Positions 1-64,000 of a stretch of DNA of 64,000 bases are shown here, piece by piece (position 1 is the first letter of the stretch; each line of letters begins with the position of its first letter). The notes beneath the pieces are model-generated. The model saw nothing but the letters and a program-made list of their open reading frames with translations, was not told the DNA's origin and did no database searches. The position numbers and the translations under genes were made by a program. The stretch covers positions 62,001 to 126,000 of the forward strand of contig DASXVU010000047.1 of the NCBI GenBank assembly GCA_036504055.1, read 5' to 3'. The stretch is from Methanomassiliicoccales archaeon. Its GTDB lineage: Archaea; Thermoplasmatota; Thermoplasmata; Methanomassiliicoccales; UBA472.

Positions 1-402
1 AAGAACGTGAACACGGGTTCGAGGGTTCTTCTCATGGATGACGAGGAATCGATCCTTGAGGTAGGAAAAGAGCTTCTGGAGGCTAGTGGTTTCATAGTCG
101 ACACGGCCAAAGATGGACGGGAGGCCATCGACCTATATGTGGAAGCGATGCGGAAAGGGAAGGGTTACGATGCGGTCATCATGGACCTGACCATCCGCGG
201 TGGTATGGGCGGAAAGGAGGCCATTGTCGAGCTCCTGAGGGTCGATCCTAAGGCCGTGGCCATAGTCTCGTCCGGCTACTCCAACGACCCAGTGATGGCC
301 GAGTACCGTAAGTTCGGATTCTCAGGAGTGGTCCAGAAACCGTATCTGATCAAAGATATGGTGGAAATGATCAGATCGGTGACCAAGGACAGGAACAGCT
401 AA
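1..402 (+). CDS. response-regulator receiver domain, 5' end outside window
   Basis: Receiver (CheY-like) domain that accepts a phosphoryl group from a histidine kinase. The fold is clear: an acidic pair DDEE near the start (numbering from the GTG at base 7), the phosphoacceptor Asp60 in VIMDLT, a Ser-Ser after the fourth strand and the conserved Lys in VQKPY near the end. The frame is open to base 1, and GTG at 7 is only an internal candidate start. Receivers with this GGMGGKEA-type loop are often the C-terminal domain of hybrid sensor kinases, so this may be the tail of a larger kinase rather than a free regulator. No output domain follows before the stop. Confidence 0.85.
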   Translation, partial: KNVNTGSRVLLMDDEESILEVGKELLEASGFIVDTAKDGREAIDLYVEAMRKGKGYDAVIMDLTIRGGMGGKEAIVELLRVDPKAVAIVSSGYSNDPVMAEYRKFGFSGVVQKPYLIKDMVEMIRSVTKDRNS

Positions 403-575
403 CGCTCATCCACCATAATGGAGGACTGGCCGTCGGATCTTCTATCGATGCTCCGATCTCCCCGAGACCTCGATCGCATATTGGGCTGTTGGGACGAAGA
501 AATGGCACGGAATTGAGAAATCCTGAGCGGGACGATGCGTATTTATACGCAGGAGTAAGGAATGTTAAGGTGATC

Positions 576-1040
576 ATGACACCAGACCGATCCCCGCTCC
601 TGAACGAATACCATTCCAAAAGAGATTTTTCCAAGACCGAGGAACCTTCAGGAGGTGATGTTCCGGAACGGCCGATCTTCGTCGTCCAGGAACATCATGC
701 GTCGCATCTCCATTATGACTTCAGGCTGTCCATGGACGGGGTTCTGAAGAGCTGGGCCGTGCCCAAAGGGGTGCCGGAGGAGAAGGGAACAAAGCACCTA
801 GCGGTGGAGACCGAGGACCATCCGCTGGAGTATGCGGACTTCGCGGGCGAGATCCCCAAGGGCCAATACGGAGGCGGGAAGGTAATGATCTGGGACCGGG
901 GCGAGTACGTTCTTGAGCATCGCGATCAGGATAAGGTGGTGGTTGAGCTGAAGGGCAACAGACTGAAGGGCAGATACTCCATAGTCCGGTTCAAGGGGAG
1001 GGAAAGCTCACCGAAGAACTGGCTGATAATGAAGCTGTGA
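576..1040 (+). CDS. stand-alone LigD-type 3'-phosphoesterase (PE) domain protein
   Basis: Predicted metal-dependent 3'-phosphoesterase that trims 3'-phosphate or 3'-ribonucleoside ends of DNA. The 154 residues match the PE domain of bacterial LigD: a KRDFSKT-like opening, HHASHLHYDFRL carrying the catalytic His/Asp residues, LKSWAVPKG, the VETEDHPLEYADF block and GQYGGGKVMIWDRG. No ligase or polymerase domain is attached or adjacent, as in other archaeal free-standing PE proteins. The ATG at 576 follows GGTGATC directly, and a TATA-like tttata lies near 542. A longer frame back to 489 adds 29 unconserved residues and was rejected. Family call is firm; the in vivo role is inferred. Confidence 0.88.
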   Translation: MTPDRSPLLNEYHSKRDFSKTEEPSGGDVPERPIFVVQEHHASHLHYDFRLSMDGVLKSWAVPKGVPEEKGTKHLAVETEDHPLEYADFAGEIPKGQYGGGKVMIWDRGEYVLEHRDQDKVVVELKGNRLKGRYSIVRFKGRESSPKNWLIMKL

Positions 1041-1095
1041 ATTAGAAAAACGTAAGAAAGGGGTTTATCGGGTTTGACCGAGTGAGGGAAGGCCC

Positions 1096-1320
1096 TTACT
1101 TGGCCTTCTTCATTATTTTCATCCAGCCGCCGGACTCGTATACTGAGAGTCCCCTCTTGCCGAGAGTCTTCTCAAAGTCTTCCCATGAGACGATCTCGAG
1201 GCGGGCGTTGGATCCCTTTGTGAACTGAATCCCGTTCGTTCCCTTTACACGGCCCGGCTTGAGACCCTTCTTCTTAGCGATCTCTTTGGCCTTGTCGAGG
1301 CTAATCTGTTCCATCACCAT
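1096..1320 (-). CDS. small conserved-looking protein of unknown function
   Basis: About 74 residues, basic, with no recognised domain. It begins MVMEQISLDKAKEIAKKKG and ends in an aromatic WMKIMKKAK tail, so it looks like a compact single-domain protein. The chosen ATG at 1320 lies 7 nt after a good ribosome site (GGAGGG). A frame extending to 1341 would put that site inside the gene. Upstream in its own direction are a TATA box (1387-1395) and a perfect inverted repeat (1342-1360), so it has its own regulated promoter. It is flanked on both sides by genes on the other strand. Function unknown. Confidence 0.65.
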   Translation of the reverse strand: MVMEQISLDKAKEIAKKKGLKPGRVKGTNGIQFTKGSNARLEIVSWEDFEKTLGKRGLSVYESGGWMKIMKKAK

Positions 1321-1341
1321 ATGATATCCCTCCTTTGACAC

Positions 1342-1360
1342 TTGGCCGGATACTGGCCAA
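1342..1360. promoter_or_regulatory. perfect inverted repeat TTGGCC-N7-GGCCAA, candidate operator
   Basis: Six-base arms TTGGCC (1342-1347) and GGCCAA (1355-1360) around a 7-nt spacer. The repeat lies between the TATA box of the small minus-strand gene (1387-1395) and its GGAGGG ribosome site, close to the expected transcription start near 1362. That is the usual place for an archaeal repressor site. The same arms could instead form a 5'-leader hairpin. The binding protein is unknown. Confidence 0.5.
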
Positions 1361-1613
1361 CTATCCAGTAAGTAATGAACATGACCTATATATAAAATTT
1401 ATCTCATAATGTTACGCTCCCAGTATTCATTTCCCATATATATCCGGTTGTAGAAACCGTTCGGGAGCCAGCAAGAAAAGCATTTTCGCACTGTTGGAAA
1501 CCATCAGCCAGAAGGTCTGTCTGTGAGGTACTGGCAGGGACGGAGAGACATCTGGCAATAACCGGTCAGGTAATGATATATCAAGGTAGAGTGATTCCCT
1601 GAACGCTGAAATC

Positions 1614-2918
1614 ATGACACTGTTCGGTTCTTCAGGGATCCGTGGCCTGGTGGGCCAAGAGATCACATCAAGCCTGGCGCTCAAAATAGGAATGGCCGTA
1701 GGCAACGAATATGGCCAGATAATTATCGGAAAGGACACCAGGACCAGTGGGGGCATGATGGAGAGGGCGCTGGCCGCAGGTGCAATGTCCTCAGGAGCCG
1801 ATATCCACATGGCAGGCATGTTATCCACTCCAACGCTGGCCAGGGCTGCATTTGATTACGATTGCGGATTGATGATCACCGCGTCCCATAACCCCAAGGA
1901 GTACAATGGGGTGAAGATGTGGAATCCAGATGGAAGCGCGTTCGATACCGACCAGATGGAGCGAGTGGAACGGTTGATCATGAGCGGTGGATCGAGAAAA
2001 CCCTCATGGAGGGACGTCGGCCAAGAATATGTCCATAGGAACGCGGTAAGGGATCACATGAATGACGTGATCAGTTCTGTGGGCACTTCCGACGTCAGTG
2101 TCGTGGTGGACTGCGCATGTGGCGCCACGTTCAATATCAGCCCTCTGCTGCTGCGGGAGATGGGATGCGGGGTCCTCTCCCTGAACGCCCAACCGGACGG
2201 TTACTTCCCGGGAAGGATGCCGGAACCGACCGAGGAACAGCTCAATGACCTCATGAAGAACGTGATCAACCGTGAAGCTAACTTGGGCATAGCGCATGAT
2301 GGGGACGGGGACCGGATGGTGGCCGTCGATGAAAATGGACGTTTCGTCGATGGTGATAAGCTCCTGGCCCTTTTCGCCTCTGTCCTGGGAGCCACTGGGC
2401 TTGTCGCACCGATAGACGCCTCCATGGTCCTGGATGATATGGTCAAAGGGAATGTCGTTCGCACCAAGGTCGGAGATGTCTATGTGGCCGAGGCCCTGAA
2501 GCGGACCGGACTACCCTTTGGGGGCGAACCCTCAGGAACGTTCATCTTCCCCAAGGAGACATATTGTCCCGATGGGGTCTATGCCGCCGCGTTGCTGGCA
2601 AAATATACCCAGGAACAGCGATTGTCGGAGATGATCGACTCACTGCCGTCATACCCGAGGGCCAGAGAGTCGTTCGGTTTCCCCGCGGCAAACCGCGAGA
2701 CACTCACTGCAAGGATGGGACAGGAGATGGCCGGTGTAAGCTGCAACCGCCTGATAACCGTTGACGGGTTCCGGGCGGAGTTCGATAACGGGTGGTACCT
2801 GATGAGACTGTCCGGAACCGAACCAAAGCTGCGTATCTCCGCCGAAGCCCGCAGCAAGGATGAACTGGACCGATTGATGGGTCAGGCCCGTACCATTGTA
2901 AAGAGGTGCATGAAATGA
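1614..2918 (+). CDS. glmM: phosphohexomutase, probable phosphoglucosamine mutase
   Basis: Interconverts hexose 6-phosphate and 1-phosphate, most likely glucosamine phosphates, on the way to UDP-GlcNAc. All alpha-D-phosphohexomutase signatures are present in 434 residues: the catalytic phosphoserine Ser91 in TASHNP, the metal loop DGDGDR with Asp229/231/233, the sugar loop GEPSG near 304-308 and the C-terminal phosphate-binding RLSGTEPKLRI. The ATG at 1614 lies about 35 nt below a TATA-like gatatatc. It overlaps the next gene by an ATGA (2915-2918), and that gene is a bifunctional nucleotidylyltransferase. This pairing favours GlmM over phosphomannomutase; exact specificity is inferred. A paralogue lies at 21849-23198. 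Confidence 0.88.
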   Translation: MTLFGSSGIRGLVGQEITSSLALKIGMAVGNEYGQIIIGKDTRTSGGMMERALAAGAMSSGADIHMAGMLSTPTLARAAFDYDCGLMITASHNPKEYNGVKMWNPDGSAFDTDQMERVERLIMSGGSRKPSWRDVGQEYVHRNAVRDHMNDVISSVGTSDVSVVVDCACGATFNISPLLLREMGCGVLSLNAQPDGYFPGRMPEPTEEQLNDLMKNVINREANLGIAHDGDGDRMVAVDENGRFVDGDKLLALFASVLGATGLVAPIDASMVLDDMVKGNVVRTKVGDVYVAEALKRTGLPFGGEPSGTFIFPKETYCPDGVYAAALLAKYTQEQRLSEMIDSLPSYPRARESFGFPAANRETLTARMGQEMAGVSCNRLITVDGFRAEFDNGWYLMRLSGTEPKLRISAEARSKDELDRLMGQARTIVKRCMK

Positions 2919-4141
2919 AAGCCCTAATTCTGGCTGCCGGCGAAGGCGCCCGGCTTAGACCATTGACGTCGAACACCCCGAAGCCGCTGCTGCTGGTGGC
3001 TGGAAAACCTTATCTGAGCCACCTGTTCGCCAGCCTGAAAGCGTCGGGAATCGAGGAAATCGCCCTGCTGGTCGGCTTCAAGAGCAACCGCATCAGGGAA
3101 TGCTACGGGGAAGGTTCCTCGGAAGGTATCCGCATCACATATCTGGAACAGAAGGAGAGGCTGGGCACGGCGAACGCGATCGGTGTCGCCGAGGGGGTCA
3201 TGGACGAGGATTTCGTCTGCATCAATGGCGATGTGGTGCTGTCCCAGAAGGACATAGTGGCAGTGGTGGAGGCCCACCGCCAGCATCGCGGGACGATCAT
3301 GTCCACCGTCACCGTGGACGATCCGACCCGGTTCGGGGTAATCGAAGAATCCAATGGCAAGATGGTACGGATAGTGGAGAAGCCCAAGGTGGCGCCCAGC
3401 AACATGATCAATGCGGGCATGTTCGTTTTCACCCCCCAAGTATTTGATTACATCAGGAAGACGGAGAAATCCCCCCGTGGAGAGTTCGAGATCACGGACA
3501 CGCTAAACATGATGGCCAGCAAGATGGATATCAACATCTACCGGCTGCAGGGGCCCTGGATGGATGTCGGCAGGCCTTGGGACCTGCTCAAGGCCAACGA
3601 GATCCTGATGGCCAACCTCGAACGGCGTATCGAGGGCACGGTGGAGGAGGGAGCCGTCCTGAAAGGCAATGTCGTGGTGGAGAAGGGCGCGCTGATACGT
3701 GCTGGCAGCTATATCGAGGGACCGGTCTACATATCCGCGGGATGCGACATCGGGCCGAACTGCTACATAAGGCCGTCGACATGCCTCGGCAAGAACGTTC
3801 GAGTTGGAGCGGCGGTGGAGGTCAAGAACTCCATCGTGATGAGCGGAACCCATGTCCCGCACCACAACTACGTCGGGGACAGCATCGTCGGGGAACGATG
3901 CAACTTCGGTGCTGGAACCAAGGTCGCCAACCTCCGTTTCGATGACAAGACGGTGAAGGTCTCGTTCAAAGGAAGCTCGATAGACGCCGGCACCAGAAAG
4001 TTGGGCGTCATAATGGGCGACGATGTCAAGACCGGCATCAACAGCATGATCGAGCCGGGAACGATAATCGGGGAAAGATCGATCGTGGGAATGGGAGCGG
4101 TGGCCAAGGGCGAGATCGGACCGGACAGCCGGATATTCTAA
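2915..4141 (+). CDS. bifunctional sugar-1-phosphate nucleotidylyltransferase/acetyltransferase (GlmU-like)
   Basis: Makes a nucleotide sugar from a sugar 1-phosphate. Residues 1-235 are a nucleotidyltransferase fold (ILAAGEGARLRPLT at 5-18, INGDVV, VEKPK). The rest is a left-handed beta-helix of hexapeptide repeats ending in the archaeal acetyltransferase block with an Asn/Ala-rich GAGTKVANLR loop, as in the ST0452 type of Sulfolobus. It should therefore acetylate glucosamine-1-P and then uridylylate it. The ATG at 2915 overlaps the mutase stop (ATGA) and follows a GAGGTG site, so the pair is translationally coupled. The gene ends 4 nt inside the convergent JAMM gene. Confidence 0.87.
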   Translation: MKALILAAGEGARLRPLTSNTPKPLLLVAGKPYLSHLFASLKASGIEEIALLVGFKSNRIRECYGEGSSEGIRITYLEQKERLGTANAIGVAEGVMDEDFVCINGDVVLSQKDIVAVVEAHRQHRGTIMSTVTVDDPTRFGVIEESNGKMVRIVEKPKVAPSNMINAGMFVFTPQVFDYIRKTEKSPRGEFEITDTLNMMASKMDINIYRLQGPWMDVGRPWDLLKANEILMANLERRIEGTVEEGAVLKGNVVVEKGALIRAGSYIEGPVYISAGCDIGPNCYIRPSTCLGKNVRVGAAVEVKNSIVMSGTHVPHHNYVGDSIVGERCNFGAGTKVANLRFDDKTVKVSFKGSSIDAGTRKLGVIMGDDVKTGINSMIEPGTIIGERSIVGMGAVAKGEIGPDSRIF

Positions 4142-4530
4142 TCGAGGTCGACCACCTCGAGCTCGATCTTGTTACCTTCCATGTCGTATGCCTGCCAGCT
4201 ATGCATGTCATACGGCAGTTTGGTAATGATGTGAGTGTTCCCGAAGCGCCTGAACAGATGCAGGTCCTCTTCGGACCAATGATTGCTTGGCCCGGGATGG
4301 GAGTGGACCGTGCCGACGACCGAGTAGTCGATAGGGAGCATGTGCAGGAACAGCGTTGCGTTATCCTCTCCCTGGATCGTTCCAGGAAGGAACAGGAGCT
4401 CGGAGATGACGCCGTCCTCCGCCCGCATCGCCGCCACGAACTCGTTAGGAAGGGACTGCCTGGCCGATTCGTTGACCATCTCCAGCACCTGCCGGTCTAT
4501 GCCCCAGACCTTCCTCTTCTTTCCTAGCAT
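4138..4530 (-). CDS. JAMM/MPN metalloprotease-like protein
   Basis: Zn-dependent isopeptidase/peptidase of the JAMM family, which in archaea can cleave ubiquitin-like SAMP proteins from targets. The 130-residue protein has the full active site: Glu30, then the HSH pair His76 and His78, seven residues, Ser86 and Asp89 (H-x-H-x7-S-x2-D). The longer frame to 4827 is a NAD kinase shadow; the ATG at 4530 overlaps the NAD kinase stop by 7 nt. It is thus the last gene of a phosphatase/NAD kinase/JAMM operon. Catalytic competence is predicted from intact ligands; the substrate is unknown. No SAMP or E1 gene is nearby. Confidence 0.85.
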   Translation of the reverse strand: MLGKKRKVWGIDRQVLEMVNESARQSLPNEFVAAMRAEDGVISELLFLPGTIQGEDNATLFLHMLPIDYSVVGTVHSHPGPSNHWSEEDLHLFRRFGNTHIITKLPYDMHSWQAYDMEGNKIELEVVDLD

Positions 4531-5333
4531 AACGACCCCATCAATTTCTCGCGGGTCCGGGAGTAGAAGCTGCGGCCGAACGATACGAAGCGGGCCTTGG
4601 TCTCCGACACGCCGAACTCGACCGTCTCGTTCCCGGCCATCGCCTCCTCCTCCTGACCGTCCACTACGACCACGCACTCTTTCGGCCTCACGACCTTCAG
4701 GGTGATCTTGCTGGTGGAAGGAACGACCACCGGACGCGCGGCGAACTTGAAGGGAGCCATGGGAGCTATCACCAGCGCCTCCACGCGCGGGTCGACCAGG
4801 GGCGCTCCGACGCTCATCGCATAGCACGTCGAACCGGTCGGCGTGGAGACGATGATGCCGTCTGCCCTGACGTTCACTGCCAGTTCGTCGTCCACGAACA
4901 CCTGGAAATGCCTGATCTTGGCCACGTGGGCGGTATGCACGACCGCCTCGTTGACGGCGTCGGGCAGGCGCTTCTTATTGATGGTGGTCTTCAGCTTCAG
5001 GCGGGATACGACCTCATAATTGCCCCGGAGGATGTTCTCCAGGCCCTCCTCCAGCTCCTCATCCGCAACCTCGGTAAGGAAGCCCAGGTCACCGGCGTTG
5101 ATCCCGAAGATCGGTGCTTTGTTCAGCTGTGAGGTCCTGAGTATGGTCCCGTCCCCGCCGATGGTGATCATCACCTCGACGTCCATGTCCTCGATCCTGC
5201 AGCCTTTCATCCTGAACCGCTCGGCGATCTCGGTCTCCAGCAGGACCTCGTGTCCCTCCAGCAGTTGCAGCGCCCGCCTGGCCATGCGAGGCGCATCCGG
5301 CACGTCCATGTTCACGCTCATTCCGAACTTCAC
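4524..5333 (-). CDS. nadK: NAD kinase
   Basis: Phosphorylates NAD to NADP with ATP or polyphosphate. The 269 residues carry GGDGT at 59-63, the NAGDLGFL turn at 79-86, the Asn-Glu pair at 128-129 and the conserved ADGIIVSTPTGST block near 158-168. It starts 4 nt inside the upstream phosphatase gene and ends 7 nt inside the downstream JAMM gene, so the three are tightly coupled. In methanogens such as Methanocaldococcus an NAD kinase is fused to an inositol-monophosphatase-like NADP phosphatase; here the same two modules are separate adjacent genes. Confidence 0.95.
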   Translation of the reverse strand: MKFGMSVNMDVPDAPRMARRALQLLEGHEVLLETEIAERFRMKGCRIEDMDVEVMITIGGDGTILRTSQLNKAPIFGINAGDLGFLTEVADEELEEGLENILRGNYEVVSRLKLKTTINKKRLPDAVNEAVVHTAHVAKIRHFQVFVDDELAVNVRADGIIVSTPTGSTCYAMSVGAPLVDPRVEALVIAPMAPFKFAARPVVVPSTSKITLKVVRPKECVVVVDGQEEEAMAGNETVEFGVSETKARFVSFGRSFYSRTREKLMGSLC

Positions 5334-6103
5334 AGCAGCACCTCCTTCACCGCTTCATCGCCATATGCCAGGAAATTGCTTCTGACCTTCAGGTCGAAGG
5401 GCATGTCTAGCCGGTTGCCTGATAGGTCGATGATATCCCCTCCCGCCTCGCGCAGGATCAAGGCGCTCGCGGCGATGTCGATCACCCTGATGGATTTATC
5501 ATACCGGTCCGCGTTGAAATAGTAGCCGTCGGCGCTCCCCTTGGCCACCATGCACATCTCCAGCGACGCGCAGCCCATGGAGCGGGACCGGTTCGCCTTC
5601 TTCGTCACATTGTATCCGTCTATCTTGGAGTGTTTGCCCATGTAGACGAATACGGTCGATTGTTTCTGGACGAACTTTCTTACCCGGAGCCGGCAGCCGT
5701 CCTGGAATGCCCCCTTGCCAGTCTCGGCGTAGAACCGCTCCCCAGTGACCACGTTTTGGACGATGCCGGCCTCGACGTCGGCCATGCTCCTGGTCCCTAT
5801 GGCCATGGAAACGCTGTAGAAAGGGATGCCCATGAGCGAGTTGTAAGTGCCGTCTATCGGATCGATCACCAAGGTCTTCTCGGCCTTGTTGTCGATGTAT
5901 CCGGCCTCTTCGCTCAGTATGTTAAGCGGGACCTCGTTCTCGGTGATGTATTCCACTATGACGTCCTCGGCCACCTTGTCTATGCTCAGCGTTGGGGTCC
6001 CGTCCGCACCCATGCATAGTTCCTTTGACCGGTCGAAGTCCTTGGGCAGGGAGTTGACCTTCTCCCGGACCTCTTCTGCGATGTCCTCGAGCATTTCTCG
6101 CAT
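5330..6103 (-). CDS. inositol-monophosphatase/FBPase-family phosphatase
   Basis: Mg-dependent, Li-sensitive phosphatase family (SuhB/archaeal FBPase/NADP phosphatase). In 257 residues the metal motifs are SEEAG at 64-68, DPIDGTYN at 81-88 and a third Asp near 208 in RVIDIAA. It is the first gene of an operon overlapping NAD kinase by 4 nt, which makes NADP phosphatase a plausible activity beside inositol phosphate or fructose bisphosphate hydrolysis. A TATA-like ttatat at 6130-6136 on this strand puts transcription start within a few nt of the ATG at 6103, suggesting a leaderless message. Substrate not settled by sequence. Confidence 0.9.
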   Translation of the reverse strand: MREMLEDIAEEVREKVNSLPKDFDRSKELCMGADGTPTLSIDKVAEDVIVEYITENEVPLNILSEEAGYIDNKAEKTLVIDPIDGTYNSLMGIPFYSVSMAIGTRSMADVEAGIVQNVVTGERFYAETGKGAFQDGCRLRVRKFVQKQSTVFVYMGKHSKIDGYNVTKKANRSRSMGCASLEMCMVAKGSADGYYFNADRYDKSIRVIDIAASALILREAGGDIIDLSGNRLDMPFDLKVRSNFLAYGDEAVKEVLL

Positions 6104-6213
6104 ACGTTCTGCTCAATGGACCTGGCGGGATATAACATTTCATGAACCACCATCACCAACCGTATCCACGACCAAGAACAAGGGATATCAACGACTTGTG
6201 TCATGGACCGTTC

Positions 6214-6612
6214 ATGGCCGAGATGTCCGCCGGAGAGGAGTGGATCGCCCACATGGGAAAAGCATCGAAACTTGGGCTGCACATCCGTTCTGTCATCCTC
6301 AGCGTCATCCCCGGCACGGTAGAGGAAGTCGACGAAAGATCGTCATTGCTGGCTTATATGGTCGGTGAAGGCTACAAGGGAACGGTCGTCGTGCTCAGGC
6401 ATTCCCGGACCGGCTGGTCAATCGGTTTCTATCGTGGCCGAGAGCTTCCCGACCCGGATGGGCTGCTTACTGGGAACGGACGGTCGCATGCCGTGGTCAA
6501 CATCTCCGGAAGGGCGGATGCCGAATCGGAATCGCTGAAGACCCTGCTCCGGGAGGCGTATTCCGCGGCCATCAGGCGAAGGGATGAAGAAAGCAAGGAA
6601 GTAGACGCCTAA
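6214..6612 (+). CDS. DUF1801-like small protein
   Basis: About 132 residues. The C-terminal half resembles the DUF1801/YdhG-like fold: GWSIGFYRGRELPDPDGLL, then a small strand and a final LKTLLREA helix. The N-terminal half begins MAEMSAGEEW with helices expected for this family. A longer frame starts at 6142 but its first 24 residues (NHHHQPYPRPR) look unconserved and would start almost on the divergent TATA box. No ribosome site clearly decides the start. Divergent from the phosphatase operon. Function unknown for the family in archaea. Confidence 0.6.
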   Translation: MAEMSAGEEWIAHMGKASKLGLHIRSVILSVIPGTVEEVDERSSLLAYMVGEGYKGTVVVLRHSRTGWSIGFYRGRELPDPDGLLTGNGRSHAVVNISGRADAESESLKTLLREAYSAAIRRRDEESKEVDA

Positions 6613-6939
6613 GGGCCGGAGGACCGACCACGGTCAGGTCCAGCATGTTGGCCTCGATCGGCACCCGTTGACCTGATCCAATAGAGGCGCCCCCCACGTC
6701 CTCGACCGATGGGACATGAAGGTGCGCCTGGGATGGCATACAGAGTGACGACCCAAGAATCCCCACCGATCGATGACCGAGACCGGAGAGGTTTTATCCC
6801 ATGGGGGCGTGGTCTCCCGGGAATATTGCATCATCGGCGGTCGCCGCCGTCAAGGGCGGGACGAAAATATTCAAATCAGGGCAGAGAATAACCCTCACGG
6901 GAACGAAGGCCTAATATACATATCGGAAGGCTGATTTAT
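6613..6939. other. 327-bp intergenic region with promoter for the downstream gene
   Basis: No convincing gene. Short frames in both directions (about 60 codons) are not protein-like. The right end carries a TATA-like taatata at about 6912-6918, spaced 25-28 nt from the TTG at 6940. The remaining 290 bp is GC-rich with no repeat or recognisable RNA fold. Confidence 0.5.
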
Positions 6940-7845
6940 TTGGACTCAGACGTCATACACGAATTCGGTGAGAACAAGGACTGGAACGAGAGCTTCTACT
7001 TCAATCTCTACGATAGAGGCAACGACATTCTCGGCTTCATGAGGATCGGATTGGTGCCCAACAAGAAGGAGAAGACCGCGTTCTGTTACTTCCTCATGCC
7101 GGATGGATCGACCATCGGGACCAGGGCGAAGTCCGAGATGGCCGACAACGATCTAGCGGCAGGCGGACTGAGGCTAGAGATGATCGAGTCGGAAAAGAAA
7201 TGGGCGATCAGGTTCGAGGGAGAACTGCCCCGGCAGCTGAAGGACGAGGTGTCCAAGGTCAACGTCAAGTTCGACCTGGAGTACGAAGGTCTGAACGAGA
7301 TGTTCGATTACCGCAACGCCGTCAGCGGCGACAAGGAGATCATCTCCCAGAATTTCGCCACCGAGCACTTTGAGCAGTTCGGCAAGGTCAAGGGGACCAT
7401 CACGATCGGTGACCGCGAGTACGCCGTCGATGCGCTGGGCGAGAGGGACCATTCCTGGGGAGTACGCGACTGGTCCGCCGCCGGCCGATGGGTCTGGATC
7501 ACCTGCCAGTTCAACGAGGGCTACGCATTCAACATCACCAAGCTCTACACGGACAAGGGCGAGATCGATGCCGGCTTCATCCATCAGGACGGAGTGACGC
7601 TGCCGATCGTCAAGGTGGACATGGCGCACGAGTTCGACGCCGAAGGCACACCGAGCGAACTGTACCTGGCGATGTACGACAAGGACGGAGATGTCTACGG
7701 CGTCAAGGCCGTCGTGAAGCGCAAGGTCATGCTCCCGATGAACGAGGACGAGAAGCGCACCCCGGTCATCTTCGAGACCCTGGCGAAGTTCAAGTTGGAC
7801 GACGACGTGGGCTACGGAGTGCTGGAGTACCTGCTCCGGAAATAA
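6940..7845 (+). CDS. lipocalin-like CrtC/DUF7064-type protein
   Basis: 301 residues, rich in acidic residues and beta-strand patterns. WNESFYFNLYD near residue 15, GERDHSWGVRDW in the middle and RWVWITCQFN soon after are characteristic of the CrtC-like/DUF7064 lipocalin-type proteins, a family with hydratase and unknown-function members. No signal peptide, so cytoplasmic. The TTG at 6940 is chosen because the conserved N-terminal block lies upstream of the first ATG (7039) and because the TATA box at 6912-6918 would start transcription there (leaderless). Molecular function unknown; no carotenoid genes are nearby. Confidence 0.65.
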   Translation: MDSDVIHEFGENKDWNESFYFNLYDRGNDILGFMRIGLVPNKKEKTAFCYFLMPDGSTIGTRAKSEMADNDLAAGGLRLEMIESEKKWAIRFEGELPRQLKDEVSKVNVKFDLEYEGLNEMFDYRNAVSGDKEIISQNFATEHFEQFGKVKGTITIGDREYAVDALGERDHSWGVRDWSAAGRWVWITCQFNEGYAFNITKLYTDKGEIDAGFIHQDGVTLPIVKVDMAHEFDAEGTPSELYLAMYDKDGDVYGVKAVVKRKVMLPMNEDEKRTPVIFETLAKFKLDDDVGYGVLEYLLRK

Positions 7846-7877
7846 ACCCCAACCCAATCTCTTATTTTTCTTAAGAT

Positions 7878-8129
7878 TCAGCGTGATTTGGCGGATAGCT
7901 CTCGGATGAGCGAGGTAAGGCTCATTCCGGCGCCATATTCGTCCCGCAGCGCTTTCGCTTCCCGCTTCGGGAGGCCACTGGCCAATAGTGAGCGGTAGAA
8001 TACTTTCGAGGCCTTCTTGGCACTGACCTTGACACGCAGGTAGGAACGTAGAAGCCGGTAGGCCATCAAGGGCATGCTCGCAACGACAATGACTATGGCA
8101 CCATTGTCGCTGCCGGTCATTTCTCGCAC
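7878..8129 (-). CDS. small membrane-anchored protein sharing a motif with its upstream neighbour
   Basis: 83 residues: an N-terminal hydrophobic segment (GAIVIVVASMPLMAYRLL, about 10-27), then a basic cytoplasmic part. Residues 44-78 (FYRSLLASG through SLTSLIREL) align without gaps to residues 70-104 of the gene just upstream, with about 13 identities in 35 including Phe-Tyr, Gly, Glu, Glu-Tyr and Ser-Leu. The start overlaps the end of that gene by 13 nt, so the two are coupled. Related motifs occur in uncharacterised archaeal proteins. The function is unknown; a membrane-bound paralogue of the soluble partner is the simplest reading. Confidence 0.65.
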   Translation of the reverse strand: MREMTGSDNGAIVIVVASMPLMAYRLLRSYLRVKVSAKKASKVFYRSLLASGLPKREAKALRDEYGAGMSLTSLIRELSAKSR

Positions 8130-8446
8130 TCTTCCATCTCATGGCGGAACTTCTCTCCGATCGCGCCTTCCTTGCCGCCCTGGGAGCCGACGATCATCTT
8201 CAATAGCCCGCCGAGGCTCAACGTCGACATGTATTCCTTGGTCAGCTCGAAGGATTCCTGATTGGTCATGCCGGCGGCGCGCAGCGACTTGTAGAACGCC
8301 GCCACCGATTGACCGAACCTCTCACCCTCCTGGGCACCGTAGAGCACCTTGGTCATGCTCTCCATCAGCCTAGGCACCTGTTCCGTCAGTATCTCGAACA
8401 GTTTCCTCATGTCCTCGACGTTGCGTATCATATCATCGTTCGCCAT
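8117..8446 (-). CDS. uncharacterised helical protein, second gene of the winged-helix operon
   Basis: 109 residues, predicted all-helical and soluble. The N-terminal half (MANDDMIRNVEDMRKLF...) is acidic. Residues 70-104 carry the motif FYKSLRAAGMTNQESFELTKEY followed by TLSLGGLLK, shared with the downstream membrane protein. A Gly/Lys-rich tail closes it. It lies 77 nt downstream of a winged-helix gene and overlaps the next gene by 13 nt. No catalytic residues or metal ligands stand out. Function unknown; a role in complex formation with its paralogue is inference. Confidence 0.65.
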   Translation of the reverse strand: MANDDMIRNVEDMRKLFEILTEQVPRLMESMTKVLYGAQEGERFGQSVAAFYKSLRAAGMTNQESFELTKEYMSTLSLGGLLKMIVGSQGGKEGAIGEKFRHEMEECEK

Positions 8447-8523
8447 GTCTTCTCACCCTTCTTTGCCTACCTCTTCCGCAGTGCCGGAACCGATGCCTGC
8501 GTGGACACCAATGACCGGCCACC

Positions 8524-8976
8524 CTACTTGGTCAATCCGAGCACTTCTGACCATTTCCTGACCACCACCTCGGATATCTCGAAGGTCTTCTCCTTCTTTC
8601 CCGACCGCTCGACCACCATTCCCCGTTCCAGCAGCTCCGCGAGACGGTCCCTGACGATCCTGCGGGACGCACTGCCCCTCCGTTGCCTCAGCTCCTCGGT
8701 GATCTCCGAGATATTGAGACCGGGCTTATCCAACAGGAGCCTCATGATGTCCTTGGCGATCGGGTCCTTGACACCTGGAAGGATGGTCTCGATGGATATC
8801 ACCCCGTGCCGCTGGTACAGGTCCATGAGCTTGAAGTATTTCTGGACCGTATCCTGGAAACGGGAGAGCTGCTCGACCAGTTCGGAGTATGGCCTGGCGA
8901 CCTCCCGGACCGCGCTCTCCAGCTCCGCTATGCGGGCGGTGAGCTCTTCGATCTTCTTGGACTGGTCCTCGGCCAC
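8524..8976 (-). CDS. coiled-coil plus winged-helix DNA-binding protein
   Basis: About 150 residues. The first 30 form an amphipathic helix (KKIEELTARIAELESAVREV), a probable dimerisation coiled coil. Residues 80-150 form a winged helix (AKDIMRLLLDKPGLNISEITEEL, a recognition helix rich in Arg, then AELLERGMVVERSGKK). The GTG at 8976 is chosen because a TATA-like ttttaacc at 9001-9010 would start transcription there; the longer frame to 9153 is antisense to flpA. It heads an operon with two motif-sharing proteins and is divergent from flpA, so it may regulate its own operon. Confidence 0.72.
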   Translation of the reverse strand: MAEDQSKKIEELTARIAELESAVREVARPYSELVEQLSRFQDTVQKYFKLMDLYQRHGVISIETILPGVKDPIAKDIMRLLLDKPGLNISEITEELRQRRGSASRRIVRDRLAELLERGMVVERSGKKEKTFEISEVVVRKWSEVLGLTK

Positions 8977-8999
8977 GCTCCAGACATAGCATTGAAAAG

Positions 9000-9010
9000 G
9001 GTTAAAATGT
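9000..9010. promoter_or_regulatory. compact divergent promoter between the winged-helix operon and flpA
   Basis: The AT-rich ggttaaaatg block is the only TATA-like sequence in the roughly 50 bp between the divergent starts (GTG at 8976, ATG at 9026). It lies about 25 nt from each, so both messages would be leaderless and the two promoters must overlap on opposite strands. Deduced from spacing alone. Confidence 0.45.
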
Positions 9011-9025
9011 TGGCGACCATCCATC

Positions 9026-9706
9026 ATGACAATGAGCGAATCCGCGATGCCTATCATCGAGACCAGGTTCAGCGGGGTGTTCTCCGATGGGAATCTTCTC
9101 CTGACCAAGAATGCTGTTCCGGGCAACCGGGTGTATGGGGAGAGGCTTTTCAATCACCTGGGAACCGAATACCGGGAATGGGTCCCGAGCCGGAGCAAGC
9201 TAGCCGCCTACATCAAGTGCGGCGGTTCGTTCGACCCTTTCAAGGCTGATTCGAAGGTGCTCTACCTTGGGGCGGCTTCGGGCACGACATCGTCACACGT
9301 GGCGGACATCGTCTCCAAAGGAATGGTGTACTGCGTCGAGATATCACAGCGCTCCTTCCGTGACCTGGTCAAGGTTTGCGAGACCAGGAAGAACATGGTC
9401 CCCATCCTGGCCGATGCCACGAAACCGGACGAGTATGTCTTCGCCGTTGAATCGCCCACGGTCGTCTACCAAGACATCGCCCAGAAGAACCAGGTCGGCA
9501 TATTCATCAAGAACATGAAGACGTTCAATGTCAAGCAGGGAATGCTGGTGATCAAGGCCAGGAGCGAGGATGTCACCAGGGAGCCCCATGACATCTTCCG
9601 CGAGGTGAAGTCGCATCTGGTCAAGGAAGGGTTCAAGGTTGTCGATATGGTCGACATCGACCGCTATGAGAAAGACCACGCGATGATCACGGTCGGATCA
9701 AAATGA
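9026..9706 (+). CDS. flpA: fibrillarin-like rRNA/tRNA 2'-O-methyltransferase
   Basis: SAM-dependent methyltransferase of the archaeal C/D-box sRNP, guided by sRNAs together with Nop5 and L7Ae. The 226 residues show fibrillarin hallmarks: RVYGERL, VLYLGAASGTTSSHVADIV (SAM loop), VYCVEIS, PILADATKP and VYQDIAQKNQ. Two in-frame ATGs (9026, 9032) compete, both compatible with the leaderless promoter at 9000-9010. A Nudix gene overlaps its end by 4 nt. Its usual operon partner nop5 is not adjacent; it lies about 10 kb away at 19436. Confidence 0.95.
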   Translation: MTMSESAMPIIETRFSGVFSDGNLLLTKNAVPGNRVYGERLFNHLGTEYREWVPSRSKLAAYIKCGGSFDPFKADSKVLYLGAASGTTSSHVADIVSKGMVYCVEISQRSFRDLVKVCETRKNMVPILADATKPDEYVFAVESPTVVYQDIAQKNQVGIFIKNMKTFNVKQGMLVIKARSEDVTREPHDIFREVKSHLVKEGFKVVDMVDIDRYEKDHAMITVGSK

Positions 9707-10101
9707 GATGGGTCTACGCTATCGGTTTCACTGGCGACCGTTTTCTGATGGTCCATAATCCGAAGAGGGGCGGCTGGGAGATGCCGGGGGGCAAGGTCGA
9801 AGATGGGGAGAGCCCGCAGGACGCCTCGGTCCGGGAGTTCCGGGAGGAGGCAGGAGTCCTGTTCCTACCGTTGGGATGCATGGAATATGAGGGCGGGCTG
9901 GTCTTCGCCGGAGAGATCGTCAAAGAAGACAGCAAGGGCGAGATGAGTTGGGGCCTTTTCAAGGACCTACCAAAGGACCTGGCGTTCCCAGCGGTCGAAT
10001 ACGAGTCGCAGTTGCTGTGGGCCAGAGATGTCCTTTCCAAGCATCGCTCTGAAACCCAGGACAGGCTCGATGAGAAGAGCCACCCCGAAATCAAGGATTA
10101 A
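9703..10101 (+). CDS. Nudix hydrolase
   Basis: Hydrolyses a nucleoside diphosphate linked to some other moiety. The Nudix box is complete: GKVEDGE, seven residues, REFREEAGV, matching G-x5-E-x7-R-E-x2-E-E-x-G-U, with catalytic glutamates at about 49-50. 132 residues, a minimal single-domain enzyme. The last 25 residues are polar and probably disordered. It starts within the flpA stop codon (ATGA overlap), so it is cotranslated with flpA. Substrate cannot be told from sequence; housecleaning of damaged nucleotides or NADH/ADP-ribose are options. Confidence 0.9.
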   Translation: MRWVYAIGFTGDRFLMVHNPKRGGWEMPGGKVEDGESPQDASVREFREEAGVLFLPLGCMEYEGGLVFAGEIVKEDSKGEMSWGLFKDLPKDLAFPAVEYESQLLWARDVLSKHRSETQDRLDEKSHPEIKD

Positions 10102-10196
10102 ATAGTAGTGTGCGAATTGGCTAACCCGCTTCGCCGCCTCGAGAGCAATCTCGAAACTAACTCTTTAAAGAATTACATGTAACGAGGATGATGATT

Positions 10197-10655
10197 ATGG
10201 CAAGAATGCATGCCAGAAGAAGAGGCAAAGCCGGATCGGCTAGACCAATGGTCACCGAGAACCCTGAGTGGGTACCGGTTCCGAAGGACGAGATCTACCA
10301 GATGGTCGTGAAATACGGCAAGGAAGGAATGCCTACCGCGAAGATCGGCATGGTCCTAAGAGACCAGTATGCCGTACCGGACGTCAAATTGGCGACCGGA
10401 AAGACGATACTGCAGATCCTGAAAGAGAATGACCTTGCGCCAAAGTTGCCGGAGGACATGGTGGCCCTTATGAAGAAGGCCATCAACCTGAACGAGCACA
10501 TGATGAACAACAACAAGAAGGACCTCAGCAACGAGAGGGGCTTGCACCTCATAGAGGCGAAGATCAGGCGGCTTGTGAAGTACTACAAGCGCAACGACCT
10601 GCTGCCCCAGGACTGGCTGTACAGCCTGAAGAACGCTGAGCTCTTGATCGAGTGA
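10197..10655 (+). CDS. rps15: small ribosomal subunit protein uS15
   Basis: Archaeal/eukaryotic S15 (S13e type), binding 16S rRNA in the platform. About 152 residues starting MARMHARRRGKAGS, with the long form N-terminal extension typical of archaea and the conserved GLHLIEAKIRRLVKYYKR helix. ATG at 10197 follows a GAGGATGAT site; the frame opens 9 nt earlier with extra ATGs. It lies 7 nt before a DHH phosphoesterase gene, an arrangement seen in many archaea where S15 and a RecJ-like protein are paired. Confidence 0.96.
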   Translation: MARMHARRRGKAGSARPMVTENPEWVPVPKDEIYQMVVKYGKEGMPTAKIGMVLRDQYAVPDVKLATGKTILQILKENDLAPKLPEDMVALMKKAINLNEHMMNNNKKDLSNERGLHLIEAKIRRLVKYYKRNDLLPQDWLYSLKNAELLIE

Positions 10656-10662
10656 TTGCGTA

Positions 10663-12021
10663 ATGGACGATGTCGTCCAAATTCCTTCAAACCTTTTATC
10701 CCGTTTTAAAGCCGCAGCCACGGAGGTTGATAAGGCCTCCGAGGTTCGGGTCATTTCCCACAACGATGCAGACGGCATCTCGTCCGCGGCCATAGTCTGC
10801 GCCACCCTTCTTCGCAAGAATAAGCGGTTCCAGTGCACCATGCTGAAGGGGTTCGAGGAATCGGTCGTCCGCAACACCGCGCAAGGTTGTGACCTGCTCA
10901 TCATATCGGACATGGGCAGCTCCTCACTGGACGTGCTCGATTCGCTACCGATGAAGGTCATCGTTCTGGACCACCATAAGCCGGAGCGGGATTCCACCAA
11001 GGTGATCCATGTCAACCCCCATCTGTTCGGCATAGATGGTGCTACCAGCGCCTGCGCGGCCTCGGTGGCGATGATGCTTTCGATCACCGTCTCGGAGAAG
11101 AACTGGGACCTGCTCCCGATCGCTTTTGGGGGGATCATCGGGGACAGACAAACGATCCGGGGCCTTCTGGGCCTGAACAAATATCTCGGACAGCTAGGCC
11201 AGGAAAAGCGCATAGTCGAGGTTAGGAAGGGCTCCCTGATCCCCAGCGGACAGCTCAAGGAATCCCTGTTCAACAGCACCGACCCGTTCATAACCGGGGT
11301 CAGCGGGGATGCGGACGGCGTCAGCCGCCTGCTCACCGAGGCCGGCATACTCGACAGCATGAAACTGGAATCCCTGGACGAGGCCCAGGAAATGAAACTA
11401 TCTTCACTGGTCACTCTCAGGTTATTGGCCCAGGGGGCGACCCTGGACAATCTGGAGGAGGCATCCTCGGAGAAGTACTACTTTTCCGAGCGCAAACTCT
11501 ACGGGCATGAGCTGTCCGGCCTCATGAACGCCTGCGGACGTTCCGACCTGACCGGGATGGGCGCCGCTCTGGTGCTCGGGGACAGCAAGTCATGGGAGAA
11601 GGCGGAGATGCTCAGACAGGACTATCGGAAGACAGTCCTCGAAGCGGTCCTGTCGGTCCAATTCAAAGGCCTCAAGCAGATGGACAACCTGCAATACTTC
11701 TTCTCACCAGTAGCGGACGTTTCCAGCGACCTGTGCGGGATCATCATGCAATGGATCGGCGACCGAGACAAGCCGACCATTGCTTTGTCGCAGAAGAACA
11801 GCGATGTGAAGGTCTCCTCTCGGGCGAACAAGAAGATGATCGAGAACGGGGTCGACCTTTCCTACGCGCTCCGGACGGCGGCAGGCGCCGTCGGCGGGGT
11901 GGGCGGAGGGCACAACGTAGCCAGCGGAGGCAAGATCCCGGCCGGGAAAGAAGATGAGTTCATCGCGGCGGTGGACAAGATCATCGGCGAACAGCGGGCA
12001 AAGAGCAGGAAGGCGTCCTAA
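10663..12021 (+). CDS. DHH-family phosphoesterase, archaeal RecJ/GAN-like
   Basis: Predicted Mn-dependent single-strand nuclease of the DHH superfamily, related to RecJ, GAN and Cdc45, which in archaea joins GINS/MCM at replication forks. In 452 residues the DHH motifs are HNDADG at 33-38, SDMG at 82-85 and DHH at 103-105. The C-terminal DHHA1 substrate-binding motif GGGHNVASGG lies at about 414-423. All metal ligands appear intact, so nuclease activity is expected. It follows rps15 by 7 nt and ends 4 nt from the convergent kae1. A role in nanoRNA or oligonucleotide turnover is an alternative. Confidence 0.9.
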   Translation: MDDVVQIPSNLLSRFKAAATEVDKASEVRVISHNDADGISSAAIVCATLLRKNKRFQCTMLKGFEESVVRNTAQGCDLLIISDMGSSSLDVLDSLPMKVIVLDHHKPERDSTKVIHVNPHLFGIDGATSACAASVAMMLSITVSEKNWDLLPIAFGGIIGDRQTIRGLLGLNKYLGQLGQEKRIVEVRKGSLIPSGQLKESLFNSTDPFITGVSGDADGVSRLLTEAGILDSMKLESLDEAQEMKLSSLVTLRLLAQGATLDNLEEASSEKYYFSERKLYGHELSGLMNACGRSDLTGMGAALVLGDSKSWEKAEMLRQDYRKTVLEAVLSVQFKGLKQMDNLQYFFSPVADVSSDLCGIIMQWIGDRDKPTIALSQKNSDVKVSSRANKKMIENGVDLSYALRTAAGAVGGVGGGHNVASGGKIPAGKEDEFIAAVDKIIGEQRAKSRKAS

Positions 12022-12025
12022 GGGC

Positions 12026-13009
12026 CTAGTCTCTCCAGGAGACCTCGACCTCATCGGTCCGGAAGCGCTGGTTTATCATTGTATCGTTGACGCCCATCCG
12101 GACCCCGCCCTTGTGCATTATCAGGCCTGTCCAGGCGATCATGGCACCATTGTCCATGCAGAGGAATCGGTCGGGCACGAACATCTTTGCCCCCCGCTCA
12201 CTGGTCATGATGCCCACCATCTCTTGGAGCCTCTTGTTCTGGACCACTCCCCCTCCAAGCAACACCTCGGTCTTCTCGACGTGCGCCATGGCCCTTTCGG
12301 TGACCTCTGTCAGCATGGCGAAGGTGGTCTCCTGGACCGAGAAGCATATGTCCTCGAGGGACTCCCCCTTGGCCTTGAGGCAGAGCGCTGAGGTAAGTAT
12401 GCCGGAGAAGGCCATGTCCATTCCCTTGACCGAATAGGGCAGGTCTAGGAGCTTGTGCCCCTCCTTCGCCGTCTTCTCGATCTTCGGTCCAGCGTAATAG
12501 CCCAGACCTATCTCCCGGCCCATCTTGTCGAGCATGTTGCCGATCCCGATGTCCAAAGTCTCACCGAAAATGCGATAGCGACCGTTGGAGAAGGCGATGA
12601 CCTGGGTGTTACCGCCTGAGGCATAGAGCAGCACGGGATCCTTGGCCGGGGTCTTGATGCGCCCGATCTCCAGGTGTGCGATGCAATGATTCACACCCAC
12701 GATGGGAACGTCCAGAGTCAATGCAAGCGCCCTGGCGCCCGTGGCGACGGTCCTTAGGCAGGGGCCAAGTCCTGGACCCTGGGAGAAGGTGACCAGGTCG
12801 ATGTCCTTGAAGGCAATGCCGGCCTTTTCGACCGCCGCCTTGACCATGGGCACGAGCTTTTCGGCATGGTGGTTGGCGGCCTCGCGGGGATGGATCCCAC
12901 CGGTGGCCGGCCTGTACATATCGATCTCGTTGGCCAGAATATTGCCCGAATCGTCGACGATGCCGACGCCGCACGTATGGGCGGTGCCCTCTATCCCTAG
13001 AGCGATCAT
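12026..13009 (-). CDS. kae1: Kae1, tRNA N6-threonylcarbamoyladenosine transferase subunit
   Basis: Catalytic subunit of KEOPS, transferring threonylcarbamoyl from TC-AMP to A37 of ANN-decoding tRNAs. The ASKHA-fold signatures are present: [10 protein letters not shown] at the start, metal ligands His108 and His112 in HCIAHLE, SGGNTQ at 131-136, and [10 protein letters not shown] with a final Asp in MDNGAMIAW. The protein stops after 327 residues. Many euryarchaeal homologues continue into a Bud32 kinase domain, but none is fused or adjacent here. Convergent with the DHH gene. Confidence 0.96.
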
Positions 13010-13044
13010 CTAGGCACGAAAGAAACGGATTGGGATATCTACTT

Positions 13045-13284
13045 TTAGCTGGCGTCGGACAGGGCCTTCAGCTTGTTCATTATGTTTATGGAACCTTCGA
13101 CGACCTCATCATCGACCACCAGGACCGGCGTTGGCTTGTTCAGAAGCTCATAGTATGCAGCCTCTGCCAGGCCTTCTGCCTGCGACGTGTCGACCACCTC
13201 GACCGCCAATCCGTCCGGTATCCTAGCCTTGACGTAATCGCACTTCTGACAGCCGGGTTTGGTGAAGAGAAGTATCTCAGTCAT
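13045..13284 (-). CDS. glutaredoxin/thioredoxin-like small redox protein
   Basis: About 80 residues starting MTEILLFTKPGC with a CxxC redox pair Cys12/Cys15 (CQKC), the cis-Pro segment KPTPVLVV and a C-terminal helix. This is a minimal thioredoxin fold, so thiol-disulfide exchange in the cytoplasm is expected. A TATA-like cttttatta at 13312-13320 puts the transcription start within a few nt of the ATG at 13284; an upstream in-frame ATG at 13302 is less consistent with that. Downstream is kae1 on the same strand, 35 nt away. Reductase partner unknown. Confidence 0.82.
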   Translation of the reverse strand: MTEILLFTKPGCQKCDYVKARIPDGLAVEVVDTSQAEGLAEAAYYELLNKPTPVLVVDDEVVEGSINIMNKLKALSDAS

Positions 13285-13577
13285 CGCTATCTCAATCCGC
13301 ATGAACCTTCCCCTAATAAAAGCATCTGAGCCTACCCGACGGTATGAACGAAACACGGTTTCTACACCCCTTCTGATCGGCCATTCAATGACCTGATAGG
13401 AGGGACGTCGGGCTCGTTCATATCCCCCCTGAAATGTTGGGGCATCAAGGTCATCACCGGAATGCATTCAAACGATCCTGAAGCCAATACATATTCCACG
13501 AGGCAAGACGGCCGACCTCAATATCCGCAAAATGGTAGTCGCAAAAGGTTAGTACTGATGGCTTCCATGATACATCG

Positions 13578-14015
13578 TTGTCGATCGCCACCACTGATCT
13601 ATTGAACTACCTTGGGACCGTCGCTGAGTTGGCGGTCCTGGCTCTGCTCGTGGCAGCGGTATATGAATCAAAGGTCAAACGGAGACAGAAGATCCATTGG
13701 CAACTGATGGGCGCGGCCACGCTCCTCAATCTGGCCTCAGTGATCGTCCTTATGGTCCCAGTGTTCATCGCGCTTGCACCCGGGATAGGCGGAGGATTGG
13801 GGACACGAGGATGGGTGGACCTGCTCCACCACTCGCTCGGCCTGATCGGGCTGGCCCTGTCATTGTATATGATAGGCAGTTTCATCGCCGCCGGGAAAGA
13901 TATGAAGAGGTGCCCGACGACCAGGCGCCCGACCCACCGTCTGATGCAGCTGACGTTCGTGTTCATGGTCTTGCCCCTTTCAATAGGCCTTTTCCTGAGA
14001 TTGGTTGCCTTCTGA
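13578..14015 (+). CDS. four-helix integral membrane protein (DUF420-like)
   Basis: 145 residues with four predicted membrane segments (roughly 10-28, 42-68, 84-104 and 122-143) joined by short basic loops. Histidines sit at the start of helices 2 and 4 and as an HH pair before helix 3 (KIHWQLM, LLHHSLG, THRLMQL). This pattern recalls DUF420 and other cytochrome-like membrane proteins that could hold haem, but the match is by pattern only. TTG at 13578 is the only usable start after an upstream in-frame stop. Stand-alone gene followed by tRNA-Val. Confidence 0.6.
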   Translation: MSIATTDLLNYLGTVAELAVLALLVAAVYESKVKRRQKIHWQLMGAATLLNLASVIVLMVPVFIALAPGIGGGLGTRGWVDLLHHSLGLIGLALSLYMIGSFIAAGKDMKRCPTTRRPTHRLMQLTFVFMVLPLSIGLFLRLVAF

Positions 14016-14060
14016 AGCGAAAGGCATATAGTATCGAAGGTGTTACGGAGAAATCCAGCC

Positions 14061-14157
14061 GGGCTCTTGGTCTAGCGGTTATGACGTCTCCCTGACAGTC
14101 CCCCAAAAGGGATCTGAACGGAGGAGATCCCCAGTTCGAATCTGGGAGAGCCCACCA
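14061..14157 (+). tRNA. tRNA-Val (GAC) with a canonical 37/38 intron and encoded CCA
   Basis: Cloverleaf assigned by hand. Acceptor GGGCTCT/AGAGCCC (14061-14067, 14147-14153), discriminator A, encoded CCA to 14157. D arm GTCT...TGAC; anticodon stem TCTCC (14086-14091 region) with GGAGG after the intron; variable loop AGATC; T arm CCCAG-TTCGAAT-CTGGG. Removing the intron gives the loop C-T-GAC-A-C, hence anticodon GAC (valine). A TATA-like gcatata at about 14024-14030 lies the right distance upstream, and a T6 run follows the gene. Confidence 0.92.
14098..14118 (+). other. tRNA-Val intron, 21 nt, bulge-helix-bulge
   Basis: Sits between positions 37 and 38, the canonical archaeal site. The predicted splice structure has an outer helix (TCTCC/GGAGG), a central helix CTGA/TCTG with one U-U mismatch, 3-nt bulges CAG and AAC cut after their second base, an inner helix TCCC/GGGA and a 6-nt loop CCAAAA. 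Cutting there yields exactly 21 nt. It is a substrate for the tRNA splicing endonuclease. Confidence 0.85.
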
Positions 14158-14160
14158 TCC

Positions 14161-14166
14161 TTTTTT
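14161..14166 (+). terminator. oligo-T terminator after tRNA-Val
   Basis: Run of six T starting 4 nt after the encoded CCA. Archaeal RNA polymerase stops at such runs without a hairpin. Confidence 0.6.
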
Positions 14167-14255
14167 CTCGATTTCCTGTTCAGTCAAGGCTCAACGGTTC
14201 CAGAGATAGAATAAATAAACACTACCGATATCGTGACTAGCATCGGAGAACATCA

Positions 14256-15149
14256 ATGAAGCAAACCGTCACGCTAGGCCTGGTCCAGATGGAGATGCGT
14301 CCTGAACCATCGAAGAACCTGGATCGTGCCGTGGAGATGATCGGTGAGGCCAAACGTCAAGGTGCCGAGGTAGTATGCCTGCCAGAGCTTTTCACATCAA
14401 CATATTTTGCCCAATACTCTAACCCCAACAAGGAAGAGATCGAGGGGGTCCCATTGGAAATGATCCCAGGGGACACGGCGGAACGCCTCTCGGAGTGTGC
14501 AAGAAAGAACCAGGTCATTGTCATAGGGGGTTCGATCTATGAGCGTGCGCCGACGGGACTGTTCAATACTTGCCTGACCTTCGATCAAGACGGCGTTCTG
14601 CTGGGCAAATATCGAAAGGTGCACATACCGCATGATGAGAACTTCTATGAACAGCATTACTTCACCCCCGGCGATCTCGGGTTCAAGGTCTATGGCACAG
14701 AGAAGGGCAGGATAGGCACGTTGATCTGCTATGACCAGTGGTTCCCGGAAGCGGCACGGATCAACGCGCTCATGGGGGCGGATATGGTCTTCTATCCGAC
14801 CGCGATCGGGACGGTCCGAGGCGTAGAGCAGGCCGAGGGAGACTGGCAGCAGGCCTGGGAAAATGTGATGCGAGGTCATGCCATATCCAACGGGATGGTG
14901 GTGGTGGCAGTCAACCGGGCAGGGAACGAGGATCATATGGACTTCTGGGGCGGTTCCTTCGTGTGCGACGCCTTCGGAAGGACGTTGGTGCGCGCAGATG
15001 CCGAGGAGCAGGTGCTTACGGCCACCATAGACCTGGAGCACGGCCGGAACGTAAGGGAGGGTTGGCGGTTCTTCCATAACCGCCGGCCGGACCAATATGG
15101 AAAGATAATGGAGCTGCCGGGGACCCGGCCAGGGAGCGGTTCAGTATGA
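14256..15149 (+). CDS. aguB: N-carbamoylputrescine amidase
   Basis: Nitrilase-superfamily amidase hydrolysing N-carbamoylputrescine to putrescine, CO2 and ammonia. The Glu-Lys-Cys triad is Glu44 (LPELF), Lys121 (YRKVHIP) and Cys158 (ICYDQWFPEAAR). The long AguB-type stretch DENFYEQHYFTPGD and the 297-residue length match the family. It overlaps the next gene, agmatine deiminase, by 4 nt (15146-15149), which makes the pathway assignment strong: the pair turns agmatine into putrescine in two steps. A TATA-like aataaataa lies near 14210. Confidence 0.93.
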   Translation: MKQTVTLGLVQMEMRPEPSKNLDRAVEMIGEAKRQGAEVVCLPELFTSTYFAQYSNPNKEEIEGVPLEMIPGDTAERLSECARKNQVIVIGGSIYERAPTGLFNTCLTFDQDGVLLGKYRKVHIPHDENFYEQHYFTPGDLGFKVYGTEKGRIGTLICYDQWFPEAARINALMGADMVFYPTAIGTVRGVEQAEGDWQQAWENVMRGHAISNGMVVVAVNRAGNEDHMDFWGGSFVCDAFGRTLVRADAEEQVLTATIDLEHGRNVREGWRFFHNRRPDQYGKIMELPGTRPGSGSV

Positions 15150-16237
15150 TGGAGCAGACGCCAAAATCACTCGGATATGCCATGCCGGCGGAATGGGCCA
15201 AGCACGAGGCCACCTGGATATCGTGGCCGAAGAACCCGCTCACCTTCCCCAAGGAGATCATCGCGTCTGTCGAGGACACCTACTCCCTAATGGTCAAGGC
15301 CCTGAGCGATGGAGAGATCGTCAAGATACTGGTCAATGACGAGGCGACGGAGAAAAGAGTGGCCGAGAAGGTCGAGAAGGCGGGGGCGGTCATGCGTCGG
15401 GTGAAGATCATGCGCATCGTAAGCGCCGATGTCTGGATCCGGGACTATGGGCCGAGCTTCCTGCTTCACAAGACCAGCGGCCAGCGCGCCGCCGTCAAAT
15501 GGCATTTCAATGCCTGGGGGGGCAAGTACGACGACCTTATGTACGATGAGAAGACCGGCGACGAAGTGGTAAAAGCGGCCGGGGGAACGGTATTCCGGCC
15601 GAACATCATCCTGGAAGGCGGTTCGATCGAGGTGAACGGCATGGGTACGGTGCTGACCACCGAGCAGTGCCTGCTCAACAAGAACCGCAACCCGAAGATG
15701 ACCAAGCTCCAGATCGAGGACATGGTGAACCAGTACCTGGGCACCAACAACATGATCTGGCTGAAATCGGGCATCGACGGAGACGACACCGATGGGCACG
15801 TCGACGACTTCGCTCGCTTCGTCTCGCCGAACCACGTCCTTTGCGCCTTCACCACGTATAAGAAGGGGACGAACGAGGACATCCTGCGTAAGAACCTGGA
15901 CATCCTGAAATCTGCCAGGGACCAGGCGGGCCGCAAACTTGAGGTGGAGAAGCTACCGCTGCCGAAGCCGCTGTGGCTTGAAGAGGAGAAGAGATGGCTT
16001 CCGGCCAGCTATGCCAACTTCTACATCGGCAACAGCGCCATTTTGCTGCCCGTGTTCAACGACAGCCATGACAAGGAAGCCATCGCCATCCTAAGGTCGT
16101 GTTTCCCCAAACGCAATGTCATTCCGATCAATGCGGTCAACCTGGTGTACGGCTATGGTGGCATTCATTGCATAACCCAGCAGGAACCGGCGCCGGCGCC
16201 TCCGGTGGTTCCAGCGGTCACAGCGATGGCTCGATGA
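15146..16237 (+). CDS. aguA: agmatine deiminase
   Basis: Deiminates agmatine to N-carbamoylputrescine and ammonia; member of the porphyromonas-type PAD/guanidine-modifying fold. The catalytic Cys is Cys342 in GGIHC, with the conserved WIRDYGP block, EGGSIE, and DTDGHVDDFARF for substrate binding. 363 residues; the final 20 are Pro/Ala-rich and probably disordered. Coupled to aguB through an ATGA-type overlap. Its 3' end overlaps the convergent V4R gene by 20 nt. Together with the agmatinase-family gene at 20950 the cell has two candidate exits from agmatine. Confidence 0.94.
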   Translation: MMEQTPKSLGYAMPAEWAKHEATWISWPKNPLTFPKEIIASVEDTYSLMVKALSDGEIVKILVNDEATEKRVAEKVEKAGAVMRRVKIMRIVSADVWIRDYGPSFLLHKTSGQRAAVKWHFNAWGGKYDDLMYDEKTGDEVVKAAGGTVFRPNIILEGGSIEVNGMGTVLTTEQCLLNKNRNPKMTKLQIEDMVNQYLGTNNMIWLKSGIDGDDTDGHVDDFARFVSPNHVLCAFTTYKKGTNEDILRKNLDILKSARDQAGRKLEVEKLPLPKPLWLEEEKRWLPASYANFYIGNSAILLPVFNDSHDKEAIAILRSCFPKRNVIPINAVNLVYGYGGIHCITQQEPAPAPPVVPAVTAMAR

Positions 16238-16964
16238 CGTACTTGCACATGTTGAAACCGCTGCCGAAGGTATCCTTCTCGACCACGCGCAGGGGCATTC
16301 CCAGCTTCGCCTCGAATATCGCCTCCAGGATGCCCTCGTTGAGCAGGCACAGCGTCTTGCCCACATCGGGGTTCTTGGAGCAGTCGTATTCGTCCCTGAT
16401 GATCAGCGTGACCGGATGCAAGGAATACACCACCAGCTCTCCCAGCTCGTGGGTGCCGTAGAACTGTTTCACCTCGGTGATCAGGTCCTCCACCTTGGCC
16501 GCCTTGAACTGCTTGGCCAGCTCCGTACCGATCTGTTTGCCGATGTCCTTCAGGACCGGGTCCATGTTGAAACCGATGGCCTCCATCCCGATCACGATGG
16601 AACGTATGGTGCCTTTCAAAAACGCACTTGGAGTGCCGACCGAACGGGAGATCGTGCTTCCAATGGCCTTCTTCAGCTCTTCCCGGGGAACCACCGACGA
16701 ACCGATCGGTTTGGATATGATGTAGAAGATCTTCCTACGGTTGTCCAGCGGGTCATCGCGGAATCCGATGAGACCTTCCTGGACCATCTTCTCCAGATGC
16801 ACCGACAGTGTGGACTGGGCCTTCCCGGTCAGCACCGCGATCTCGCTCAGGCTGAGGTCCCTCCGTTGCAGTTCGCTCAGGATCTTTTGCCTGACGGGGT
16901 TCGATATCTGCCTCAACCCACTGCTGGTAGAATAAACATCGAAGTCCGTACCCTTCTTTGGCAT
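16218..16964 (-). CDS. ArsR-type winged helix fused to a V4R sensor domain
   Basis: Probable ligand-responsive transcription factor. Residues 15-80 form an ArsR-like winged helix (ISNPVRQKILSEL, LSLSEIAVLTGKAQSTLSVHLEKM, then a basic wing). The rest is a V4R (4-vinyl reductase-type) domain, a small-molecule or hydrocarbon-binding fold, with Cys in DEYDCSKN, CLLNEG and GFNMCKY. ATG at 16964 is chosen over a TTG at 16985; the TATA-like box on 17001-17010 gives a short leader. It converges on aguA with 20 nt overlap. Target genes and ligand are unknown. Confidence 0.8.
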   Translation of the reverse strand: MPKKGTDFDVYSTSSGLRQISNPVRQKILSELQRRDLSLSEIAVLTGKAQSTLSVHLEKMVQEGLIGFRDDPLDNRRKIFYIISKPIGSSVVPREELKKAIGSTISRSVGTPSAFLKGTIRSIVIGMEAIGFNMDPVLKDIGKQIGTELAKQFKAAKVEDLITEVKQFYGTHELGELVVYSLHPVTLIIRDEYDCSKNPDVGKTLCLLNEGILEAIFEAKLGMPLRVVEKDTFGSGFNMCKYVIEPSL

Positions 16965-17124
16965 CAGTTCAACCCGAGCTATCAAATTGGTATAGAGCAG
17001 TATTAAATGTTATTGAGATTGACGAAGAATCGTTAGCTCTGAATTCGATATATCCCATGATGCCCGCTCAGATGCCGAACCTTACCTTTTTTAAGCTCCT
17101 ATCCTCTGACTGGAACGGAACACC

Positions 17125-18132
17125 ATGAAAATAACGATCGATGGCGAACCGAGAGATATGAGAGCGCTCTGGTATGACTCGGGAAAGGTCACCATGATCG
17201 ACCAGCGCCTCTTGCCCAACACGTTCAAGCTGGTCGATTTCACCAAATGCAGCGAGGTGGCGGCCAGCATCAAGGATATGACGGTGAGGGGGGCACCGGC
17301 CATCGGAGTCGCGGCGGCCTACGGGATGCTGCTGGCCACCAAGGATGGGACGAAATTGGAGGACGCGGCGAAGATGCTGAAGGTCACCAGACCGACGGCT
17401 CACGACCTGTTCTTTGCCGTCGACTCGATGCTGAAGGCTATCCGCTCCGGAAAGGACCCGGAACTGGCAGCCCGGTCCTATGCTGACGATATCGTTGACA
17501 AATGCAGGATGATAGGCGAGTTCGGAGAACCGCTCATCGAGGACGGCGCAAGGATCATGACCCACTGCAACGCCGGCGCGCTGGCCACCGTCGATTACGG
17601 GACGGCACTGGCGCCCATGCGGGTGGCATGGAACAAAGGCAAGAAGATGTTCGTTTACGTTTCCGAGACCCGGCCCAGGCTGCAGGGCATGAAGCTCACC
17701 GCCTATGAGCTGTTGAACGAAGGCATTCCGCACGCCATCATACCGGATGGGGCGTCCGGACACTTCATGCGAAAAGGCGTTGATCTCATTATCGTAGGGG
17801 CAGACCGCATCGCCGCCAACGGGGACTTTGCCAACAAGATCGGCACCTACGAAAAGGCAGTTCTGGCCAAAGAGCTCGGGATCCCATTCTACACCGCCGC
17901 GCCGATCTCCACCTTCGATTTCACGATCGAGAACGGCGAACAGATCCCGATCGAGGACCGTTCCGAGGACGAGGTAACGATGATCGACGGCCATCTCATC
18001 GCCCCGAAGGGATGCAAGGCGTTGAACCCCTCATTCGATATGACCCCGAGCAGATATGTGACCGGGATCATCACCGAGATCGGGATCATCAAGCCCAACG
18101 AAGTCAGCAAGGTCAGGAGGATGCTCCAATGA
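17125..18132 (+). CDS. mtnA: S-methyl-5-thioribose-1-phosphate isomerase
   Basis: Isomerises methylthioribose-1-P (or 5-deoxyribose-1-P) to the ribulose form in salvage of 5'-methylthioadenosine and 5'-deoxyadenosine. MtnA/eIF2B fold: VRGAPAIG at 55-61, catalytic Cys148 in THCNAG, catalytic Asp227 in GADRI, ETRPRLQG for phosphate binding. 335 residues. The related ribose-1,5-bisphosphate isomerase differs in these motifs, so MtnA is preferred. It overlaps a class II aldolase by ATGA, matching the MTA/5-deoxyribose aldolase route rather than the classical methionine cycle. Confidence 0.92.
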   Translation: MKITIDGEPRDMRALWYDSGKVTMIDQRLLPNTFKLVDFTKCSEVAASIKDMTVRGAPAIGVAAAYGMLLATKDGTKLEDAAKMLKVTRPTAHDLFFAVDSMLKAIRSGKDPELAARSYADDIVDKCRMIGEFGEPLIEDGARIMTHCNAGALATVDYGTALAPMRVAWNKGKKMFVYVSETRPRLQGMKLTAYELLNEGIPHAIIPDGASGHFMRKGVDLIIVGADRIAANGDFANKIGTYEKAVLAKELGIPFYTAAPISTFDFTIENGEQIPIEDRSEDEVTMIDGHLIAPKGCKALNPSFDMTPSRYVTGIITEIGIIKPNEVSKVRRMLQ

Positions 18133-18749
18133 TCGAAGAGGCAAGGCGAGAGATCGTCGAGTATGGCAAGCTACTCTACCAGAAGGGATTGACGGTCGGC
18201 ACGGCCGGTAACATCAGCCTCCGGGGCGAGGGGAGAACGATGCTCATCACCCCGACAAGCACATGCAAAGGCATGCTGGACCCAGACCGGCTGGTGCTCA
18301 TCGACCTTGACGAAGGCAAGGTCCTGAGCGGAGGCAGACCCTCCATCGAGACCCCTTTCCACCTAGCGCTCTACAGGACCAGGCCGGAGGTCAACGCGGT
18401 CATCCACACTCACCCGGCATACTGTACGGCATTGGCGGTCAAGGGCATCAAGGTCCAACCGGGCCTGACACCTGAAGGCCTACTGGTGTTGGGACGCGAT
18501 GTGCCGATGGTTCCGTACGCCACACCAGGGACCGCCGACCTGGCCAAGGCCCTCTCCGAGGCACCAAGCGCTGCCATGGCCTTCCTGCTGGAGAAGCACG
18601 GCGCGATAGCCGTGGGTAAGGACATGTCCGAGGCGTTCCACCGCATGGAGACCCTGGAGTTCATGGCCCATCTGCAATGCAACGTCCGTTCACTGGGAGG
18701 GGCGGAACAGCTTTCGCCGGCCGAGGTCGACCGGATCCTGAAGAGATGA
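18129..18749 (+). CDS. class II aldolase (fuculose-1-phosphate aldolase-like)
   Basis: Zn-dependent aldolase of the FucA/AraD family, 206 residues. TAGNIS at 25-30 binds phosphate, Glu74 (SIETPFH) is the catalytic acid/base, and His93, His95 and His157 are the Zn ligands. Start is the ATG overlapping the mtnA stop. Coupling to mtnA suggests it splits 5-methylthioribulose-1-P or 5-deoxyribulose-1-P into DHAP and a 2-carbon or 3-carbon aldehyde, as described for the methanogen and bacterial DHAP-shunt enzymes. Substrate is inferred from context; FucA-like activity on other sugars cannot be excluded. Confidence 0.88.
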   Translation: MIEEARREIVEYGKLLYQKGLTVGTAGNISLRGEGRTMLITPTSTCKGMLDPDRLVLIDLDEGKVLSGGRPSIETPFHLALYRTRPEVNAVIHTHPAYCTALAVKGIKVQPGLTPEGLLVLGRDVPMVPYATPGTADLAKALSEAPSAAMAFLLEKHGAIAVGKDMSEAFHRMETLEFMAHLQCNVRSLGGAEQLSPAEVDRILKR

Positions 18750-18917
18750 ATCGGGGGCTCAATGCCCATCGCCGGATGGACATCCGACCGCGGAAGAAAT
18801 GGATGATGCTCACGAATTCCATCCAACCTGGCCATCATCGGAACCGCCTTTTCCTTGCCAAAGGAACAAATTCATGATTTAAACGACGTGCAACCTAATA
18901 ATAGAAGGCCCCCGCAG

Positions 18918-19235
18918 GTGTCTTTTGGTGATCTTACGAAGTTCCATGTGGAGATGACGGTCAGGGACAATTTTGAGCCGATGAACGCGATCCCGGTGCA
19001 GAAGATGATCTTCGCCCATTTGACGAAAATGGTGCAATCCGGGAAAGTGTCCGAATACGGGATTTACTCCGATGAACGCGGAGGTTTCTTCCTGATGGAG
19101 GCGGAAACGCCGGAGGAGCTGTTCGAAATGGTGGCGCCGATCGTCGATGCCATCAAGGTAAGAGCGCAGCCATACGTATCGCTGAACACCCTGAAATCAT
19201 TCTTCGAAGCCTATGAGAAGTCGATTAAGGAATGA
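18918..19235 (+). CDS. small dimeric alpha/beta-barrel-like protein, function unknown
   Basis: About 105 residues. The pattern KFHVEMTVRD, then a long helix (PVQKMIFAHLTKMVQSGK), a strand GIYSDERGGFFLMEAE and a helix TPEELFEMVAPIV resembles small ferredoxin-like dimeric barrels such as DUF3303/YCII relatives, but no catalytic residue is evident. The GTG at 18918 opens just before the first strand; an upstream start at 18855 would add 21 unconserved residues, and ATG 18954 would cut the strand. TATA-like tttaaac is near 18875. Stand-alone gene. Confidence 0.6.
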   Translation: MSFGDLTKFHVEMTVRDNFEPMNAIPVQKMIFAHLTKMVQSGKVSEYGIYSDERGGFFLMEAETPEELFEMVAPIVDAIKVRAQPYVSLNTLKSFFEAYEKSIKE

Positions 19236-19435
19236 AACGCATCATCCAAGGGCGGGCCAGATGGCCATGCAATTCCATGCCCGGTTGCGATGGGGGACGC
19301 GAAAGGGAATGCCCGACCAATAGTCAGCCGCCGGGAAGGGCGGAATGTTGCCTAGAGGACGATCCCCTCTAATTCCCTATCTCCCGAACAACCCTCGCGG
19401 CAAAGTGATTAATAGCGTATTCCATTCACAACACG

Positions 19436-20500
19436 ATGATACTCGTCACCAAATGGTTCGGCGTCTTTCTCTGCGAAGATGAAACAGTTAGGAAGTTCCA
19501 GCTGTTCGACAAAGACCCAAAATCGGTGGCGAAAAAGCTCGCCGCGATCCAAAAGGGCGAGATACTCCCGGAGGAGCGCAGCCTGGCCGTCAGAAGGATG
19601 AAGGTCGCCGACGTCAGGCTGAAGAAGCTGGGCAAGCCGACAGTGTTCGATTCCTCCTTCATCCGTCCAGATGCCTACGGCATCGAGCCTGGCTTCATGC
19701 AGAAGGTCATGGTTGAGCTGGGCAAGGTGCGTACCCGCGAACCGCTCAGCGAGGACAAGTGCATCGCCCAAGCCATACGGGCACAGGACGACATCATCGT
19801 GACCATCAACCTGATGAACGAACGCATGCATGAATGGTACGGCCTTCACTTCCCGGAGCTCTCCGACTACGCTTTGGACGAGCGGTATGTTGAGCTGATA
19901 TCCAAGTATGGGGACCGGGACAAGGTGCTGGAGGTCCTCCAGGTGGAACTGGAATCGGTCGGTTCCGAGATGGCCGAGGAGGACATCAACATCATCCGTT
20001 CGGTGGCCGGGACGCTGTTCGACCTGTATCAGCGCAAGGCGGACCTGGACCATTATATCTCGGAGGGGATGCAGAAGGTCGCCCCGAACATGACCGCCCT
20101 ATTGTCCGCAAACCTAGCCGCCCGACTGATCTCGCTCTCCGGAGGTCTGGCCCGCCTTACGAAATTACCATCCAGCACGGTGCAGCTGCTAGGGGCGGAG
20201 AAGGCCATGTTCATGCACCTCAGGTCGGGCAAGAGGCCCCCCAAGCATGGCATCATCTTCCAGCACCCATGGGTCAACCGGGCGCCCTATTGGCAGAGAG
20301 GCAAGATCTCCCGTTCCCTGGGCGGGAAGATCTCCATCGCCTGCAAGGTCGACTTCTACAAGGGCGACTTCATCGGCGACCAGCTGAAGAAGCAGATGGA
20401 TCTGCGCGTCGAAGAGGTGCAGAAGAAGTACCCCAACCCGCCCAAGCGCGCACCGGCCCCGAGACCCAGATGGAATAACGACCGAAAGGGCAGAAGGTAA
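19436..20500 (+). CDS. nop5: C/D-box sRNP protein aNop5 (Nop56/58 homologue)
   Basis: Scaffold of archaeal C/D-box sRNPs, binding FlpA by its N-terminal domain, dimerising by a coiled coil and gripping L7Ae-bound sRNA by the NOP domain. In 354 residues the NOP signature is clear (MHEWYGLHFPEL near 140, VAPNMTALLSANLAARLISLSGGL, PSSTVQLLGAEKAMF, PKHGIIFQHPWV). The C-terminus is Lys/Arg/Pro-rich as usual. Promoter: gtgattaatag near 19406. It is not next to flpA (9026), unlike in most archaea. Confidence 0.95.
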   Translation: MILVTKWFGVFLCEDETVRKFQLFDKDPKSVAKKLAAIQKGEILPEERSLAVRRMKVADVRLKKLGKPTVFDSSFIRPDAYGIEPGFMQKVMVELGKVRTREPLSEDKCIAQAIRAQDDIIVTINLMNERMHEWYGLHFPELSDYALDERYVELISKYGDRDKVLEVLQVELESVGSEMAEEDINIIRSVAGTLFDLYQRKADLDHYISEGMQKVAPNMTALLSANLAARLISLSGGLARLTKLPSSTVQLLGAEKAMFMHLRSGKRPPKHGIIFQHPWVNRAPYWQRGKISRSLGGKISIACKVDFYKGDFIGDQLKKQMDLRVEEVQKKYPNPPKRAPAPRPRWNNDRKGRR

Positions 20501-20539
20501 GTTATATAAGCACTCGCTCAATTCCCTTGCCTGATTGAT

Positions 20540-20926
20540 ATGTCGTGGACGCAACAGGAAGTCCGTGAACTTAAGGAAGGACGTTACATGCTCATCGACA
20601 ATGAGCCTTGCAAGATCGTCAATATTTCCACATCCAAGCCAGGGAAGCATGGAGAAGCGAAAGCGAACATCGACGCCATTGGAGTTTTCGACAACAAGAA
20701 GCGCCAGATCGTTCACCCGGTTAAGCATAAAGTGCAGGTACCCCTCATCGACAAGCGGAAGGCCCAGGTCCTGGCCGTAATGGGCGATGAGGTCCAGCTG
20801 ATGGATCTGGAGACCTATGAGACCTTCCAGCTCCCAGTGCCCGAGGAGTTCGCTGGCCAGTTCCACAACGGCGAGGAGATCATGTACCTCGTCGCCATGG
20901 ACCGCCGGAAGATCACCAAGGTCTGA
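20540..20926 (+). CDS. eif5a: translation factor aIF5A
   Basis: Promotes peptide bond formation at stalling motifs. 128 residues: an N-terminal SH3-like domain with the hypusine loop STSKPGKHG, modified lysine expected at Lys36, and a C-terminal OB-fold ending in [19 protein letters not shown] box ttatataa at 20502-20509 gives a very short leader before the ATG at 20540. Only 23 nt separate it from an agmatinase-family gene; agmatinase-like enzymes have been linked to aIF5A lysine modification in haloarchaea, so the pairing may be functional. Confidence 0.96.
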
Positions 20927-20949
20927 ACGGACCCAGAAGGTATCCAAAG

Positions 20950-21807
20950 ATGGTCCTCCCCGGCGTCTCGTTCAACGAGGCAAGGTCCTCATTCGAGAAG
21001 GCGCATTTCGTCATCGTCGGGGTACCCTTCGACCGGACCACCTCGTTCCGCTCCGGGACACGGGCCGGACCGAACGCGGTCAGGGAAGCGTCCTACAACT
21101 TCGAAAGCTACCTTTTTGAACACGACACCAACCTGGTGGACATTCCGATACACGACGCTGGCAATATAGAACAGTGCGGCACTCCGGAGGAGATGTTCAA
21201 GGCCACCAAGGCGGAGGCGAAAAGCATCGTCTCGGCGGGCAAGTTCCCCATATTCATCGGCGGGGAGCATTCGATCTCAATACCAGTCATCGAGGCCTTC
21301 GACGACATAGGCGTCATCTCCATTGACGCCCATCTCGATTTCCGGGAGGAGTACATGGGCAGCCGGATGTCCCACGCCTGTGTCATGAGGAGGGCGGCCG
21401 ATCACGTCGGGATCGAGAACGTGCTGCCGTTCGGCGTGAGGTCGATCTCGGCCGAAGAGAAGAAGCACAAGATGCCCAACTACATCGACGCCTACCAGAT
21501 CCACGACCAGGGCCTCGAGACCTCGTGGAAGAGGGCGATGAACATGATGCGCAAGGAGAAGGTCTACTTCTCACTGGACATCGACGGCATCGACCCCGCC
21601 TACGCACCCGGCACCGGGACTCCGGAGCCTTTCGGCCTGAGCACCTATGACGTGAAGAAGTGCATCAACATGCTCGGGGAGAGAATGGTCGGTTTCGACG
21701 TTAACGAGATCTCACCCCCATATGATCACGGGAACACCGCAGCGCTCGGTGCCAGGATGATCCAAGAGGTCATCTGCGTGGTCTGGAAGCATAACGGTAA
21801 AAAGTAA
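20950..21807 (+). CDS. speB: agmatinase/ureohydrolase family protein
   Basis: Binuclear Mn ureohydrolase, 285 residues. Metal ligands are His107 (GGEHS), Asp126, His128 and Asp130 (DAHLD), and Asp210 and Asp212 (SLDIDGIDP). The usual agmatinase reaction gives putrescine and urea. Because it sits 23 nt behind aIF5A and an agmatine deiminase/amidase pair already exists at 14256-16237, a dedicated role in hypusine formation or another guanidino substrate is a real alternative. ATG at 20950 starts MVLPGVSFNEA; no alternative start is better. Confidence 0.88.
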   Translation: MVLPGVSFNEARSSFEKAHFVIVGVPFDRTTSFRSGTRAGPNAVREASYNFESYLFEHDTNLVDIPIHDAGNIEQCGTPEEMFKATKAEAKSIVSAGKFPIFIGGEHSISIPVIEAFDDIGVISIDAHLDFREEYMGSRMSHACVMRRAADHVGIENVLPFGVRSISAEEKKHKMPNYIDAYQIHDQGLETSWKRAMNMMRKEKVYFSLDIDGIDPAYAPGTGTPEPFGLSTYDVKKCINMLGERMVGFDVNEISPPYDHGNTAALGARMIQEVICVVWKHNGKK

Positions 21808-21848
21808 GGTTTTTGGTCCTCCGGTTCTCGGAGAACGGGATAAAAGGT

Positions 21849-23198
21849 TTACTCCAGTATCTCTTTCAGCGCCTTCTCGCACCGGTCGCCGCACTTCTTT
21901 GCGGCCTCGGGACTCCTGCCCTCGGAGAATATCCGGAAGATCGGCTCGGTTCCCGATGGCCGGATCAGGGTCCATCCCTCCCCGAAGTAGACCTTGACCC
22001 CGTCCGTGGTGTCGACCTTTTCCTTGGAGAAGGCCTCCACGACGAGCTTCAGAACCTCTGACTTTCTGACCTCGGGGCATTCCATCTTGCGCTTGTCCAG
22101 GTAGTATTCGGGGATGGTGGACAGAAGCTTGGACAGCGGTCCTTCCATGGCGACGATCTCCAGCATCTTGGCAGCCGTCATCCCTCCGTCCCGGCAATAC
22201 TGGTGCTCAGGGAAGATCAGGCCTCCGTTCTCCTCGCCGCCGAAGATGGCTCCGACCTCGATCATCTTCCTGGCCACGACCGGGGAACCGACGCGTGTGT
22301 ACACGACCTCTCCCCCTTCCGCCTTGACCACGTCCTCGACGCAGGAGGAAGAGCTTACCGGGGTGACAACTGTCCCGCCGCCGTTCTGCCTGACGATGTG
22401 GCGGGCGACGATGGCGAGGGACCGGTCCCCGAAGACGAAATTGCCCTTGTCATCGACGAATATGGTACGATCGGCATCACCGTCGTGAGCCAGGCCGAGA
22501 TCGGCACCGGTCGCCTTGACCGTGGCCATCAGGTCCTTCAGGTTATCTGCGGTTGGTTCGGAAGGATGCCCGGGGAACGTTCCCTGCGGGTTCGAGTTGA
22601 GCGAGATCACTCGCACTCCGAGGTCAGCCAACAGGTCCGGCGAGGTCGCGGTGGCGGCGCCGTTGGCGCAATCGAGGACCACGTTCATCTTGGCGGAGGC
22701 GATTGTGTTCACGTCCACATGCTGTTTGATGGCTGCGGAATATGTTCTGGCCGCCCCCTCGACCAGACCGATCGTCCCGACCGACTTCCAGTTCTTGTGA
22801 ACGGAGGACTTGTTGAAGTAGATCGCCTCGATCTTCTCCTCCTTCTCCCGGGGCATCTCGGTCCCGTCATAATCGATGCACTTGATCCCATTGAACTCCG
22901 GCGGGTTGTGCGAGGCTGTGATCATCACACCACCCTTGACGCCGGAATTCTTGACATAATACTGCAGCGCGGGAGTCGGAACCATTCCTATGTCGAGGAC
23001 ATTGGCCCCACTGGCCATGAGACCGGCGGCCACCGCGCTCTTGATCATGTCTGCGGAGGTGCGGCAGTCGGTGGCGATGGCCACTTTACCTCCCATGTGC
23101 GTGCCTATCGCGGCGCCCACTTCCAACGCGAACGATGCGTTCATTTCCTGATTGACCACGCCCCTGATACCGTTGGTCCCGAAGAGTCTAGCCGTCAT
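21849..23198 (-). CDS. phosphohexomutase (second copy; phosphomannomutase/phosphoglucosamine mutase)
   Basis: 449-residue alpha-D-phosphohexomutase: phosphoserine Ser96 in TASHNP, metal loop DGDADR with Asp239/241/243, sugar-specificity loop GEENGG at 321-326 and phosphate loop RPSGTEPIFRIF. The specificity loop differs from the GEPSG of the paralogue at 1614, so the two probably use different sugars (glucosamine, mannose, glucose or a pentose phosphate). It is 3 nt behind the DUF47 gene and may be the fifth gene of the ABC transporter operon, a physically tight but functionally unexplained link. Confidence 0.87.
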   Translation of the reverse strand: MTARLFGTNGIRGVVNQEMNASFALEVGAAIGTHMGGKVAIATDCRTSADMIKSAVAAGLMASGANVLDIGMVPTPALQYYVKNSGVKGGVMITASHNPPEFNGIKCIDYDGTEMPREKEEKIEAIYFNKSSVHKNWKSVGTIGLVEGAARTYSAAIKQHVDVNTIASAKMNVVLDCANGAATATSPDLLADLGVRVISLNSNPQGTFPGHPSEPTADNLKDLMATVKATGADLGLAHDGDADRTIFVDDKGNFVFGDRSLAIVARHIVRQNGGGTVVTPVSSSSCVEDVVKAEGGEVVYTRVGSPVVARKMIEVGAIFGGEENGGLIFPEHQYCRDGGMTAAKMLEIVAMEGPLSKLLSTIPEYYLDKRKMECPEVRKSEVLKLVVEAFSKEKVDTTDGVKVYFGEGWTLIRPSGTEPIFRIFSEGRSPEAAKKCGDRCEKALKEILE

Positions 23199-23201
23199 AG
23201 T

Positions 23202-23891
23202 TCACCTTGCCTTGTGGATTTGGGATATGACCAGGATATGGATAATGTCTGCGGAGTCCTTGCATGAATCAGAGGAGTTCTCGATCCCGTGCAGAAGATC
23301 CCTCATGAGGTAAATGGCGCGGGGGTCCAGCGCGGCGAAGAAGATCTCCTTCTTGGTGGAGAAGTACATCTCATCCAATTTGTGCTCCGAGATGCTGACG
23401 CTCCGGCCATAGTTTATCACCGCATCGTTGTTGACGCCGAGGGAATCGACACAGTTGCGCAGCTGTTTGGTGGCGAAATCCAGCTCCTTGGTCATCTCGG
23501 CATACTTCCTCCACATCGAAAGCGGCACGCTGACATTTGCCTCGATCACCAGCTGCAGGTTCATGCCCGCCTCTTTGGCCCAATCTGCCACGTTGTCCAT
23601 GTTCTGGGTCAGGTGCAGCAGGTCCTCGCGTTCCTTGGGCTCCATGTCCCCCTTGGAGAGCTCCTCGGATATCATCTCCTCCAACATATCCGCCTCCTTC
23701 TCCGAATATATCAATCGCTTTATGGCGTCCAGCGCCCTTTCCTTGTCGCTGTCGCATAGGGCAGCCAGCGCCCGATTGAGCTCGGACACCGTATCCCCGA
23801 TCTTCTGCGCATGATCCCGGACACCTTTCATGATGACCGACTCACGGCGTACCTTGAACCAGTCCAGTATTGTCCCTTTGTTGTCACTCAA
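23202..23891 (-). CDS. DUF47/PhoU-like protein
   Basis: 229-residue all-helical protein of the PhoU-like DUF47 family. Members usually accompany phosphate (PiT) transporters and are thought to regulate them. The helical core carries repeated acidic Glu/Asp positions (SEKEADMLEEMI, MDNVADWAKEA, SISEHKLDEMYF) that bind metal clusters in PhoU proteins. The start overlaps the end of the ABC ATPase gene by 8 nt, so it is coupled to an ABC importer rather than to a PiT carrier, which is unusual and hints at an oxyanion or phosphate-like substrate. That is inference. Confidence 0.8.
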   Translation of the reverse strand: MSDNKGTILDWFKVRRESVIMKGVRDHAQKIGDTVSELNRALAALCDSDKERALDAIKRLIYSEKEADMLEEMISEELSKGDMEPKEREDLLHLTQNMDNVADWAKEAGMNLQLVIEANVSVPLSMWRKYAEMTKELDFATKQLRNCVDSLGVNNDAVINYGRSVSISEHKLDEMYFSTKKEIFFAALDPRAIYLMRDLLHGIENSSDSCKDSADIIHILVISQIHKAR

Positions 23892-24969
23892 GTTTCACAG
23901 CCTCCGCAATTCCCTCGATCGGCCTGGGATAGACCACTGCCGCCTTCTTGTTGATCATAAGGTAAATCTCCTGACCTAAGTGATACAGGTTTCCATCCGA
24001 TGTCGGAACATCGAAATCCATCCTGTCTTGACTGTCTGCCATGGATTGAATGTGCCAGTAAGTTCCCATGTAGGTAATGGTGTTTATGGTCGCGTGCAAT
24101 CCGCTGGTAAAGGGGAAAACGAACTCCGGACGCACCGAGACGACCACCGGATCGCCTGGCCTCATGGTGGAGTTCAATACCTCCACCAGGGAATCGTCCC
24201 TGAGAGCTACCTTGGTAATGCCATCGTTCACGGATATTATCCAACCCTCCAGCAGGTTGGTCTCGCCGATGAAGTTGGCGGTGAATATCTTGTGCGGCTT
24301 GGAGTATAGCTGCTCCGGTGTGCCTATCTCCACCACCGATCCAGTTTTCATCAGGACGATCCGGTCGGAGACCGACATCGCCTCGTCCTGATCATGGGTG
24401 ACGTGCACGGTGGTTATTCCCAGTGATTTCACTAGGCGCCTCAATTCGTATCTGAGGTCAACGCGGACACGGGCATCCAGCGCTGAGAGGGGCTCATCCA
24501 GCAGGATCACCTTCGAACCGGTGGCCAGTGCCCGGGCCAGCGACGCCTTTTGCTGCTCTCCGCCGCACAGCTCGTTGGGGAACATGTCCATCTTTTCCAG
24601 CAGCTTGACCAGCTCCAGATACTTATGAGCGATGCCGTCCTGCTCTTCCACCTCCTTGCCCATCACCCGGGGGGAATATGACACATTGTCCTTGACGGTG
24701 AGATTGGGGAAGAGGGCGATGTTCTGGAACACATACCCGATGTCCCGGTCCTCGATGGGCACACCGTTCATGTCCTTGCCGCCGATTGTGACCGTCCCTT
24801 CGGTCGGGGTGATGATCCCAGCTATCATGCGAATGAGCGTGGTCTTACCGCATCCCGACGGACCGAGTATGGTGATGTATTCTCCCTCCTCGATCCGGAG
24901 GTCCACACGGTCCACCGCCGCCAGCTTTCCGTAGTATTTGGAAACGCCCTTCAATTCGATGGCCGGCAT
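23884..24969 (-). CDS. ABC importer ATPase with regulatory C-terminal domain (second of pair)
   Basis: ATP-hydrolysing subunit of a binding-protein-dependent importer, 361 residues. Walker A GPSGCGKT at 36-43, Q-loop VFQN, Walker B VILLDEPLSALD, D-loop and switch His in HVTHDQDEAM. The signature motif is LCGGEQQ rather than LSGGQQ. A TOBE-like domain follows residue 240. The ATG at 24969 overlaps the stop of the preceding ATPase (TAATG); the frame reaching 25086 is a shadow. Likely heterodimerises with the adjacent ATPase under the fused permease. Substrate unknown. Confidence 0.9.
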   Translation of the reverse strand: MPAIELKGVSKYYGKLAAVDRVDLRIEEGEYITILGPSGCGKTTLIRMIAGIITPTEGTVTIGGKDMNGVPIEDRDIGYVFQNIALFPNLTVKDNVSYSPRVMGKEVEEQDGIAHKYLELVKLLEKMDMFPNELCGGEQQKASLARALATGSKVILLDEPLSALDARVRVDLRYELRRLVKSLGITTVHVTHDQDEAMSVSDRIVLMKTGSVVEIGTPEQLYSKPHKIFTANFIGETNLLEGWIISVNDGITKVALRDDSLVEVLNSTMRPGDPVVVSVRPEFVFPFTSGLHATINTITYMGTYWHIQSMADSQDRMDFDVPTSDGNLYHLGQEIYLMINKKAAVVYPRPIEGIAEAVKLE

Positions 24970-26057
24970 TATTCCACCTTCAGCTCCTCTTCGAGTCCCT
25001 TTTCCGGCATCTTGAAGACCGTCGCCTTGTCCCAGTTCCATCTGATGTTGACCTTGTCCCCCTTCGATATCTTGCCCATGCGCCATGAAGGGACCTTGGC
25101 TGAGAAACGACCGATACCTTCCACGGCTACGTCGACGTGCAGGTTGCGGCCTTCGAACAGGATGCGCTCTATGGTGCCGGAGAAGAACCCTGGCTGATCC
25201 CGGTACACCTCGGTATTGCCCACCTTGATACCGACCACCGCCTCCTCATCGATATCGATGTTGGAAGGTCTTGCCTCAACCTCAAAACGACCGTTCGTCA
25301 CCCTTGTCGATTCCCTTTTCTGTACCACTCTTCCAACGAAGAAATTGGATTGACCTACGAAGTTGGCGATGAACGGGGAGTTCGGGTGATCGAACACTTC
25401 TGCCGGTGTTCCGATCTGTAGTATCCTCCCGTCCCTAATCACCGCTATGCGGTCCGCCATCACCATTGCCTCGTCCTGATCGTGCGTGACGTGCACGGTG
25501 GTGATCCCTAGGGCCTTGGCCAGGGAACGGAGCTCGTATCTCAGGCTTATCCTCAACCTGGCATCGAGCGCCCTTAGTGGCTCATCCAGCAACAGGATGT
25601 CCGCGCCAGATGCCATCGCCCTTGCCAAAGCGGTACGCTGCTGCATGCCCCCGCTGAGCTCCCTCGGATAGGCGTCCGCCCGGGTGGTGAGCCGGACCAT
25701 GTCCAGCATGTCGGATAGGGTCCTGACCTTCTCCTCCTCCGTTTCCCTATTTATCTCCGGGCCGAACAGTATGTTCTCCGCCACCGTGAGCTGCGGGAAC
25801 AATGAATAGGTCTGTGACAGCAGAACGGCCTTCCTGTCCTCTGGTTCCACCTTGCCCATGTCCTTCCCGTCGAACTTGACGCTCCCGGAATCTGGTTTGA
25901 TGAGCCCGGCAAGCACCCGCAACGTGGTGGTCTTTCCCGCCCCGGTCGGCCCCAGGAGACACAGGTACTCGCCGTTCTTCACCTCCAGGTCCAGGCCATC
26001 GGCCGCCTTGATCGAGCCGTACGATTTCTTGATGGCTTTCAGTTCGATGGACGGCAT
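24969..26057 (-). CDS. ABC importer ATPase with TOBE-like domain (first of pair)
   Basis: 362-residue importer ATPase. Walker A GPTGAGKT at 36-43, signature LSGGMQQR, Walker B ILLLDEPLRALD, switch HVTHDQDEAM; C-terminal OB/TOBE part with a terminal acidic tail. Overlaps the permease stop by 1 nt (TGATG) and the next ATPase by 1 nt. Relatives pair with iron, sulfate, thiamine, tungstate or polyamine permeases. Having two different ATPase genes for one double permease suggests a heterodimeric motor. No substrate-binding protein gene lies in the cluster. Confidence 0.9.
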   Translation of the reverse strand: MPSIELKAIKKSYGSIKAADGLDLEVKNGEYLCLLGPTGAGKTTTLRVLAGLIKPDSGSVKFDGKDMGKVEPEDRKAVLLSQTYSLFPQLTVAENILFGPEINRETEEEKVRTLSDMLDMVRLTTRADAYPRELSGGMQQRTALARAMASGADILLLDEPLRALDARLRISLRYELRSLAKALGITTVHVTHDQDEAMVMADRIAVIRDGRILQIGTPAEVFDHPNSPFIANFVGQSNFFVGRVVQKRESTRVTNGRFEVEARPSNIDIDEEAVVGIKVGNTEVYRDQPGFFSGTIERILFEGRNLHVDVAVEGIGRFSAKVPSWRMGKISKGDKVNIRWNWDKATVFKMPEKGLEEELKVE

Positions 26058-27688
26058 CAGCTCGCCTCCGTCTTCCTGCGGGTGATGTAGCGCAGGCCGA
26101 GCATGAATACGAAAGAGACCACTATGAGCACTATGCAGGCCAGACCAGCTGTGTAATAGGCATGTTGCTTACTGATAAGGGCGACGATATAGACCGGAGC
26201 CGTGTTCGCCGAAGCCACAACCGCCTGGGTCGCCCCGGTCTCGCCCAGGCTCCGGGTGAAGGCCATGATCGATCCGGCAAGTATGGATGCCTTGATCATC
26301 GGATACAGCACCCGGCGGAACGCCTGCACAGGCCTGGCGCCCAGGGTCCTGGCCGTCTCCTCGTAGGAAGGATCGACCTCCTCCACGGCACCGGCCACGT
26401 TCCGGACCACCAGCGGATAGGTGAAAGCCACATGGGCCAGGATGATCAACAGCACATCCACGGTGGGTATCAGGTTCTGGCCGGTCCAGAAGACGCCGAG
26501 AGAGTAACCAAGAGCGGCGGTGGGAACGATCAGCGGCACATTGACCAGCACGTCGAGGACCCCAGAGAACTTGGTGGTACGGTGTCTGGCGATGTACAGG
26601 GCAAGCGGCACTCCCAGGACGATGTCGATCAGAGTGACCACGCCGGCGATCACGAATGAATAGGCAAGACTGTCCCAGAACCGGGACCAGTCGGATGACG
26701 TGGGACTGGCCGTCGCAACATAGGAGAAGATGAAGAACGAAGGGATGAGAACGAGGATTATCAAGAATATCGTGGCCGAGCCGTCCTTGAGCTTCGGCAC
26801 GAAGCCTCGGGAGAGGATCCGTTCCCACTTTGGCCAGACCTTTCCCTTGGGAAGCTTGACCTTCATGACCGCCAGCTTCAAGATCACCAAGAGCGCCAAG
26901 GCGAAGATGATGAGCAGGATGCTGACGAACGCCAGCGGGGCGGTGAGGTCCGGGTGGGTAACCAGGAGAGGCTTCCAGGTCCCGATGATGGTAGGTCCGG
27001 TCTGGAACCCTTGGGAACTGGCCATGGTGGACAGCGCGATCATCGTTCCTCCGGTCTCGGAAAGGGAACGAGCGAAGCAGAGGATGATGCCGGTGACCAG
27101 GCCGGCGCGGAACAGGGGCAGGGTGATGGTGCGGGCGGCGGTGAGCTTGCTCGCACCCAAGGTCTGTCCAGCGGTCTCGTAGGTGGTATCGATCTGCTCC
27201 AGAATCGCTGCCAGCGAGCGGACCATGTACGGATACGAGAAGACGATGTGGAGAAGGATGATGAGCAACATGGGACTGGTGACCAGGCCCAGACCGGGCG
27301 AGCTCAGGCTTGCCGGAGTGACCGCCCAAAAGATCGCGGCCGAAAAACCCAACGCTGCCGTCGGCACCGCCAAAGGCATATCGATCAGGGTGTCCAGCAA
27401 TTGTTTCCCGCGGAACTTCTTCCTCACCAGTATCCAGGCCATCGGCAGCCCCACGAGGAAATCGATAAGCGTGACGATGGCGGCGATCTCGAAGGAGGCC
27501 AGGATGGCGTTGATGATGAGGGTCATCATCGCCGGATCGTTCAATACGTGCGTCTGGATATCTCCCCAGTTGGTGAAGGCATAGGATAGGATCCAGACCG
27601 TAGGGAGTATCACGAAGACGAGGAAAAAGACGATAATGAAACCGGTCCAGCCCTTGCGGAAGCGCCTGCCACTTACTAGATCGACCAA
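26057..27688 (-). CDS. ABC importer permease, two fused membrane domains (FbpB-like)
   Basis: 543 residues with two BPD-type permease halves in tandem, about 12 membrane segments. Each half ends in a cytoplasmic EAA coupling loop: EQIDTTYETAGQTLGASKLTA near 160-180 and EEVDPSYEETARTLGARPVQA near 440-460. Fused permeases of this kind serve Fe3+, thiamine and related small-ligand importers. First gene of the cluster: a TATA box ggtatatat at about 27748-27757 lies 60 nt upstream of the TTG at 27688, so a short leader is expected. No binding protein is encoded in the neighbourhood. Confidence 0.9.
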   Translation of the reverse strand: MVDLVSGRRFRKGWTGFIIVFFLVFVILPTVWILSYAFTNWGDIQTHVLNDPAMMTLIINAILASFEIAAIVTLIDFLVGLPMAWILVRKKFRGKQLLDTLIDMPLAVPTAALGFSAAIFWAVTPASLSSPGLGLVTSPMLLIILLHIVFSYPYMVRSLAAILEQIDTTYETAGQTLGASKLTAARTITLPLFRAGLVTGIILCFARSLSETGGTMIALSTMASSQGFQTGPTIIGTWKPLLVTHPDLTAPLAFVSILLIIFALALLVILKLAVMKVKLPKGKVWPKWERILSRGFVPKLKDGSATIFLIILVLIPSFFIFSYVATASPTSSDWSRFWDSLAYSFVIAGVVTLIDIVLGVPLALYIARHRTTKFSGVLDVLVNVPLIVPTAALGYSLGVFWTGQNLIPTVDVLLIILAHVAFTYPLVVRNVAGAVEEVDPSYEETARTLGARPVQAFRRVLYPMIKASILAGSIMAFTRSLGETGATQAVVASANTAPVYIVALISKQHAYYTAGLACIVLIVVSFVFMLGLRYITRRKTEAS

Positions 27689-27815
27689 TTTGTCGAGTGG
27701 TTTGCGTTCCAGCCTGATCCCGCCTCGGACCGGGGAATTGTATCAGCGGATATATACCTGCCGTGAGGCCCCTTATCCTTATCGTTAGAATATACTTCAG
27801 GCGGAGAGACCTTAC

Positions 27816-28781
27816 TCACTTGTTGCCCAGTATGACGTCGATGGCGCCTGGGTCCTTTTCAACCACAAACCCTGGCCCAATGAGCGAGTTGGTCACAACG
27901 GCTCCGGGGCGCACGGTCGCTCCCCGCATGAGCACGCTATTGGATACCACGGCGCCAGCCCCGATGGTCACGTCCTTCTCGGCAAAGACATAGGGCCCTA
28001 CCGAACACGAGTCCAGCTTGGCGCCGGCCAGGTTCAGCGGTTCCACCAGCTTGACGTTGCCGTTTAGGAAGGGGGGCTGATCATTCTTTGGCCTGAGGTC
28101 CATCAATGTCCTCTGGGCCTTCAGGTAGCTTTCCCTGGTCCCGCAGTCCACCCAGTAGCCTCCGTACTGGTAGCCATATAGACCTTGATCGAGCACCTTC
28201 GGGAACACTTCCTTCTCGATCGATACGGATCCCTTGCCGATGTTGTCCAACATGTCCGGCTCGAAGACGTACACACCGGCATTGATCATGTTCGAGACGG
28301 CCTCTGCCAGGGACGGCTTCTCCTGGAAGATCGTGATCCGGTTGTCCTGGTCCAGTCCGACCACTCCGAAAGCGGTCGGGTTCTCCACCTGCCAGAGCGA
28401 GATGGTCCCGATCCCGCCCTTCTCCCGGTGATACTTCACCATGGAGTCGATGTCGATGGAGGTGAGCACGTCTCCGTTGATGACGATGAACGTGTCATCC
28501 AGGTGCTCTTCCACGTTCTTGACCGCCCCTCCAGTTCCCAGGGGTGTCGTCTCGTTGACCAGGATGATCTTCCTGCCGCAGTCGTTGACCCGGAAGTATT
28601 CCTCCAGGACGTCCTTCATGTAGCTTACTGCCAGCACGACCGTGTCGACGCGGGGCGGCAATGAATCGATGATATGCATGACGAGCGGCTTTCCCACCAA
28701 AGGCACCAGGGGCTTGGGTGTTTTGTAAGTGATAGGTCTGAGCCGTGTTCCAAGACCGCCAGCGAGAATTACTGCCTTCAT
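27816..28781 (-). CDS. sugar-1-phosphate nucleotidylyltransferase with beta-helix tail
   Basis: Nucleotidyltransferase of the GMP-mannose/glucose-1-P thymidylyl type. N-terminal AVILAGGLGTRLRPIT with KPLVPLVGKP, metal Asp in INGDVL, substrate loops FQEKPS and GVYVFEP; 321 residues. The C-terminal 80 residues are hexapeptide-repeat beta-helix without the acetyltransferase block of the 2915 gene, so this one is monofunctional. Mannose-1-P guanylyltransferase is the best guess but specificity is not readable. It could work with the phosphohexomutase at 21849. 127 nt upstream of the ABC permease, same strand. Confidence 0.87.
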   Translation of the reverse strand: MKAVILAGGLGTRLRPITYKTPKPLVPLVGKPLVMHIIDSLPPRVDTVVLAVSYMKDVLEEYFRVNDCGRKIILVNETTPLGTGGAVKNVEEHLDDTFIVINGDVLTSIDIDSMVKYHREKGGIGTISLWQVENPTAFGVVGLDQDNRITIFQEKPSLAEAVSNMINAGVYVFEPDMLDNIGKGSVSIEKEVFPKVLDQGLYGYQYGGYWVDCGTRESYLKAQRTLMDLRPKNDQPPFLNGNVKLVEPLNLAGAKLDSCSVGPYVFAEKDVTIGAGAVVSNSVLMRGATVRPGAVVTNSLIGPGFVVEKDPGAIDVILGNK

Positions 28782-28839
28782 TAGGTACTACCCCGCATCT
28801 GCAGACTGCTTAATGATGGTAAGGATTTGGTCAAGGATT

Positions 28840-29055
28840 TCAGAGCGGAGAGATGCTCACGACGTTGTTGCCGCGAAGAATGACAACGCCCATCCTGCGG
28901 GTCTGGTCGGCGGTGCGCTCCTCGGTGTCTTCGAGGACCATGTTCATGTATTCGTCATAGCCCGTGAGCTTTCCCTCCAACACCCTGCTGTCCTTCAGTA
29001 GAAGGGAGATCTTTTTGTTGAGGGACTTCTCGAGCAGCGCAAGCGGCATCACCAT
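28840..29055 (-). CDS. Sm-like archaeal protein (SmAP/LSm)
   Basis: 71-residue Sm fold that forms a heptameric ring and binds U-rich RNA. Sm1 (KKISLLLKDSRVLEGKLTGYD ... NMVLEDTEE) and Sm2 (GVVILRGNNVVSIS) are both clear. An in-frame ATG two codons later (29049) has the better ribosome site spacing and may be the real start. A TATA-like ctttaaatt at about 29086-29096 lies upstream. Stand-alone gene, separated from the SMC operon by a strong hairpin. Confidence 0.94.
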   Translation of the reverse strand: MVMPLALLEKSLNKKISLLLKDSRVLEGKLTGYDEYMNMVLEDTEERTADQTRRMGVVILRGNNVVSISPL

Positions 29056-29125
29056 TTATATCACTCAGGCCACGGATTGAGGCTGACCAATTTAAAGCTT
29101 TTCCACGCAAAATATATTTGTTTCC

Positions 29126-29156
29126 GGCCCGCCCCCACCAGAAAGGGGGACGGGCC
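29126..29156. terminator. strong GC-rich hairpin between the smc operon and LSm gene
   Basis: GGCCCG CCCCC (29126-29136) pairs with GGGGG-A-CGGGCC (29145-29156), 11 base pairs with one bulged A and an 8-nt loop. It lies on the transcript 28 nt after the last ORF of the smc operon (minus strand). A short T stretch follows only at a distance, so it may terminate or protect the 3' end, or act as an RNA element. Fold is certain from sequence; function is inferred. Confidence 0.5.
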
Positions 29157-29184
29157 AGAGTTTGGAGGTTCTTTCATCGTTAGT

Positions 29185-29358
29185 TCATTTTTTCAAGGAG
29201 ACATAGGGATATCCGGTCCATGAGCCGACCGGATTCGAACCGTCGTTCCGGGAGTCTATCTCGGTCACCACCACCCCATTGTTCGATGAACGCCCTTTGT
29301 CATATGTGGGTGAGGCGGGGATACGTTCCAGGTTCCAGTTCGGCATTTTGGGATTCAT
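29185..29358 (-). CDS. 57-residue ORF coupled to scpB, function unknown
   Basis: Begins with ATG overlapping the scpB stop (ATGA, 29355-29358), the same coupling seen elsewhere in this operon. Polar, Ser/Asn/Gly-rich, with Trp and aromatic residues (PNWNLERIPAS, GSWTGYPYVSLKK) and no Cys or recognised motif. Conservation cannot be checked here. Part of the coding DNA resembles a tRNA T-arm (GGTTCGAATCC on this strand), which may be chance. Possibly a real small SMC-associated protein or a spurious overlap ORF. Confidence 0.45.
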   Translation of the reverse strand: MNPKMPNWNLERIPASPTYDKGRSSNNGVVVTEIDSRNDGSNPVGSWTGYPYVSLKK

Positions 29359-29852
29359 TGTTTCTTTGCGCATGACTCCATCCACTCCTTGATGTCTTCC
29401 TTCCTGGTGCTGATCCCGAAGTATTCGGAGAACTTCTTCGTGGTCGTGAGCAACAGCGTTTGTCCGGTCTTCTTACCTGTGATCAGGCCCAGGTGGCGAA
29501 GGGCCCGTATGTCGTCGTAGACGTTCGATCCCCGCTTCTTTGCCAGGTCGGATTGCAGGATGGGCTGATTATAGGCGATTATGGCTGCGGTCTTGACCAC
29601 CCCGGCGTCCAGCTCCTGCACGGCGTAGCTGGCAGAGAACTGGACATAGTCCTTGCGGAGCTGCATGGAGTACTTCATGCCGGTCTTGAGGACCTCCATG
29701 GCGCATTCTTTTGCCGCATACTCGTCGATGAGCCGCTTCAGGGCCCTCCGGACCGCGTCCTGGGAGATCTGTGCCTTGTCCGCTATCTCTGACACCTTGA
29801 CTGGGGAGGGAGAGGAGAACAGTACCGCCTCGACGACCCGGTCGGGGTCCAC
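29355..29852 (-). CDS. scpB: segregation and condensation protein ScpB
   Basis: Winged-helix partner of the kleisin ScpA in the SMC condensin. 165 residues with two tandem winged helices (VVEAVLFSSPSPVKVSEIADK; YNQPILQSDLAKKRGSNVYDDIRALRHLGLI) typical of the family, the second with conserved QPI and GSN. Starts with GTG at 29852, one base after the scpA stop. Ends with an ATGA overlap to a small ORF. Third gene of smc-scpA-scpB. Confidence 0.9.
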   Translation of the reverse strand: MDPDRVVEAVLFSSPSPVKVSEIADKAQISQDAVRRALKRLIDEYAAKECAMEVLKTGMKYSMQLRKDYVQFSASYAVQELDAGVVKTAAIIAYNQPILQSDLAKKRGSNVYDDIRALRHLGLITGKKTGQTLLLTTTKKFSEYFGISTRKEDIKEWMESCAKKQ

Positions 29853-29853
29853 T

Positions 29854-30762
29854 TCAGATCACCGCTTTCGCCTGAGGGGCCGGCACGATGTCCGGCTTTG
29901 TCTCTTCGATCGTTCCGATGTCCCACGGCAGCTTGATCTCCAGGAATATCTGGCCAAAGGGCAGGTCATCCTGCCAAAGGGCAATCTTTCCGTACTTTGC
30001 CAGGAACAGCAGGGAAACGAAGACCATTATCCGGTCCTCCTTCTCGCCGTTGAAAAGGTCCTCGATGCATATCGGTCCGTTACCGCATTTCAATATGCGG
30101 TCCCAGGTCTCAGCCACATCCCTTTCGTGATCTTCCTTGTGGGCTTTGTCGTCGAACTTCTCGTTGGTGAGCTTGAGGGCTTCCCTGGCCTTCTGCCGGT
30201 GGGCCTGTATCTCGGCATCCCGCTTGGCTTCCTCGAAGGCGTCCAGCAGTTCGATGAGCGATACCGGCCGGGTGGTCTGGTGACGGACGGCCTCGGTGAG
30301 GTCGACGCTTCCCGGGATGTCTACATTGATGCTTGCCAGGACCGGATCGTCATACCCTTCCATCGGGTCCATTTCCCAATCGGCGCCCATGGCGTCCGCA
30401 GGCAGCTGCTCGTGGATCGACAGCACCTCTTCGGACTGCATCTTGAGGATGCTCCAGGCCATGAACATCAATTTGCCGGCCACGATGAAGTTGACCTCCT
30501 CGGCGTGCATCTTCTTGGTGTACATCCGGGTGAACTCCATCAGGTTGATGTCCCAGGGATCGTAGTTGTTGGACAACACCAGCTCGAAGACCAGCTGTAC
30601 AGAGCGGTCGATGGGGTCGGATGGGACCATCTCGTTGCCGGCCTCTGCCTGCTCCAGCAGCTGCAGGTACCGGTCGATCTTCTCGCTCCTGTCCCCTTCG
30701 TCGATGATCGCTTTCTGAAACATCAGATGGTTGAGAACCATCCCGCTAGTGCCTGCTTCCAT
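29854..30762 (-). CDS. scpA: kleisin subunit ScpA
   Basis: Kleisin that bridges the SMC heads. 302 residues: N-terminal SMC-neck-binding helices, NNYDPWDINLMEFTRMY near 65-81 with the conserved D-x-W-D-I pattern, a charged linker and a C-terminal winged helix (ICIEDLFNGEKEDRIMVFVSLLFLAKYGKIALWQ). ATG at 30762 overlaps the smc stop (TAATG). Coupled to scpB downstream. Confidence 0.9.
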   Translation of the reverse strand: MEAGTSGMVLNHLMFQKAIIDEGDRSEKIDRYLQLLEQAEAGNEMVPSDPIDRSVQLVFELVLSNNYDPWDINLMEFTRMYTKKMHAEEVNFIVAGKLMFMAWSILKMQSEEVLSIHEQLPADAMGADWEMDPMEGYDDPVLASINVDIPGSVDLTEAVRHQTTRPVSLIELLDAFEEAKRDAEIQAHRQKAREALKLTNEKFDDKAHKEDHERDVAETWDRILKCGNGPICIEDLFNGEKEDRIMVFVSLLFLAKYGKIALWQDDLPFGQIFLEIKLPWDIGTIEETKPDIVPAPQAKAVI

Positions 30763-33700
30763 TATGACCCCTCCTCTAGAACCTTGATCTTCTCTTCCGG
30801 AATCTTGAGTTCCTCGGCCACTTCACGGATGTCCCCCAGGTTCGGCCGTATGATGACGTTGCTAATGCCGCCCTCTGGCTTCGTGACACCGATGATGTGG
30901 TCGGCCTTGTTCAGCGTGACCTTCCGAAGCGATATCTGGACGAACTGAGCCGTCTTGCTGCTCTTCTTGACCCTCTGCGCCACCATATCAGCGTTGACCG
31001 CATCCAGGAACATGTCCACCTCATCCAGGAGGTAGAAAGGCGACGGCTGCCACGTCTGCAGCGCGAAGATGAATGCCAGCGCGGTGAGGCTCTTCTCGCC
31101 GCCGGACAGCGCTTCCAGCCGGAGCACCTTCCCGTTGCGTGGCTTGGCCTTCATGATCAGCCCGCCCTCGAACGGTTTCTCCGGGTTCTCCAAAATCAGT
31201 TCGGCCGCGCCTCCCTGCGACAGGTCGGCGTAGACCTCTTTGAAATTGATATTGACCCCCTCATAGACCTTGAGCAGTCCTACCTTCTTCTTCTCGTTGA
31301 GATCGCCGGTAAGCCGGATCAGGTCGTCGCGCTGGTCCTCCAGGCGCTTCACCTCTCCCTTCAGCTCTATATGCCTGGCGTTCTTCTGCTCATAATCCTC
31401 GATGGACTTGAGGTTGACGTTGCCCATGGCGGACATGGTCGTTTCGCATCGGGTTATCTCGGACTTGATCTCATCCATCGTAGGCAACGGACGCTTGGCC
31501 GGCAGGTTATGCTGGTGTATCTCCGCATCGAGGTCCTTCAGGGAAGCCTCGGTGGCAACCTGCTTGGTCTTCAGCTGCAATATGAAGTCCCCGGATGTAT
31601 CCACCTTGGTTTGGACAGCGTCCCGCTCGCCCTCCAGGCGGGTCTTCTCCCGGAACGACTGGTCCTTCTTGGCCCGCAACGAGTTCATCTCGTTGCCCAT
31701 CGAATCCTCGATCTTCTTCATGGCTGCCAGATCGATCCTGAGCTTGGCCTCCTTGACCTTGGCCTCTTCGACGGCCGCCTTTATGGTGCGGTCCTTCTCC
31801 ATCATTTCCTTGTCGAAGGCGTCCAGCTCCTCCAGGCGCTTGTTGTAGAGGGAGACCTGGGTCGAACCCGTGTCCCGCTCCGAGGTCATCTTGGAAAGTT
31901 CGGTATTGACGGTGAGAAGTTCTGCCTGGAGAAGGCGAAGCATGTCCGTAAGCTCCTTGGGCGCGATCTCCATCAGCCGCTTCCTGGCCGTTTCGCGCTT
32001 CATCCGCTCCTCGCCCGTTACCCTAAGCATCGAATCGATATCGGTCGCCAGCTTTATGACGCTGGCATCCGTGGCCGATCGCTCCTTGTTCAATGCTTCC
32101 AAGTCGTCCCGGGATTTCGACAGTTTGGTGCGCGCCTCTTTGAGATTGTTGTCCAGCGCCTCGATCTTGATGGTGTTGCTGCTGCCCGATCCGCTCAATT
32201 CGCGGATCTTGGTTTCCAGTTCGGCGATCTCCGGCCTGAGGATCTTGATCTGTGCGTCCAGACTCGCCGAATGGTCCATCGATTTGGACATCTGCTCGGC
32301 CAACAGCTCGAGCTTTCCCTTGGCCGACGCCCCGAACTTGAGCTGGTTTACCTCTATGGTGCCGCCGACCATGGCACCTGAGGCTTCTATAAGCTCTCCA
32401 GAGCCGGTGACCAGACGCACCCCTCCCATGAGCTTCCTGGCCTGGTCTAAGCTGTCCACCACCACGGTGTCGCCGAACACATACCAGAAAGCAGGCCTAT
32501 ACCTAGCGTCATAACGTATCAGGTCGATGGCGAAACCCACTGCCTGCTTCTCTGCCAGGAGTGCCTTGCCGCGGGGGTTTCCGTCGAGCATCTTGGTCAG
32601 GGGCAGGAACGTTGCCCTCCCCAGGTTGTTCCGCTTTAGGAATTGTATGGCGGTCGCCGCCACCTCGTCACTGTCGACGATGATCGATTGCATCCTCGCC
32701 CCGGCGGCCACGTTCAAGGCCAGTTCATACTTCGGGTCGATGGTGGCCAGCTCGGCCACGGTTCCGTGGATGCCCTTTATCTCGTGTTTGTCCCGGGCCT
32801 CAAGTATGGCACGGACCGCCCGGTTGTAGCCCCGGGAGGTGTTCTCTGCTGCATCCATTTCGGCCTTCAGGAGGCTGTACTCCCGGGTGATGGATTTGAT
32901 CGCCTGTTCCAGCTCGTTCGATTCCCTGGAAAGCTTTGATTCCAGGCTGCGTTTCTGGAAATAGGTGTCCTGGAGCGCTTTCAGCTCGCCAGAGGAGCTC
33001 TTGTCCGACTTGGACAATTCCTTGATCCTCCAGTCGATGTCCTTGACCTCGAATTCCAGTTGGCCTTTGATCTCCTGAAGGGTGTTCATCTCGGATGAGA
33101 TCCGCCTCGACCTTTCCTGTAGACGCTCCTTCTCCAGGACCAGGGCGTGGCCTTTCTCCTCCTTGTCCTTCACCGAGTTCTCCAGCTCGGCCACCTGCTT
33201 TTGCAGCGCGCCAACCTCTGAATCGGAGGCGTTGATCTTATTGGACACTTCTGAAAGTGAGGCATTCCTCTGTGCCAGGATGGTCTTCCTCTGTTCGATC
33301 TGCCCTTCCAGCTCGCCTATCTTTGCGCCAATGGTGGAAATCTGCTCGGTGACCTTCTTGCGTTCTTCCACCTTCTCCAGCAGGGCTTGCTTTATGTCCT
33401 CTATGTCATCGTTGGATCGGGATATAAGGTCTGTCGCCCGGGCCAGCTCGATCTTTGCCGCATCGGACCTTTCCTTGAGCTCCTTGAATTCCTGGCCGCC
33501 CTTTGCCGCTATCTCTGCCTCGAGCTTCGCGGTCATCGCTTCCTGGTCGATTATGGATTTGATCAGGTCGACCTTCCGTTGCCTGAGCGCTTCGATCTCG
33601 CGGCCATAGGCCTCTATCTGGTTCTTTGCCGCGGTGATCTCCGCCTCCGCCATGTCCTTCTTCTTGTAGGCCATGCTTGACTTGGCCTGGGTGAGACGCT

Positions 33701-34373
33701 GCCTGGTCTCGATGAACTTGATGGCGGCGGCCTTCTCCGCCTCCAGCTGATGGAGCTGCTTCTCCAGCTCGGCCATGATGATAGAGATCCGGTCCAGGTT
33801 CTCGTCCGTCGCCTTCCTCTCGACCTCCGCCTTGGACAGCTCCTCATCGAACTTGCTGATGCCGGATATGTCATCCAGTATCCTGCGCCTATCCAATGTG
33901 GACATGGCCACGATGCGGGTGATGTCGCCCTGCTGGACCAGGTTGTATCCTTCCGCGCTGATCCTGGCGCTGGAAAGAAGGTAGTCGAACTCGGCCAAGG
34001 TAGACTTCCGGTCGTTCACGTAGAAGTATGAGTTGTAACCCTCGCCGCTCTCCGACAGTTTGACCAGCCGGGTGAGCTTCACGATGTCCGCATCTACCGG
34101 GATCAGACGGTCGGTGTTGTCGAAAACGAGCGATACTTTAGTAAAGGTAGCGGGCTGCTTCGAGTTCCCGCCGTTGAAGATTAGATCGGTGAGCCTCTCG
34201 GCCCGGAGCGCCTTGGAGCTCCTTGGACCGAGGACGAACAGAATGGCATCGGAGATGTTGGACTTGCCAGAACCATTCGGTCCAGTAACGGCGGTGAAGC
34301 CGTTCATCATCGGAATGGTCATTTTTTTGCCGAACGATTTGAAGTTCTCTACTTCGATCTGCTTCAGAAACAT
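30762..34373 (-). CDS. smc: chromosome partition protein SMC
   Basis: 1203-residue SMC ATPase. Walker A GPNGSGKS at 31-38, long coiled coil, hinge domain around 520-640 (YELALNVAAGARMQSIIVDSDEVAA), second coiled coil, then the signature LSGGEKSL and Walker B YLLDEVDMFLD near the C-terminus. The ATG at 34373 is preceded by GGGAGG with good spacing. First gene of smc-scpA-scpB, with which it forms condensin for chromosome organisation and segregation. Confidence 0.97.
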   Translation of the reverse strand: MFLKQIEVENFKSFGKKMTIPMMNGFTAVTGPNGSGKSNISDAILFVLGPRSSKALRAERLTDLIFNGGNSKQPATFTKVSLVFDNTDRLIPVDADIVKLTRLVKLSESGEGYNSYFYVNDRKSTLAEFDYLLSSARISAEGYNLVQQGDITRIVAMSTLDRRRILDDISGISKFDEELSKAEVERKATDENLDRISIIMAELEKQLHQLEAEKAAAIKFIETRQRLTQAKSSMAYKKKDMAEAEITAAKNQIEAYGREIEALRQRKVDLIKSIIDQEAMTAKLEAEIAAKGGQEFKELKERSDAAKIELARATDLISRSNDDIEDIKQALLEKVEERKKVTEQISTIGAKIGELEGQIEQRKTILAQRNASLSEVSNKINASDSEVGALQKQVAELENSVKDKEEKGHALVLEKERLQERSRRISSEMNTLQEIKGQLEFEVKDIDWRIKELSKSDKSSSGELKALQDTYFQKRSLESKLSRESNELEQAIKSITREYSLLKAEMDAAENTSRGYNRAVRAILEARDKHEIKGIHGTVAELATIDPKYELALNVAAGARMQSIIVDSDEVAATAIQFLKRNNLGRATFLPLTKMLDGNPRGKALLAEKQAVGFAIDLIRYDARYRPAFWYVFGDTVVVDSLDQARKLMGGVRLVTGSGELIEASGAMVGGTIEVNQLKFGASAKGKLELLAEQMSKSMDHSASLDAQIKILRPEIAELETKIRELSGSGSSNTIKIEALDNNLKEARTKLSKSRDDLEALNKERSATDASVIKLATDIDSMLRVTGEERMKRETARKRLMEIAPKELTDMLRLLQAELLTVNTELSKMTSERDTGSTQVSLYNKRLEELDAFDKEMMEKDRTIKAAVEEAKVKEAKLRIDLAAMKKIEDSMGNEMNSLRAKKDQSFREKTRLEGERDAVQTKVDTSGDFILQLKTKQVATEASLKDLDAEIHQHNLPAKRPLPTMDEIKSEITRCETTMSAMGNVNLKSIEDYEQKNARHIELKGEVKRLEDQRDDLIRLTGDLNEKKKVGLLKVYEGVNINFKEVYADLSQGGAAELILENPEKPFEGGLIMKAKPRNGKVLRLEALSGGEKSLTALAFIFALQTWQPSPFYLLDEVDMFLDAVNADMVAQRVKKSSKTAQFVQISLRKVTLNKADHIIGVTKPEGGISNVIIRPNLGDIREVAEELKIPEEKIKVLEEGS

Positions 34374-34806
34374 CCAAAACCTCCCTGAATGAGGTTTTTG
34401 GAGCGACCTCTCAAATAGAGCCTTAGCTCCAGCTGCATCCCATCCCTCGAGTCCGACACGTGTCAGACATATAAATGTATGTGGAACATGATATATATAG
34501 GTTGTTGGCTAATTTTCTGAGAATAGCCAGTAACCTTGAGAGGACAAGTGGCATCCGAACGGAGGCGGACCTCTCGTTCAGGAGGACCAGCCTTCTGGGA
34601 TATGAATATGCCGAAACCGTACAGAATTTTCCATCAGGAACGAAACGCATCTGGGCGTCATTGAATGAAGAAAACGGTCGCCTAGTGGCATCCTAGACTT
34701 GGCCATCAATGAACAAATCGGCCTTTTCTACCGAGCCGGTCTGCTCCAGCCAGCATGATTTTTTCAGCAAAAGGTTATTAATCAATTAGAATGTTGGAGA
34801 GGGCGG
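34374..34806. other. 433-bp divergent intergenic region with promoters and palindrome
   Basis: Between divergent smc and the glycan gene at 34807. It holds the 10-bp palindrome GACACGTGTC (34455-34464), TATA-like stretches ataaatg near 34471 and atatatata at 34491-34499, and a 73-codon plus-strand frame from 34475 (MYVEHDIYRLLANF...) that overlaps the promoter and shows no recognisable domain. The smc promoter is probably the catttatatg box on the minus strand near 34467-34476. No RNA fold was found. Confidence 0.4.
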
Positions 34807-35289
34807 ATGAATAAGGACGATAACCCCAAAAGCTACAAGCTACTGGCCGACTTCTATTCGATTCATGATTGTGACATCGGAGAAGGCACGGTCGTCAGAG
34901 ATTTCGTCAACCTGTATGGCTGCAGCATCGGGAAAGATTGCAAGATCGCCGCGTTTGCCGAGATCCAAAGGGGCGTCGTCCTGGGCGATAGATGCAAGGT
35001 CGAAGCCTACGCGTTCATACCCAGCGGTGTGACCATCGAGGATGAGGTCTTCATTGGTCCGCATGCCGTTTTCACCAATGACCTCCACCCACACGCAGTT
35101 GGGGACTGGGAGGTCACACCGACCGTCGTGCGGAAGGGTGCCTCCATAGGAGCCGGTGCGGTAATAGTATGTGGGGTCAACATCGGTGAGGGGGCAATGG
35201 TAGGCGCTGGAGCGGTCGTGACGAAGGATGTCCCTGCCAATTCCCTCGTGGTCGGAAACCCCGCCAGGGTGACAAAGAAGCTCAAATAA
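34807..35289 (+). CDS. hexapeptide-repeat N-acetyltransferase (WbpD-like)
   Basis: 160-residue left-handed beta-helix acetyltransferase. Repeats such as CSIGKDCKIAAFAEIQRGVVLGDRC, then the acceptor loop FIGPHAVFTNDLHPHA with the catalytic His and the terminal VGNPARVTKKL tail match UDP-3-amino-glucuronate N-acetyltransferases (WbpD/WlbB). Acts after the aminotransferase encoded next door. First gene of a run with aminotransferase, oxidoreductase and glycosyltransferase on the plus strand. Confidence 0.88.
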   Translation: MNKDDNPKSYKLLADFYSIHDCDIGEGTVVRDFVNLYGCSIGKDCKIAAFAEIQRGVVLGDRCKVEAYAFIPSGVTIEDEVFIGPHAVFTNDLHPHAVGDWEVTPTVVRKGASIGAGAVIVCGVNIGEGAMVGAGAVVTKDVPANSLVVGNPARVTKKLK

Positions 35290-35300
35290 CGGTGATTAAA

Positions 35301-36404
35301 TTGAACAAAGTTCCATTCGCTAAACCCGTCGTGGACAAAGAAATGCTAGATGCGGTCACCAACGCCCTCCAGAATGAGAGGTTGGTGGGCGGGGAGAGCG
35401 TGCACAAGTTCGAAGAGGCGTTCGCGAGATACTGCGGCGTCAAACATGCGGTGTCGGTCTCCTCCGGAACCAATGCGTTGCAGTTGGCATTCATCGCCTT
35501 GGAGGTCATGGACAAGGAGGTCCAGACCACCCCCTTCTCATTCATAGCCACCGCCAACTCGGTCATCGAGGCCGGAGGCAAGCCCACTTTCTCGGACGCA
35601 TCGGACCAGGACTACAACCTGGACCCGGGGAAGATCTCGAGCAAACTGACTAAGAAAACGGCCGCCCTGTTGCCAGTACATCTGTTCGGACGTCCATGCA
35701 GGATGGACGAGATTATGGACATCGCCTCGGACAAGGGTCTGAAAGTGGTCGAGGACGCCTGTCAGGCGCATGGTTCGCTCTACAAGGGAAAAAGGGCCGG
35801 GGCGATAGGCGACATCGGTTGCTTCTCTTTCTACCCGACCAAGAACATGACCGTCGGAGGGGACGGTGGCATGATCACCACGAACGACGGCGATCTGGCC
35901 AGGAACATCGCCAAGTATCGGGATTGTGGCCGGATATCCAGGTACGTGCATGATGTGGTGGGTTATACCTCTCGGCTAAACTCTGCAAACGCCGCTTTCG
36001 GCCTGGTGCAGCTGAAGCATCTGGACGAGTGGAACGAACAGAGAAGGGAGGTGGCCAAGATGTACGCTCGGCATTTGGACGGCATAAAGGATATCGCATT
36101 GCCGCCGAAGGGGGACAAGGACATCACGCCGGTCTTCCATCTCTATGCGGTCAGATGCACCAAGCGTGATGAGCTGGCGGAGCATCTGAACAAGAATGGC
36201 ATTGAGGCGGGAGTGCACTACCCGGTACCGATCCACCTGCAACCGATATACAAGCAGCTCTACGGGTTCAAAGGAGGAGAGTTCCCTGTCTCTGAAGCGC
36301 TGGCGAACGAGATGATCTCGTTGCCGATGTTCCCTGAAATGAACCATGACGAGGTCAAGCGGGTATCTGAAGAGGTCCGGTCATTCTATTCGAGGTCGAA
36401 GTAA
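35301..36404 (+). CDS. DegT/DnrJ/EryC1 sugar aminotransferase (WbpE-like)
   Basis: PLP enzyme that aminates a 3-keto UDP-sugar. PLP lysine in SFYPTKNMTVGG (about residue 181), SSGTNALQLA for phosphate, HLFGRPCRMDEI and PVHLFG characteristic of the WbpE/DegT group; about 367 residues. A GTG at 35292 is in frame, but GGTGAT is itself the ribosome site for TTG at 35301, so TTG is preferred. It lies 11 nt behind the acetyltransferase and 1 nt before the oxidoreductase. Confidence 0.9.
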   Translation: MNKVPFAKPVVDKEMLDAVTNALQNERLVGGESVHKFEEAFARYCGVKHAVSVSSGTNALQLAFIALEVMDKEVQTTPFSFIATANSVIEAGGKPTFSDASDQDYNLDPGKISSKLTKKTAALLPVHLFGRPCRMDEIMDIASDKGLKVVEDACQAHGSLYKGKRAGAIGDIGCFSFYPTKNMTVGGDGGMITTNDGDLARNIAKYRDCGRISRYVHDVVGYTSRLNSANAAFGLVQLKHLDEWNEQRREVAKMYARHLDGIKDIALPPKGDKDITPVFHLYAVRCTKRDELAEHLNKNGIEAGVHYPVPIHLQPIYKQLYGFKGGEFPVSEALANEMISLPMFPEMNHDEVKRVSEEVRSFYSRSK

Positions 36405-36405
36405 A

Positions 36406-37347
36406 ATGAAACAGTTCCAGGTCGGTGTGCTCGGGGTCGGATATTGGGGAAGGAAGATCGTTGAGGAGTACAGCGCCATCCAGAACGTGAAGGTCCAGGC
36501 AGTCTCCGACCTGATGGACAAGAACCTGCAGCACTGTAAGGACCGGTACGGAGTGCCGGTGCTGGTCAACGATTATCACGACGTCATCAATGTGGAAAGC
36601 CTGCACGCGGTGCACATCTGCCTTCCAAACTCGCTCCATTTCCAGGCCTGCCAGGAAGCGTTAGAGGCGGGGAAGCACGTCCTGGTGGAGAAACCGATCA
36701 CGCTATCCAGCAAGGAGGGCAACATCCTGGTGGAGCTGGCGGAGGCGAAGGGGCTGACCTTATCGGTCGGGCACATCTACCGTTTCAACAATGCATTGGC
36801 AGAGGTCAAGCGCCTGATAAGCGAGAACTTCTTCGGCCGCGTTTTCCTCCTCAACCTAACCTGGACCAACCTGGAACCGGTGTTCAACGATCGCGATGTG
36901 ATCGTCGACCTGGCACCGCATTATTTTGACATAGTGAACTATATGCTTGATGCCTGGCCGGCCAAGATCACCTGCGTGGCCAAACCGTACAGGCAGAAGG
37001 AGAACCCCGAGGCGACCTATATCTGTTGCGAGATGCCGAACGGGGCCATCGCCCATGCGCACCTCAACTGGCTTTCACCGAAGAAAGTGCGGTCGATAGA
37101 GCTCGTGGGAGAGAACCGGTCCGCGGTCATCGACGCAGTCGGCCAGGAGGTCACCATCTATGAATCGGGTTACACTTATCGGCTGGGGGTTGAAAGGAAC
37201 AACACCATCAGGACCGAACTGCTCCACTTCATCAAATCCATATCAGATCCGATGACCGAGACCAGGAACTCCGGGACCATAGGGGTCAAGACGGTCGAGA
37301 TGATCGAACGGGCGAAGGATTCGCTGGCGCAGGGCAGAACGGTCTGA
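36406..37347 (+). CDS. Gfo/Idh/MocA oxidoreductase (WbpB-like)
   Basis: NAD(P)-dependent sugar dehydrogenase, 313 residues. Rossmann GVLGVGYWGRK at the N-terminus, catalytic Glu-Lys-Pro at 95-97 (VEKPITL), and the substrate helix DLAPHYFDIVNYML. Probably oxidises C3 of a UDP-hexuronic sugar for the WbpE-like aminotransferase next to it. ATG at 36406 is one base after the aminotransferase stop; a frame back to 36346 overlaps that gene and was rejected. A second family member is at 60569-61543. Confidence 0.9.
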   Translation: MKQFQVGVLGVGYWGRKIVEEYSAIQNVKVQAVSDLMDKNLQHCKDRYGVPVLVNDYHDVINVESLHAVHICLPNSLHFQACQEALEAGKHVLVEKPITLSSKEGNILVELAEAKGLTLSVGHIYRFNNALAEVKRLISENFFGRVFLLNLTWTNLEPVFNDRDVIVDLAPHYFDIVNYMLDAWPAKITCVAKPYRQKENPEATYICCEMPNGAIAHAHLNWLSPKKVRSIELVGENRSAVIDAVGQEVTIYESGYTYRLGVERNNTIRTELLHFIKSISDPMTETRNSGTIGVKTVEMIERAKDSLAQGRTV

Positions 37348-37361
37348 GACCGGCTGGTCAC

Positions 37362-38468
37362 ATGAGCGCCGATATCCTGATGTTGTTGTCCAACGAATAC
37401 CGCCCGGACCCCCGCGTCAGGAAAGAAGCGATGACCCTGCACGATGCCGGCCATAGGGTTACCGTCCTCTGCTGGAACCGCTCGCACAAGGTAGCCGACC
37501 ATCAGGATGATAGCGGCATGATCATCAAAAGGGTGCGAACCGGAAAGGTCCGGGGATCGCTTGGACTGGGCCTGAACATGCCTCTCTTCTTCGCTCGGGC
37601 CTATCTCCTTTCCCGTAGCCTCAAGTTCGACGCGGTGCACTGCCACGATTATGACACGTTGATGCTGGGGGCGTTCATATGCCGTCTCCGCCATGTTCCG
37701 CTTGTCTATGATTCACATGAATGGTATTCGAAGATGGTAGAGGACGACCTGCCCGGATTCGCCTGCAAGGTGATCGAAAGGACCGAATCGCTGCTGCTGG
37801 CCAATTGCCATGCGGTGATCGCCGCAAATGATGCCATCGCGGACCACCTGAAAGCTTCCGGTGCCATCGATGTCACCGTCGTCATGAACTGCATCGATCT
37901 GCCCCCGGACGCGCCCCGCGATGCGTACCGCGAGAAGGACCAGATCTCCCTATTCTACGGAGGAAGCCTGGAGCCCGGTCGTTTCATCGGCGAGATGCTG
38001 GAAGCGGTGAAGGGAAGTAAGGATTGTGTCCTGAGGATCGCCGGGAACGGTCGCCTTGCCGAGGATGTGAGACGTGCGGCGGCAGAATCGGAGAAAGTCC
38101 AGTTCCTCGGATACATCCCTCAGGAACAGGTCCTTCTGAACGTATCCCGCAGTGACGCAGTGGTCTGCATGATGGAACCCGGCAATGGGAACAATATCAT
38201 AGGTACCCCGAACAAGCTGTTTGAGGCCATGGCGTATGGAGTACCGGCGATCGTGACCGAAGGGACCCACAGCGGCGACCTCGTCAAGGGACTGGATTGT
38301 GGAGTGGCAGTCGAATACAGTACCAGGGGGATGTCCTATGCCATCTCCGCCCTTCAAGACCCCGAAGCAAGGAGGAGAATGGGGAGGAACGGGAGGGTGG
38401 CCGCGGAGAAAGAATACAACTGGGCCGCAATGAAGGAAAAGCTGATGGCGGTCTACCGTTCTCTATGA
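37362..38468 (+). CDS. GT4 family glycosyltransferase
   Basis: 368-residue GT-B glycosyltransferase of the GT4 type. N-terminal acceptor domain with Asn-Glu-Tyr-Arg-Pro-Asp-Pro-Arg-Val near residue 11-19, HCHDYDTL, VYDSHEWY; C-terminal donor domain with the ISLFYGGSLEPGR start and the nucleotide-binding GTPNKLFEAMAYGVPAIVTE (E-x7-E-like) motif. No signal peptide or membrane helix, cytosolic. 14 nt after the oxidoreductase, so part of the same surface-glycan run. Confidence 0.88.
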   Translation: MSADILMLLSNEYRPDPRVRKEAMTLHDAGHRVTVLCWNRSHKVADHQDDSGMIIKRVRTGKVRGSLGLGLNMPLFFARAYLLSRSLKFDAVHCHDYDTLMLGAFICRLRHVPLVYDSHEWYSKMVEDDLPGFACKVIERTESLLLANCHAVIAANDAIADHLKASGAIDVTVVMNCIDLPPDAPRDAYREKDQISLFYGGSLEPGRFIGEMLEAVKGSKDCVLRIAGNGRLAEDVRRAAAESEKVQFLGYIPQEQVLLNVSRSDAVVCMMEPGNGNNIIGTPNKLFEAMAYGVPAIVTEGTHSGDLVKGLDCGVAVEYSTRGMSYAISALQDPEARRRMGRNGRVAAEKEYNWAAMKEKLMAVYRSL

Positions 38469-38550
38469 CACTTGTCGATTAGTGAAATGATTCTCTTAAC
38501 GATTATATAGTCAACGTGTCGTTCAAGGAATGTCTGGAGCTCAGCAATAG

Positions 38551-41500
38551 ATGAAGAGGCAGCTCGCGTCACCCCTCATTTCTCTCTTGATCTGCCTCAT
38601 GTTGCTGCCTCTGTCAAGTCTTGTCAACGCCGACATTGTGGGGGGGACCGCCACGACAGCGTCGGTCGTGAACGGATGGGGATCGGCCGAGACCTTCGAC
38701 AACGTTCCAACCGGCACAACCAGCCATTTCAATGATTTTTTCCTTATGCCAAACACCAACACCGACACCGTGATCCTTGACGGACGGCTATGGATCATGT
38801 TCCGTGGAAACGATTCCGCCATTGTAGCAAGATATTCCCCTCACGCCATCCAGAATACCTGGAATATCTCATTCGATGCTTTCACACCAAGGAATGGAGC
38901 TTCTTACCACATGAAGAACCTGACCTGCGGCACCTATGGCCTCAGGACCATGCTGGTGAACGGGGCCGGACAGAACATCACCGGTATCGAGCTATTGGTC
39001 GGACCTTCGGACATGGAAGGGATCCTGACCTACGACCCGATATCCGGTTCCTGGAACAGGGAATCGGCGGGCATATTGCCTGCCCTCTCCAACCGAAGCT
39101 CGGACCAGGAATCGGCCCCCGACCGGTACTTGGTGTCGATGGCGAGGACCTCTGCCACTTCGATACAGCTGACCGTCATTCATTCGAAGTTCGGTGTCAT
39201 ATTTGTCAAGAACATCGGAGTGGATAACGATCCGGAAAGCATTCCTGTGCTCCAGTTCTACTCGGATGCCACGGTCGGGTTCATCCCCACCCCGGACATC
39301 CATGGACCCTACCCGGCAAGCGGAGGGTGGATGCTGGACAACTTCGAGATCAGGCCGGTGGGCACCGGTTTCGCCGAGGTCCAACCGAACGTTGAGTCGA
39401 ACACCCGGTCCGAACCCGTATGGGTGAAGGTCGTCGACCCGTTCGGAAACACGATATCGAACGCCTCGGTGACCATAGCCGGCCGCCAGGCAGCGTTCAA
39501 TCCTTCCAATGGCCGATATATTGCGGATTCTGGGTTTCCAGAGGTGAAATGGGCGGTACCGACGGCTTATTCGGTGACCGCAGGAGGGGTCATAACGCAA
39601 GGCCTGGTCAAGGTGACCACAACTCCTGACCTCTGCACCGCGGCAGTGACGAAATGGTGGAACGGCTGGAACTGGGCGACGGTCCTGGCAAGGGATGATT
39701 GCAGCGGACCTTCAACAGCGCTCGACATGTTCAAAGGATATGATCATCCAGTGACCGCTTACATCTTCACTGAGAACCCGGTCGGCAATTCCTCCCTGAT
39801 CCTCGCCACTCAATCAGAGATCGCCAAACACGGCCCGCATGACTATTATAACTGGATGAAGAAGACCTGGGCAGAATCTGTGCAGTCGGCGAACCAGGGA
39901 CAACAGGCTCTGAAGAAAGCCTACATCTTTGCCAGCCGGTGGGACGACCCTTCCTATGTGGGGAACGGTGACACGTACATATCATTGGCGAATCCGGGCA
40001 ACACGGCGACGTTCCAGATGGAATACGCCCAGTACCTGGCAGGAATAAGGATCGAGGGGATCTCCTCGAATCAGGCCAACGGGGCGCCGGGAAACGATTC
40101 CCTCATCAGTGCCTGGGGCGTAGATCAATGGGCCAAATGGGACCCGACGGCCCCCATAGACCTGATGGATGCCCTAAGGCAGGTCAACACGGACTACGCA
40201 CAAGATTATTCGACGTTGATCTTCATCGCACAAAGAGGCGGACTGGCTCGTGTCTACAACCATGGCATCATCCAACAACCGGACATCCTGCATTGGTTAT
40301 GCGACAATAAGACCGATCCGAAATTGGAGAACTGGAAGGCAACGGATGGCGAGGCGGCCAGCTATTACTATGGACGCATGACCACCGATGTGAGGGCCGT
40401 ACCGGAGGCTACGACCCTTGACGACCAGGTGTACGAGGTCAGCCGCCAGGATCCCAAAGAAGCGGGATACTGGCTGGTCCCGATCACCATTGCGGTCCCG
40501 CTGAAGGATGCTGCCATCAAGAGCGTGGAGGTCGTGGGGATGGAAGGCACATCGAGTTCCGTCCCTTCATCCAATCCATTACTTCGCAACCTTTCGGGGG
40601 CCCGGGTGATGGATGTCGGATATGACATCCGTGATGGAGTTCTCTACGTTTCCGCTTTCTGGAACGCCAGCAGCGAGCTCAGGATCCACTATGTTCCCAA
40701 GGACCCAACGATCCTGAACCTGCCACGACTGGCAATGCCCCTGGGCGATGCATATTCGTTCAACGCCACTGCCACGGAAGGAATAGGAGATATCGTCTGG
40801 AAACTGAACACCGATGCCCCCTTCCTATCGATTCAATGGACCGATAGGACCCATTGCCTGGTGAGCGGAACCCCAACGGTTCCGGGCAACTTCTCGGTCA
40901 GCCTCACCGTCAGTTCCGGGCTGCACTCCAGCTCGGTCAACTACACCCTGATCGTCTGGCAGCCTCCAGACCTTGACCCGCCGACAACGGCGATATCGGG
41001 GGACGTGGGTCATTGGGTCAACAGGTCGGCGCTGATCCGGTTCACGGCACTTGATATGGTCAGCGGGGTGATGGTGATCAATTATGCGGTCGATGACGGC
41101 CAATGGAAGGTATGGACCAGAACGGTTACCATCGCATCCGAGGGAAGGCACACCGTCCGGTATTATTCGGTGGACAATGCCGGGAATGCTGAGAGCGTCA
41201 AGCAGGAAGAGGTGCTGATCGACAAAAAGGCTCCCGAAGCAAGGTTCAACAACCCTGAGAAGCAGCAATTCTTTGATGGAAAGGTTCACCTACGATTCAG
41301 CTCCTGGGATAACCTCAGCGGGATCGCGACGGTCCTCGTTACCGACGAGGCTGGAAACGCATACTCGATAATGCCGGGAGAGGCCTCGCTACTTCTGGAC
41401 CATGTCGCCGTGGGCAACAGAACCTACGTTCTGGTGGCAACCGACAGGACCGGGAACATGGTGACCATCGCCACGACCATTGAGATGAGGCCCGGGGGAA

Positions 41501-41610
41501 GCCTGGTCTGGGACGATGCCTTTGCCCTGAACGTCCTATCCCTATCATTGGCCGCGGGCTTGCTCTGTGCGTCGGCCATCTTCCTAGGCGGCAGAAAGAA
41601 AGCAAAATAA
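38551..41610 (+). CDS. large exported cell-surface protein with possible NodB-like domain and Ig-like repeats
   Basis: 1019 residues: signal peptide (SPLISLLICLMLLPLSSL) and a C-terminal membrane anchor with a Lys-rich tail (about 990-1019). The middle looks like a degenerate polysaccharide-deacetylase fold: Ala-Arg-Asp-Asp at 380-383 and Lys-His-Gly-Pro-His ending at His430. Ig-like domains follow about 720-790 and repeated beta segments with YAVDDGQW and YSVDNAGN near 820-890. More than a dozen N-glycosylation sequons. It sits between glycosyltransferases, so it may be a glycan-modifying or glycosylated envelope protein. Exact enzyme activity is not established. Confidence 0.72.
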   Translation: MKRQLASPLISLLICLMLLPLSSLVNADIVGGTATTASVVNGWGSAETFDNVPTGTTSHFNDFFLMPNTNTDTVILDGRLWIMFRGNDSAIVARYSPHAIQNTWNISFDAFTPRNGASYHMKNLTCGTYGLRTMLVNGAGQNITGIELLVGPSDMEGILTYDPISGSWNRESAGILPALSNRSSDQESAPDRYLVSMARTSATSIQLTVIHSKFGVIFVKNIGVDNDPESIPVLQFYSDATVGFIPTPDIHGPYPASGGWMLDNFEIRPVGTGFAEVQPNVESNTRSEPVWVKVVDPFGNTISNASVTIAGRQAAFNPSNGRYIADSGFPEVKWAVPTAYSVTAGGVITQGLVKVTTTPDLCTAAVTKWWNGWNWATVLARDDCSGPSTALDMFKGYDHPVTAYIFTENPVGNSSLILATQSEIAKHGPHDYYNWMKKTWAESVQSANQGQQALKKAYIFASRWDDPSYVGNGDTYISLANPGNTATFQMEYAQYLAGIRIEGISSNQANGAPGNDSLISAWGVDQWAKWDPTAPIDLMDALRQVNTDYAQDYSTLIFIAQRGGLARVYNHGIIQQPDILHWLCDNKTDPKLENWKATDGEAASYYYGRMTTDVRAVPEATTLDDQVYEVSRQDPKEAGYWLVPITIAVPLKDAAIKSVEVVGMEGTSSSVPSSNPLLRNLSGARVMDVGYDIRDGVLYVSAFWNASSELRIHYVPKDPTILNLPRLAMPLGDAYSFNATATEGIGDIVWKLNTDAPFLSIQWTDRTHCLVSGTPTVPGNFSVSLTVSSGLHSSSVNYTLIVWQPPDLDPPTTAISGDVGHWVNRSALIRFTALDMVSGVMVINYAVDDGQWKVWTRTVTIASEGRHTVRYYSVDNAGNAESVKQEEVLIDKKAPEARFNNPEKQQFFDGKVHLRFSSWDNLSGIATVLVTDEAGNAYSIMPGEASLLLDHVAVGNRTYVLVATDRTGNMVTIATTIEMRPGGSLVWDDAFALNVLSLSLAAGLLCASAIFLGGRKKAK

Positions 41611-41666
41611 GAGACTGGAGCCGAAAGAGTATTAACGTATCTGCACGTTCGTGAAGCTGGTACTGA

Positions 41667-42458
41667 ATGCTCGCTAGCATTGTTCTGAATCTAATGAATG
41701 AGGAGAAGAACATCGCCGACCTCCTCGACAGCCTCGTGGTGCAAGAGGGCCCCATCGAGATCATTGTCGTTGATGCAGCCTCTAAGGACCGCACCCGGGA
41801 CGTCGTGAAAGCCTACGCCGAGAAGTATCCCTTCATATCACTTCATATCAAGCCGGGAAGGCGAGGGGAGAGCACCAATTATGGAGTGTCCCTGGCCAAA
41901 GGCGAGATGATAATGTTCACCGGCGGCACCTGCATCGCCAATCCCTTCTGGGTGAAAGAGATGAGGGCCTCGATCAAAGCAGGGGCCAGCGTCGTTGTGG
42001 GAAGGACCATCAACATCGGTTACCAACCGTGGGAAAGCCTGGACAGGGTCGAACTGTACCATAAGGGCAACGACATCTCCTATCCGAGCTGCAACGAGGC
42101 CTTCAGCCGGGAGGCGATCACCGAGGTTGGAGGGTTCGACAACTGGTTCATCACGGCCGAGGACATCGACCTGAACATGAGGGCGGTGGACGCGGGCTTC
42201 AACATCGTTTATAACACCAACGCGGTCATCTATCACCGGACCAAGGCGACCCTGTACCGTTTCTTCAGACAGGCATTCTGGAATGGGGCGGGCCGGAAAC
42301 AGCTGACACTGAAGCACGGCAAGTTGTGGGGTTCCTATGACCCGCTCAAGATGTTCAAACAGAGAATGACCATGTGGGCGTTCATCAGGTTGCTCGTGGC
42401 CATGATGGGATATGTCGGTTTCAAGCTGTTCGGGGACAAGGTGCCGGTCTCGAAATGA
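41667..42458 (+). CDS. GT2 family glycosyltransferase (AglE-like)
   Basis: 263-residue GT-A glycosyltransferase. MNEEKNIADLLDSL, VVDAASKDRTRDV and the GGTC and ED motifs (ITAEDIDLNMRA) of the family; a hydrophobic C-terminal segment (FIRLLVAMMGYVGFKLF) may anchor it to the membrane. Follows the surface protein by 56 nt. Donor unknown. AglE-type enzymes add sugars to a dolichol-linked glycan in haloarchaea; that role is inferred by resemblance. Confidence 0.85.
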   Translation: MLASIVLNLMNEEKNIADLLDSLVVQEGPIEIIVVDAASKDRTRDVVKAYAEKYPFISLHIKPGRRGESTNYGVSLAKGEMIMFTGGTCIANPFWVKEMRASIKAGASVVVGRTINIGYQPWESLDRVELYHKGNDISYPSCNEAFSREAITEVGGFDNWFITAEDIDLNMRAVDAGFNIVYNTNAVIYHRTKATLYRFFRQAFWNGAGRKQLTLKHGKLWGSYDPLKMFKQRMTMWAFIRLLVAMMGYVGFKLFGDKVPVSK

Positions 42459-42522
42459 ATATCTCCAATCGCAGAGAATTACAAACCCTTATTACCGAAA
42501 ACCGGGAATACCGAACTGGCTG

Positions 42523-43209
42523 GTGCGTTTACTGAAGATCAGCGTGGTCATCCCTACGATGAACGAAGAACAGTCCATCGGCCAAGTGCTCGATTCCGTC
42601 CACGGCACCCTGCAACAGGCCGGTATAGAACACGAGATGCTCATAGTTGACACAAATTCCAAGGACCACACCCGTGAGATCGCGAAAGGGAAGGGAGCCA
42701 GGGTCATCGAGGAACCGCGCCGGGGATATGGGCGGGCGTACAAGACCGGATTCGAGAACGCCGCGGGGGAAATAATCGTCACCCTGGACGCGGATTGCAC
42801 CTATCCGGCGGAGGATATCCCCAAACTTGTCGATACCCTGATCCAGGAAAAACTGGACTTCATAACCACCAACCGCTTTGCCGGCCTTGAGCCGGGCGCG
42901 ATGACCTTCGAACATCATGTCGGCAACAAATTGCTCACCATCACCATGAACCTCCTTTTCAGGGTGAAGGTCAGGGATTCGCAGAGTGGAATGTGGGTCT
43001 TCCGTAAGGACCGGATGGGCAAGATGAACCTGAAGGACGACGGGATGGCCATGTCCGAGGAGATCAAGATCGAGGCCTTCAAGAAGCTCAGGGCCAAAGA
43101 GATCCCGATCTACTATCGCAAGCGGGTCGGGGAAGTGAAACTGTCATCCTGGAAGGACGGCTACAAGAACATCCGGTTCCTTTTCAAGAAATGTTTTGAG
43201 TACGAGTGA
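42523..43209 (+). CDS. GT2 glycosyltransferase, dolichyl-phosphate sugar synthase-like
   Basis: 228 residues: ISVVIPTMNEEQSIGQVL, VDTNSKDHT, GYGRAYKTG, LDADCTYPAEDI and DSQSGMWVFRK, the signatures of DPM1/AglJ-like dolichol-phosphate sugar transferases, without a GtrA-like membrane tail. The GTG at 42523 fits a TATA-like cttatta at 42488-42495 (leaderless). The longer frame to 42412 runs through the upstream gene. 3' end overlaps the convergent UDG gene by 26 nt. Confidence 0.85.
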   Translation: MRLLKISVVIPTMNEEQSIGQVLDSVHGTLQQAGIEHEMLIVDTNSKDHTREIAKGKGARVIEEPRRGYGRAYKTGFENAAGEIIVTLDADCTYPAEDIPKLVDTLIQEKLDFITTNRFAGLEPGAMTFEHHVGNKLLTITMNLLFRVKVRDSQSGMWVFRKDRMGKMNLKDDGMAMSEEIKIEAFKKLRAKEIPIYYRKRVGEVKLSSWKDGYKNIRFLFKKCFEYE

Positions 43210-43741
43210 AACCGCATCGCTCCATGGCTAAGGCGATCCCTTCCTTGAGCCCCTTCCGGGCGGTAAGGTTGAAAAGGCAGGCCGATGGATGGTAGGTCGG
43301 CATGACATCAATCGTCCCATCCCCCCACGCCACTTCAAAGACCTGGTTCGCGTCGACCTTCAACGACACCTTTCTGCCCAGGAGCCCTTCGGAAGCGGTG
43401 AGCCCTAGCGCCACTATCAGACATCTGCCCTCCAGGTCCTCCTTCAGATACGGACGGCAGGCCTCCACCTCTTCTTTCGTGGGACGGCGGTTGTTCGGCG
43501 GCCGGCACTTGACCGCGTTGGTTATCATGATGCTCTCACGCGGGAGTCCATTCTCCGCCAGCAACCGGTCCAGCATCTTGCCGGCCTTGCCCACGAACGG
43601 TTTTCCGGTCCGATCTTCGGTCGCCCCGGGGGCCTCTCCGACGAATACCAGCCTGGAACTGAGGTCCCCGCTTGGGCCGACCACGTTAGCCCGTCCTTCG
43701 CACAGGATGCATCTCTTGCACTTCCGGTCCAACTTCATCAA
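43184..43741 (-). CDS. type IV (Fe-S) uracil-DNA glycosylase
   Basis: Removes uracil from DNA in base excision repair. 185 residues with the Fe-S cysteines at 11 and 14 (CKRC-ILC region, a third Cys at 8), 79 and 95, the active-site GEAPG at 35-39 and the HPS motif in YHPSACL. The start ATG overlaps the pyrE stop (ATGA). Last gene of an XPD-CarS-PyrE-UDG run. Confidence 0.93.
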   Translation of the reverse strand: MMKLDRKCKRCILCEGRANVVGPSGDLSSRLVFVGEAPGATEDRTGKPFVGKAGKMLDRLLAENGLPRESIMITNAVKCRPPNNRRPTKEEVEACRPYLKEDLEGRCLIVALGLTASEGLLGRKVSLKVDANQVFEVAWGDGTIDVMPTYHPSACLFNLTARKGLKEGIALAMERCGFTRTQNIS

Positions 43742-44268
43742 CGTGGCCCCAGTACATCACTGGCGGTGACAAGGGCATGCAATTTGGTGGACATCGATTC
43801 CAGCTTCTCCCGGCCGCCTTCCTCGCGGTCCACCACTGACAGCACATGGTCGACGGATGCCCCGTTCTTGCGCAGGACCTCGATGGCGTATGCGGCCGAC
43901 CCGGCCGATGTGACCACGTCCTCCACCACCAGAACCTTCATTCCCGGTTCCAGGGAACCTTCGATCAGCTTGCCCGTGCCGTGGTCCTTCGGCTCCTTCC
44001 TTATCATGACGAACTGGATCCCGGTACGGAGCGAAAGCGCGACGGCCAGCGGTACGGAGCCGAGCACCACCCCGGCGATCCGGTCGACCTCGATATCGTC
44101 GTTTTCGATGATGTGGGCCATCTCATCGGCCACCTCTTCCAGTATGATCGGGTCGGTGCTCGCCTTCTTGATGTCGATGTAATACTTGCTCTTCTTTCCC
44201 GAGGACAGGGTGAAGTCCCCGTACAGTATCGCGCCGCAGCGCACCAATGAGTCTTTGATGCTGGACAT
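43738..44268 (-). CDS. pyrE: orotate phosphoribosyltransferase
   Basis: Converts orotate and PRPP to OMP in pyrimidine synthesis. About 176 residues with the PRPP loop VLVVEDVVTSAGS and the orotate-contacting KKSKYYIDIKKAS. ATG at 44268 follows GGTGATTGAA, a good ribosome site that includes the carS stop; GTG at 44277 is the alternative. Coupled on both sides by overlaps. Confidence 0.94.
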   Translation of the reverse strand: MSSIKDSLVRCGAILYGDFTLSSGKKSKYYIDIKKASTDPIILEEVADEMAHIIENDDIEVDRIAGVVLGSVPLAVALSLRTGIQFVMIRKEPKDHGTGKLIEGSLEPGMKVLVVEDVVTSAGSAAYAIEVLRKNGASVDHVLSVVDREEGGREKLESMSTKLHALVTASDVLGPR

Positions 44269-44273
44269 TTCAA

Positions 44274-44840
44274 TCACCAGGGTACCTTTTTCAAGCCTGC
44301 CTTATAGCCGATAATATTGACCGAACGGTGGAGGATGGGCGTAACAATCAGGACCGTCAATAGCGCCAGTATGCTCGCGCCGTCTATGAAGGAGGACATG
44401 AACCAGGAGGGGAAGAATATGATCACCGCGATCAACGCACCACCGATGAAGTTATACTGGTCCAGGATCGGAGCCTTGGCCCCCCTGCCTATGTTCAGCC
44501 TTCTCTTTATGAAGGAGCCGGCCAGATCGCCCATCAGGGAGCCGACCGCCAGCGCCAATACGATGCCGAAAGCGGTCGGCAGCGACCCGAACCCCCAGAG
44601 GCCCTGCTTATCCCCCAGCCCCGCTGCTATCATCATCTGGATGATCCCCAAGGCCACGCCGGCTGATATCCCACCGATCAGGCCGGTCCAGGTCTTTCCG
44701 TCGCCCAGTATCCGTTTGCCGTTCCACGAGCGACCGAAGTCGATCGGCCTGCCTCCCCCGAAGACCACAGCCGCGGAGTTGGGCAGGAACGCCGGCAACA
44801 TCAACCAGAAGCCGCTCAGGGCGACGATGATCGCATCCAT
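44274..44840 (-). CDS. carS: CDP-archaeol synthase (DUF46)
   Basis: Membrane CTP transferase making CDP-archaeol for archaeal polar lipids. About 188 residues, several helices, with the GGGRPIDFG, GKRILGDGKTW and GGISAGVALG blocks of CarS. The chosen ATG at 44840 gives the usual length. GTG at 44879, 16 nt inside the helicase gene, would add 13 residues and is the alternative. Sits between an XPD helicase and pyrE. Confidence 0.93.
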   Translation of the reverse strand: MDAIIVALSGFWLMLPAFLPNSAAVVFGGGRPIDFGRSWNGKRILGDGKTWTGLIGGISAGVALGIIQMMIAAGLGDKQGLWGFGSLPTAFGIVLALAVGSLMGDLAGSFIKRRLNIGRGAKAPILDQYNFIGGALIAVIIFFPSWFMSSFIDGASILALLTVLIVTPILHRSVNIIGYKAGLKKVPW

Positions 44841-44863
44841 CGGCAGCAGATTCTGACGACCGA

Positions 44864-46774
44864 TTAAGAACTTTTGCACCGATCGACCTGGTCGAAGAAT
44901 TCCAACACCGAGGACAGGGGGTCGTCCGTGAGCTGCAGTTCGATCCGGTCGGTGAACTGCTTGGCCCGGCGGTCCAGGATGACCGCCGCTCCGATATCCG
45001 TCTCGGTTCTGATCAGCCTTCCGATGGCCTGCAGCATCTTACGGCTCGTAGGCGCTTTGACGGTTATCTCCCAGCCCTTGTGGAACTTGCGTTCGTAATA
45101 GTGCAACAGCGCCCGCTGCTTGGCCGTCGGCTTAGGGTAAGGCACCCCGATGATCACCGCCAGCTGCAGCTCCTTGTCTGGAAAGTCTATGCCTTCGCTG
45201 ATGCGACCGCCGACCACCGAGAACAGAACGGCGCCCACCTCTGCCTCTCCCTTGAAACGGGTGACCACGTCCATCAGCTCCGCCTGGGCCATCCCCCTTT
45301 CCTCCAGCATGACCTTGCGCCTGATCTTGGTCAGGATCTTGTCCGCCAAGAACCGCTCCATGAGCGAGTAGGAGGGGAAGAATATGACCGTGTTCTTCTT
45401 CACCACGTTGCACAGGCTGACCACCGTCTCCTCCATGTTAGGGATGATCTCGTCATCCTGCGACATCTCCTCGAACTTGGTGGTAACGTTCTCGGTATAG
45501 AAGACCGCCCTGTGGTCCTTCGGGAAAGGGGAGGGGAAGGTGCGCATCACCGTCTCCGACGGCAGGCCGATCGAGTCCCGGTATTCCGCCAAGGGCGACA
45601 GCGTTCCGGACATATGGACGGTGCCGCCGCAACCCAGAAGGACCGACGTGGTAACGATCGGGTCGATGCAATACGCCTTGAAATAGGGGTTTTCGCCTCC
45701 CACGATCAACTTCACAAAGGTCCATTCGTCCGTGGAGAACCAGCTGCTGAGAAATGCCCCCATGGAGAATATGTACGACCGGGGCAGGCGGCCCTGCTCG
45801 ATCCTCTGCTCCCTGACGATCTCGCCGTGCTCCATCAGCGCCTTGGAGGCGATCTCTATGGCCCGGGACGATGCGGTGAATGCGCTCATGAGCCCTTCTT
45901 CAAGGAACGACGGCGGGATCAGGCCATCCTCTTCGATCAGGTATTCCTCCAACGCCCCCTGGAGCAGCTTCCGCAGCTCGATGACCGTGTCCATGATGCT
46001 CACCCCTTGGAGGATCTCCGGATCGCCATACTCGTCGACCTCCTTCTGGACCAGGTCCAGCATGGCCCGGGAAAGCTCGAACGACTCGATCTCCCGAGTA
46101 TAATCGGGAATGTTGTGGGCTTCGTCGATTATGACCATCAGTTCGTCCAGTCGCACCCCCATCCAGTCCAAAAGCGAATGCCTGATGAACGGGACGAAGA
46201 AGTAGGCATAGGGGGCGGCCACCACGGTCGCTGAGGAGATCATCTCCTTCATCAGCTCATGGGGACAGACGTTCTTCGAGTCGCAGTAGCGCACGAACTC
46301 TTCGGCAGTGGGAAGATTGGTACGGCAATATTTCTCCACCTCCTCATGGTCCACATTGATCAGCTCTGCATAGAACCGGCATCCGCCGGGCTGGTTGCTC
46401 AGGACCTTCTTCTTTTTCTCGCCACAGATCCGGGACAGCTCCTCAGGATTGCCGCCCTTGAGCTCCTGGTCCCGCCTGATGAGGGGGCATGTGACCTGCC
46501 TCCCTTGAATGGCCAGACCGAACACCGGCGTCTTCTCATTGATGCGCCGAAGCTCTCGCACCACCTGCTCCTCCTGCGAGTTGGTGCGGGTCAGGTAGAG
46601 CACCTTTCGCCCATGGGAGAGGGCCTCTTGGATCGTCCCGGAGAGCGCACAGACCGTTTTGCCGGTCCCGGTCCCGCTTTCCAATACCAGGTGTCCTTTG
46701 TTCCTGGAGACCTCCTCCACCAATTTCACGAACTGAAGCTGGTTCGGTCGGGGAGGATAAGGAAAGACATCCAT
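44864..46774 (-). CDS. XPD/Rad3-type Fe-S DNA helicase
   Basis: 5'-3' superfamily 2 helicase, 636 residues. Walker A SGTGTGKT, DEAH box IDEAHN, four candidate Fe-S cysteines (CPLI, ICGEKK, GGCRF, CPHELM), and C-terminal motifs GGRISEGID and QAIGRLIRTETD. ATG at 46774 is preceded by GGAGGG with no spacer; the TATA-like ctattta at about 46797-46804 supports a start there. The frame extends 8 codons to 46798. In archaea XPD may act in repair or transcription-linked nucleotide excision. Confidence 0.93.
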   Translation of the reverse strand: MDVFPYPPRPNQLQFVKLVEEVSRNKGHLVLESGTGTGKTVCALSGTIQEALSHGRKVLYLTRTNSQEEQVVRELRRINEKTPVFGLAIQGRQVTCPLIRRDQELKGGNPEELSRICGEKKKKVLSNQPGGCRFYAELINVDHEEVEKYCRTNLPTAEEFVRYCDSKNVCPHELMKEMISSATVVAAPYAYFFVPFIRHSLLDWMGVRLDELMVIIDEAHNIPDYTREIESFELSRAMLDLVQKEVDEYGDPEILQGVSIMDTVIELRKLLQGALEEYLIEEDGLIPPSFLEEGLMSAFTASSRAIEIASKALMEHGEIVREQRIEQGRLPRSYIFSMGAFLSSWFSTDEWTFVKLIVGGENPYFKAYCIDPIVTTSVLLGCGGTVHMSGTLSPLAEYRDSIGLPSETVMRTFPSPFPKDHRAVFYTENVTTKFEEMSQDDEIIPNMEETVVSLCNVVKKNTVIFFPSYSLMERFLADKILTKIRRKVMLEERGMAQAELMDVVTRFKGEAEVGAVLFSVVGGRISEGIDFPDKELQLAVIIGVPYPKPTAKQRALLHYYERKFHKGWEITVKAPTSRKMLQAIGRLIRTETDIGAAVILDRRAKQFTDRIELQLTDDPLSSVLEFFDQVDRCKSS

Positions 46775-46884
46775 CCCTCCTGCGAGGGGGGATAGCATAA
46801 ATAGGGTTTCGGTGACCTCATCGAAACTGCAGTGACATTATTGGAAAAGTTGGAAAGGGATTTATGGAAGAGGGTTGCGATCGC

Positions 46885-47448
46885 CTACTCTTTCTTGACA
46901 TCCTGTCTGGTCCAGATGTCCTCTGGAACCTCGTCATAGCAGGACTGTGCATCTTCGCACATCGCGCCGGAATGCCCGTTGCCGCTGATGAGCTCAAAGA
47001 TGCGTTCCTTCCTGAACAGCCAGTAATGGATCCTCCATTCCCTGCCATCATAAAGGGTCGTCTCTTCCCTCTCGGTGGTCAGGATTCCGGTGTCCTCCAG
47101 CATGTAGAAGGCGTCACGGTCCTCCGGTTCAAGGATATTGTCTATGATGCGCTCACTGTATCCGAAGAAGTTCATGACATGCTGAGCCATCATCCGCGCC
47201 TGGTCATCCGGCATACCGCTGCGGTCGATGCTATTCTTAATCGCATGAGTCAGGTCATCGACGGTCAAGGTCGTGCATTTATCATCAAAACAGATCTGGA
47301 AAGAAGGTTCCTCGGATTTACCTCCGTGGGTCGCAGGCTCAGCGGTCTTCACACTTACTCCCCCCAAAGCGGGGAGTGCGGCTGTCTTTGCCTTGCCACC
47401 TTTTTCGGCAGGTAAAGCTCGGGACTTAGCGATTCCGTTGCTTTTCAT
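46885..47448 (-). CDS. DUF6015-like protein with disordered basic N-terminus
   Basis: 187 residues. The first 48 are Lys/Ala/Gly/Pro-rich with several Ser and look disordered. The rest is a compact alpha/beta domain: TVDDLTHAIKNSIDR, MNFFGYSERIIDNILEPEDRDAFYMLEDTGILTTEREE and GREWRIHYWLFRKERI. These blocks resemble a family of unknown function seen in Thermoplasmatota (I recall DUF6015). Helical pair followed by a beta-strand/WIR-like segment, possibly a winged helix. A TATA-like tttattta at 47473-47485 lies upstream. Confidence 0.6.
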   Translation of the reverse strand: MKSNGIAKSRALPAEKGGKAKTAALPALGGVSVKTAEPATHGGKSEEPSFQICFDDKCTTLTVDDLTHAIKNSIDRSGMPDDQARMMAQHVMNFFGYSERIIDNILEPEDRDAFYMLEDTGILTTEREETTLYDGREWRIHYWLFRKERIFELISGNGHSGAMCEDAQSCYDEVPEDIWTRQDVKKE

Positions 47449-47726
47449 TGAGTTGCCCCTTGTCGTTATTATTAATAAATAAAGTAAATTGAGTTTGTAT
47501 TCATTCAGGAAACACTATTTAAGGATTTTGTTATAGCAGACCGTCTATTGATGATTTGTACCGCAGGAATGCAATGAAACGCACCCTTTTTTCGATGCAT
47601 CGTATCGATCGACCGGAAGATCTGTTTGAAATGAGATCATCGAATTGTAATAGATCGTGCCATATTTCAAACGACGATCGGCACCCACTTCGTCTAAGAT
47701 GACGCGATGCCTTCTTCGTCTGTTCG

Positions 47727-48809
47727 TCAGGCACGGAGACGTTTGCTCATCATCCTCTCGATCTCGGCCACGATCCTCGATGAAACCTGCCTGTCCCCGT
47801 AGACCACGGTACGCCCGGCATCCGGTCTCGGCCGGCCCAAAGCTGTCATGATCCGCTCCCTATCGGCCCCGGTCAGGATGTTCCATCCCCCCTCCAAGGT
47901 CTCTATCCATTCGGTTTCGTCCCTGACGGTGACACAGGGCACTCCCCAGAAATATGCCTCTTTCTGAACCCCGCCGGAATCCGTCATGATCTTTTTCGCG
48001 TTCCGCTCCATGGCGGTAAAGGAAAGGAAGTCCAGGGGTTCCAACACCTTCACGTTCTTCGAGGCTCTGAGCTTCTCCATCAGCCCCCAGGTGGTGATGT
48101 TCCTGGACGTCCGTGGATGTAATGGCAGGACCACATCACCATGGTAGTCGCACATGGCACCGATGATGGCGTCCATGTTCTCCCTGGAATCAGCGTTCTC
48201 CTGACGGTGTATCGTGGCCAGGACATATTCTCCCTTTTTCACGCCCAGCCTCTCAGGTACGGAATTGTCGAGGGTGGGTTCGATGCTCAGGAGACATTCG
48301 GTCATGACATCACCGACGATAACAACACCGCTCGTGATGCCCTCCTTTTTGAGATTCTCCAACGAAGGGGGACTGGGACATAGTAGAAGGTCCGACAGGT
48401 GGTCAGTGACCACCCTGTTGATTTCCTCTGGCATTCCCCGGCGATAGGATCTGAGCCCGGCCTCGACGTGAACCAGCGGGAGGCCCATCTTGGCCGCCAC
48501 GATCGCCGCCGCCAAGGTGGAGTTGGTGTCTCCGTAGACGACCACCACTTCCGGTCTGTCCTTGGTGAAGACCGCTTCCAATTCTTCCATCATCTTACCT
48601 GTTTGCGCACCTTGCTGACCTGAGCCTACACCCAGGTTGTAATCGGGATCGGGTATGTGGAGCTCTTCGAAGAATGATTGCGACATTTTGTAGTCATAGT
48701 GTTGACCGGTATGGACGATGATGTGCTGATGTCGCACTGTGATGGCCTTGTGCAGCGGAGCTAACTTGACGAATTGGGGCCTGGCGCCCACGACAGAGAA
48801 GATGCGCAT
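47727..48809 (-). CDS. UDP-N-acetylglucosamine 2-epimerase (WecB/WbpI-like)
   Basis: Non-hydrolysing epimerase interconverting UDP-GlcNAc(-uronic) and the ManNAc form. 360 residues: VVGARPQFVKLAPL, GDTNSTLAAA, EAGLRSYRRGMPEEINR and the UDP site SGGVQKEAY. In a surface-glycan setting it may act as WbpI on UDP-2,3-diacetamido glucuronic acid, to make the mannuronic form. 76 nt downstream of serA; a 67-codon frame follows its end (47531-47734) and is not believed. Confidence 0.92.
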   Translation of the reverse strand: MRIFSVVGARPQFVKLAPLHKAITVRHQHIIVHTGQHYDYKMSQSFFEELHIPDPDYNLGVGSGQQGAQTGKMMEELEAVFTKDRPEVVVVYGDTNSTLAAAIVAAKMGLPLVHVEAGLRSYRRGMPEEINRVVTDHLSDLLLCPSPPSLENLKKEGITSGVVIVGDVMTECLLSIEPTLDNSVPERLGVKKGEYVLATIHRQENADSRENMDAIIGAMCDYHGDVVLPLHPRTSRNITTWGLMEKLRASKNVKVLEPLDFLSFTAMERNAKKIMTDSGGVQKEAYFWGVPCVTVRDETEWIETLEGGWNILTGADRERIMTALGRPRPDAGRTVVYGDRQVSSRIVAEIERMMSKRLRA

Positions 48810-48884
48810 CGCCGCTGGAACGTTCCGGACGCTAATTAATCTTGGCTAGAAAATGATGGCGCCCTGCGAGGGGCGGAATTGGTT

Positions 48885-50498
48885 TCAGAGGCTCATGTAT
48901 TCGCGAGCCCTCATGTGACTGAGGGTTATGGACCGCGCCTCTTGGAAGTTCTTCTCCGCCCTCAGCTCGTCCAGGACCTCTTTTCCGACCGCACCGTCGA
49001 CCGACATGATCATGATCGCGCGGCCGCCTTTGGTCTCGCGCCCCACGTTCATGTTGGCGATGTTGATGTGGCGGTTGCCAAGCATCATGCCGACCTTTCC
49101 GATCATTCCAGGCATGTCGTTGTGCTTGGTCATGACGAAATCGCCCTCGAGCGGGACGTCCACGTCGAACTCGTCGATGCCGATAAGCCTCGGCTCGCTG
49201 GCCGGGAACGCTGTGCCGCGCACCTCACGCTTGACGCCGTCCGAGGATACCCTGACGATGAGCATGTTCACATAGTGGGTCATCTCGTCCACCTTGGACT
49301 CGACCACCTGGATGCCCATCTCGCGGGCGATGGAACCGGCATTGATGATGTTGGTGTTCTCTCCCTTGACCGTCGAGAGCACTCCGACCAATGCCGATAC
49401 CGTGACCATCCTGGTGTCCATGTTGGCGATCTCTCCGTGGACCTCCACCTCGATCTTCTTGACCGGTCCGTCGACCAGCTGCATGGCAAACGATCCGAGC
49501 CTCTCGGCGATGCCGATGTATGGCGCCACCTTCGGGTCGATCTTGCTCATGGGGGCGTTGACCGCGTTGGTGATCCTGTTGTCCACCAGGAACATCTTCA
49601 CGTGTTCGGCCATCTCGATGGAGACCTTCTCCTGGGCTTCCTTCGTGGACGCACCCAGGTGAGGCGTCAGCACGGCGTTCGACAATCCTAGGAACGGTGA
49701 ATCCTTCGGCAGCGGCTCCTGCTCGAACACGTCTATCGCCGAACCGGCTATGCGCTTGGTCTTCAACGCCTCGACCCAGGCGGCCTCGTCGATGATCCCG
49801 CCGCGGGCGCAGTTGACGATCATAACGGTCGGCTTCATCATGTTGAACTGGGCCGTGCTGACCAGGTTGTGGGTGGTCGGTGTCAGGGCGGCGTGTACGG
49901 TGATGAAGTCGGCCTCCTCGCAGACCTTGTCCAACGGCATAAGGCGGACACCGAGCTTTACCGCCGCTTCAGGAGATATGTACGGGTCGAAGCCGATCAG
50001 CTTCATGCCGAAGGCCTTGGCACGCTTGGCCACCTCGCCGCCGATGCGGCCGATGCCGATGATCCCGAGCGTCTTGCCGCTCAGCTCGACGCCCATGAAC
50101 TTGCTCTTCTCCCATTTGCCTTCCTTGACCGACTTGTCAGCCCAGGGGATGTTGCGTGCCAGGGAGAGCATCATCGCCATGGTGTGCTCGCAGGCGGAGA
50201 TGATGTTCGCTGACGGGGTGTTCATGACCAGTATGCCACGCCGGGTGGCTGCTTCCACGTCCACATTGTCGACGCCCACACCGGCCCTTCCGACAACGCG
50301 CAGCTTCTTGCCCGCCTCGATGACCTGAGCGGTCACCTTGGTGCCACTGCGCACGATGAGCGCGTCGTATTCGCCGATGATCTTGATCAGATCCTCCTGG
50401 GGTATCTTCGGTTTTACATCGACCTGGACCCCGCCGTCCTTGGTCAACATGTCGATGCCTTCCTTCGAAAGTTCGTCGGTTACAAGCAGTTTCATCAT
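48885..50498 (-). CDS. serA: D-3-phosphoglycerate dehydrogenase
   Basis: First enzyme of phosphoserine synthesis. 537-residue long form: NAD-binding [10 protein letters not shown], catalytic Arg/Glu/His (NCARGG, HLGAS), an ASB-like domain ([15 protein letters not shown]), and a C-terminal ACT domain ([24 protein letters not shown]). Start ATG at 50498 overlaps the stop of the class V aminotransferase (ATGA); the next ATG is 1 codon later. Paired with that aminotransferase for serine synthesis. Confidence 0.95.
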
Positions 50499-51559
50499 TG
50501 CATTCCCTCCATGACCTCGTCCATTACATGCACCAGGTCGTTCATGTCCTTGACGGTGAGGTCGCCCATGTGGCCGATGCGGAATGACGAATCCTTCACC
50601 TTTCCATAGCCAGGCGATATCTCGAAGCCCTTCTCCTTGAGCTTCTTGTCAAAGGTAGCGAAATCGAAGCGGCCGCTATCGATCACCGAAATGGTGTTGG
50701 ACCGGTAACCTTGCTCGGCATACAGACCGAAGCGCTTCATGGCCCAGCTTCGGGTGATGTCGGCAAGTTCTTGATGCCGCTGGTATCGTTGGGATGAGCC
50801 TTCCCTCAGCCACTTGTCCAATTGGTGATCGAGCCCAAACATCAACGAGACCGGGGGAGTGGTGAGCGGCAGGTCCTTGTCCGCGTACTTCTTGTATTCG
50901 AGCAGGTCGAAGTAGTAGCCACGGTTCTCCACCTTCTCGGCCTTCTTGAGCAGGCGTTCGCTGCAGGCGATGATTGCCAGGCCCGGTGGTAGAGCCAGGG
51001 CCTTCTGGGACCCGAACACCAGCGCGTCGGGGGCCATCTGCTTGAGCTTAAGATCGACCGCACCTACCGAAGTGACGCCGTCGACGAATATGAGGGCATC
51101 GCTCTCGGCCCTGATGGCGTCGCATACCGCTGTCGGCTGGTTGTAAACGCCGGTCGACGATTCGTTGGAGATGAATGTGACCGCCTCGATGTCCTTCATC
51201 AATTTGCCCTTGATGTGCTCCGGCTTGATGCCCTTGCCCCATTCCACTTCGATCTTGTCGACCATCTTCCCGTTCGCCGTACCAATGCCCTGCCATCTGT
51301 CGCCGAAGGAGCCGTTGGATATGCCGCACATCTTCTTATTGACGCCACAGCGTACACAGGATTCCAGGAACCCGGTCGCCGAAGCCGGCGCCAAAAGTAT
51401 CTGCATGTCTGTGTCCAGTGCCTTGTGTAACTTCTCCACTATGCCTTTTTGCAGGTTCGAATAGTCCTTGCCGCGGTGGACGATCATCGGTCTATCCATC
51501 GCTTTCAAAGTATCCTCGAAGACCTCGACCGGTCCGACCGTGAACAACCTTCGTGTCAA
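50495..51559 (-). CDS. class V aminotransferase (archaeal phosphoserine aminotransferase-like)
   Basis: PLP aminotransferase, 354 residues, PLP Lys at about 186 in FGSQKALAL, phosphate-binding SNESSTGVYN and DGVTSVGAVDL. Sits before serA by an overlap, so transaminates 3-phosphohydroxypyruvate in all likelihood; the family also includes alanine-glyoxylate aminotransferases. TTG at 51559 is the start; no better start is found. Confidence 0.85.
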   Translation of the reverse strand: MTRRLFTVGPVEVFEDTLKAMDRPMIVHRGKDYSNLQKGIVEKLHKALDTDMQILLAPASATGFLESCVRCGVNKKMCGISNGSFGDRWQGIGTANGKMVDKIEVEWGKGIKPEHIKGKLMKDIEAVTFISNESSTGVYNQPTAVCDAIRAESDALIFVDGVTSVGAVDLKLKQMAPDALVFGSQKALALPPGLAIIACSERLLKKAEKVENRGYYFDLLEYKKYADKDLPLTTPPVSLMFGLDHQLDKWLREGSSQRYQRHQELADITRSWAMKRFGLYAEQGYRSNTISVIDSGRFDFATFDKKLKEKGFEISPGYGKVKDSSFRIGHMGDLTVKDMNDLVHVMDEVMEGMQ

Positions 51560-51754
51560 AGTGAATCAACCCCTGATGTGTAGAGAGTCCAAGGCGACGA
51601 TAATCAGGATATCTGCCCAACGCCTCCGGGGCTGTCACGGCGACCGGTTCCGCTTGAGTCGATGGGTTCTTCCATCACTATCGAGACTTTGAACGGTTCA
51701 ACCATAATAACCGTGCAATATTAACGTTTTAGGGGCTGACCGCATATATGGATA

Positions 51755-52696
51755 TCAATCCAGCACTTTATCATAGACGCTCTGGACCTTATCGCAGATG
51801 ACCTTCGGGGAATGATGGTCAGCCACATATTTACGCCCCAGTGCGCCGAGCTTCATGGTCAAGTTCATGTCGCTGACCAATCGGCTTACCTCCTCTTTGA
51901 GCGATGCTTTACCGTATTCGATCGCCCGCACTGGACACTCCGGATAATAGGAACGGAATTCTCGGTCGAAGGTCGACACTACCGCCCTGCCCCTTACCAT
52001 TGCCTCCAGCGAGACCATTCCGATGATGCTGGGAAGATCTTCGCTCGTTGGCAGTACCTGGTCGATGAGAATCTGTGCACTGGCAATTCTCTTCAGGACC
52101 TCTTCGTGCGGTTGGTTCTCCACCAATTCGAACTTGAAGTTCAGCCCCTCCATGATCAACTCATCCATTGCCTCCTTGATGATCTCAGTGCCCTTTAGCA
52201 GAGGATTGTTGGACACATGGACCACCTTCGGTATCGTTCCCGTGTCGAAAAGGCACTCTGGAACCATCTCGATCGGATTCGGGATGAATGAAGCATCCGC
52301 ATGCCACCTTAGGAGGTCTGGCCTGGAAACGATCTTCGCCCTCGCGATGGAACGGTATGCCATACCGTAGCCCATTCGCGTCTCGCTTCCGTGATAATGA
52401 ACGACGATCGGTTTTCTATGGACAAATCTCATAGCCAGAACGTCGAAACGCTTTCTGTTCAGACCACCATGTACATGGACCAGATCGAAATCCCTGCAGA
52501 CCCTTGACACTTTCCTCATGGTGGCGATATCATGGAATATCCCCGCCCCGCCATAGTACAGCTCCATATCGTGCGGGAAGTTGTACGGGTTCCTGTGTGT
52601 CTCTAGCACCTTAGACACTTGTCCTGAACTGGTTTGACATTTTGCCAGGATTGCGGGAACGCCTGCCAGGTTTTCAACATGAAGTATCTTCAACAC
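51755..52696 (-). CDS. GT4-like glycosyltransferase
   Basis: 313 residues. GT-B-like: ILHVENLAGVPAIL, VHVHGGLNRKRFDV, VVHYHGSETRMGYG, FIPNPIEMVPE, and the donor-binding LPSIIGMVSLEAMVRGRAVVST. Cytosolic. Stand-alone on the minus strand, at the left edge of the AT-richer segment that holds the flippase. The 371 bp upstream carries its promoter. Confidence 0.8.
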   Translation of the reverse strand: MLKILHVENLAGVPAILAKCQTSSGQVSKVLETHRNPYNFPHDMELYYGGAGIFHDIATMRKVSRVCRDFDLVHVHGGLNRKRFDVLAMRFVHRKPIVVHYHGSETRMGYGMAYRSIARAKIVSRPDLLRWHADASFIPNPIEMVPECLFDTGTIPKVVHVSNNPLLKGTEIIKEAMDELIMEGLNFKFELVENQPHEEVLKRIASAQILIDQVLPTSEDLPSIIGMVSLEAMVRGRAVVSTFDREFRSYYPECPVRAIEYGKASLKEEVSRLVSDMNLTMKLGALGRKYVADHHSPKVICDKVQSVYDKVLD

Positions 52697-53088
52697 AACG
52701 ACCCCTTAAACCACATGCCCTATCAGGACAACCGTTGATAGATTGGCATTCCACACAAGAATCCCCATTGCATTCTAGATGAAAATTCTTTACAGGATCT
52801 CGTATCGGAATTCAACCGTTATTATCCTAATCCAAATCAGATGTTGGGAAGGACTCTATTTTGAGGGATCAAAGCGAACTCCCGAATCATTCCCGATGGA
52901 TCCAGCGGTTTTGGGTTCTATGCCCATGTCTGTGATTCCATTTCATTCCTCGTGATTGTTTGTCCGATCCCATAGAGTGAGTGAAAAGGAAATATATTGT
53001 CACATTGGTTAAGCATGGGAATATTATCATATTATTGGGATGGGACATCCATTACGGCTCAGATTAGATGGATTGTAGATTGGGGTGT
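52697..53088. other. 392-bp AT-rich intergenic region between divergent glycosyltransferases
   Basis: No gene. AT-rich on the right with TATA-like aaatatatt at about 52990-52998 and atattatcatatt near 53022. Marks the start of the low-GC segment. Confidence 0.4.
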
Positions 53089-54048
53089 ATGATGCTAAAT
53101 GATCCGACATTATCGATTGGAATTGTCACTTATAACGGGCAATTCCTGCTCAAGCAGGTCTTAGAAACCGCTGCCGAGGAAATCGCTGACAAGAATGTGG
53201 AACTGATAATTTCTGACAATGCTTCTACCGATGACACTCAAAATATAATTAATGATTTTAAATTAAAACATCCAAACATAGTTTACGTCAGGAACTCGGA
53301 AAACATCGGGTTCGACGCGAATGTGGACCAAGTGGTGAGATTGTCAAAAGGACAGTTCGTTTGGCTTATGAGCGATGACGATTTCATAAGGAAGGGTGGA
53401 ATAGACAAGGTTCTCGAGGTGATCGGTCAACATCCAGATCTGTGCTATGTTTTTGTGAACTACACCAACCCCCTTCCGCTTAAGGTCCAAAAGGATACGA
53501 TATGCTTGGATTGGGCCCAATTCCTTCATGACGTAAATTTCAAGAACGGGCTTATTTCCAGCAATGTGGTCAACAGAAGACTTTGGTCAGAATTGAACAT
53601 GATGCAATACAATCACTGTGCTTGGATACATCTTGCGTACGCTTTGCAGGCACTTGCCCCTCGACACGATAGAAAGGGCTACATCATAGTCGAGGAATTT
53701 GTTAAGCAAGACGGCATCCAAAGATGGGGGGAACCAGGCGCCTTCATAGATCTGAATTTGAAGCTCCTTAGGCTGTTGAAGGAGATCGATGATTTGGGGT
53801 ATGACAAAACTTTGGGCTTCAGAACGAAGATCAAACAAATGGCCAATGATTTTCAGAAAGGATACCGGCGCGATATCCCATGGGCAAAAAACAAGGGAAT
53901 GAAAAATTGTATGGGCCGGATCGGTCCGATGAAAGAATTCTTTGGATCGTTTCCAAATTTCTGGTTGGTGGATGTTCCTATGTTGCTGACCCCCAATATC
54001 ATATATCGAATCGGGTTTGAGGTCGTGCATAAAATACAGAATAAATAA
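53089..54048 (+). CDS. GT2 glycosyltransferase, tandem copy 1
   Basis: About 320 residues. SIGIVTYNGQFLLKQVL, ISDNASTDDTQNI, NIGFDANVDQVV and MSDDDFI form a GT-A donor domain. The body (VNRRLWSELNMMQYNHCAWIHLAYALQAL) and end (GSFPNFWLVDVPMLL) are closely matched in the next gene. Start ATG at 53089 follows GGGGTGT; a longer frame opens at 53068. AT-rich codon use, unlike flanking genes. Acceptor unknown. Confidence 0.85.
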   Translation: MMLNDPTLSIGIVTYNGQFLLKQVLETAAEEIADKNVELIISDNASTDDTQNIINDFKLKHPNIVYVRNSENIGFDANVDQVVRLSKGQFVWLMSDDDFIRKGGIDKVLEVIGQHPDLCYVFVNYTNPLPLKVQKDTICLDWAQFLHDVNFKNGLISSNVVNRRLWSELNMMQYNHCAWIHLAYALQALAPRHDRKGYIIVEEFVKQDGIQRWGEPGAFIDLNLKLLRLLKEIDDLGYDKTLGFRTKIKQMANDFQKGYRRDIPWAKNKGMKNCMGRIGPMKEFFGSFPNFWLVDVPMLLTPNIIYRIGFEVVHKIQNK

Positions 54049-54330
54049 ATATAAATATTAATAGTAAATATTAATCATTTATCGAGCATCCAGATTTTTC
54101 TGCTCGAGATACTTCCTCTCCCCTGATCGATTACGGTGAAAATGCCTATAGAAATGGTCATTCCTTTTTGGATCATCATCGGAAGTATGTCAATCGAGAG
54201 CATCCATCGGACATAATACCGGAGAAGACATTATATGAAAAGAAATAAATCAAGAGCCATTGTAGTATCCTGAATTGAACATTGATAAGAGAAAGAACAG
54301 ATAATCGCTTCGATTGGCTGACACACTCAA

Positions 54331-55284
54331 ATGAAGCAAGATGATGATATTTATCTCACAATCGGTATTCCAACGTTCAATGGATCAAACCACCTAGCGC
54401 AGGTGCTAGACAGCGTCCTTTCGCAAAAGGTCTCTGACCGTATCGAGATCCTGATCTCAGACAATTCTTCGACTGATTCCACTCAAGACATTTCGAAGGA
54501 ATACCAACTCGAGCATCCGGAATTGATTTCCTACTATCGAAATGAACAGAACGTTGGGTTTGATGCAAATGTAGATCTGGTTGTGACCCGGGCTCGAGGG
54601 GCATTTGTATGGCTCCTATCGGACAACGATTTGCTGCTTGACGGCTCAATTGACAAGGTCTTGAACGTCATAATGGAATATCGAGAATCGATCCATTTGA
54701 TCTTTGTCAACTACGATTCGGTTTACAAGGTGAGCGATTCTCTGACAGGAAATACGGTCTGCGACGGTGATTCCTACTTCCGTCTGGTCAATTTCAAGAA
54801 TAGTCTCATCTCCAGCAATATTGTTTCCAAGAGCAGATGGTCTTCATTACATATGGAAAGATATCATGAAAGCAAATGGATTCATCTGGCATACTCAATG
54901 GAATCGATGGCCCCATCCAGTGGCGGGACGGGGTATATAATGAAGGATTTTCTCTTCAAAAAGATCGGCGCCTCCACCTGGGGAGACAGAGGAGAATTCA
55001 TCTATTATGGATTCAAGTACGTCGACATCTTCAAAGGAATGACGGCGCTGGGATACCACAAGAGTGTTAGTGATTCGGCCCTGCACGCGATCGAGGATCC
55101 CTATTACATGAACATTCCTCGTGCAAGAATGGTTGGTCTGAAAGTTGATGGGACTTTGCTGAGAGAATTCACTGGAAGATTTTCTAAGATTCCCCGATTC
55201 TGGCTCGTTGACATGCCGCTGTTGATCCTGCCGTTGAACTCCATCCGTATGGGTCAAACATTGTACCGGAAGATCTTCCGGTGA
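54331..55284 (+). CDS. GT2 glycosyltransferase, tandem copy 2
   Basis: 317 residues, a paralogue of the gene 280 bp upstream. Shares TIGIPTFNGSNHLAQVL, ISDNSSTDSTQD, NVGFDANVDLVV, LSDNDLL, the KWIHLAYSMESMAPSS block and the C-terminal WLVDMPLLILPLNS. Tandem duplication, with divergence, inside the low-GC segment. Probably adds related sugars to one glycan; substrates unknown. Confidence 0.85.
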   Translation: MKQDDDIYLTIGIPTFNGSNHLAQVLDSVLSQKVSDRIEILISDNSSTDSTQDISKEYQLEHPELISYYRNEQNVGFDANVDLVVTRARGAFVWLLSDNDLLLDGSIDKVLNVIMEYRESIHLIFVNYDSVYKVSDSLTGNTVCDGDSYFRLVNFKNSLISSNIVSKSRWSSLHMERYHESKWIHLAYSMESMAPSSGGTGYIMKDFLFKKIGASTWGDRGEFIYYGFKYVDIFKGMTALGYHKSVSDSALHAIEDPYYMNIPRARMVGLKVDGTLLREFTGRFSKIPRFWLVDMPLLILPLNSIRMGQTLYRKIFR

Positions 55285-55584
55285 TCCTTGACCTTCTGAT
55301 TAAGGACGCGCATTTCGGGGCGAATGGGTCAGAAAACCAACATATCGGCTTGATCTGCTCAAATTGTCATGCTCAAGCGCGTTTCTTGTTCTCCCGAGGA
55401 CCTCAAGTATTAATAAATAAACGATAGCTTCTGGGCTGACGATGAACCGATGATGAACGTCCGGGATGGATATTCATTTACATCATTCAGAAATGCCTGC
55501 AAGAACTATCAGATGCTCGGACGACAATGGCCAGAAATCTCATCGGCACATCATTATCATTGAAAGGGAACCTTGGTGATTAGA
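55285..55584. other. 300-bp intergenic region upstream of the flippase
   Basis: No gene seen. AT-rich stretch tattaataaataaa at about 55408-55421 is a strong TATA candidate far (about 160 nt) from the start, so a long leader or a closer, unrecognised promoter is implied. A GGTGAT site precedes the start of the next gene. Confidence 0.4.
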
Positions 55585-57093
55585 GTGCTTGCAAGGAAAT
55601 CTTTGCTGATCCTGATGGTAAGGCTTACATCCCAAGTGTTGTCCTTCATCGCTCTCCTTTTCATAACGAGATACCTCGGTACCGACGTTTATGGAAGCAT
55701 CACTTTTAGTTTTGCGATCGTTGCCACATTCAACTGCGTGTCGGACCTGGGGTTCAATGCCGCGAACACCAAACGCATTTCGGAAGGTAAGGATGTTGAT
55801 GATTGTTTCAGCACTTTTGCGGTGATCAAAGTTGTCATGACTGGGTTGATGGCATTATTGACCCTGGTTATAGTTCTCATTTATACCACATTTCTTGGGA
55901 GAGGTCTCTCGGATACCTCCGTTCAGCTCCTTTTGATCTTCATTGGTTATTATGTCCTCTATGACCTCGCTGGGATTGCCATATATACATTTGATGCAAG
56001 AATGGAGACGGCAAAATCCCAAATTATCCAGTTGATGGACCCGATAATTCGTGTTCCTATCGTCTTATTCGTTGCGCTGAATCGCATGAGCGTCTATTCT
56101 CTTGCCATTGCGTTTCTGATCGGGGCAGCCGCGGTATTTGTTGGTTCGGTCTTCTTGCTTCTTCGCTCTGGAATAAAATGGAAGAGGCCTACTCTCTTTC
56201 GCCAATACATCATCTTTGCAGCACCACTTGCGATAGCCTCGATTCTGTCAGTGGTGTGGGGCAATGTCGACAAGATCATACTAGGATTCTTCGGAACAAA
56301 GGTGGACCTGGCACTTTACAACTCGGGCCTCTCCCTAATGACCATTCTGACCAGTGTGGGTGCGGGAGTTGGAATAGTCACATTCCCTCTCTTTTCGAAG
56401 CATTTCTCTGAAGGTCGTTTGGACTTGATAAGGGAAAAGACTGCGGAAGCGGAGCGATACATCTCCATGATAGTCATGCCGCTGGCCACTGTGGTGATTG
56501 TCTTCCCATTTGCAGTTGCTTCGATATTGCTCGGAAGTAACTTCACCTTAGCCGGGGGCCCTCTGCAAATTGTCGTAATATCGACCACGTTGGGACTGAT
56601 GACCCAGGCATACACAAGCCAGCTGAGCGCCATCAATAGGAACGATATGTACCTGAGGATAACCATAATCAGCCTTGTGCTCAATTCAGTGCTGCTTGCC
56701 ATATTGGTGCCCAGTAGTATCTTAGGCGTCGGTCTATTCGGCCTATCATACATGGGGGCTGCCTATGCTGGCCTGGTGACAACGATAACGGTAGTGGCCT
56801 TCACTAGAGCTACAGTAAGGAGACTTACCCATACCCGTTCCAATCCCAGAATATTGATACACATCAGTGCGGCCATTCTATCTGGACTGCTCTTATGGTC
56901 GCTCAGCTATGCCGTCTTGCCGGTAAATCATATTCTTGAGCTCATAGTGTACAGCCTGTTGAGCTTCGGATTCTTTTTTGGATTTCTGGCAATATTCAAG
57001 GAATTCTCAAAGAAAGATCTGGATTACATCCTAGAGGTCATTAACCTCAAGAAGATGTGGAGATACATAATCACCGAGCTCCGTGGAAATTGA
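55585..57093 (+). CDS. polysaccharide flippase (Wzx/RfbX, MOP superfamily)
   Basis: About 502 residues, about 12-14 membrane helices. FITRYLGTDVYGSITFSFAIV, VWGNVDKIILGFFG, the basic loop KHFSEGRLDLIREKTAEAER, LNSVLLAILVPSS. Flips lipid-linked oligosaccharides across the membrane for surface glycan assembly. GTG at 55585 preceded by GGTGATTAGA; TTG at 55573 is a longer alternative. Adjacent to GT2 genes on both sides. Confidence 0.9.
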   Translation: MLARKSLLILMVRLTSQVLSFIALLFITRYLGTDVYGSITFSFAIVATFNCVSDLGFNAANTKRISEGKDVDDCFSTFAVIKVVMTGLMALLTLVIVLIYTTFLGRGLSDTSVQLLLIFIGYYVLYDLAGIAIYTFDARMETAKSQIIQLMDPIIRVPIVLFVALNRMSVYSLAIAFLIGAAAVFVGSVFLLLRSGIKWKRPTLFRQYIIFAAPLAIASILSVVWGNVDKIILGFFGTKVDLALYNSGLSLMTILTSVGAGVGIVTFPLFSKHFSEGRLDLIREKTAEAERYISMIVMPLATVVIVFPFAVASILLGSNFTLAGGPLQIVVISTTLGLMTQAYTSQLSAINRNDMYLRITIISLVLNSVLLAILVPSSILGVGLFGLSYMGAAYAGLVTTITVVAFTRATVRRLTHTRSNPRILIHISAAILSGLLLWSLSYAVLPVNHILELIVYSLLSFGFFFGFLAIFKEFSKKDLDYILEVINLKKMWRYIITELRGN

Positions 57094-57094
57094 T

Positions 57095-58063
57095 TCAATA
57101 GCATCGGTCACGGCGGTCAAGGACCTTTCTTAGATAACGCTCCGGGAACAATACGATGCTGACCAGGGTCAGGATATCTATTCTGGATGGTTTGGAGCTG
57201 ATCAATTGTAACTTGGCCGCCTTGAGAGAACGGTGCACTATGGCGGCTGACAGGATTCTTTCCATCCACCTTCTCGTCTGGTTCGACCTGACCCTTTTAA
57301 CCACCTTTCCGGAGTATTGTGGGTGGTCTTTCGTGCAATCGATCAAGAACGCTTCCTTCATCCGATACTGATCCTCATTAAGCTCCTTCGAGTCCTGACT
57401 GGCATGCATCCGGTACTCCATCAGCTCCTCATCCAGGAATACTACCGGACCTTGACCGGCCAATAGAACCAAGAAGACCGCGTCCGCCAACTGACCGTAT
57501 CGTTCTTCCAATCCAATTTTCTGAGGGAACCCGTTCCGATAAACGATCGAGGGAAAAGGTATGTAAGAACGGGAATAGAGCTCGGCCATCGAAGCGGAGT
57601 CCGGATATCTTTCGACCGATTTCCCGCCCTTTTCTCGGACATACCTGCCATCCCTGTTCCCTTCAGGACCGATGCGAAAACCGTTGCAGCCGGAGGCGAT
57701 GACCTCAGGGTTTCTCTCCATATAATCCACCTGGGTGGAAAGGAAATTGGGTAGAAGCCGGTCGTCGTCGTGCATCAGGTAGAAGAGGTCCTCTTGGGCA
57801 AGCTCAAACACCCGGGCATGGTTCCATATGGACGAATGATTATGGTCCGCCCCCACCCAGATGACACCTTTGTCCAGTTCAGCCGATATCGATTCTTTCA
57901 CACCCGGATCGCTCCCATTGTCCAGGACGACGATCCTGTCCGCTGGCCTTTGTTGTGCCAACACGGAATCGATCGCCTCCCGGAGGTACTGTGGCCGGTT
58001 GTATGATAGAACATAGACCCCTATCGATGTCAAAACATGCCCTTCCAGGTGGTGAGGATTCAT
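57095..58063 (-). CDS. GT2 family glycosyltransferase
   Basis: About 322 residues. GVYVLSYNRPQYLREAIDSVL, VLDNGSDPG, NHSSIWNHARVFELA, MHDDDRLLPNF and FPSIVYRNG follow the GT-A pattern with an Asp-Asp-Asp metal motif. Start ATG at 58063 selected; a longer frame to 58129 adds 22 residues. Convergent with the flippase, 1 nt between stop codons, and divergent from the UDP-sugar dehydrogenase. Confidence 0.85.
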   Translation of the reverse strand: MNPHHLEGHVLTSIGVYVLSYNRPQYLREAIDSVLAQQRPADRIVVLDNGSDPGVKESISAELDKGVIWVGADHNHSSIWNHARVFELAQEDLFYLMHDDDRLLPNFLSTQVDYMERNPEVIASGCNGFRIGPEGNRDGRYVREKGGKSVERYPDSASMAELYSRSYIPFPSIVYRNGFPQKIGLEERYGQLADAVFLVLLAGQGPVVFLDEELMEYRMHASQDSKELNEDQYRMKEAFLIDCTKDHPQYSGKVVKRVRSNQTRRWMERILSAAIVHRSLKAAKLQLISSKPSRIDILTLVSIVLFPERYLRKVLDRRDRCY

Positions 58064-58153
58064 GTGTTCGATTATCAACGTTGTGGTGAATGTAACACCA
58101 GGGACTGGTTTGGTCATTCTTATGTTCATGTCGGAATCCTTAAGTCAACAGTT

Positions 58154-59470
58154 ATGTTTCGTCCCCCGATGGTTAACGAAAAGGTCGCGGTGGTCGGAAT
58201 CGGGTATGTCGGTCTACCGCTGGCTTGTGTTCTGGCGGAGAGCGGTTTCAGGACGACCGGGATCGACGTTGACAAGGATCGCGTTGACCTGGTCAACTCC
58301 GGAAAATGCCCCATAGTGGGAGAGGAACCGGGATTGCCAGAACTCCTTAAGAAGGTCATCCTTGCCGGCAGTCTCAAAGCATCGTCGAAGCCCGAGGACC
58401 TGGCAGGGTGCGATGCGGTGTTCGTCTGCGTGGATACACCCATCGACAAGGACAAGAAACCAAGGCTGGAAATACTAAGGTCAGCCGTCACCACCGTTGG
58501 CCGTTCGATGAAGAAGGGATCGCTCATCTCCATTGAATCGACATTGCCCCCTGGAACGATGAAGAACGTCGTGATCCCCATCCTGGAGAAGGAATCCGGC
58601 CTGCGCGTCGGCAGGGATTTCCTCCTGTGCCACTGCCCCGAAAGGGTCATGCCGGGAAAGCTGCTAAACAACATGAGAAAGGTGGAGCGGGTCCTGGGCG
58701 GGTTTGATTCGGAATCGATCAAGAGAGGGGCTTACTTCTATTCCCGCATCGTCCAAGCGGAGATACACCCTTCAGACCTTCTATCGGCAGAGATCTCCAA
58801 GACCTCAGAGAATGCCTACCGTGACGTTCAGATCGCGTTCGCGAACGAAGTTGCTCTGCTCTGCGAGAAGCTTGGTGCGGATGCCTTCGAGGTACGCCGA
58901 TTGGTCAACACATGCCCTTCCCGGGATATGCACATCCCCGGTTCCGGGGTGGGCGGCCACTGCCTTCCAAAGGACTCCTGGCTGCTGCTGAGCGGAGCTC
59001 CTGACAACACTGCAAGGGTCATCCCTTATGCCAGGGAGGTCAACGAATCGATGCCGCACCACGTCGCCGAGCTGGCCAAAGGAGTGATGACCAAGGCGAA
59101 GGTCACCGCGGCCAGGCCGAGGGTGGCGATCATGGGGCTGGCATTCCTGCGTGACTCCGATGATGTGAGGGAATCTCCGGCGATCAAGATCATCGATGAC
59201 CTGGTGGGTGAGTTCGAGCTCATCGTGCATGACCCGTTCGTCAAGAACCCGTACAAGGTAGAAATGACCAGGGACCTGGAGGCGGCGCTGGGGGGAGCGG
59301 ACTGCGCTGTGTTCGTGACCGACCACACCGCCTATCGTACGCTCGATCTGCAAAAAGTGAAAAGGCTGATGCGCACTCCAGCCATCGTAGACGGCCGAAA
59401 CATTTTCAACCAGAACGATGCGCAGCGCAACGGCCTCGTCTACGCCGGGGTTGGAAAGGGTCCTATCTGA
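58154..59470 (+). CDS. UDP-N-acetyl-hexosamine 6-dehydrogenase (WbpA/WecC-like)
   Basis: NAD-dependent four-electron oxidation of UDP-GlcNAc or UDP-ManNAc C6 to the uronic acid. About 438 residues. Rossmann GIGYVGLPLACVLA, STLPPGT, catalytic Cys in GSGVGGHCLPKD, C-terminal NAD-binding/UDP domain. The surrounding genes favour WbpA (UDP-GlcNAc). Start could also be ATG at 58169. 3' end overlaps convergent threonine aldolase by 8 nt. Confidence 0.9.
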   Translation: MFRPPMVNEKVAVVGIGYVGLPLACVLAESGFRTTGIDVDKDRVDLVNSGKCPIVGEEPGLPELLKKVILAGSLKASSKPEDLAGCDAVFVCVDTPIDKDKKPRLEILRSAVTTVGRSMKKGSLISIESTLPPGTMKNVVIPILEKESGLRVGRDFLLCHCPERVMPGKLLNNMRKVERVLGGFDSESIKRGAYFYSRIVQAEIHPSDLLSAEISKTSENAYRDVQIAFANEVALLCEKLGADAFEVRRLVNTCPSRDMHIPGSGVGGHCLPKDSWLLLSGAPDNTARVIPYAREVNESMPHHVAELAKGVMTKAKVTAARPRVAIMGLAFLRDSDDVRESPAIKIIDDLVGEFELIVHDPFVKNPYKVEMTRDLEAALGGADCAVFVTDHTAYRTLDLQKVKRLMRTPAIVDGRNIFNQNDAQRNGLVYAGVGKGPI

Positions 59471-60497
59471 GCATCGCTTCCAACCGCAAGACCGTTTCAT
59501 TGATGTCGTTGGATTCGATCCCGTAGTGGGTCACGAACCGGACGCTCTGGGGACCGAATGAGAATATCAGGATGCCGTTCTTCCTGCATTTCTCCACGAA
59601 CTCCTCGGCATTCATTCCGGTGCCGGATACGTCCGCGATCACAATGTTGGTCTGCACCGATTCCATGTCTATGTCGATGCCGTCAAACCCGATCAAGGCC
59701 AGAGCCAGTCTTTTCGCGTTGACGTGGTCCTCCTTCAATCGGGACACCATCTTGGTCAGCGCGACTATGCCCGGCGCTGCGATTATGCCGGCCTGCCTCA
59801 TCCCCCCGCCCACCATCTTTCGGAAGCGGCGGCAGCTTTCGATATACTCCTTGCTGCCCAGCATGATGGAGCCCACCGGGGATGCCAATCCCTTTGATAG
59901 ACAGAAGTCGAGGCTGTCCGCATGCCTCATGAACTCTTTGGGGTCTATATCCAGCGCGATCGCGGCGTTGAATATGCGAGCACCGTCGACGTGTACTTTC
60001 ATTCCCAGCTCATGGGCTGCTCTGGCCACATCCTCCATCTGACGCGGTGTCCAGACGCAACCGCCAGCCCGGTTATGGGTGTTCTCGATCTCCACCAGCT
60101 TGGAGGGCGGATAATGGAGCGGATCTGGAGAGCGGACCGCCTCACGTACCTGGTCCCCGGTGAAAACCCCATGGTGACCCTTCACAAGCCGGGGGATCGC
60201 GCCCACGAGGGCGGACATTCCGCCTACCTCGTAATAATACATGTGAGCATCCTGCTCAAGGATGATCTCATCACCCCGCTGGCAATGCGCCAGCATGGCG
60301 ATCAGATTGCCTCCGGTGCCGGACGGCACCAGCAGAGCGTCCTCCGCCCCGAACATCTTGGCAGCAATGTCCTGAAGCTCGTTTACGATCGAGTCCTCGC
60401 GTTCGACGTCGTCTCCCAGTCCATCGATGGATATTGAATCTATCATTTCCTTCGTAGGCAGGGTGACCGTATCGCTCCGCAGGTCTATGGTCTTCAT
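59463..60497 (-). CDS. ltaE: low-specificity L-threonine aldolase
   Basis: PLP enzyme splitting threonine/allo-threonine to glycine and acetaldehyde. 344 residues: LRSDTVTLPT, PSGTGGNL, ENTHNRAGGCVW, HVDGARIFNAA with Asp171 and PLP Lys202 in CLSKGLASPVGS. ATG at 60497; followed upstream by a 72-bp gap. Not related to the glycan genes around it. Confidence 0.92.
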   Translation of the reverse strand: MKTIDLRSDTVTLPTKEMIDSISIDGLGDDVEREDSIVNELQDIAAKMFGAEDALLVPSGTGGNLIAMLAHCQRGDEIILEQDAHMYYYEVGGMSALVGAIPRLVKGHHGVFTGDQVREAVRSPDPLHYPPSKLVEIENTHNRAGGCVWTPRQMEDVARAAHELGMKVHVDGARIFNAAIALDIDPKEFMRHADSLDFCLSKGLASPVGSIMLGSKEYIESCRRFRKMVGGGMRQAGIIAAPGIVALTKMVSRLKEDHVNAKRLALALIGFDGIDIDMESVQTNIVIADVSGTGMNAEEFVEKCRKNGILIFSFGPQSVRFVTHYGIESNDINETVLRLEAMLR

Positions 60498-60568
60498 AGC
60501 GCTCGGCTGACCATCACGATGGCCGATTTATATCTAGCGGAATAAGCGATAATGGAGTTAACAATAGT

Positions 60569-61543
60569 TCAGACCATCACTTTTCCGTGAGTCTTCAGCG
60601 ACTCCAGGGCCGCTTCGCATACCTTCAGGTTCTGTACGGCGTCGACACCGCCTGCGGCCGGTATCCCGCCGGATAGGGCCGCTTCCAGGAAGCGTGTCAA
60701 TTCGGTCTTCAATGGCTCTTCCTTCTTGACACTGATCTTCCTCACATCATATTCCAGAGGGATACGGAACATGTCGCTCTGGTCCATGTTGCCGACCTTG
60801 GACGTTGAGACCTCAAGGCTCTGATCGGTATAGTCCATCTGCACAAATCCCCCGGAACAGGTGAATGATACCTTACGGACCTTCATCGGGGTAAGCCAGT
60901 TGACCTCCAGAAATCCAACCGCACCGTTCTCGAACTCCATGAGCAGGTTGGCATAGTCCTCGAACAGAGGATTGGCGAACTTCCCGCCGACGGCATAGAC
61001 GGACCTGACGTCCGAGGAAGTTATGTGCCTCATGACATCGACATCATGGATCCCGAGGTCCATGACCACTCCCACGTCCCTGATCCTGGCCGGGAAGGAC
61101 GAGACCCGACGGGAAGCCAGCGAGATGATCTTCCCGATCTTGCCCGCTTCCAGGGTCTCCTTTGCCACCGCCACTATCGGGTTGCAGCGTTCGATGAAAC
61201 CGGAGGCGATGGTGACATTCTTCTCTTCTGCGACCTTGCATATCTCAGCGGCCTTCACCGAATCACCGGTGAACGGTTTTTCCACCAGCAGGTGCTTTCC
61301 TTTGTGGATCGCCTTCATGGCGGTGTCAAAATGATAAGAGGTGGGAGTGCAGATGCTGACCGCGTCGACATCCTCAAGGAGGGCGTCAACGCTCGAATAT
61401 GATCTCGTTCCAAGCCGGGCCGCCACCTTGGTGGCCTGCTCCGAGATCGCGTCCGTTACACCGACCAGCTCAGCGATCTCCGAATAGACCCGGGCGTGGT
61501 TCTGGCCCATGGCCCCCACGCCGATGACCCCGACCTTCATCAT
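60569..61543 (-). CDS. Gfo/Idh/MocA oxidoreductase, possible UDP-sugar 3-dehydrogenase
   Basis: About 324 residues. VGVIGVGAMGQNHARVY, catalytic EKP in LLVEKPFTGDS, GIHDVDVMRHI, and the substrate-loop FLEVNWLTPMKVRKV. Start at the ATG-ATG pair 61543/61540; TATA-like tttaataaat at 61562-61570 gives a leaderless message. The frame to 61732 is a shadow. A second WbpB candidate with the DegT gene at 35301. Confidence 0.87.
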   Translation of the reverse strand: MMKVGVIGVGAMGQNHARVYSEIAELVGVTDAISEQATKVAARLGTRSYSSVDALLEDVDAVSICTPTSYHFDTAMKAIHKGKHLLVEKPFTGDSVKAAEICKVAEEKNVTIASGFIERCNPIVAVAKETLEAGKIGKIISLASRRVSSFPARIRDVGVVMDLGIHDVDVMRHITSSDVRSVYAVGGKFANPLFEDYANLLMEFENGAVGFLEVNWLTPMKVRKVSFTCSGGFVQMDYTDQSLEVSTSKVGNMDQSDMFRIPLEYDVRKISVKKEEPLKTELTRFLEAALSGGIPAAGGVDAVQNLKVCEAALESLKTHGKVMV

Positions 61544-61633
61544 GGCTGGTGCAAAAGCGTCCGATTTATTAAACATGTCCGATTCCAGTGACGAGTAAAA
61601 TATACTCAATTCGACATGAGATATCGGATTCTC

Positions 61634-61810
61634 ATGAAGCGAGACCTGCTGGACATATTGGCCTGCCCCGCCTGCAAGGCGCACCCGCTCGAACTGACCG
61701 TCGAGAAAGAGGAAGGAAAGGAGATCGTGCAAGGCAAGTTGAAGTGCCCCAAATGCGGGAGGACCTACCCTATCGAGAGATCGATCCCGAACATGCTGGT
61801 CAAGGATTAG
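61634..61810 (+). CDS. Trm112-like zinc-ribbon protein
   Basis: 58-residue Trm112/UPF0434 family protein. Starts MKRDLLDILACPACKAH; a CPAC and CPKC pair hold Zn, and the tail is YPIERSIPNMLVKD. Activates methyltransferases (tRNA, release factor) by forming heterodimers. An ATG at 61616 is an alternative; a TATA at 61597-61604 puts the start near 61634. Divergent from the oxidoreductase; ends 6 nt from the convergent aminotransferase. Confidence 0.85.
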   Translation: MKRDLLDILACPACKAHPLELTVEKEEGKEIVQGKLKCPKCGRTYPIERSIPNMLVKD

Positions 61811-61816
61811 TCATTT

Positions 61817-62971
61817 TCAGAGCTTTGCCAGCGCCTTCCTTATCCGGTTCATACCCTCTGTGATCTCATCCCTGCTGGCGGCGTAGGAGATCCTTATCTT
61901 TCCCTCACCGGCCGGTCCGAACGCTATTCCTGGAGTGACCGCCACGTGTGCTTTCTCCAGCAGATAGGTGGCCATTTCCTCGGAGCTCATGTTCTGGTCG
62001 AATGATGGGAAGAGGTAGAAAGCACCTCTGGGCTTATCGCAGTGCAGAGATGGGATATCCGACATGAGCTCGTAGATCAGGTCCCGGCGGGCCTTGAACT
62101 CATGGATCATCTCCTCGACCGAATCCTGCGGTCCGTTCAGGGCCTCGACGCCGGCGTATTGAACGAACGACGTCACGCAGGTTATGGATTGGGTCTGGAG
62201 CTTGTTCAGCTCTTTGAAGATCGGATCTGGAGCGATGGCCCATCCCAGGCGCCAGCCGGTCATCGCATAGGTCTTGGACATGCCGCCGATGGTGATGGTC
62301 CGTTCGAACATGCCCGGGAGAGAGGCTATCGAATGGTTACTCCCCTCGAAGACGAGCCTTTCATAGATCTCGTCCGTCAGGACGGAGATGTTGTGGTCCT
62401 TGGCTATGTCCGCGATGCCTTTGACGTCGGATTCCTCCAGAACGGCACCGCATGGATTGGACGGGGAATTGATGACGATGAGCTTGGTCCTCGGCGAGAC
62501 CATGGCCATCACCCTCTCCGGGGTCATCCGGTATTGTTCGTCCGGGTCTAACGTAGCGTATTTTACCGTCGCACCGGCCAGTCTGGCGCAGGCATCGAAC
62601 GTTCCCCACTCAGGGTCGGGTACGATGACCTCGTCCCCCTCCTCCACCATTGCCAGCATGGTCATGAATATGGCCTGCTTGGTCGGAGTGATCAATACAT
62701 GCCTGTCCTTACAAGGGATGTGGTTGATCCTGTTCAACCGTTCGGCCACCGCCTTACGAAGCTCAGGGATGCCGGCAGAAGGAGTATAATGGGTGAAGTG
62801 TTCTTCCAGCCCTCTCACGCATGCCTCGGTGATGTTAGATGGCGTATGAAAATCGGGTTCGCCCATGTTGAATGAGATGATGTCCGCCCCCTCCGCCTTC
62901 AACCTGCTGACCAGATTGCCCATCTTGACCGTTCCGGACTCAGGGACGTTGCTCATCCTTTTGGCTACCAT
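61817..62971 (-). CDS. class I aminotransferase (aspartate aminotransferase-like)
   Basis: 384 residues, PLP Lys233 in MSKTYAMTGWRLG, SPSNPCGAVL, DEIYERLVFEG, and an Arg near the end (GKIRISYAASRDEI). Homologous to aspartate and broad-specificity aminotransferases. Substrate specificity not readable. Start ATG at 62971; promoter not clear. Convergent to Trm112 and divergent from pdxS. Confidence 0.88.
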   Translation of the reverse strand: MVAKRMSNVPESGTVKMGNLVSRLKAEGADIISFNMGEPDFHTPSNITEACVRGLEEHFTHYTPSAGIPELRKAVAERLNRINHIPCKDRHVLITPTKQAIFMTMLAMVEEGDEVIVPDPEWGTFDACARLAGATVKYATLDPDEQYRMTPERVMAMVSPRTKLIVINSPSNPCGAVLEESDVKGIADIAKDHNISVLTDEIYERLVFEGSNHSIASLPGMFERTITIGGMSKTYAMTGWRLGWAIAPDPIFKELNKLQTQSITCVTSFVQYAGVEALNGPQDSVEEMIHEFKARRDLIYELMSDIPSLHCDKPRGAFYLFPSFDQNMSSEEMATYLLEKAHVAVTPGIAFGPAGEGKIRISYAASRDEITEGMNRIRKALAKL

Positions 62972-63077
62972 TGACCGTCAAATGCGCATGAGGGCTATAT
63001 CCTTTTCTCGAGCAATTCGGAAACATTTTGTGACCCAGAACAAATGTAACGATTGTGAATAAAAGGGACAATAAGGC

Positions 63078-63110
63078 ATATATAAGGTCCCAATACTAAG
63101 CCGCCTTAGT
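63078..63110 (+). promoter_or_regulatory. pdxS promoter with TATA box and inverted repeat
   Basis: TATA box atatataa at 63078-63085, then the inverted repeat ACTAAG-CCGC-CTTAGT at 63095-63110, covering the expected transcription start near 63108. Eight nt further is the ATG. A repressor site or a 5' hairpin; vitamin B6 regulation is possible but not shown. Confidence 0.55.
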
Positions 63111-63118
63111 GAGATAAA

Positions 63119-64000
63119 ATGGTATTCGATTTGGACCTCAGCAAGCTCCGGTTCGGCACGGAGCTGGTCAAGAGAGGATTCGCGAAGATGCAACAGGGCG
63201 GGGTCGTCATGGACGTGACGAACGCCGAGCAGGCGGGGATCGCCGAGGAAGCTGGCGCAGTGGCCGTTATGGCGCTCGAGCGCGTTCCTGCGGATATCCG
63301 TGCTCAAGGAGGAGTGGCCCGCATGGCAGACCCGGTCAAGATAGAGGAGATCATGGAAGCGGTCACCATCCCGGTCATGGCCAAGTGCCGTATCGGACAT
63401 TTCGTTGAGGCACAGGTGCTCGAGACGCTCAACGTCGACATGATCGACGAATCGGAAGTGCTCACGCCTGCTGACCCGTTCTACCATGTCGACAAGAAGA
63501 AGTTCACTGTACCATTCGTTTGCGGGGCCAGGGACCTGGGCGAGGCCTTGAGGCGCATCGATGAGGGCGCGGCTATGATCCGCACCAAGGGCGAGCCCGG
63601 CACCGGTAACGTCATCGAGGCCGTCCGTCACCAGCGCATGGTAATGGGCCAGATACGGGAGCTGAGGGGAAAGGACGAGACCGAAATGGTGGCCGTCGCC
63701 CGCAAGATAGAGGCGCCGATCTACCTGGTGAAAGAGGTCGCCGCGATACAGAGGCTGCCGGTCATCAACTTCGCCGCTGGCGGTATCGCTACTCCGGCCG
63801 ACGCTGCATTGATGATGCAGCTCGGGACCGACGGTGTCTTCGTCGGATCGGGCATATTCAAGTCGAACAACCCGACGGAAAGGGCGAAGGCGATCGTGGA
63901 TGCGGTCACCAACTTCGACGACCCAAAGGTCATCGCAGAGGTGTCGAAGGGACTGGGGGAGGCGATGAAAGGCATCGAGATCTCCACCATCAAGCCGGAA
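63119..64000 (+). CDS. pdxS: pyridoxal 5'-phosphate synthase lyase subunit PdxS, 3' end outside window
   Basis: Makes PLP from ribose-5-P, glyceraldehyde-3-P and ammonia supplied by PdxT. The first 294 codons are present and cover nearly the whole protein: [43 protein letters not shown] with the lysine at about 89, [11 protein letters not shown], and the [16 protein letters not shown] phosphate site. The frame stays open to the window end. ATG at 63119 is 8 nt after an inverted repeat. PdxT is not in the window. Confidence 0.95.

Follow-up and report, generated by a model that had tools for sequence, protein, structure and literature searches.

The window, that is, the whole stretch of 64,000 nt of DNA that was analysed, comes from an archaeon within or close to Methanomassiliicoccales and contains a run of five genes (21849–27688), all on the minus strand, which overlap one another or are separated by no more than 3 nt, an arrangement that the original prediction had claimed and that the coordinates bear out. 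The run begins with a fused double permease of 543 amino acids (26057–27688, with a TTG start) that resembles ModB, WtpB and CysT and has two BPD_transp_1 halves, recognised by Pfam as two stretches (100 bits). It is followed, with a 1-nt overlap, by ATPase A (24969–26057; Walker A GPTGAGKT, canonical signature LSGGM) and, after another 1-nt overlap, by ATPase B (23884–24969; Walker A GPSGCGKT, altered signature LCGGE), whose start was set at the ATG at 24969 by its fit to the family, the mechanical open reading frame extending to 25086. Pfam places ABC_tran and TOBE_2 in both ATPases, the TOBE_2 of ATPase B falling just below the cut-off. The fourth gene, which overlaps ATPase B by 8 nt, encodes a DUF47 protein (23202–23891, TTG start), the probable regulator of the pump; it scores 77.8 bits with PhoU_div/DUF47 (PF01865; cut-off 24.4) and lies under the cut-off of TIGR00153. 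The last gene, 3 nt further on, encodes the archaeal phosphoglucosamine mutase GlmM (21849–23198), in which all four PGM_PMM domains were found and which reaches 577.5 bits with TIGR03990 (cut-off 439).

Upstream of the permease lies a sugar nucleotidyltransferase on the same strand (27816–28781), followed by scpB, scpA and smc, and downstream, on the opposite strand, are agmatinase, aIF5A and Nop5 (the scp/smc and downstream names were given by eye). No gene for a binding protein was found inside or adjoining the five-gene span of the window.

Conservation of the module and the place of GlmM

The permease, DUF47 and GlmM genes occur together in 20 of 20 loci from relatives (approximately 20 kb per locus), and the arrangement is therefore not due to chance. 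Of 62 Methanomassiliicoccales loci, 46 have all five genes in a row, 15 are truncated at the end of a contig and one (L099) lacks GlmM. L082 and L166 are apparently one contig (both of 3595 bases); the genomes of L053 onward overlap those of L033–L052, so that counts of distinct sequences are safer. The permease, the two ATPases and the DUF47 protein form one conserved module, kept across the order, which is gained or lost as a unit while GlmM remains; the pairing of a fused permease with two distinct ATPases and a DUF47 protein, as noticed in the original prediction, is confirmed. The permease is unmatched in 10 genomes, nine of which look like genuine losses; in G013 (63% complete) its absence is probably an assembly gap, since the DUF47–GlmM pair begins 680 bases from the contig end. 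Three genomes of one genus have kept DUF47 and GlmM and lost the permease and the ATPases, which counts against the reading preferred below.

All 10 genomes without a permease match retain GlmM, at the same locus in L152–L158 and at another in L159 and L160, and the nucleotidyltransferase directly adjoins it in three transporter-less genomes (G003, G007 and G026), in one of which (G007) the ABC genes are gone and a distance of about 5.5 kb separates GlmM from a Pit–DUF47 pair. GlmM, which had been proposed as part of the system, was rejected as a component because it is kept where the transporter has been lost; it is a neighbour of the transporter, probably cotranscribed with the module.

The permease family and the missing binding protein

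Judged by its sequence, the permease is that of a type I importer resembling ModB, WtpB and CysT, set apart from the local ModB and Pst permeases, the sole references in the tree. It exceeds the modB cut-off (187.2 against 182.6 bits) only as the sum over its two halves, and it stays below those of WtpB (187 against 340) and CysT (179 against 246); with PstC/PstA it reaches about 50 bits against 196, and it is not of the Pst type. The resemblance to Mod/Wtp/Cys, at 187 bits as compared with about 50 for PstC/PstA, was counted against the phosphate reading given below. EAA-type loops, read by eye, are conserved in each half among 20 aligned sequences. A search of the PDB returned FbpB (9j4r) at 91 bits over two stretches and ModB (3d31) at 77.5 bits over one, and the best whole-length match of the predicted fold is likewise FbpB of Thermus (9j4r). 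In some sister lineages (a label given for a permease insert, a long permease frame or kinship within the class, several of these genomes being titled Methanomassiliicoccales) a beta-sandwich or fn3-like domain is inserted in the first extracytoplasmic loop; Foldseek matched this insert to generic beta-sandwiches only, with marginal E-values.

The module shares with the Mod/Wtp/Cys importers the best scores per permease half, the type I fold and the SBP_bac_11 binding proteins of its outgroup, and differs from them in its fused halves, two unlike ATPases and DUF47 protein and in the absence, within the order, of any binding protein that is linked or otherwise recognised. Like the fused ferric importer FbpBC (9j4r) it has both membrane halves in one chain, whereas it has two unlike ATPases and DUF47, and each half is closer in sequence to ModB. 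The module belongs among the oxyanion-type ABC importers as a variant, and the "undescribed importer class" suggested earlier is too strong a description. No title or abstract opening found in the open-licence literature describes it, and it is unmentioned in passages of PMC4153887 and PMC10804542.

An adjoining binding protein is absent from all 51 Methanomassiliicoccales loci in which the contig extends 3 kb or more beyond the permease on its upstream side, and a profile of the homologues' binding proteins (A2, with a local control) matched none of 61 genomes. The lack of a linked binding protein, which the original prediction had noted in one genome, is thus a property of the order, and the dedicated extracytoplasmic component that characterises type I importers was not found at these loci or, with this profile, in these genomes. 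The situation is different in the outgroup of Bathyarchaeota and Asgard homologues, where a binding protein lies beside 8 of 9 permeases, as in Heimdallarchaeota (L128:8643–9893). These proteins match SBP_bac_11, the family to which ModA belongs; NCBIfam assigned four of them to no meaningful family, its one match being a CoA-ligase model (28.8 against 525 bits, that is, noise), and a PDB search with the homologues' profile gave no matches. A binding protein of known ligand beside homologues had been named in advance as an observation that would tell against a new kind of importer: the adjacent genes do exist in Bathyarchaeota and Asgard, but a known ligand does not come with them.

Asymmetry of the two ATPases

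The signatures in the window are LSGGMQ in ATPase A and LCGGEQ in ATPase B. In the alignment columns the signature is altered in 26 of 69 distinct B sequences and in none of 72 A sequences, a count from which two rows lacking a Walker A match and the rows of fewer than 300 residues were left out. The sequence used for the window's ATPase B lacks two codons at its stop-distal end, which does not affect the motifs. The altered signature is real: the order has 53 distinct B ATPases, of which 15 carry LCGGE, and a sequencing artefact was rejected on this basis. Relatives carry TG or AP signatures where the window has a change from Ser to Cys; the degenerate residues all fall in one composite ATP site, and the pattern is strongest in the outgroup, whose A and B types were set by gene order. 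In the ATPase tree A forms one group (87, not starred) and the position of the outgroup B sequences is not resolved. Read from these alignments, LCGGEQ is an instance of a broader, asymmetric trend in which one of the two composite ATP sites decays.

Both sites of the window retain all core catalytic residues except for the Cys change, and the idea of ATPase B as a dead subunit was rejected, since Walker A, Q-loop, H-loop and catalytic Glu all have their canonical form in it. Confinement of degenerate residues to one composite site is shared with BmrCD-like heterodimeric transporters, which are exporters, whereas the present system is a type I importer in which the window has only the Ser-to-Cys change and the heterodimer is presumed. 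Taken together, the order-wide cluster appears to be an ATP-driven importer with two unlike motor subunits and without a recognised binding protein.

Phosphate, rival substrates and a proposed mechanism

Both the regulators near the module and its distribution among genomes speak for phosphate as the likeliest substrate, where the original prediction had called the substrate unpredictable. An AbrB–PhoU regulator immediately follows the module in L084, L089, L098 and the bathyarchaeotal L127, and homologues of this regulator adjoin pst in the window's genome (L161), L163 and L176; in L084 a pstS-pstCA-pstB-phoU operon stands back-to-back with the module. The regulator was not seen in L167–L170 or the Heimdallarchaeota loci. 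Each of the 61 genomes has at least one of the four carriers scored, namely the module, Pst, Pit or NptA. Three genomes (G004, G030 and G058; 99% complete) have the module only, and three others (G036, G056 and G060) have no module, Pst or Pit and are among the five that bear NptA. The independent events are few, because two of the module-only genomes share a family and G056 and G060 belong to one genus. Pst and the module occur together in 39 of 61 genomes, and the module is therefore usually not the sole route. With Pst and PhoU it shares a PhoU-family regulator, the probable substrate and, in L084, the next-door position, and it differs in its non-Pst permease, its paired, TOBE-tailed ATPases and its lack of PstS; with Pit and DUF47 it shares the regulator family, but it is an ABC pump and Pit is a secondary carrier.

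The reading preferred here, at somewhat short of even chances, is that the module (23202–27688) may belong to the type I ABC importers for tetrahedral oxyanions, with phosphate as its likely substrate, an A/B heterodimer, gating by DUF47 and a binding protein that has been lost. Both membrane halves come from one polypeptide, and ATPases A and B would heterodimerise, such that the composite site of B Walker motifs and A signature would be kept canonical and that of A Walker motifs and B signature would be under relaxed constraint. PhoU-type proteins are thought to gate Pst and Pit; here DUF47 would sense the phosphate state and gate the pump. Because the ancestral binding protein would be gone in this lineage, phosphate would probably pass straight from the cell surface into the permease, with low affinity.

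The importer, for phosphate or another solute, might instead use an unlinked binding protein that escapes recognition because it is too diverged or of another family. Type I importers are generally thought to need one, and all homologous two-ATPase systems outside Thermoplasmata have it adjoining; the empty A2 search and the three module-only genomes, which have no PF13531 or PF12849 protein, make this unlikely. It is less probable still that molybdate, tungstate or sulfate is imported and the DUF47/PhoU links are incidental: the best family scores are those of modB, WtpB and CysT and the outgroup binding proteins belong with SBP_bac_11, but a distinct ModA/ModB pair is encoded on a different contig of the window's genome, strong SBP_bac_11 matches (above 100 bits in 3 of 61 genomes) are far rarer in the order than the module, and PhoU-type regulators accompany the module in several lineages.

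Pst–PhoU signalling is known in bacteria, and on this precedent the ABC unit could signal outside phosphate to DUF47 and import little of it in net terms, as the coexistence with Pst and the survival of DUF47 without a permease in three genomes would allow; this proposal seems very improbable, as it would leave the module-only genomes without a recognised phosphate importer and the Walker motifs of ATPase B are fully canonical. Fused permeases are also known among iron(III), thiamine and polyamine importers, and FbpB is the best whole-length fold match; family scores speak against an iron or thiamine importer (ThiP 46 bits in NCBIfam, far below its cut-off, against 187 for modB), the 91 bits of 9j4r need two stretches where ModB needs one, and such a substrate is scarcely credible.

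In its fullest form, the phosphate reading would make the module an archaeal phosphate ABC importer that acts without any binding protein, gated by DUF47 and driven by an asymmetric ATPase heterodimer with one decaying site; it would add a fourth means of phosphate uptake to Pst, Pit and NptA, and the sole one in some methanogens, which as a whole is doubtful. If true, it would explain the phosphate supply of several complete methanogen genomes without a recognised carrier, give DUF47 an ABC partner and, as a naturally occurring type I importer for which no binding protein is recognised, allow a direct test of whether importers of this type can function in its absence. The decay of a single ATP site has usually been studied in exporters; this family would offer an importer series in which one site decays stepwise, with Ser to Cys in the window and TG or AP signatures in its relatives.

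The transporter genes and their neighbour

The five minus-strand genes of the original prediction are present where it placed them, separated by overlaps of 1, 1 and 8 nt and then a gap of 3 nt. Window positions 23202-27688 encode two ATPases with TOBE-like tails (A and B), a DUF47/PhoU_div protein and a fused permease in which the Pfam domain BPD_transp_1 matches two stretches; the adjoining phosphohexomutase is an archaeal GlmM (577 bits versus a cut-off of 439, NCBIfam). The genome holding the window comprises 2.66 Mb in 49 contigs. Elsewhere in the window, at 51755-59470, a stretch with glycosyltransferase-like, flippase-like and UDP-sugar dehydrogenase-like genes (identified by eye) has low GC (44.7% at 52-56 kb versus 55-58% elsewhere) and is probably a surface-polysaccharide island.

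The fused permease was found in 51 of 61 family and order genomes (1e-20). A profile search of the ten negatives and two positives gave weak, partial or no matches in the negatives; for one of these, G013, a gap in the assembly is the probable reason. Among 389 sampled genomes of the phylum, 42 have the permease: 34 belong to the order and five to the same class, while the three from other groups give weak, partial matches. Permease, DUF47 and GlmM stand together in 20/20 stretches of approximately 20 kb, and the whole five-gene run in 46 of the 62 order loci from the genome collection (contig ends interrupt it in 15, and in one GlmM is absent). GlmM is nevertheless kept in all ten genomes without a permease match: with the four transporter genes gone, it directly adjoins a nucleotidyltransferase (G003, G007, G026) or scpB (G036); it lies at a different locus in G056 and G060; and in G033, G046 and G039 (L157) DUF47 and GlmM stay without permease and ATPases. 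The unit is therefore formed by the permease, A, B and DUF47, GlmM being a neighbour, and the proposal that the phosphohexomutase belongs to the system is not supported. One genus retains the DUF47-GlmM pair after losing the permease and both ATPases (L155:9249-11369, L157:9170-11371, L158:9091-11247). In G007, without the ABC module, a Pit-like gene and a DUF47 gene lie some 5.5 kb away from GlmM, beyond an agmatinase-mtnA block (L152:12007-13733).

Binding protein and ATP sites

Comparison of the relatives' neighbourhoods, suggested as the way to find the missing binding protein, was successful only outside the order. In Bathyarchaeota, Helarchaeota and Heimdallarchaeota a protein of 373-416 aa matching SBP_bac_11 or SBP_bac_8 lies directly upstream of the homologous permease; 8/9 outgroup loci have such a neighbour (the L127 copy is partial and partly masked), the exception being Micrarchaeota L124. 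In none of the 51 order loci whose sequence extends 3 kb or more upstream of the permease was a match found there, and A2, a profile of the outgroup binding protein, had no match in the 61 order genomes. This profile is sensitive within its own family, since leave-one-out versions recover every member at no less than 244.8 bits. The Micrarchaeota locus (L124:9902-13100) holds one ATPase gene with a normal signature and DUF47, without a binding protein, and is possibly a homodimeric version.

A composite ATP site combines the Walker motifs of one subunit with the signature of the other. In alignment columns of distinct sequences, the A signature is SGG in 72/72, and Walker A, Q, Glu and His are intact in 69/69 sequences of B. 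The B signature is altered in 17/53 order sequences (15 of them, including the window's, read LCGGE), 3/9 sister sequences and 6/7 outgroup sequences (AP replacing GG). In outgroup A the Q-loop contains Glu (6/6), the catalytic Glu is replaced by Asp (4/6) and the H-loop contains Gln or Asn (2/6). Given how such sites are composed, every departure is predicted from the motifs to fall in the A-Walker/B-signature site. In the window's ATPases the Cys of the B signature is the sole change, and both sites could still hydrolyse ATP. The nearest NCBIfam models are PhnT2 and PotA, with scores below cut-offs; in the ATPase tree A is grouped across lineages (87, not starred) and outgroup B is unresolved.

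Permease placement

The nearest NCBIfam models of the permease are modB (187 bits), WtpB (187) and CysT (179), summed over the two halves. The halves of the fused permeases form one group apart from ModB (96 SH-aLRT) and Pst (100), with local references only, and the N halves are separated from the C halves by a branch whose support is lower (44 and 80). The predicted structure (mean pLDDT 76) best matches over its whole length FbpB (9j4r), a fused chain like the window's permease, and then ModB; the solved chains closest in sequence are 9j4r (91 bits, two stretches), 2onk_C (85, two) and 3d31_C (77.5, one). The fold is ordinary and the complement unusual.

Several sister lineages carry an extra domain in the first extracytoplasmic loop of the permease, of two unrelated-looking kinds: fn3-like in L167 (Pfam fn3, 27.1 bits) and a beta-sandwich of ~120 residues in L083, L084, L087, L089 and L098 (L098 model: pLDDT 84, 9 strands). 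Large inserts follow the first transmembrane helix in L167:8683-10977, L169:8980-11247 and L098:8787-10823. Structural search with a sister insert gave no specific match, and the window's permease has no insert of this kind.

Phosphate as the likely substrate

DUF47, found in both outgroup and order loci, is named a phosphate transport regulator in one study (PMC9239043). AbrB-PhoU proteins (PhoU plus MazE/AbrB domains) come after the module in L084, L089, L098 and L127, and homologues (276, 274 and 232 bits) adjoin pst in L161 (the window's genome), L163 and L176; in L084 a divergent pstS-pstCA-pstB-phoU operon adjoins the module. Against a phosphate link, no AbrB-PhoU protein occurs at L167-L170 or the Heimdallarchaeota loci. 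PstC and PstA are also one fused chain in several order genomes (L163:8799-10844, L176:6189-8483, L084:6781-8718).

Across the same 61 genomes the module occurs in 51, PstC in 46, Pit in 30 and NptA in 5; none is without all of Pst, Pit, NptA and module, and 39 have both Pst and the module. NptA is present in 3/3 genomes without module, Pst and Pit (2.8e-4 by simple counting, the true weight being less because two are congeneric). Five genomes have the module and none of the other three systems; of these, G034 and G040 are not counted as Pst-free, being incomplete bins with PstS-like proteins. The remaining three (G004, G030, G058), 99% complete and in two cases a single contig, lack any PF12849 or PF13531 protein. 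Carrier replacement is plausible since, according to the same study (PMC9239043), a single phoU-linked locus of marine Thaumarchaeota is where Pst and Pit replace each other.

The module is most likely an oxyanion-type ABC importer with phosphate as substrate; both this substrate and the independence from a binding protein are predictions. In the form conserved in Methanomassiliicoccales, the module has an asymmetric ATPase pair and neither a linked nor a recognised binding protein.
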